The notes under the pieces were generated by a model. That model was not told the DNA's origin and searched no databases. It worked only from the letters and a program-made list of their open reading frames with translations. Positions 1-22,167 of a DNA stretch of 22,167 bases are shown here, piece by piece; position 1 is the first letter of the stretch, and each line of letters starts with the position of its first letter. Both the position numbers and the translations under genes were made by a program. Origin of the DNA: a virus; the IMG/VR virus record IMGVR_UViG_3300030419_005891, positions 5,845 to 28,011 of that record; one strand, written 5' to 3'.

Positions 1-330
1 ACCCTTTGCTTGCTTTACCTGCTGCTCTAATATCATATCCTCCGCTACACCTTTTGGTCCACCCCTAAGCTCAGTATATGCCAATGCCGCCTCTATACTA
101 TCAATGTTATTTTCTCTTACTAAATCATTATAAGTTTCATCAGCTAGTAAGTTACTATAAATAAGTTTAGCGGTATCAAGATCTACCTTTTGTTTTTCCA
201 ATCTACCAGGAAGCATGGCTTGGGTTTCAACATCTTTAGTTCGTGTATAATCTGCTTGCGCTCCATAGAGATCTGTTCTTGCTCTTTTTTCCCCCAAGTC
301 AGTTAAATGTTTTAATACTGTATCTACCAT
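1..330 (-). CDS. Partial protein, probable virion-internal or ejection protein (C-terminus off window)
   Basis: Reading leftward from an ATG at 330, 110 codons stay open to the window edge, so this is the N-terminal part of a longer protein. An AGGAG site (338-342) lies 7 bases before the ATG, and the upstream gene stops at 344, which fixes the start. The visible part is hydrophilic, rich in Lys, Asp, Glu and Gln, and predicted helical (it begins MVDTVLKHLTDLGEKRART), with a likely coiled-coil or extended helix over residues 20-60. I do not recognise a family. Its place directly after the Ala/Gly-rich protein, at the end of the neck-gene block, is where P22-type phages keep internal ejection proteins, so a virion-internal role is a reasonable inference only. 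Confidence 0.75.
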   Translation of the reverse strand, partial: MVDTVLKHLTDLGEKRARTDLYGAQADYTRTKDVETQAMLPGRLEKQKVDLDTAKLIYSNLLADETYNDLVRENNIDSIEAALAYTELRGGPKGVAEDMILEQQVKQAKG

Positions 331-343
331 TTTATATCTCCTG

Positions 344-1480
344 TTATACTAAGCTGTCTAAACTAATATTAATTCCACCCGATCCTCTTGGTTTATTTCC
401 CAAAAGACCTCCAACTACGCTAGTACCAAGCTCTCCCAAGGTAGTTTCTTTAGCTCGTAATTCGTTGGCTTGCTCTTGTTGAAGCTGAGCTATTCGTGCA
501 GTCATTGTATCAGCACCACCCTGTATAGCTCTCCAATAATCCATTTCTCTAGCAATAAATTGATTTTCAAGATCCATTGTACCTCTTACAACAGTTTCAG
601 CACCTAACCCAGCTTCAGCTGGATTATGTCCTTGGGCAATCATTAATCTTGTTAACCTATCTTTTTCTCTCTCAAGAGCTGCAGTATAAGTTGCGGGTAA
701 TTTTCCTTCAGCCAAATCACCTATACGTCTCTTAGCCTCAGAAGCATAGTGACCAGCAAATTGATCTTGATATTGTCCTAAGTTTTGTTGTAGTGCATCT
801 ATTTGCTGTTGTCTTATATCTCCTTCATATGCAGAGAATCCAGCACCAACTATTTCTTCTAATTTGCCTCTGTCAAATCCTAGGAATTTACTTTGACCTC
901 CTCCTAAATTCTGAGATACAGTACCTTGTCCAGTTGGTCCCTTCCCCCCTGTAATCTTTGACCAAAGTTCAGAGAGTCCCCCACCTCCTGGTTGGGTAAG
1001 AGGAGAATGTATAGTACGTGATCCCATTGAGGCCGCTCTTTGGCCCAACAAGGTTTGCGGCCCTGTAACACCACTTAAGTTTTGACCAATTTGCATTCCA
1101 GCACGACTTATTAATCCTCCACCAGCAATTGTAGCTCCAGTTGTTCCTACTCCATGAGCACCCATTACTAAACTACTCGGAGCACTAGAAGTAGCTCCCG
1201 AAGCACCACCAAATATATTAAGACCACCACCAGCAATCTTAGCTCCAGCATAACCAGTTATCCCACCGACAATTGCTCCCTTCAAACCTTGTCCAGAAAC
1301 AATTCCAGCAGCAGCTCCCCCAGCAGCAGCTCCTGCCGCAGCTGAAAAACCTAACGGTCCCGCAATAGCAGCACCTACAACTGGTAAAGCTATTGGCGCT
1401 ACTTTCTTTACAAAACTACTTTTTATATATAATGGTGCAAAGGCAAACCCCATTACGTTTTTCCAATAATTAAAAATCAT
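344..1480 (-). CDS. Ala/Gly-rich structural protein, candidate internal virion (DNA-ejection) protein
   Basis: 378 aa. Residues about 25-95 are a low-complexity hydrophobic stretch rich in Gly and Ala with several GxxxG-like steps (for example PVVGAAIAGPLGFSAAAG), as seen in phage proteins that cross or embed in host membranes during DNA ejection. Residues about 200-335 are hydrophilic and helical, with many Gln, Glu and Arg residues. The C-terminus is Gly-rich again. It starts inside the upstream gene's stop codon (ATGA overlap at 1477-1480) with AGGAAA upstream. A second in-frame ATG ten codons later (MGFAFAP) is possible. Its position after the gp4-like, gp10-like and fibre-like genes agrees with the P22 order neck, needle, ejection proteins. 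The family is not recognised by sequence; function is inferred from composition and context. Confidence 0.8.
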   Translation of the reverse strand: MIFNYWKNVMGFAFAPLYIKSSFVKKVAPIALPVVGAAIAGPLGFSAAAGAAAGGAAAGIVSGQGLKGAIVGGITGYAGAKIAGGGLNIFGGASGATSSAPSSLVMGAHGVGTTGATIAGGGLISRAGMQIGQNLSGVTGPQTLLGQRAASMGSRTIHSPLTQPGGGGLSELWSKITGGKGPTGQGTVSQNLGGGQSKFLGFDRGKLEEIVGAGFSAYEGDIRQQQIDALQQNLGQYQDQFAGHYASEAKRRIGDLAEGKLPATYTAALEREKDRLTRLMIAQGHNPAEAGLGAETVVRGTMDLENQFIAREMDYWRAIQGGADTMTARIAQLQQEQANELRAKETTLGELGTSVVGGLLGNKPRGSGGINISLDSLV

Positions 1481-1914
1481 GATTTATTTTCCTGTTCTTT
1501 TAAATAATCTTCCAAATTGTCATCTATAATTAATTTGTATATTTTATCTGAATAATCCATAACAAACTGCTTGCCGTGAATAATTAAAGCAATATGTAAT
1601 AATACTGCTCCTAGTTCATATCTTAACACGTGAGATATATCTAATCTTTCTTTACTTTCTTCTAACTTTGCTGATGCTATGAAGGTCATACAAGCATGAG
1701 TAATAGCTGGTTGTAGCATAGAAAAATGTTTAACATAAAATGGATTAAGTGGTAACTCAGCTAACAAAAACCACAAGACCTCATGAACATCTTCGTTCTT
1801 ATTATCTTTATCTATTAAGTCATCCCAAAAGTGAGCTGTTTTAAACAATCCATCCCATAGATTTCTAGCATCCATGTGACTCTTTGGTATAACATCTTGT
1901 ATTTGCATTTCCAT
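1477..1914 (-). CDS. Hypothetical all-helical protein with WDDLIDKD motif
   Basis: 145 aa from the ATG at 1914. The frame is open back to an ATG at 1941 (154 aa), but that start would overlap the upstream gene by 26 bases. The 1914 start follows the upstream TAA by one base (TAAAATG), which suits translational coupling, although neither start has a good Shine-Dalgarno site. The sequence looks fully alpha-helical, with alternating charged and aliphatic residues. It has an N-terminal HFWDDLIDKDNK motif and a mildly hydrophobic helix (LRYELGAVLLHIALIIHG) about 40 residues from the end, which is not long enough to call a membrane span confidently. I do not recognise the family and assign no function. 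It lies between the fibre-like protein and the Ala/Gly-rich protein. Confidence 0.75.
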   Translation of the reverse strand: MEMQIQDVIPKSHMDARNLWDGLFKTAHFWDDLIDKDNKNEDVHEVLWFLLAELPLNPFYVKHFSMLQPAITHACMTFIASAKLEESKERLDISHVLRYELGAVLLHIALIIHGKQFVMDYSDKIYKLIIDDNLEDYLKEQENKS

Positions 1915-1915
1915 T

Positions 1916-2491
1916 TTATGCTGTAAACCAATTAGTTGCATCCACTGCTATATACCTTCTGGAAGTTCCTTCACCAATTACATTAGAATCAGCTGCGTTT
2001 GCAGAACCACCATCTATAGCATCATCTGTATTAGGCCATACCTTTACATCTTGACCTGCATCATCATTTATAATTAAAACTTCTAACCCAGCGGCTGCTG
2101 TTGGTAACTTAACTCCATCATTATCACTACCAACTGTTGTTACTCTATTTATATCTGCAGTTAAAGCTGTTGCTCCAGCTTGGGTTTGAGTAGTTCCAGC
2201 AGTTATAGAATTAGTTACTGACTTTGCAAAATTTCCACCTGCTGTAACTCCAGTATGTTGTGCTGCTGTTAAATGATATCTTTCTCCACTACTTCCACCT
2301 TGATGATTTTGTGTATCATTATGATTACGAGTAAGTATTGACGTAATATTAGAACTAGTAAAATTTAATCCATTAAAATACCCAACTCCTCCTTCAGCAG
2401 TTCCACCTAGCTGTTGACTTAATCTTTCAAAGTATCTTTTCCATAAAGGAGAAGTAATTGGAGTATGAAGAGGAGGAGGTCCTAAAGCCAT
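1916..2491 (-). CDS. Fibre-like tail protein downstream of the gp10 homologue
   Basis: 191 aa. The N-terminal 35 residues contain a short helical segment (PLWKRYFERLSQQL) of the sort that anchors small tail spikes or fibres. Residues about 50-80 carry the trimeric-fibre signature HNDTQNHQGGSSGERYHLTA, a variant of the HNDLxxLQGG..GEYYHL repeat known from many phage tail fibres. The C-terminal part (about 110-190) is a compact beta domain with the pattern VLIINDDAGQDVKVWPN, common in small marine-phage structural proteins. The start overlaps the previous stop as TAATG. In P22 the gene after gp10 is the tail needle gp26. This protein occupies that position but does not look like gp26, so I call it only fibre-like. 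Confidence 0.8.
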   Translation of the reverse strand: MALGPPPLHTPITSPLWKRYFERLSQQLGGTAEGGVGYFNGLNFTSSNITSILTRNHNDTQNHQGGSSGERYHLTAAQHTGVTAGGNFAKSVTNSITAGTTQTQAGATALTADINRVTTVGSDNDGVKLPTAAAGLEVLIINDDAGQDVKVWPNTDDAIDGGSANAADSNVIGEGTSRRYIAVDATNWFTA

Positions 2492-3924
2492 TAATTATCT
2501 CCTTCAGCATATCTACCTTGTTCTACTCCCATCTCAAGAGCCTCTATCCTCAGAGGAGTATTTGCAGTATGTCTTAATCTAAACGCTCTTCTATGAAACC
2601 TTCCTAAAGATACTAATCTTGGAAAAGTATCTTTCATATCTACAGTTCTGGATGTTCCATAATTATTATAATCATCGTCTGACCAATCTATAGTTATTGG
2701 AGAAGATGAAGATTGTATATCCCCTATAACACCTACTCTATATAAAAATTTAGGTTTAGTAGACTGAAAATCTATTCTACTAGTTATCATCTCTACTTTG
2801 ATATCATTTGTTGAATCTTGATGAATATCAATATCCATATTATATATTTTACCATTATCTTCATCTAATATAAATTTCTTATCAGCATCTTCACAAAAAT
2901 CTACACCAGTAAAATAAGTTTCAGTAGTTCCGTCAAAAGAACTCCACTCATGCCAAGTTTGATCTCTTAAATCACATACTAGGGTTTTAGCCGTATTTTT
3001 AAGAGTTAATATATAAAACTGATGTCCTGCGATTCTCATGCCGTATGCGTAAGCATCAGCTATTCCATTACCACCACCATTTGCTTCTTCATCAATTAAA
3101 CGTTCTACTGGTTTTGTACTGATTGTTTTTAAATCATTTCCTTCAAGCATCATAACTGATTTACCACCAGTACGACCTTGGGCTAACCATACTACTGTAT
3201 TTTCACCAGAAAAAATAGTATCTCCATTAGCACATCCATAACGAATTGCTATTCCTTCTACTGGGCTCAGAGTTGATCCTGATGCATTACCAGCATTGAA
3301 GAAAAACTCAGTAGACCACTCGTTAAAGGCAACTACGAAGTTTAAATGCTTTGCTATTCCTACACCTTTATCAGGTTCTAATGAAGAAGTAAGAACACTA
3401 TTTGCATTCCAACTAGTTGGGTCATTTACATCAGCGTGAAATATTTGATTAGTAGAACCTTTCATAACACAAATAAATCCATCTATATTTACTATACCTG
3501 ATACTAATCCAGTTGGTATATCAGCGTCAGTCATCTTTGTCATGGTACCATCTTCAGCAACTGTCCATATTTTATCAGCTACTCTAAATACAAGTCTTGG
3601 TGTTCCACCTCTAACTTCGGTTACATCAACTCTGCCAGTAGTATCGTCTAAGGTACCACTTAATGCTGACCCATCTTTGAATATTTTATTTCCAACAACA
3701 GCGTAAATACTGCCATCTTGAGTCCAACCATATAGTGCTCTGCCAGCAGCAGTCGCTGTAGTATCAGCATCAGAAAATCCTGGTCTTTTAATTATAGAAG
3801 TAAATGGTGTATCTGAAGGACCAGCTATTACTTCAGGATAACAGTTTTTAAACCATTGATCTTCTGTAGTACTAAATTGCCTTTGTTGTGGCAGTGCAAA
3901 TAAAGGTATTCGTACTGAATCCAT
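2491..3924 (-). CDS. P22 gp10-like packaged-DNA stabilisation / tail hub protein
   Basis: 477 aa, close to P22 gp10 (about 470 aa). In P22, gp10 joins the gp4 ring to the needle and tailspikes and seals packaged DNA in the head. The N-terminus shows the family pattern (ENCYPE-like WFKNCYPEV at about 25-33, then IIKRPGF near 45-51). A series of beta-strand repeats follows, including GRALYGWTQDGSIYAVVGN and a Trp-rich segment WLAQGRTGGKSVMM about midway, and then LCDLRxxTWHEW-like residues (LVCDLRDQTWHEW, near 320). It follows the gp4-like gene directly, as in P22. I recognise the family from these patterns and from length and gene order. I could not run a profile search. Confidence 0.85.
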   Translation of the reverse strand: MDSVRIPLFALPQQRQFSTTEDQWFKNCYPEVIAGPSDTPFTSIIKRPGFSDADTTATAAGRALYGWTQDGSIYAVVGNKIFKDGSALSGTLDDTTGRVDVTEVRGGTPRLVFRVADKIWTVAEDGTMTKMTDADIPTGLVSGIVNIDGFICVMKGSTNQIFHADVNDPTSWNANSVLTSSLEPDKGVGIAKHLNFVVAFNEWSTEFFFNAGNASGSTLSPVEGIAIRYGCANGDTIFSGENTVVWLAQGRTGGKSVMMLEGNDLKTISTKPVERLIDEEANGGGNGIADAYAYGMRIAGHQFYILTLKNTAKTLVCDLRDQTWHEWSSFDGTTETYFTGVDFCEDADKKFILDEDNGKIYNMDIDIHQDSTNDIKVEMITSRIDFQSTKPKFLYRVGVIGDIQSSSSPITIDWSDDDYNNYGTSRTVDMKDTFPRLVSLGRFHRRAFRLRHTANTPLRIEALEMGVEQGRYAEGDN

Positions 3925-3929
3925 AAACT

Positions 3930-4907
3930 TTACCTACGATATGTTCCTTGTCTATCAGCTGGAAGTAAAAATAATGATTCTTTCTCAGTTGACCAATCAT
4001 CACATTGCTGTTTTAATGAGCTTGATATAGTAATTAATTCCTGATACCTAGTAGAAGTTACTCCATATTTAGGAGCTATAACAACTGCTAATCCCCAACA
4101 TAATGGTAAGTACCACTCTTGAGGAAAGTCGGGCTCACTTTCATTAACTACACCATCAAAATCTTCATAGGATCTTGTAACATATAGATGTATTCTGTCA
4201 TTTGTATATGAATCATCAGGTACAGGCCAAACATTCATATTAGCTGTAGTTACCTGAGGATCAAAATATACTTGATTTATTCTTCCACTTTCAGTTTTCT
4301 TACTTAAGTCAACGTACTCTTGTCTTGATATAACATCAATAGGTATATCAGTATCATCTGTAGTTCTTATCCAAGCATTATTAACATTTAAAATCTTTTG
4401 TGTAAATGCATTTGTATATGTGTATACTCTGTCATTATCAGATGCAGCGTCATCTATTGCGTCAGCAATAGTTAGTGTCGTACTAGAACCTACAGCAGTG
4501 ATAGTACTAAAGTGTATTCCCGCAGAATCAGTTACTACACCTATAGTATCTCCAACAGCCATACCAGTAGTATCGTCTACCGTTAATGAGGTTGCTGAAG
4601 ATGAAACACTACCATTTAATTTAGTAGTAATAACTTCAGATTCTTTAGCCATTTTATCTACTGAAGAACCACCAAACGTATATTGTCTTTGTCCTTTGAT
4701 TGGAAACAGGACTATTTCCTGATTGACAAAGAGATTCATTCCCTCTGCCATCCAAAATTTAATCATCATATTAAGAGATCTAGCACAATCAGATTTTTGG
4801 TTAGTGCTTGGAGTTTCCCCTTCACCAATAACACCAATAAGCTGAAGAGCTTCCGTAATTATATTATCTCTTGTTATTGAAAAATCAACTGATCCACTTG
4901 TAGCCAT
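3930..4907 (-). CDS. P22 gp4-like head-to-tail adaptor (neck) protein with inserted beta domain
   Basis: 325 aa. The N-terminus (about 10-60) has the adaptor pattern: DNIITEALQLIGVIGEGE, then a helix with SLNMMIKFWMAEGMNLF. The family member in P22 (gp4, 166 aa) sits under the portal and closes the head. The extra length here is mainly an insert at about residues 95-165, rich in Ser, Thr, Asp and Val (SLTVDDTTGMAVGDTIGV), which looks like a small beta-sandwich. After it the adaptor pattern resumes with an ILNVNNAWIR strand and a C-terminal helical part containing FPQEWYLPLCWGLAVVIAPKYG. The stop of the preceding gene and this ATG overlap as TAATG. It is directly followed by the gp10-like gene, as in P22. 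Confidence 0.85.
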   Translation of the reverse strand: MATSGSVDFSITRDNIITEALQLIGVIGEGETPSTNQKSDCARSLNMMIKFWMAEGMNLFVNQEIVLFPIKGQRQYTFGGSSVDKMAKESEVITTKLNGSVSSSATSLTVDDTTGMAVGDTIGVVTDSAGIHFSTITAVGSSTTLTIADAIDDAASDNDRVYTYTNAFTQKILNVNNAWIRTTDDTDIPIDVISRQEYVDLSKKTESGRINQVYFDPQVTTANMNVWPVPDDSYTNDRIHLYVTRSYEDFDGVVNESEPDFPQEWYLPLCWGLAVVIAPKYGVTSTRYQELITISSSLKQQCDDWSTEKESLFLLPADRQGTYRR

Positions 4908-5212
4908 TAATATTTACCGCCCTTCATTTTTTTTAGTTTAGGAGTAAATTCCTTTAATTTACCAGTTTTAGGATCCCTAGGATATATAAATGGTTTTGGT
5001 TTAGAAGGCTTAAGAGGTTTCCAAGGTTTTCCGTCAGGAGTTACTCGTCTAAGCTTTCCTGTTTTAGGATCTTCCTTATAATGATACTTCACAACTGGGT
5101 TAAATTTCTTAGGCCCTTCACTTTTAATTCTTCTACCAGTCTTTGGATCACGAGGAACTATATATACTACTTTTTTTCTATATGTTTTATTAGTACCAGT
5201 ATTATTTGACAT
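4907..5212 (-). CDS. Small basic Lys/Pro-rich protein with DPKTGK repeats
   Basis: 101 aa, strongly basic, with a high proportion of Lys and Pro, no hydrophobic core and no predicted membrane segment. It contains three spaced copies of a short motif: PRDPKTGRR at about 20-28, KEDPKTGKL at about 46-54, and PRDPKTGKL near 78-86, each followed by a Lys/Arg-Phe/Pro stretch. The composition suggests an extended, possibly DNA- or RNA-binding chain or a disordered virion component. It overlaps the upstream membrane-protein stop and the downstream gp4-like start by one base each, so it belongs to the same translation unit. I do not recognise a family, and no function is assigned beyond probable nucleic-acid affinity. 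Confidence 0.75.
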   Translation of the reverse strand: MSNNTGTNKTYRKKVVYIVPRDPKTGRRIKSEGPKKFNPVVKYHYKEDPKTGKLRRVTPDGKPWKPLKPSKPKPFIYPRDPKTGKLKEFTPKLKKMKGGKY

Positions 5213-5676
5213 TATTCTTCCTTTATATCGTTTCCGTTTAATGATGAGTCGTGGTAATTTTGTACCGTAAAATCGCTATCCTCATCTGGGTATTCTTCCT
5301 TTTTATGTCGTATTCTTAAGTATTCGTACAACATAGTATGTCCCTTTCTCTTTGTATACCATAAAGCAGCACTATATCCTGACATAATTAACCAAGGACT
5401 AAACAACGCTGTAAATATTACAAGATTCCATTGGCTAGCTTCTGATAAATATACGTATGGAGATAAAGCTTCTTGTAATAATATCTGTGTTACTGCACCC
5501 ATAGGTGCACCAATAACTAATGCATTTAATAAACTCTTCTTATAAGTCCAAGGTGCATTATTTTCTTGTCTGTTAATACGTTTTAATACTAATTGTATGT
5601 AAATACCCACTACAGTATTTATCAGTAGTGGTAAGAATAAAATTAATAAATATGCGTACCAAGGTACATTAGTCAT
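5212..5676 (-). CDS. Three-helix membrane protein, holin candidate
   Basis: 154 aa. Three hydrophobic segments are visible: residues 6-31 (YLLILFLPLLINTVVGIYIQ), 48-70 (NALVIGAPMGAVTQILLQ) and 83-107 (NLVIFTALFSPWLIMSGYSA). A basic loop (KRINRQ) follows the first span and a basic patch (KRKGH) follows the third. The C-terminal 30 residues are acidic and probably soluble. Three spans, a charged C-terminal tail and presence in a late operon fit a class I holin, but no endolysin or spanin is adjacent in this window, so lysis function is not established. A membrane-associated structural or superinfection role is the alternative. It overlaps its neighbours by one base on both sides. Confidence 0.75.
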   Translation of the reverse strand: MTNVPWYAYLLILFLPLLINTVVGIYIQLVLKRINRQENNAPWTYKKSLLNALVIGAPMGAVTQILLQEALSPYVYLSEASQWNLVIFTALFSPWLIMSGYSAALWYTKRKGHTMLYEYLRIRHKKEEYPDEDSDFTVQNYHDSSLNGNDIKEE

Positions 5677-5954
5677 TAAGGTTTACTCGGCCACGTTATA
5701 TTATCTACGTCACTCTGAGTAGGTATATCTCTTAAATCCTGTCTATATTTCTTTTGTGCATCAGACATAGTTAAATCTGAAGATGCCCACCAATCACATT
5801 CTTGTAGCAACGCATCTCGTCTACTTCTAATCCTAACCCACTTCTCTTTAACAGAAGGTTGGGCAGCAGCATTAGCATCTTTTTCTGCTTGTGTATAGTT
5901 TCTGGTAATTATTTTCCCAGTAGATACATTTAATTCCGTTACATCGTATGACAT
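5676..5954 (-). CDS. Tail-fibre assembly chaperone (Phage_tail_APC type)
   Basis: 92 aa. The C-terminal half matches the tail assembly chaperone pattern known from many phages: RSRRDALLQECDWWASSD at about 42-59, then KKYRQDLRDIP at about 68-78 and a final ITWPSKP. The N-terminal 30 residues (ELNVSTGKIITRNYTQAEK) closely resemble those of the smaller protein encoded at 6586-6837. It is translated directly after the fibre-like protein at 5967-6575, and such proteins usually assist folding or attachment of the fibre encoded next to them. Assignment to the family is by motif reading; the partner is inferred from adjacency. Confidence 0.8.
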   Translation of the reverse strand: MSYDVTELNVSTGKIITRNYTQAEKDANAAAQPSVKEKWVRIRSRRDALLQECDWWASSDLTMSDAQKKYRQDLRDIPTQSDVDNITWPSKP

Positions 5955-5966
5955 TGTGTTTTCCTT

Positions 5967-6575
5967 TTATTGATACATAATTGACAGACTTCCAGCATCA
6001 AATGTATTACTACCTGACGATTTTATTCTTAGTCTATCTAATGTTGCCGATAATGTTTTTGAACCACCCGATAAAGAAATGTTTGAATCATTATGTCTTA
6101 AAATACCAAAACTACACCAAGTATTATTAGTAACATCTTCAAGTGCTAAATTAATTTGTCCTGTATAAGCATGAGAAGCATCACCCGAAGAACTTATTTG
6201 CAAAGATGTTGTATTAGCAGTTCTTGTATTTCCATTTTCAGCCATACTTACATATCCACTAGTCTCAATACCGCCACTGTCGCCTAATTCTAATTCTAAA
6301 TCCTCTGAACCATTGAGAGATATTGCGTCAAATAATATTTTAATATTTCTTACTCCTGATGGAATACCTGTAAAATCAACTGACGTTCCTGAAGTTGGTG
6401 ATTGTTCAGCCGATACCATCCAACCCCCCATTCTAAGGTCATTACCAGCATCATCTGTATGATACAAGGAACTTGGTGTATCTGACTTAACCCATATTTG
6501 AGAAGAACCTGCTACATCTGCGGCAGCAGCACTTCCCTCTACAATAAAGACCCCCGTGTTTGTAATTTTAGCCAT
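5967..6575 (-). CDS. Small receptor-binding / tail-fibre-like protein (paralogue of 6847-7371)
   Basis: 202 aa, beta-rich, high in Ser, Gly and Thr, and low in Lys. After about 50 N-terminal residues (QIWVKSDTPSSLYHTDDAGN, a segment commonly found in phage fibre and structural proteins), a beta domain begins. Its core, DFTGIPSGVRNIKILF ... ELGDSGGIETSGY, is repeated almost feature for feature in the protein at 6847-7371 (DFTGIPAGTKIIRLIL ... QIGDSGGFETSGY). Both also share N(N)TW and a GGSKTLSATL / CGTKSLSGTL strand near the end. This domain is typical of marine-phage tip proteins that meet the cell surface, though binding is not shown. A fibre assembly chaperone gene follows 12 bases later. 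Confidence 0.8.
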   Translation of the reverse strand: MAKITNTGVFIVEGSAAAADVAGSSQIWVKSDTPSSLYHTDDAGNDLRMGGWMVSAEQSPTSGTSVDFTGIPSGVRNIKILFDAISLNGSEDLELELGDSGGIETSGYVSMAENGNTRTANTTSLQISSSGDASHAYTGQINLALEDVTNNTWCSFGILRHNDSNISLSGGSKTLSATLDRLRIKSSGSNTFDAGSLSIMYQ

Positions 6576-6585
6576 TATTTATTCC

Positions 6586-6837
6586 TCAACCTTTCGGATA
6601 TTTATTTTTAACAGCAGTTCTTTTAACTTGAAGTGCCTCTAAATCATCATCAAGAATTGCATGGACACATTCTTCTATCGTTGGGTATTCCGACATACGT
6701 TTAGCCTTATAATCAAGAGCATCAAAATTCTTCTTTGTTTCTGCTTGAGCAGCAGCAATATTATTTTTTTCTTCTTGGGTATAGGAGCGTGTTGTTTCTT
6801 CTCCTGTTAGTACATTTATTTCTATTACGTCTGTCAT
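6586..6837 (-). CDS. Small fibre-assembly chaperone-like protein
   Basis: 83 aa. The N-terminal third (EINVLTGEETTRSYTQEEK) resembles that of the chaperone at 5676-5954, but the C-terminal half is different: RMSEYPTIEECVHAILDDD followed by a helix ending AVKNKYPKG. This EYPTIEE...KYPK type is a second, widespread C-terminal module of small proteins encoded next to phage tail fibres (XkdW-like in shape; family assignment tentative). It lies directly after the fibre-like gene at 6847-7371, so the two genes form a pair that parallels the pair 5967-6575 plus 5676-5954. Confidence 0.75.
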   Translation of the reverse strand: MTDVIEINVLTGEETTRSYTQEEKNNIAAAQAETKKNFDALDYKAKRMSEYPTIEECVHAILDDDLEALQVKRTAVKNKYPKG

Positions 6838-6846
6838 ATTATTTTC

Positions 6847-7371
6847 CTATTGAAATTGTATATTTATACCACTATTAGCATCTATAGTATCGGAACCATT
6901 TTGACATGTTAATCTTACTTGTGTTAACGTCCCACTAAGACTTTTAGTTCCACAAAAGATACCAGCACCTCCACTGTCTGACCTACCAGTAACACCATTT
7001 GAAACCCACGTGTTGTTAGATGCATCTACTAAAAATAAACTTACAACAGATTCATAGGTATTTCCCGCTGCGTGATTAGCATGAATTCCAAAACCATCTG
7101 TATAATTTTGATTAGTAGTGTTAGCAGACCAACTAGCACCCACATATCCAGAAGTTTCAAATCCTCCAGAATCTCCAATTTGTACAATAAAATCTGAAGT
7201 ACCGCTACCTGAAACTGTTTGAAGTATTAGTCTAATTATTTTAGTTCCAGCAGGGATGCCTGTAAAATCAATAGCAGTACCACCTGTTGTGGTAGTTTCT
7301 GTTCCTAAACTAATTGAATAAGGATTCGCTCCAGCAGCATTTTCAATTTCTTCAACTACCAATTTACTCAT
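6847..7371 (-). CDS. Small receptor-binding / tail-fibre-like protein (paralogue of 5967-6575)
   Basis: 174 aa, starting MSKLVVEEIENAAGANP, the usual short N-terminal lead (SKLxVDxIEN..) of phage structural fibre genes. The remainder is a single beta-rich domain sharing the DFTGIPAG, GDSGGFETSGY, NNTW and SLSGTL landmarks with the protein at 5967-6575. The two are clear paralogues, with many substitutions elsewhere. The final residues (DANSGINIQFQ) correspond to the paralogue's DAGSLSIMYQ. The ATG overlaps the previous gene's stop by 4 bases. Probable role: adhesin-like tip or side fibre; ligand unknown. Confidence 0.8.
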   Translation of the reverse strand: MSKLVVEEIENAAGANPYSISLGTETTTTGGTAIDFTGIPAGTKIIRLILQTVSGSGTSDFIVQIGDSGGFETSGYVGASWSANTTNQNYTDGFGIHANHAAGNTYESVVSLFLVDASNNTWVSNGVTGRSDSGGAGIFCGTKSLSGTLTQVRLTCQNGSDTIDANSGINIQFQ

Positions 7372-7847
7372 AGGTCATTTACCTCTGCAATCACTTCATT
7401 CATTCCTGTCTTTAAGTTATCAACGGAATCGGCGTTAGTTATCTTGGTATCTGCTGTAGCATCTCTTGCTGTTTGTTTTTTTACGACTACTGCGGCTTTT
7501 GCATCTGCATCACCTGCTTCATCAGCACGTTGGTATGCAATATCTAGTTCTTGAAACTTAGGAGTCCTTGCTTGTCTTACTTTATCCTTTGCTAGATCTT
7601 TAGCTTTAGCTAAATCAATTTCAACACTCTTGCCTTGTTCAGTTACCCAAGCGTTACGAAATGTCCTGTCACTTGGAACTGTGTCAATTTCAACAACATT
7701 CGCTGAGTCTCTGCAATTTTCAGGAACACATTTGATTAATACATCATCCAATGTATTTCCTTTTGCTAAAAAATTAGGGTCAGGAATAACAACTACTGCT
7801 CTCCCATTTTCCCCTTGATATACTATTCTTTTATCTTTATCAGCCAT
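7368..7847 (-). CDS. Fibre-associated accessory protein with DRTFRNAW motif
   Basis: 159 aa. The middle of the protein has the motif DRTFRNAWVTE at about 60-70, followed by a long charged helical region (about 75-130) with repeated Ala, Lys, Asp and Gln. This layout, a DRTFRNAW box then helix, is common in small proteins encoded beside tail fibres of marine phages and is often annotated as phage tail protein or fibre chaperone. The N-terminal 50 residues (RIVYQGENGRAVVVIPDP) look like a small separate beta domain. It sits between two fibre-like genes and overlaps both neighbours (TAATG-type at 7847; 4 bases at 7368-7371). The exact function is not known to me. Confidence 0.75.
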   Translation of the reverse strand: MADKDKRIVYQGENGRAVVVIPDPNFLAKGNTLDDVLIKCVPENCRDSANVVEIDTVPSDRTFRNAWVTEQGKSVEIDLAKAKDLAKDKVRQARTPKFQELDIAYQRADEAGDADAKAAVVVKKQTARDATADTKITNADSVDNLKTGMNEVIAEVNDL

Positions 7848-8245
7848 TATTGATCTCCAAAAGCCGCTACAGAAGTAAACTCATAATCAGTAAATGTACC
7901 TGAGTCGGTTTCTCTTGTATTGACATTAAGACTACCAGCAGCCAGACTATCTAAAGAAACATTAGCTCTTGAACTATTACAAACTGTTGCTAATGCAATA
8001 TAAGTAGCAGAGGCAAAATCTGTGTCTATTGTAAGTGTATATGTGCCAGTTCCAGTATCAGAAAATCCCGCGTTATTAAATGAGTCCTGAACAGCCGCTG
8101 TGCCGTTCCCTTTAAAATAACACCAATATTTTGCTCTACCTTTAACTAAATCCGCTGGTGTAGTTGCATTATTTCCTGAACCATCTTTAATGTTTGTAAC
8201 ATTTGCATCTGTAATTGTTAAATCTGTATTTGATATTGTACTCAT
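7847..8245 (-). CDS. Tail-fibre tip domain protein
   Basis: 132 aa. The central segment RAKYWCYFKGNGTAAVQDSF, followed by DTGTGTYTLTIDTDF and YIALATV, is a variant of the common C-terminal fibre domain pattern AKAWVNFNGTGTxxIxxSFNVSSITDxGTGDYTV. Here the domain stands nearly alone with only about 35 residues before it, rather than ending a long fibre. This suggests a stand-alone tip or head-fibre protein. It overlaps the next gene's start by one base and lies one base after the upstream gene's stop, so it is tightly coupled to the fibre-like gene at 8247-9026. Confidence 0.8.
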   Translation of the reverse strand: MSTISNTDLTITDANVTNIKDGSGNNATTPADLVKGRAKYWCYFKGNGTAAVQDSFNNAGFSDTGTGTYTLTIDTDFASATYIALATVCNSSRANVSLDSLAAGSLNVNTRETDSGTFTDYEFTSVAAFGDQ

Positions 8246-8246
8246 A

Positions 8247-9026
8247 TTATACCACCGTCCAAGTTTCGCCAGAACCTACTGTAGCTGTATGACCACTTGC
8301 AATTGTAAATGGTCCACCAGTTACTAAGTTCATGTTATTAGTTACAGTAAAATTACCAGCTGTTGTTACAGCATTTTCAACACCAACAACATTACCACCA
8401 GCGTCTTTTAGACCACCTGATGCCCCAACTACTGCTGTTCCATCAGCCTTTGTATAATTAACACACTGGACATCATTAGCACCAGTGCTAAAAAATTCTG
8501 CTACGTCCCCAGCTGCTGTAGTTATATTAGCTTCACCAGGTAAATCTAAATCAGTAGAGTTATGTGTAAGTTGTAATGCTCCATCAAACTGGCAAAAGAA
8601 ATGACGATTAGCTGCTACAGTAAAAGCACTAATAGTGGTTGTACCTGTAATATCAAAATAATCTCCATCTTCACCAATTGTAGGAGATGAAGAATCTACA
8701 TCTTCGCCTTTGTCCATTCCAATAAATTTACCATTAGGATCTAATGGACCACCTAATTGAGGTGTAGTATCATCTACTACATCTCCACTGGCTGCAGCAG
8801 CCCATTTTACCCCAGCATCTTCTGAGGAGTCAGCTGTTAAAACTTGGTTATTAGAACCTACATTAACTAGTTGTATTGTACTTCCATTAGACGCTAATAC
8901 ATCTCCCTTAGCATGAAGAGTCAATGTATCTGGTCCACCAAATATATCATATACTAGTGCGTCTATATCATTTAGCCAAGAAGCTACAATGATTGTTGAA
9001 TTATCAGTAAAATTTGTTGTTGCCAT
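8247..9026 (-). CDS. Tail-fibre / structural protein
   Basis: 259 aa, beta-rich and nearly devoid of Lys and Arg. The N-terminus has a WLNDIDALVYDIFGG segment, found at the head-proximal end of many podovirus fibre proteins. Next comes a repeated-fold segment with the fibre phrase GDVLASNGSTIQLVNVGSNN and then QVLTADSSEDAGVKWA (the QVLTADS..GVKWA phrase is frequent in phage fibres). A second domain about residues 125-195 contains TTISAFTVAANRHFFCQFDG. The C-terminal end (TVTNNMNLVTGGPFTIASGH) looks like a beta-helical tip. Probable attachment fibre; the exact particle location is not shown. Confidence 0.8.
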   Translation of the reverse strand: MATTNFTDNSTIIVASWLNDIDALVYDIFGGPDTLTLHAKGDVLASNGSTIQLVNVGSNNQVLTADSSEDAGVKWAAAASGDVVDDTTPQLGGPLDPNGKFIGMDKGEDVDSSSPTIGEDGDYFDITGTTTISAFTVAANRHFFCQFDGALQLTHNSTDLDLPGEANITTAAGDVAEFFSTGANDVQCVNYTKADGTAVVGASGGLKDAGGNVVGVENAVTTAGNFTVTNNMNLVTGGPFTIASGHTATVGSGETWTVV

Positions 9027-9027
9027 A

Positions 9028-9366
9028 TTATAATCCGCTCACTGGTGTTGGTGAAAAAGAAGTATCTCCTGCTCTAGCACATCCAGCTTCAGCTTGTCCA
9101 GCTCTAGCTGATCTGGTTCTGCAAACTGTTTGTCCTGCATTTGCATCATCATCGGGTCTTATAAATCCTTCAGGAGTTATTTTATCTTCAACTCCTCTAA
9201 TTAAATCTTGTGGGTGTCTAGATTCCCAATCGTGTTTACATACGACTGCTCCATCCCATCTCTCAAACATCTCTGAATCTCGATATACGAAATCACATAC
9301 ATCACATTTAACCCAATGATTTCCAGGTTGCCATCCAGGATTCCTAGTCTTTTTACCAAAACTCAT
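9028..9366 (-). CDS. Small zinc-binding-type protein of marine phages
   Basis: 112 aa. The N-terminal 55 residues carry Cys21-x2-Cys24 (CDVC) and Cys43 with His45 (VCKHDWESRHP), a spacing suited to one bound metal ion with His45 or His51 as the fourth ligand. The motifs NPGWQPGNHWVKCD and RWDGAVVC..DWE.RHPQD belong to a small protein family I have seen repeatedly in phage late regions, function unknown. The C-terminal part is Ala/Gly-rich (SARAGQAEAGCARAGDTS). It lies between a small structural gene and a fibre gene. Metal binding is inferred from the cysteines, not shown. Confidence 0.75.
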   Translation of the reverse strand: MSFGKKTRNPGWQPGNHWVKCDVCDFVYRDSEMFERWDGAVVCKHDWESRHPQDLIRGVEDKITPEGFIRPDDDANAGQTVCRTRSARAGQAEAGCARAGDTSFSPTPVSGL

Positions 9367-9372
9367 TTATTA

Positions 9373-9666
9373 TTATCTAAACCAAACTATGTAGTTTGCG
9401 CCTGAACCCGTTATATCACAAGATAATCCATTATCAGCACGAACACCACCATCAGGTAATGTAAAAGTAGCTGAGTCATTTGTTCCAGTTACAACCGCTT
9501 TAAATAATTTATCTCCCGAGGTTCCTGAGGAATCGTCTGTTATAACTAAGGTTGCGTCAGCAGATCCATTAGTTATTATTTGTACTCCAGCAAGAATACT
9601 TGTTACTCCAGAATGTAATACTGCATCAGCAGATAGCAATCCCGAAGATTTATTAGTTGGTGCCAT
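9373..9666 (-). CDS. Small beta-rich virion protein
   Basis: 97 aa, no Cys-rich or membrane features, rich in Ser, Gly, Asp, Thr and Ala. It contains LLSADAVLHSGVTSILAGVQ at the N-terminus and ends with NGLSCDITGSGANYIVWFR. The pattern (a short domain with a final aromatic strand) matches small virion proteins found in many tailed phages between capsid and tail genes. It is the first gene after the hairpin terminator at 9686-9710, with GGAGATACGTA upstream of its ATG. Probably a structural or decoration component; not assigned more precisely. Confidence 0.7.
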   Translation of the reverse strand: MAPTNKSSGLLSADAVLHSGVTSILAGVQIITNGSADATLVITDDSSGTSGDKLFKAVVTGTNDSATFTLPDGGVRADNGLSCDITGSGANYIVWFR

Positions 9667-9685
9667 TACGTATCTCCATTAATTT

Positions 9686-9710
9686 AAAAATGAGGGACTT
9701 TCGCCCCTCA
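9686..9710 (-). terminator. Intrinsic terminator after the capsid/decoration genes
   Basis: On the minus strand, TGAGGG, an 8-base loop (GCGAAAGT) and CCCTCA form a 6-bp GC-rich stem (9691-9710), followed by TTTTTAAATT (9681-9690). It sits 14 bases after the stop of the gene at 9725-10171 and before the next start at 9666. That is the classic site for partial termination, separating abundantly made capsid and decoration proteins from the tail genes. Confidence 0.75.
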
Positions 9711-9724
9711 ATATTTTACTGATA

Positions 9725-10171
9725 TTAACCAGCAGGTGTTACAGAACTTGCGTTCAAAAAGTTTCCAAAAGTGTATGTTTTGTTACCATCTGACCAAAAT
9801 TCTATCCAATCACCTATATTTTCAGTACCATCTTCAAGTGTAATAGTATCTGCAGCATCTACGTCTTGTACTCCTGCATTTTCTATAACACACCCTTCAA
9901 AGGTATCTGCTGTTCCTGCTGTAAAAACAAAATCAGTGCTAAACGCAGCACCAATTACGAATTTACAACGCCATCCTTTAGTTGGTGCTGGAAGTGTAAT
10001 ACCTACTCCAGTACCTCCGTCAAGAATGTAAGTCATGCCGTTAGATTCATCTGCGGTTAAAGTCTTAGCTGCACTTATTCCACCTACATCGGTAGAAAGT
10101 AACATAGACTTTGTTCCTAATTTAATAGGACCACTAAAATGAGTACCAACAGGATAATTTTTTACTGCCAT
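9725..10171 (-). CDS. Small structural protein following the capsid, decoration/head-fibre candidate
   Basis: 148 aa, beta-rich, without signal or membrane segment. Typical phrases are AAKTLTADESNGMTYILDGG, the strand GITLPAP, and GWRCKFVIGAAFSTDFVFT, a pattern shared by many small marine-phage virion proteins that follow the major capsid gene. It has one of the strongest ribosome binding sites in the window (AGGAGG, 10180-10185). It is isolated by a hairpin on each side, suggesting high expression. A capsid decoration protein or short head fibre is the likeliest role; this is inference from position and composition. Confidence 0.75.
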   Translation of the reverse strand: MAVKNYPVGTHFSGPIKLGTKSMLLSTDVGGISAAKTLTADESNGMTYILDGGTGVGITLPAPTKGWRCKFVIGAAFSTDFVFTAGTADTFEGCVIENAGVQDVDAADTITLEDGTENIGDWIEFWSDGNKTYTFGNFLNASSVTPAG

Positions 10172-10198
10172 TAGGTTTTCCTCCTATTGTGGGTCAAC

Positions 10199-10220
10199 TC
10201 CCCTCCAGTTAAGGAGGGGA
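10199..10220 (-). terminator. Strong hairpin between capsid gene and next gene (no U-tract)
   Basis: TCCCCTCC and GGAGGGGA pair perfectly over 8 bp with a 6-base loop. The hairpin sits 20 bases after the capsid stop. Neither strand has a run of T after it, so it is not a standard intrinsic terminator. It may protect or process the capsid mRNA 3' end, or slow polymerase. Labelled terminator with low confidence. Confidence 0.4.
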
Positions 10221-10240
10221 TATATAGACCTAATTAGTTG

Positions 10241-11152
10241 TTAGGCACCTGGTGAGCCGTAAACGCCTCTTGGGTCCGTCCAACCAAATGAATAACGCTC
10301 AACTGCTTTGAACTTAGCATTTTCAGTGTCGAAATCATTATCAATTGCGAATTGTAATGGACGACGTTGGAAATGTTTCATTCCATCAGCAACATCTGTG
10401 CGTATGAACCAAGCATCGGTATCATTGAAATAATGATTAACGTTTACACCGCCTGGGAATTTACCCATGCTGTATAGTGCGTTAATATCATTGTCAGCAG
10501 TACCAACACGATGTGGTGTCTCCATAATACGATGAGCCTCATAAGTAAGGTCCACAGGTATATTTAGAGTTACAGGATGAACTGAGATTTTTAAACCTCG
10601 GTCATCTGTATATTTACCAATATCGATACATGCTTGTTCTAACGCTGCTTCTGATAAATCAGCTGCGGTCGTTAGTTCGTTTGCCCATGTTCCACCAGCC
10701 ACGTTAACGTGAGCAGTAGAGCATAGTTCTAGTCCGTCACCGCCAGTAAACGAGCTGTTGAAAGCTCGATTATATACGTTAGCAGCAACATTTTCTTTAG
10801 TTTGTCTCATTGAGTAAGCCAAACCTTTGGCACGTTTTTGTGCAACAACGCTATAAAGGTCATCTTCGACCATTTCGCGAGTTACAATAAAACCGTTTGC
10901 GTACACAACGTGAGTGTATCTTGTTAAAAAGCCTTGACGCTCTTCATCATAAGATATTGCAGTACCTTCTGGTTTAGCAGAAGCTAGACCAAAAGATGTA
11001 ATGCCCATGTCTTCTTCGTAGTTCTTATTTGAATTAAAAGAATCGAATAAGGCACTCCACTCAACTGTGTGCTCATTGTATGATTTTCCATACCACGAAT
11101 TAACGCCAGGCCAAAGGGCTTTCGCAAAAGAGCCAGTTGTAATTGTAGCCAT
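10241..11152 (-). CDS. Major capsid protein (HK97-like fold)
   Basis: 303 aa. It forms the icosahedral head lattice. The N-terminus TGSFAKALWPGVNSWYGKSY is followed by EWSALFD and NYEEDMGITSFG. Next come the E-loop-like TAISYDEERQGFLTRYTHVVYANGF and the long helix region TKENVAANVYNRAFNSSFTG, all in the order seen in capsid proteins of this size class. The C-terminal third has PVDLTYEAHRIMET and the P-domain-like FAIDNDFDTENAKFKAVERY. It lacks an extra N-terminal delta domain, in keeping with the separate scaffold gene upstream. AGGAGA precedes the ATG. It is followed by a hairpin, as in other phages where the capsid gene is the most expressed late gene. Confidence 0.9.
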   Translation of the reverse strand: MATITTGSFAKALWPGVNSWYGKSYNEHTVEWSALFDSFNSNKNYEEDMGITSFGLASAKPEGTAISYDEERQGFLTRYTHVVYANGFIVTREMVEDDLYSVVAQKRAKGLAYSMRQTKENVAANVYNRAFNSSFTGGDGLELCSTAHVNVAGGTWANELTTAADLSEAALEQACIDIGKYTDDRGLKISVHPVTLNIPVDLTYEAHRIMETPHRVGTADNDINALYSMGKFPGGVNVNHYFNDTDAWFIRTDVADGMKHFQRRPLQFAIDNDFDTENAKFKAVERYSFGWTDPRGVYGSPGA

Positions 11153-11170
11153 TTGTTATTTCTCCTTAAA

Positions 11171-11743
11171 TTATATGCCTGCCGTTCCAGTATGACCTTT
11201 ATAAAGATGATTGTTAATCATAACAATACATTTCATATTAGCCGATGCTGTATCGTTGTCAGAGACATCAGTAAAACCAAGTAGCTTTAAAGGTAAAGCT
11301 GCTGTGACATCTCCTGATGAACCATCTAATTCCATATTGGAAACTCCAGTACTAGTACTTCCAGATGCAACAACTATATCAAAGTTCTGACCTACATCTG
11401 CTGCTACTGGGGTGCCATCGTCAGATTGACATTCCAATATAACATTAGGATCAGTATTAATATAAACACCTAAAGTAGTAGATGCTGCGTGATGCAAAGC
11501 AGCAGGGCTATCTGGGTCAACTTCCCAACCCACAACAACCCCAAGAATAGCATCACTAGCTTCCGCTCTAGCACATGCTTGATAGGCACCATCGCCATCA
11601 GCACGACCAGTAGCATCGTCTTCTACTAAGTCTCCAAGGAATAAGGCCTCATTTGAGATCATTTTTTGCACCTGTCCAGTCATAGAACCACCAGATAAAG
11701 ATCCGATAGGTCTAAAACCATTAGGGCGATCTACATTTGCCAT
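11171..11743 (-). CDS. Head decoration-like structural protein upstream of capsid
   Basis: 190 aa, acidic. It starts MANVDRPNGFRPIGSLSGG, a lead found in a small structural protein encoded directly before the capsid gene in many marine phages. It then has a beta-rich body with LFLGDLVEDDATGRA and ILGVVVGWEVDP, ending in KCIVMINNHLYKG. There are no membrane segments. It has an AAGGAG site 9 bases before the ATG and lies 18 bases upstream of the capsid gene. A capsid-stabilising or decoration role is likely from position and composition. I have no structural proof. Confidence 0.8.
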   Translation of the reverse strand: MANVDRPNGFRPIGSLSGGSMTGQVQKMISNEALFLGDLVEDDATGRADGDGAYQACARAEASDAILGVVVGWEVDPDSPAALHHAASTTLGVYINTDPNVILECQSDDGTPVAADVGQNFDIVVASGSTSTGVSNMELDGSSGDVTAALPLKLLGFTDVSDNDTASANMKCIVMINNHLYKGHTGTAGI

Positions 11744-11794
11744 AATAATTTACTCCTTAAAATTAAAGTTATGCGCTTCCCTGTGCAAAAGTCA

Positions 11795-12217
11795 TTATCT
11801 AGATTTATGATCTAAATCTAAGTTTCCGTAATGACCTTCTTTACTAGTCTGCGCGTATAGTTCTTCCTCTATGGAGTCGATCTTTGCTTGTTTAGCAGCT
11901 TGATCTTCTTCATAGTATTTACGGTCAATAGCCATCAGGTACAACATCTCTCCATTCGAATTACCGACTTTGCAGACAACGCTTCCCGTTGCTTTTGATC
12001 CGTCAACTTTTCTATCCCCCACAGTTAAACCTTTATCAGTTATAAATTGATAACCAGCACTCTGAAACACTTGACAACGATTTTTAGTATCTAAGACCCA
12101 CCTAGCCACTAAGTGATCAGGTACATCTTCAACATTTAAAATTTGTCTGGCCTGTGCCATAGGTATTCGCTTTGGGCGATCTAGATTTTTTTCTATTTTG
12201 CTTGTTTTAGTAGTCAT
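11795..12217 (-). CDS. Conserved phage protein of head-gene cluster, unknown function
   Basis: 140 aa. Motifs include RPKRIPMAQARQILNVED at about 14-31, then HLVARWVLDTKNRCQVFQ, GYQFITDKG, and KYYEEDQAAKQAKIDSIEEE near the C-terminus. This combination is common between scaffold and capsid genes of marine phages, where function is usually not given. The first two thirds look like a small alpha/beta domain; the last third is a charged helix. It begins 2 bases before the scaffold stop codon's end, with AGGAG in the scaffold's last codons. I infer a head-assembly link from position only. Confidence 0.75.
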   Translation of the reverse strand: MTTKTSKIEKNLDRPKRIPMAQARQILNVEDVPDHLVARWVLDTKNRCQVFQSAGYQFITDKGLTVGDRKVDGSKATGSVVCKVGNSNGEMLYLMAIDRKYYEEDQAAKQAKIDSIEEELYAQTSKEGHYGNLDLDHKSR

Positions 12218-12219
12218 TT

Positions 12220-13146
12220 CTATATTTCTCCTATTCTTTCAAGCTCAGCTACGTATTCATCTATAGAGTCGACAGCTCCAGCATCGACAAACGATTGTCC
12301 AATCTGAGCATACATATCTCGCGAGTTCGCGGGAAGATCGTCCAATGTTTTCTTCTTTTGTGCCCCATTCGGGCCAGGCTTTGTGGTTCGTTTCGTAGAA
12401 GCAACAGGTGATGCGCTCGGCACCTGTCCCCCAAATTGCTGAGGATAACGAATTTTTATTTCCTTATCTGTATATTCTAATACATCATCAATTGTAGCAT
12501 TAGGGTTTCCTGCACGGAAACCAACTGCAAGTGAATCAGCATATTGACGCATATCGGAGTTAGTACGATACCACGAATTATTATCTATATATTCAGCTAT
12601 TTTATCTGAAGTATATTTTTCTTCAGTTTGTCCCGTAACATTAGGAACAGACATTGCTGGTTGAGATCTAATTCTATCCATCTCACTATCTATGTCAGCT
12701 ACTCTTTTAAATTCTCCTTCCTCCATAGCATTGTATTTTTGGTCGGAAAGTTCTTTTAATACTCTCTGTCTTTCATCTTCTCTAGTACTAGCTTGTATAC
12801 TAGCCATTTTTTCTACCATAGCATTTAGTTTATCTATTTGCTTTCTTTGAGTACCCATAGTTTTGAAATACTCTCCTCTTTCTAAAAAGACTTGTGCATC
12901 TCTCCACTGAGTAGGATCTCCATCCCATTCTTCTTGAGGAACCCATCCTTGCGCACGAGCTGCCTCATCTATAGGATCTTTTTCTTCTACTTTTACTTCT
13001 GCTTCAGGTTCACTTTGAGCTACTTCTTCAACAGGTTCTTTAGTAGAAACTTCTTTTGTTTCAACCTTATTTTGCTCTGCGGTTAATTCTTCTTTAGCCG
13101 AAGGCGTAGGTTTAGTATCATCATATTGTGCTATAAAATCATTCAT
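12220..13146 (-). CDS. Scaffold protein for procapsid assembly
   Basis: 308 aa, charged and mostly helical. It is acidic and disordered at the N-terminus (about 15-60, Glu/Lys/Pro-rich). A segment near 65-100 follows (ARAQGWVPQEEWDGDPTQWR), a signature of phage scaffold proteins in this gene position. A long coiled-coil follows (about 100-165, EKMASIQASTREDERQRVL), then NNSWYRTNSDMRQYA near 190 and a small helical C-terminal domain that usually binds the capsid. It lies between GroES and the head genes, with AAGGAG at 13155-13160 inside the GroES gene end and an 8-base overlap. Scaffold is released or degraded as heads mature. Confidence 0.85.
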   Translation of the reverse strand: MNDFIAQYDDTKPTPSAKEELTAEQNKVETKEVSTKEPVEEVAQSEPEAEVKVEEKDPIDEAARAQGWVPQEEWDGDPTQWRDAQVFLERGEYFKTMGTQRKQIDKLNAMVEKMASIQASTREDERQRVLKELSDQKYNAMEEGEFKRVADIDSEMDRIRSQPAMSVPNVTGQTEEKYTSDKIAEYIDNNSWYRTNSDMRQYADSLAVGFRAGNPNATIDDVLEYTDKEIKIRYPQQFGGQVPSASPVASTKRTTKPGPNGAQKKKTLDDLPANSRDMYAQIGQSFVDAGAVDSIDEYVAELERIGEI

Positions 13147-13486
13147 TTTCTTTTTGCTCCTTATCTACCATCTTACAAAGCACATCTCCATCATCTAAAA
13201 TAACAAACTCTTCTTTAGTTTCGGGATCTTGTATTAACTTTCCTCCGTATCTTGAATAAAGAATCCTATCTCCAACTTCTACCCAAGGCTCTTTATTTTC
13301 TGAGTTTTTGTTATAATCTATCCAAGCTAAAGGACCAATATCTACAACTTCTCCTACAGACATAGTTGCTTTATACAACTTTTCATCTACAGCAATAGCT
13401 ATTTTAATATCTGTTCCTTTTACTTCGTGAGATGTTTCTACTTCGTCAGGCTTTATTAATAATCTATATCCTAAGGCCTTAAGCAT
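13139..13486 (-). CDS. groES: Phage-encoded GroES-like co-chaperonin
   Basis: 115 aa from an ATG at 13486. The frame is open further to 13528, giving a Lys-rich 14-residue extension, but cpn10 proteins begin MLKxLGYRLLIKPDEV as this one does. The 13486 ATG also overlaps the upstream stop by only 8 bases, so I prefer it. The fold pattern is clear: the N-terminal strand LGYRLLIKPDEVE; the mobile-loop region with an IAIA hydrophobic patch (residues about 27-36); then GEVVDIGPLAW, WVEVGDRILYSRYGG, and FVILDDGDVLCKM. It would cap host GroEL to help fold the phage capsid protein, as T4 gp31 does. It is encoded just before scaffold and capsid. Confidence 0.85.
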   Translation of the reverse strand: MLKALGYRLLIKPDEVETSHEVKGTDIKIAIAVDEKLYKATMSVGEVVDIGPLAWIDYNKNSENKEPWVEVGDRILYSRYGGKLIQDPETKEEFVILDDGDVLCKMVDKEQKENE

Positions 13487-13748
13487 CTTTGTAGCTCTCG
13501 TTTGCTTCTTCTTTGTCTTCTTCTTCATTATTTGAAGGAATTCCTTCTTCTACTAACTCTATTACAGCATCTATAAGTTTACATCTTCCAATTATCTCTA
13601 CGTGAGACATGGCTGTGGAATCTATTGTTTCTCCACAAAATCCACCCTTAGAAAATAATTCTTGTAATTCAACTTTTGCTCTTTTTAAATAGTTTATTAA
13701 CTCTTGTGTATAAACCATATTTTTCCAAGCGTATCTATCTCCGCTCAT
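13479..13748 (-). CDS. Small helical hypothetical protein between portal and GroES
   Basis: 89 aa. It starts with the GAGGAG-preceded ATG at 13748; a second in-frame start (MVYTQELINYL) lies ten codons later. The body is helical: MVYTQELINYLKRAKVELQ, then FCGETIDSTAMSHVEIIGR and IDAVIELVEEGIP. The final 17 residues are highly acidic (NNEEEDKEEANES). Similar small proteins are often encoded beside portal genes of marine phages, but the function is unknown to me. Its stop overlaps the GroES start by 8 bases, suggesting coupled translation. Confidence 0.75.
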   Translation of the reverse strand: MSGDRYAWKNMVYTQELINYLKRAKVELQELFSKGGFCGETIDSTAMSHVEIIGRCKLIDAVIELVEEGIPSNNEEEDKEEANESYKDA

Positions 13749-13768
13749 TTCTTCTCTCCTCTATTAGG

Positions 13769-15796
13769 TTAACTAGGTATATTTTCTTTGGCGTTATCAG
13801 CTTGCGCTTTATCCGCCTGTGATTGTGCTTTTATTTGCTCTTGTATAATTTTTAATTCTTGTAACTGAACATCCATATCTTTTTCTTTAGCTTCCATTGC
13901 TAATTTAGCTTGCTCTAATTCAGAATCAAATTGAAGTTTTAATTTTTCTAATTCAGTTCTTTCTACCTCTGCTTGTGCTTTAGCCATAGTTAATACAGCA
14001 TTAGCTTCATCTCTAGCTGCTTGGTATTGAATCTTAACTTTTTGCATTTCTTGTTCAGAAGCTTGCAATTGAAGTTCTTGCATCTTAACCTGCGCTTCAA
14101 AATCAGGTTGTGGTTCAGGCATTTGCATCAATTCTGCAATTCCTTCTTGATCTTGAGCTTCAAGTATACGTTTAGTAGCAACTGTAGGATTAACTGATCC
14201 TAATTGTAATAATTGCATTAATGATTCAGCTTTAGCTAATTTTTCAGCATTAGATACATTTGTTGGATCACTATTAGGAACAACATCCATTGATTTATCT
14301 TCAAAATCAGCTTTTCCAATTACTCCTACCTCATCTTCAGGTCCAGTAGGATCTAATACAGCAAAATATTTTTCATCATCTAAGTATAACATATTTAATC
14401 TATATATCTTTTTAAATTCTCGTTTCATTGAACGATGAATTCTTTTATAAATACTAGAAAATACTTGTAATCCTTGCCTTAATACTTCTGATGTAGTAGA
14501 CCAAGGTTGATTTTGACCAGGATTTTCTCCAGTCATTAAATCAGTTACTGAGCTAAGTTGCTGTCCACTTTGGATCATCATACCAAGTAATTGGAATAAT
14601 ACAGTCGATGGTTGTTTAGTTGGAAGAGGTACAATACCTTTTCTTAAATCATCACCAATTGTATTAACATATCTCCATTCTCCAGGCTTAAGAGGAGAAT
14701 TACCATTTGGTATCTTAATGCCTTTAGCTAAGAATCCTGATTGTAAATTATCTAATGTACCTGAATCAATAAGTTGATTTATTAAAGTATTTGCTGCCTC
14801 ATTAAGTGGTCCAAGTAAATTACCAAATCCCATTCCATATACACCTGAATTAGGATCATTAATAAATACATAATTTGTAAAATATTCTACAGGTGTTATA
14901 GAAATTATTTCACCTTTGTCGTTCATATCTACTCCTGTTTGATCATATCTTGCAGCAATACGAACTACTTTTTTTGTATCTTTATGTATAGTAATTACAT
15001 ATGGTTCTTCATATCCATCATTATCTAAATCCCAAGTACAATGACATTCTAAGAATTCATGTGGAGTATCTTCATCACTATTAGGAGGATTTATTCCTAA
15101 AAGTTCATCTTCAGCCTCAGAATGATCTCCATCGTAACTATTAGATTCTTTAGGTAAATCAATATCTAAAAATTGACCCATTCTAATTTGTCTTGTAACT
15201 TCGTTAGGATAATAATATAATTTATGTGTTTTACGATTTGCATCTTCTAAAGAACTTGCATAATAATCAACACATAAATCTTTAGGCAGAACCAATTCAG
15301 ATACCATTTTAGTTCCATCCCAATAAGTCTTTTTAAATACATTTCCTATTATTGGAAGAATTAAACAAGTTCTATCCATTTGATCTTCCCAACTATCCAT
15401 TTCTTCTAATAATTGGTAAGACATATAATTACTTACTCGTCTAGCTCTTTCAGCTTTAGAACCATCTATATCGTTTCCAATAACTCTAGTTTTTACAACT
15501 TTATTATTAGGTAAAAGAGATTGGTATGCACGCGATGCAAATTGTAGAGCTGCTATAGTCAATAGTGGGTACTTTACATTTGCCGCGTCAGGCCAAGGGA
15601 AATTTTTATTCGAAGATACTTGTGTAGCTAGCTTCATATACTCTTCGTATTTATCCATCCACTCGCCTCGAGAATTTTCATCCATCTCATACCAATCGTA
15701 AACCGATCTACCCATATCTTTAAGGGTATCTTCGTCTATTTGCTCAGCTATATTTACTGAGGTAATTAATGCTTGTAAATCTGTTTCTATTGTCAT
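13769..15796 (-). CDS. Portal protein
   Basis: 675 aa, in the size range of podovirus portals (P22 gp1, about 725). It forms the dodecameric channel at one capsid vertex, where terminase docks and DNA passes. Recognisable portions: KNFPWPDAANVKYPLLTIAA at about 64-83, then SRAYQSLLPNN, and RARRVSNYMSYQLLEEMDSW. The C-terminal 115 residues (from about 560) are an almost continuous Gln/Glu/Lys/Ala-rich helix with MQELQLQASEQEMQKVK, matching the long barrel helix known from P22-type portals that projects into the head. It lies one gene away from terL and directly upstream of the small gene and GroES, as expected for a packaging cluster. Confidence 0.9.
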   Translation of the reverse strand: MTIETDLQALITSVNIAEQIDEDTLKDMGRSVYDWYEMDENSRGEWMDKYEEYMKLATQVSSNKNFPWPDAANVKYPLLTIAALQFASRAYQSLLPNNKVVKTRVIGNDIDGSKAERARRVSNYMSYQLLEEMDSWEDQMDRTCLILPIIGNVFKKTYWDGTKMVSELVLPKDLCVDYYASSLEDANRKTHKLYYYPNEVTRQIRMGQFLDIDLPKESNSYDGDHSEAEDELLGINPPNSDEDTPHEFLECHCTWDLDNDGYEEPYVITIHKDTKKVVRIAARYDQTGVDMNDKGEIISITPVEYFTNYVFINDPNSGVYGMGFGNLLGPLNEAANTLINQLIDSGTLDNLQSGFLAKGIKIPNGNSPLKPGEWRYVNTIGDDLRKGIVPLPTKQPSTVLFQLLGMMIQSGQQLSSVTDLMTGENPGQNQPWSTTSEVLRQGLQVFSSIYKRIHRSMKREFKKIYRLNMLYLDDEKYFAVLDPTGPEDEVGVIGKADFEDKSMDVVPNSDPTNVSNAEKLAKAESLMQLLQLGSVNPTVATKRILEAQDQEGIAELMQMPEPQPDFEAQVKMQELQLQASEQEMQKVKIQYQAARDEANAVLTMAKAQAEVERTELEKLKLQFDSELEQAKLAMEAKEKDMDVQLQELKIIQEQIKAQSQADKAQADNAKENIPS

Positions 15797-15812
15797 AATT
15801 ATTAAACTCTTA

Positions 15813-16409
15813 TTATGCTAATCTAAATAAACCACTACGCAACAAAGCTCCCTTAATCCCAGGATCTTTCATCATTTCGGCTTGTTTTGCCGCTAATTGT
15901 GCATCCATTTGATCCCCTAAAACATTACCTACCAATTTTCCTACTGCACCAGTACCAGAAAGAGTATTTTTAATATTAGGCTCATATCGAAGATCAGGAT
16001 AATCTGATATTCTATCGCTACCTATTTCAGCCATTTTTCCATCTCTACCAAAAGTATATGCTTTAGTTCTACTTGGATTATAATTAATTAAAGATGGATC
16101 ATCTCTTCCCGTTCTTGTAGAAAGAGCAAATTCACCAATACCCGCAGGTCTATTAGCATTTATTTGATTTAATAAACCACTATAATATTGATCAGATGAT
16201 TTTTTATATTCTTCGTCTGATAAATTAAAAGTAGGAGATCCTTTAGTAGTTCTTTGACTTCTATAAGCAGATCTTCCAGCTCTATAATCATCTACCTGCT
16301 GTTTAAAATAATCCCACTCAGGAGAATTTTCTAAACCATATTCTTTTCCTGGTACTACTGGTGCTATTATTCCTGCTAAATTGGGGTTATTTACTATTCC
16401 TCTAAACAT
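15813..16409 (-). CDS. Hypothetical protein between terminase and portal
   Basis: 198 aa with no recognisable domain. The middle is polar and rich in Ser, Tyr, Asn and Arg (DYRAGRSAYRSQRTTKGS), with YYSGLLNQINANRPAG. The C-terminal 40 residues have an amphipathic pattern (GAVGKLVGNVLGDQMDAQLAAK). The ATG at 16409 lies 4 bases after the out-of-frame TerL tail stop, with AGGAT about 11 bases upstream. Position between TerL and portal is often held by small structural or adaptor proteins, but I have no motif to support that. Function unknown. Confidence 0.75.
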   Translation of the reverse strand: MFRGIVNNPNLAGIIAPVVPGKEYGLENSPEWDYFKQQVDDYRAGRSAYRSQRTTKGSPTFNLSDEEYKKSSDQYYSGLLNQINANRPAGIGEFALSTRTGRDDPSLINYNPSRTKAYTFGRDGKMAEIGSDRISDYPDLRYEPNIKNTLSGTGAVGKLVGNVLGDQMDAQLAAKQAEMMKDPGIKGALLRSGLFRLA

Positions 16410-16413
16410 AATT

Positions 16414-16551
16414 TTAATATCCTGTTATTTGAGATCTTCCCATATGTAAAGATCCCATAGTGTCGTTATATTCGTCTTCCCAATCGATTTCTTCCTGTTC
16501 TTCTTCAGTTGGGGCTGTTATCATTTGATTTAAAACTAATCCCAACCAAGC
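16414..16551 (-). pseudogene. Out-of-frame C-terminal tail of the large terminase
   Basis: In the frame shifted relative to TerL, codons from 16551 to the TAA at 16414-16416 read AWLGLVLNQMITAPTEEEQE and end GRSQITGY. This is the ordinary end of this TerL family (a WLGLxLD..xxAPTxEE tail, ending in TGY). It begins immediately where the TerL frame leaves its family pattern, so the two parts belong to one gene with missing sequence between them. The segment should not be annotated as an independent gene, although an internal ATG at 16524 would give a 36-aa ORF. The gap lies at about 16549-16556. The neighbouring gene's ATG follows 4 bases after this stop, which supports this as the original gene end. 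Confidence 0.75.
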
Positions 16552-17842
16552 CTCCTTGTCTCATTCTACCTTGTATTGCTCTAGCACGAGATAATTTATC
16601 TCTATAAGGAACCATTGGATGTAAGTTAATAAATATTCCCGTTTTTAACATCTCATCTTTTAAAAATGGTCCTATAGCTTTTTTTAATGCTCCTTCCTCA
16701 ACTACAAATAAATCAGGTTGATATCTTACTTGTACATTTAACATTTCTTCAATAATTTGTTTTGCATCCATTCGTTGTCTGATAACATCAACGATATGTA
16801 ATACTCCACTGTGGTCTACTCCACCAACTGTTATAACAGAATAAGATCTTTTATCTTTCTCAGATATAGCAAAATCTATTGCTGCATAATAAGTCTTAGC
16901 TAAATCAAAATCGTCTTCTGACATTGGCACAAAATCATTTTTTCTAAAAAATGCATCACCCTCATGTATTGGGTAATTCAAATATTCTTGAGCATATCCT
17001 TCTGATATACCTTGTCTTACAAAATCATTTTTTAATTTAGTAAGTCTTTCTTCATTAAATTTTTCAGGCCATAAAATATCTTGAAAATCATCAAAATCAG
17101 TATGTGCTTTATATTTGATTGAATGCCAAGCTCTTTTTTTATCTAAAGAATATTCTTTAAGATTTTCCTTAACTGTATATTTAGCTTCATCTCCAGTAGT
17201 CTCAGGCATTAATCTTTCTAATAAACTATCAAAATGTAATACAGTTCCTACAAGTCTTATTTGTCCATTATCCGATAATGCTGGTATTAATGCGCCGTAA
17301 AACCAATTTCTAAACTTATCTCTACGTTCTTCATTTGATACGGCTTCATCATTTTCCATATCATCACAGATTATAAGATTAGGTCGTTTACCTCTCCATT
17401 TAAAACCACGAACAGATCCCGAACCTCCTGATGCACCTCTAGCCATTATTCTGACTTGATGATTATCAGATCCCATCTTAAATCTTATTTCTCTTTCAGC
17501 ATCTTTGTAAATATCAGTTACTTTAAATAAACTTCTTAACTTTTGATTTTCATATAGTTCCATCTTAATATCATTTAAGAATTGAACTGCTTGAAGTTCA
17601 GTATCGGATACTAAAACTACAAAATCTGCTTCTCTAAATAAAACCGCTGCTAATGTGTATGCGTGTGTTACCGCAGTACTTTTTGCGTGCCCTCTAGGAG
17701 CTGCTATAGCAACAAGTGAGTGATCTGAGCAACAATAGTCCCAAAGTTCCCTGTGGAATTGTGGGGTAGGTTTCGGATTGTCGTATCTCTCACTTAATAA
17801 ACTAGTAGCAAAACCGTAAATCAGGTCACTAGTTAATTTCAT
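16505..17842 (-). CDS. terL: Large terminase subunit (DNA-packaging ATPase/nuclease), C-terminus disrupted
   Basis: 445 codons as read. It pumps DNA into the prohead and cuts concatemers. ATPase motifs: Walker A APRGHAKST (48-56), Walker B LIICDDME (156-163, D160/D161 and E163) and coupling motif GTVLH (199-203). Nuclease motifs: the first Asp in AAIDFAIS (D323) and the acidic pair in VVEEGA (E382/E383). After GRMRQGG (425-431) the sequence leaves the family pattern and ends in 14 unrelated residues. The region that should follow, including the third nuclease acid in the usual DDQxDA motif, is absent, while the normal C-terminal tail continues at once in another frame (16414-16551). Unless repaired, this copy would keep the motor but lose DNA cutting. 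The gene starts 3 bases after the pqqA-like stop. Confidence 0.9.
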   Translation of the reverse strand: MKLTSDLIYGFATSLLSERYDNPKPTPQFHRELWDYCCSDHSLVAIAAPRGHAKSTAVTHAYTLAAVLFREADFVVLVSDTELQAVQFLNDIKMELYENQKLRSLFKVTDIYKDAEREIRFKMGSDNHQVRIMARGASGGSGSVRGFKWRGKRPNLIICDDMENDEAVSNEERRDKFRNWFYGALIPALSDNGQIRLVGTVLHFDSLLERLMPETTGDEAKYTVKENLKEYSLDKKRAWHSIKYKAHTDFDDFQDILWPEKFNEERLTKLKNDFVRQGISEGYAQEYLNYPIHEGDAFFRKNDFVPMSEDDFDLAKTYYAAIDFAISEKDKRSYSVITVGGVDHSGVLHIVDVIRQRMDAKQIIEEMLNVQVRYQPDLFVVEEGALKKAIGPFLKDEMLKTGIFINLHPMVPYRDKLSRARAIQGRMRQGGLVGISFKSNDNSPN

Positions 17843-17845
17843 ATA

Positions 17846-17923
17846 TTAATTGCTAGCATTAATATACATGGTAACTTCGAAGCCAAAACGAAGATCTTCA
17901 AACGATGGTGTTTCCCATTTCAT
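17846..17923 (-). CDS. pqqA: PqqA-like peptide (precursor of cofactor PQQ)
   Basis: A 25-codon gene with AGGAGA 8 bases before its ATG. It stops 3 bases before the terL ATG. It starts MKW, and residues 10-20 read DLRFGFEVTMY. PqqA family peptides (22-29 aa) share MKW/MW, a Pro near residue 5-6, a D/E-L/I-R/C-x-G-x-E-V-T-x-Y core, and a few residues after Tyr. All of these are present here, with Glu16 and Tyr20 at the positions that become PQQ in the methylotroph peptide. In PQQ synthesis PqqD presents PqqA to the radical SAM enzyme PqqE, which links these two side chains. No pqqB-E genes are in this window, so any product would need host enzymes. A chance match is unlikely given the ribosome binding site and residue spacing. 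The role in the phage is unknown. Confidence 0.85.
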   Translation of the reverse strand: MKWETPSFEDLRFGFEVTMYINASN

Positions 17924-17969
17924 ATTATTTTCTCCTATATTAGTATTAATAATATTTTAAAATCTTAAA

Positions 17970-18440
17970 TTATACGCCAGCTATAAATACTTCAACTGCT
18001 ACTTCGTTACTTAGAGGATCAACTAGTATACTTTCTAAGTTATGTAATGCAGTTACTATAGTTGCATTGGCATCGGATACAGCTATGCCATCACTTGGGG
18101 ATCCCATTATAAAGCTTTTACCAGCCTCAAGTAAAATTGTACATGATTCATCTGCAGCAGAGTCATCTTCACCAGCATCTATTTGTAAAGATAGATTTAC
18201 TGGGTTTGAAGAATCTAAATTTGTTACACGTATATATCTTACATCTTCAACATCTAAAGCTCCATCAGCAGTAGCAGATGTACTTTTAAATGTTGCAATT
18301 GTAGTATCTACGCCAGTAGGACATGCTACAATTCTTTTAAAGGTTTCAACAACACTTGCCACAGTAAGAGAAGTAGTTGCACCTTGGTCAACTCCATTAA
18401 GAGTTACGCTTTCGGTTAATGTTACTGTTAAATCTGCCAT
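17970..18440 (-). CDS. Beta-rich structural protein upstream of terminase
   Basis: 156 aa, acidic, rich in Ser, Thr, Asp, Val and Ala. It begins with the repeated-strand pattern LTVTLTESVTLNGVDQGAT and contains RYIRVTNLDSSNPVNLSL and LLEAGKSFIMGSPSDG, a pattern common in small marine-phage virion proteins. No signal or membrane segment is present. The AGGAAA site lies in the stop region of the upstream basic-protein gene. Position before terL is unusual for a virion protein but is found in phages of this type. Likely a minor structural component; exact location unknown. It is followed by 46 AT-rich bases and then the PqqA-like gene. Confidence 0.75.
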   Translation of the reverse strand: MADLTVTLTESVTLNGVDQGATTSLTVASVVETFKRIVACPTGVDTTIATFKSTSATADGALDVEDVRYIRVTNLDSSNPVNLSLQIDAGEDDSAADESCTILLEAGKSFIMGSPSDGIAVSDANATIVTALHNLESILVDPLSNEVAVEVFIAGV

Positions 18441-18443
18441 TTA

Positions 18444-18716
18444 TTAATTTCCTTTATTAGGATTTCCGTATCTTCTTTCCTTTTTTCCGTGATATTTTCT
18501 TTTTGTTGGACCATATGTTTTTGTTTTTCTGGGATTTACTTTGGGATTAATATATCCAGTAGCAGACCAAGGATCTTCACTTTTATGAATTTTTTTCTTA
18601 GTAGCCTTAGGTTTAAGATCTAACTCAAGTTGTTTTGGATTTTTTTTCTTTTTAATGGTTTTTTTAAAAACCCACTTACCACCTCTAAAAACCATTCCTG
18701 CTATTGGTAATGCCAT
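18444..18716 (-). CDS. Small very basic protein with hydrophobic N-terminus
   Basis: 90 aa with extreme Lys content and only a few acidic residues. The N-terminal 13 residues (MALPIAGMVFRGG) are hydrophobic and are followed at once by KWVFKKTIKKKKNPKQ. The rest is polar, with KKKIHKSEDPW and RKTKTYGPTKRKYHG. The N-terminus resembles that of the next protein upstream (18729-19253): MxLPxAxxVxxGxxWVxKKxIKK. No known domain. Likely a nucleic-acid-binding chain, possibly packaged or helping DNA handling near terminase; this is inferred from composition only. AAGGAAAG precedes the ATG. Confidence 0.7.
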   Translation of the reverse strand: MALPIAGMVFRGGKWVFKKTIKKKKNPKQLELDLKPKATKKKIHKSEDPWSATGYINPKVNPRKTKTYGPTKRKYHGKKERRYGNPNKGN

Positions 18717-18728
18717 TATTTACTTTCC

Positions 18729-19253
18729 TTAATAATATTTGTAGCCACTCTTCTTAAGTGCTCTAAAATTCTTATCAAAAACTTTAAGTCCACCTGGTTC
18801 CGAGATGCCCCTTCTATTGCGTCTTATAGTAGTTGAATGAGTTCTTGTTCCATATTTTGTAGGCTTTTTATGTTTTCTGTTTAGATGTCTAACCAATGCG
18901 TTTCCTTTAAGAGGTTTGTATTCAGACGTCCATTCTTGTACCATCTTTTTTTCTTTGTATCTCTTTTGAGGCTTGGATTTAGCCACGGTTTTAGACATGC
19001 TTTTAGTAAGCCCGCCTCGCTTTCCATATTCTGATGATAAGCCTTTAGTCCTTGTATATATTGACTCTTTTCGTTTTCCTTTTGGAGTAGCTCTCGAAGT
19101 AGTTCTTGACCTTAAAGGTTTTTGAGTTGCTTTCGAACTGGGTTTTGGGGTTTTCTTTGTTCTTTGTGCAATTCGCTTAGCTGCTTTTTTAATTCCCTTT
19201 TTAGCTACCCATCTAGTTCCTGCCCATACTACTGCTGCTAATGGTAATGGCAT
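18729..19253 (-). CDS. Very basic protein, paralogous N-terminus to 18444-18716
   Basis: 174 aa, rich in Lys, Arg, Thr and Ser throughout. It starts MPLPLAAVVWAGTRWVAKKG, a hydrophobic stretch followed by a basic helix (IKKAAKRIAQRTKKTPKP), in parallel with the smaller downstream protein. Residues about 40-130 are low-complexity basic. The C-terminal 45 residues (LVRHLNRKHKKPTKYGTRTH onward) contain several aromatic residues and a GYKYY end. No catalytic motif visible. A disordered DNA-binding or condensing role is plausible; the hydrophobic N-terminus may anchor or self-associate. Family not recognised. The start overlaps the upstream gene's stop region closely (1-base gap). Confidence 0.7.
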   Translation of the reverse strand: MPLPLAAVVWAGTRWVAKKGIKKAAKRIAQRTKKTPKPSSKATQKPLRSRTTSRATPKGKRKESIYTRTKGLSSEYGKRGGLTKSMSKTVAKSKPQKRYKEKKMVQEWTSEYKPLKGNALVRHLNRKHKKPTKYGTRTHSTTIRRNRRGISEPGGLKVFDKNFRALKKSGYKYY

Positions 19254-19254
19254 T

Positions 19255-19518
19255 TTATGTGTACCTCTTTCCGTATTTTTTACGATCCTTTGTTTTTCGG
19301 GAGTAGCTTCTATTTTTAGATTTACTAACTACTCGTTTATTTTTACTTGAGTTATTTTTAGGATTACGATCCTTATGGTCAACATCCTTACCATCTCCTT
19401 TTTTAGCTATACCCTTTTTTATAGCTTCTCTCCTAGATTTATTACGAGCAGCTCTACGCTTTTTTTGTTTTTTCTTACTATGGTAAGTAGCGTATTCTCG
19501 TTTGTAATCTCTAGCCAT
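19255..19518 (-). CDS. Small basic HNH-type protein
   Basis: 87 aa. The first 40 residues form a basic helix (YKREYATYHSKKKQKKRRAA ...). Then comes the core GDGKDVDHKDRNPKNNSSKN (41-60) followed by SKSKNRS. The DH (H48), NN (N55/N56) and later Asn (N69) fit a minimal HNH nuclease pattern of the VDHxDxNPxNN...NxxxxSxxxN kind common in phages. HNH proteins near terminase in other phages take part in DNA packaging (HK97 gp74 is a known case). The motif lacks the zinc-binding cysteines of classic HNH, and activity is not proven. It lies in the basic-protein cluster with no clear Shine-Dalgarno site. Confidence 0.7.
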   Translation of the reverse strand: MARDYKREYATYHSKKKQKKRRAARNKSRREAIKKGIAKKGDGKDVDHKDRNPKNNSSKNKRVVSKSKNRSYSRKTKDRKKYGKRYT

Positions 19519-19520
19519 TA

Positions 19521-19814
19521 TTAATTTTTTATACCGTATTTTTTAATTTTAGCTACGAGTGCTTCCATTTCAGTTTGCTGTTTCTTTTTCTTTTTTTTCT
19601 TTTTTCTACTTTGTTGCAAAGTTGGTTTTGACGTATATGCATCAGGATGTAAGTCTCTAACTATAATTTCAGCTGGAGATGCTACCCTATTAGCACGTCG
19701 TATTGCCATTTCTTGTAATTTAGCCTTGGTACTTCCTGGAGTAGTTGAACCTCTCGCAATTGGTGCACTTCTTGATATAGTACCCATTCGTGTTCTTGGC
19801 TTTTTATATGCCAC
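19521..19814 (-). CDS. Basic hypothetical protein with poly-Lys run (GTG start)
   Basis: 97 aa from a GTG at 19814. The longest frame starts at an ATG at 19853, which would overlap the upstream gene by 38 bases. The GTG has a GGAGGA site 7 bases upstream and lies one base after the upstream TAA (TAAAGTG), so I prefer it. The sequence starts with AYKKPRTRMGTISR, has ARGSTTPGSTKAKLQEMAIR, and contains a run of eight lysines (KKKKKKKK) about 25 residues from the end, followed by QQTEMEALVAKIKKYG. The long A-rich tract (19581-19610) is a place where sequencing or ribosome slips can occur. Function unknown; a DNA-binding role is only suggested by charge. Confidence 0.65.
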   Translation of the reverse strand: MAYKKPRTRMGTISRSAPIARGSTTPGSTKAKLQEMAIRRANRVASPAEIIVRDLHPDAYTSKPTLQQSRKKKKKKKKQQTEMEALVAKIKKYGIKN

Positions 19815-19815
19815 T

Positions 19816-20763
19816 TTAATATCCTCCACGTGAACCAGGTTTACGTTGTCCACCTAATCGTCTACGAAATACTTCTGACAAATGTGGTCCAGCCTTTGAT
19901 GTTGGTCTATCTCCACCACCAGTTCCATTTTTATACTTTCTTTGAATAACTGGTCCCTTCTTTGGGGGAGCTTTCTTTATTTTTCTGGCTATTGCATTTG
20001 GACCTGCAGAACGCCTGTCTTTCCAACTACCAGTACCTTGGCCTTGTTTACTTGCTACTGACCCAGGATTATATCCTTTTGGAGGCTTAACACCACCACC
20101 ACCATTAGATTTCTTTTTAGGCTTAGAGGTTTTATCACTCATAAGTTGAGAGCCAACATATCCAGCAGCACCATAGGTAAATAAAGCTTTTTTGCTTGTA
20201 GCAGCAGCTCTACCTGTGGGCTCAATTCTATATTGCTTTTTCCTTATTTCCTTTCCTTTGTAACCCTTAGTTACCTTATCCTCTTTTCTAACTACTTTAT
20301 GTTGTTTAGATCCCGCACGACCCATTTCAGCACCACGCCTAGTACTATATACCTTACCAGCTTTTTTGTGTTTTGGTCCAAAAACTGTTCGTAGTTTACT
20401 ACCAACTTTTTTTCTTGCTGGTTTTGTTTTTTTAGCTGCTGTTTTAGCGGCTTTAGCACTAGCAGATTTAACTTTACTAGCTGCTTTTTTAGCACCAGTT
20501 TTTATAGCTCCTCGAGCTTTCCAAGCTCTACCAGCTAATGCAGCACCTCGTAATCCTGCAGCTGCTCCCCATCCAACAACGGGAACTGCCATTGCTGCAA
20601 TAGATGCGGCTTCAAGTGGGTTTTCTTTCGCATATTTTGCAATTTTTTTGGCGCGAGCTTTCATTTTTTTATTTGAGTATGCTTGGGATTTTTGTAAATC
20701 TCTTTGAACGTCCGAAAGATTTCGTCTCAAAGTTGATTTCTTTTTGGTTTTCTTTTTTGCCAT
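19816..20763 (-). CDS. Large basic protein with histone H1-like stretch
   Basis: 315 aa with high Lys, Ala and Gly content. The N-terminus (about 1-45) is Lys/Arg-rich. Residues about 50-80 are hydrophobic (AASIAAMAVPVVGWGAAAGL). Residues about 85-125 (KKAASKVKSASAKAAKTAAK) resemble the Ala/Lys repeat tail of histone H1-like bacterial proteins. The rest is Gly/Pro/Lys-rich and probably disordered (GGGGVKPPKGYNPG). No enzymatic motif seen. It could condense or coat DNA, or be a virion-internal protein. The combination of hydrophobic segment and basic tail recurs in the smaller basic proteins downstream. Assignment is by composition only; the family is not recognised. Confidence 0.75.
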   Translation of the reverse strand: MAKKKTKKKSTLRRNLSDVQRDLQKSQAYSNKKMKARAKKIAKYAKENPLEAASIAAMAVPVVGWGAAAGLRGAALAGRAWKARGAIKTGAKKAASKVKSASAKAAKTAAKKTKPARKKVGSKLRTVFGPKHKKAGKVYSTRRGAEMGRAGSKQHKVVRKEDKVTKGYKGKEIRKKQYRIEPTGRAAATSKKALFTYGAAGYVGSQLMSDKTSKPKKKSNGGGGVKPPKGYNPGSVASKQGQGTGSWKDRRSAGPNAIARKIKKAPPKKGPVIQRKYKNGTGGGDRPTSKAGPHLSEVFRRRLGGQRKPGSRGGY

Positions 20764-20769
20764 TTTTGA

Positions 20770-21411
20770 TTAGTTCGCTTCCTTCGTTTCGTAAACGTCA
20801 ACTGGAAGCTCCTCCATTATTTGTTCTTCGATGCTGTCGTCCTCCGTGTTGATGATTTCTGCATCGATTATTGGTTTGGGTTCATTCATTTCTACAATTT
20901 TAACAAATTGTTTTGCTAAGTCTTCGAGCATAGCCTTTGGATCGACTTTTTCCGTACGGGAGGTGGGATCTCCACGCATAAGTGCTCTTTTATCGTATGG
21001 TATGCCTACAGCATCTTTGGCTAATTCCCCTGACGTCATTGGTACTCTGTTAAGTTCCCCAGTTTTTGGGTTTAGTTTGATATTTCCGTTGCGTACTCTA
21101 TCTTCTAACTTTTCAGCACCCTCCATGATTATGGAAGTTAGTTTGGCATCTAATTCTTCCTGCTTAGCTTTGCGTACTTCGTGTAAGACTGGTTTCCACC
21201 AGGACGTGGTATTTTTCCACTTTCTTATCGTCGAAGCTGGTATCTTTGTTCCCGCTTGACCACATTTTTCAGAAGCCTGTAAGGATGATCCAGTTACTGC
21301 ATAGTAAGTAGCAGCCATTATTCGTTCTTCGGGGGTATACTTTGTGTTATTTCCTACTATATCTTCAAATAACTCATCGTCTATTTTTACTAAATCTAAA
21401 TTAGCGGCCAT
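20770..21411 (-). CDS. terS: Small terminase subunit
   Basis: 213 aa. Recognises phage DNA and starts packaging. The N-terminal region (about 25-72) is a helix-turn-helix-like domain: YTPEERIMAATYYAVTGSSL, ASEKCG, IPASTIRKWKN. It is followed by a long helix (WKPVLHEVRKAKQEELDAKL) of the sort that oligomerises TerS rings, and a C-terminal acidic tail after 170 (DAEIINTEDDSIEEQ) that would contact TerL. It lies five basic-protein genes and two small genes before terL, further apart than in most phages. No good Shine-Dalgarno site is seen; its ATG overlaps the end of the 46-aa gene, suggesting coupling. Confidence 0.85.
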   Translation of the reverse strand: MAANLDLVKIDDELFEDIVGNNTKYTPEERIMAATYYAVTGSSLQASEKCGQAGTKIPASTIRKWKNTTSWWKPVLHEVRKAKQEELDAKLTSIIMEGAEKLEDRVRNGNIKLNPKTGELNRVPMTSGELAKDAVGIPYDKRALMRGDPTSRTEKVDPKAMLEDLAKQFVKIVEMNEPKPIIDAEIINTEDDSIEEQIMEELPVDVYETKEAN

Positions 21412-21541
21412 TGTTAGCTCGCCTATTTTTATAGTTTTTCATGCCTTTTATAGCATTGAGGGTATGTTTTCCAAATATTCTATCGTATCCTTTTTGGAAT
21501 TTATTACTATTTTCGGGTCTTCTCTTAGATCCTTTGCTCAC
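21401..21541 (-). CDS. 46-aa conserved small protein (GTG start)
   Basis: The GTG at 21541 is preceded by GAGAGG at a suitable distance (9 bases). The product starts SKGSKRRPENSNKFQKGYDR and continues IFGKHTLNAIKG, with a basic end (KNYKNRRANNGR). The lead S-x-G-S-x-x-R-P..., then YDRIFG, belongs to a small protein found in many marine and other tailed phages, often near terminase or in late genes, function unknown. Its stop overlaps terS by 11 bases, so the two are likely translated together. Automated callers that ignore GTG starts and short genes would miss it. Confidence 0.7.
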   Translation of the reverse strand: MSKGSKRRPENSNKFQKGYDRIFGKHTLNAIKGMKNYKNRRANNGR

Positions 21542-21559
21542 TATTTTGTTCCTCTCGTA

Positions 21560-21835
21560 TTATTTCCAAATACACGGAGCTTGGCTACATAATCCAACAC
21601 TTCCGTTATTCATAGCTATAATTTGGTCTTTTTCTTTCATTGGTCTACAGTATGGACGAACGTAATCAACTCCCATACCTTTGTATTTTCTTCGCAATTC
21701 ATCTTGGAAAGCTGGAGCTAACCTAAATTCATTGCATTTTATTGGGTCTTTGAATATTAAATCCGTTTGGTGGATATCAACTCTATGTGAATTTCCGCTA
21801 AAATATACCACTAAAATTATAACCCAAGCCTGCAT
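21560..21835 (-). CDS. Small exported or anchored protein with four cysteines
   Basis: 91 aa from the ATG at 21835. A GTG at 21844 gives three more residues and also has an AGG nearby, so the start is not settled. A short hydrophobic N-terminus (AWVIILVVYFSGN) may be a signal or anchor, although no basic n-region precedes it. The rest is polar and has four Cys (in KCNEF, PYCRP, GLCSQ and PCIWK), which would suit disulfides outside the cytoplasm. The layout resembles small single-pass or exported proteins that occur before terS in marine phages. Function unknown. It is the first gene of the block; the non-coding leader follows to the right. Confidence 0.65.
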   Translation of the reverse strand: MQAWVIILVVYFSGNSHRVDIHQTDLIFKDPIKCNEFRLAPAFQDELRRKYKGMGVDYVRPYCRPMKEKDQIIAMNNGSVGLCSQAPCIWK

Positions 21836-21930
21836 GATACCCACTTAGACCTAATAAATCTTAAAAAGTTCAATATATTTTTTATTTTGACTGATACTTT
21901 GGGTGTCCTTTTGAAATTTTTAAAAAAAAA

Positions 21931-21948
21931 TTATACGATTTTTATACG
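21931..21948 (-). promoter_or_regulatory. Tandem CGTATAA boxes, candidate promoter
   Basis: On the minus strand, CGTATAA occurs twice with an 11-base step (21942-21948 and 21931-21937), about one DNA turn, and the second reads on as TATAAT, the -10 consensus. A clear -35 at 17 bases is not seen. Lies about 95-110 bases before the first gene of the block. Confidence 0.35.
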
Positions 21949-22083
21949 TTTTCAAAGCATCAATTGTACCCCTTTATAACGCTAAAAACGAGGTAGCATA
22001 AGGTTCCATCCATTTTTTATGAATTCCCGCAAGTTTGGTCTAGGGGTATTGGCTCTCAGAAAAAAACATTCTTATTTTGAAAA

Positions 22084-22098
22084 AATTACATTGTAATT
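22084..22098. promoter_or_regulatory. 15-base perfect palindrome, operator candidate
   Basis: AATTACA T TGTAATT is a perfect dyad (7+1+7) in the leader upstream of the candidate promoter boxes, of a size typical of a dimeric regulator site. No matching copy was found elsewhere by eye. Confidence 0.3.
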
Positions 22099-22167
22099 AT
22101 TTTTATATGATGCGCTATGATGATAAATGGGTATCCAATAACAATTTAATTTAATAATATAAATAAT

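Follow-up and report, generated by a model that had tools for sequence, protein, structure and literature searches.

Solitary pqqA genes in phages: a single consumable peptide that probably feeds the PQQ pathway of the host

Introduction

Synthesis of PQQ uses up the peptide PqqA, one peptide for each molecule of the cofactor, and the central enzyme of methylotrophs is a PQQ methanol dehydrogenase. In the bacterial pathway PqqD binds PqqA and PqqE cross-links its Glu16 and Tyr20 (PMC10906245). The two residues are exacting, as no PQQ is formed when Glu is replaced by Asp or Tyr by Phe in PqqA, and cells produce the peptide at about 20-fold over PqqC/E (PMC2294125). Copy numbers lean the same way: Methylophilaceae have 3-12 pqqA and usually one pqqBCDE (PMC4109929), and a PQQ overproducer carries three solitary pqqA among its five (PMC9851590). 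According to work that the latter paper cites, cell extract turns added PqqA peptide into PQQ (cited in PMC9851590).

Among phages, pqqA has already been published once in detail, in VP_266, a Methylophilaceae phage of Lake Baikal that carries it together with a methanol dehydrogenase, the pair being read as PQQ supply to that enzyme (PMC7678222, 2020). A list of viral genes from reservoir sediments also names it, giving no detail (PMC13188868). Here we describe a pqqA gene that stands by itself in the late region of an uncultivated phage. The viral record is 28,011 bases long; the stretch analysed (the window) comprises 22,167 of them, and the search for pqq genes covered the whole record.

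A pqqA gene ahead of the terminase gene

The features on which the account relies are the following.

17846..17923, minus strand: pqqA, 25-aa PQQ precursor peptide MKWETPSFEDLRFGFEVTMYINASN; Pfam PF08042, 45.3 bits, E=7.7e-12 (cut-off 21.1); NCBIfam equivalog TIGR02107, 45.9 bits, E=3.5e-12 (cut-off 20)
17932..17936, minus strand: Shine-Dalgarno AGGAG of pqqA, 8 bases before the ATG; sequence AATATAGGAGAAAATAATATG
16505..17842, minus strand: terL, terminase large subunit; PHROG 38, E=5.4e-65
17970..18440, minus strand: ORF of 156 aa upstream of pqqA; no family match
13769..15796, minus strand: portal protein; PHROG 1216, E=1.7e-32
10241..11152, minus strand: major capsid protein; PHROG 371, E=1.4e-11

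The 25 codons of pqqA run from an ATG at 17923, directly preceded by ATAGGAGAAAATAAT, to a TAA at 17848-17846, with three bases between this stop and the ATG of terL (17842). An earlier note, made from the letters of the DNA, had described just such a gene with a strong ribosome binding site three bases before terL; it gave no strand, and we add that this is the minus strand. Read on the plus strand, 17846-17923 gives no sensible peptide. The MKW start, Pro6, Glu16 (codon 17878-17876) and Tyr20 (codon 17866-17864) all lie at the positions claimed, the last two framing the motif EVTMY (Glu-X-X-X-Tyr), and we take them to be the residues turned into PQQ. The likeness to PqqA put forward in that note also withstood the family models: the peptide scores more than twice the cut-off of both curated PqqA models, far above chance. 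At 25 aa, with its own ATG and Shine-Dalgarno, it fits the class of short free peptides of about 22-39 aa. Judged by its sequence, it is an unambiguous PqqA. With bacterial PqqA (PF08042/TIGR02107; for example MKWETPKFEDIRFGFEVTMYINNR, L211/L262) it shares the length class, W3, P6, R12-G14, Glu16, Tyr20 and the I21-N22 tail; it differs in a C-terminus that reads ASN where cellular peptides have NR or NK, and in lying within a phage virion cluster with no pqqB-E. A PHROGs search returned no PqqA match for the peptide, so that this collection cannot flag the gene, and a promoter scan at pqqA gave a signal no higher than in shuffled sequence.

The genome is genuinely that of a phage: terL, portal and capsid genes share the strand of pqqA, the record is viral, and the gene is kept in relatives. 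The absence of any other pqq gene, also claimed in the earlier note, is borne out over all 28,011 bases. The record has one PqqA copy, and when PqqB, C, D and E of Acinetobacter served as tblastn queries, the only match was a meaningless one of 28 residues to PqqD (E=0.47). We are thus dealing with a single-component gene, not with a PQQ biosynthetic operon.

Some features of the surroundings deserve mention in their own right. The terL ORF has 445 aa here against 508 aa in close relatives (comparison with L012): at 16505-16580 (minus strand) it is without the stretch matching relative residues 433-454, and the remainder runs in a different frame. The nuclease end of the terminase is thus disrupted in this record, through an assembly error or because the genome is defective. 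The phage also encodes a GroES-like co-chaperonin (13139-13528, minus strand; Pfam Cpn10, 38 bits, cut-off 21.1), and the related Manatee Spring phage MW202796 has a chaperonin 10 kd gene at a similar place. A small HNH endonuclease lies at 19255-19518 (minus strand; PF13392); a similar ORF seemingly stands right before terL in the relatives L020 and L021, which suggests that the region before terL is a site of variable cargo.

Optional cargo within one phage lineage

Close relatives were gathered through terL, independently of pqqA. Seven of the ten relatives with a full-length terL (78-95% identity) have the gene, at varying places: it lies 3-7 bases before terL in the window and in L012-L014, about 0.5 kb upstream in L018 and L019, and about 2.6-3.2 kb upstream in L020 and L021. 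The other three (L015, a 42.6-kb record, L016 and L017) have no pqqA. L017 reproduces the window junction minus pqqA, its terL coming straight after the counterpart of the 156-aa ORF. None was found either in 17 more distant relatives (L024-L040, about 46-52% identity, whole records searched). The gene is therefore optional cargo inside one phage lineage, and its absence from such close relatives as L015-L017 means that it is dispensable.

Where pqqA is present, its core RFGFEVTMY is invariant as protein across carriers, with no nonsynonymous change, and the codons beneath it vary (GGC/GGT, TTC/TTT, GTT/GTC/GTA, ACC/ACA, CGT/CGC). Values of dN/dS over 20 codons are mostly 0.04-0.5, rough estimates from 60 bases each, and one pair, L012/L014, exceeds 1 on the basis of very few changes. 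This pattern suggests, in a rough manner, purifying selection on pqqA in the lineage. The earlier note had named a failed HMM match, loss of Glu16/Tyr20 in homologous phages and decay of the frame in relatives as the outcomes that would speak against it; none of the three occurred.

Cellular counterparts and likely host

Among the matches listed, the nearest cellular peptides are MKWETPKFEDIRFGFEVTMYINNR and similar ones from Gammaproteobacteria (Thiotrichales, marine bins labelled Legionellales, Methyloprofundus and others). The type differs from the PqqA of Methylophilales phages. Twelve cellular genomes with the window's PqqA type have exactly one PqqE above cut-off each, together with 1-9 PqqA, and in 11 of them a PQQ alcohol dehydrogenase passes its cut-off too. 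One marine bin belongs to a family in which 44 of 53 genomes have PqqA, with up to six copies. Several gammaproteobacterial records (L255, L258, L283, L290 and others) display tandem as well as scattered solitary pqqA far from pqqB-E, up to nine copies in a Methylophaga genome, and the window gene shares this solitary habit of the extra bacterial copies. The type of its PqqA peptide suggests that the window phage likely has a PQQ-dependent gammaproteobacterium as its host. When compared with 369 gammaproteobacterial genomes, the capsid protein gave one match, at 45%; a tRNA, looked for in the record as a hint of the host, was not found.

Solitary pqqA in other phages

A tblastn search of a phage collection matched 12 records, 10 of which are genuine complete phage genomes: Melnitz (four), P19250A, Venkman, MEP301, MEP401, MEP402 and one Manatee Spring phage. 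Acinetobacter phage MD-2021a (L010, CAKLQF020000010.1; two records, with the top 'phage' score) was excluded, being a mislabelled chromosome with pqqA-pqqB-C-D-E, ppk and fur. The hosts, stated for nine of the ten phages, are all Methylophilales/Methylophilaceae methylotrophs, and the named isolates span Zobellviridae, Kyanoviridae and further unclassified Caudoviricetes. The prediction that gene callers would miss pqqA proved right, as it is unannotated in all six phage records inspected. Two 'hypothetical proteins' called antisense to pqqA, at 3967-4062 in Melnitz-1 (L009) and 2067-2195 in the Manatee Spring phage MW202481 (L007), are probably spurious. The Melnitz paper and a paper on one lineage of OM43 phages do not report pqqA. 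The Baikal authors described P19250A as being without their auxiliary genes (PMC7678222); contrary to this statement, it does have pqqA.

In P19250A, Venkman, MEP301, MEP401/402 and Melnitz the gene resembles that of the window in being short and solitary, with a Shine-Dalgarno and an identical RFGFEVTMY core; it differs in belonging to the Methylophilales type (MWTxPxATEMRFGFEVTMYVMNK) and in its genomic positions, and it is unannotated there. VP_266 likewise encodes its own pqqA, but it is a T4-like freshwater phage, whereas the window phage is of another lineage with a PqqA that is not of the Methylophilaceae type; VP_266 has a dehydrogenase, whereas none is present in the window phage's 28 kb.

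A wider viral set was gathered with a DNA pattern for R[F/I]GFEVTMY, and was in this way selected for pqqA. At least 119 stretches of viral contigs match it, 108 of them distinct in DNA among the matches listed. A strong Shine-Dalgarno precedes 110 of the 119 listed viral pqqA; of 866 arbitrary ATGs in the same loci, 33 have one. As this first pattern required Glu and Tyr, the scan was repeated with the codons of Glu16 and Tyr20 left free: both residues are kept in all 120 matches listed, Tyr20 being written TAC in 65 and TAT in 55. By shared proteins the contigs fall into 12 multi-member groups plus singletons, although they are fragments and the number of lineages is uncertain; representatives of the groups encode portal, DNA polymerase, helicase, ejection, tail-fibre and baseplate proteins. 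In these other phages pqqA adjoins unrelated genes, in either orientation. The partner genes are missing here too: PqqB-E found nothing by tblastn in 199 viral loci, while the same queries match 35 of 119 cellular loci that are comparable in length, and in 20 longer phage records nothing scored above the cut-off of the PqqE model. One of these 20, a 72-kb phage contig (L125, IMGVR_UViG_3300025120_009955), combines pqqA with a PQQ-dependent alcohol dehydrogenase of full length (608 bits against a cut-off of 480), which recalls VP_266 (PMC7678222). We consider it rather likely that supplying PqqA alone is a general strategy, repeatedly acquired by unrelated lineages of phages that live on PQQ-dependent methylotrophs or alcohol oxidisers, and almost wholly missed owing to the gene's length of some 23 codons.

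One may ask whether the gene is a mere passenger, either a cellular pqqA captured recently and serving no selected function, or host DNA whose contigs were miscalled as viral. The many scattered solitary copies in cellular genomes would make chance capture easy, and the gene is optional in the window lineage, but the signs of purifying selection there, its recurrence in twelve multi-member contig groups as well as in cultured phages, the retained Shine-Dalgarno and the phage hallmark genes on the contigs make this very unlikely. The one record that was truly mislabelled, MD-2021a, was spotted and left out.

What a phage may gain from PqqA alone

Given that the peptide is a conserved PqqA, that pqqB-E are lacking, that the gene recurs in unrelated phages and that cells show the matching pattern of several pqqA to one pqqE, the window pqqA is, with good probability, a one-gene auxiliary metabolic gene that feeds the host PQQ pathway and sustains alcohol oxidation during infection. 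The phage would produce the PqqA peptide as infection proceeds; host PqqD would bind it, and host PqqE, a radical SAM enzyme, would cross-link Glu16 to Tyr20. A host protease, PqqB and PqqC would then complete PQQ, which would load the host's periplasmic PQQ-dependent methanol/alcohol dehydrogenases. With methanol or alcohol oxidation so sustained, respiration and carbon supply may keep going until lysis, to the benefit of the phage. A single gene would suffice because the peptide is a stoichiometric substrate, destroyed in the process, whereas PqqB-E are reusable enzymes already in the host; since these can persist after infection, it is mechanistically sensible for a phage to carry only the consumable. 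Cyanophages carry psbA, coding for a photosystem subunit, a fast-consumed part of the host energy pathway. The analogy would lie in a phage bringing only the fast-consumed component of such a pathway, although a photosystem subunit differs from a cofactor precursor and the two are unrelated. To be sure, the effect may be modest, as it is not in every case PqqA that chiefly limits synthesis: in Acetobacter more pqqAB alone raised PQQ by 29% only, and the whole cluster eightfold (PMC7936290).

The same peptide could be imagined to do the reverse, as a decoy that ties up PqqD/PqqE of the host or swamps the pathway, lowering PQQ and slowing the host or competing phages. An excess of lone substrate could in principle compete for PqqD/PqqE, and no PQQ enzymes accompany it, but a jammer needs no cross-linkable Glu/Tyr and would often lose residues that are in fact kept in 120 of 120 listed; phages that have an alcohol dehydrogenase too (L125; VP_266, PMC7678222) profit from more PQQ, not less, and we regard the decoy as very unlikely too. 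Still less probable is that the main gain from feeding lies outside alcohol oxidation, for instance in glucose dehydrogenase, in redox protection or in PQQ passed on to neighbouring cells. The stated hosts of pqqA phages are all methylotrophs, built around PQQ methanol dehydrogenase, which argues against such other ends. So does the fact that two phages encode the alcohol dehydrogenase itself (L125; VP_266, PMC7678222). In favour of such ends, glucose and other dehydrogenases do use PQQ (PMC12542740). Least probable of all is co-option for the virion or packaging, as a terminase accessory or a leader coupling translation to terL, for although pqqA ends 3-7 bases before a terL that starts without an obvious Shine-Dalgarno of its own in the window and L012-L014, close relatives have it 0.5 to about 3 kb away, L017 has the junction without it, its neighbours elsewhere are unrelated genes in either orientation, and the invariance of Glu/Tyr would be left unexplained. 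Of the uses that the earlier note had proposed, namely feeding, jamming or packaging, feeding of the host pathway is thus the best supported, through Glu/Tyr invariance and the pairing with dehydrogenase, and packaging is made unlikely by a pqqA that is not tied to terL in other relatives or other phages.

Implications

A PQQ precursor among phage genes, which the earlier note had found unexpected, is indeed surprising, if somewhat less so than it claimed, since the pqqA of VP_266 was already published (PMC7678222). What is new, set against the open-access literature, is how widely solitary pqqA occurs in methylotroph phages; earlier reports may exist. For several carriers (P19250A, Venkman, MEP301, MEP401/402, Melnitz) phage and host are both in culture, which makes the feeding of host PQQ synthesis open to direct testing. 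If it is true, functional phage genes would be shown to lie hidden by length cut-offs, and phages whose methylotroph hosts are ubiquitous in the sea and in fresh water would control methanol oxidation through a single peptide of 23-25 residues, a link between viral infection and the methanol and lanthanide-dependent carbon cycle.
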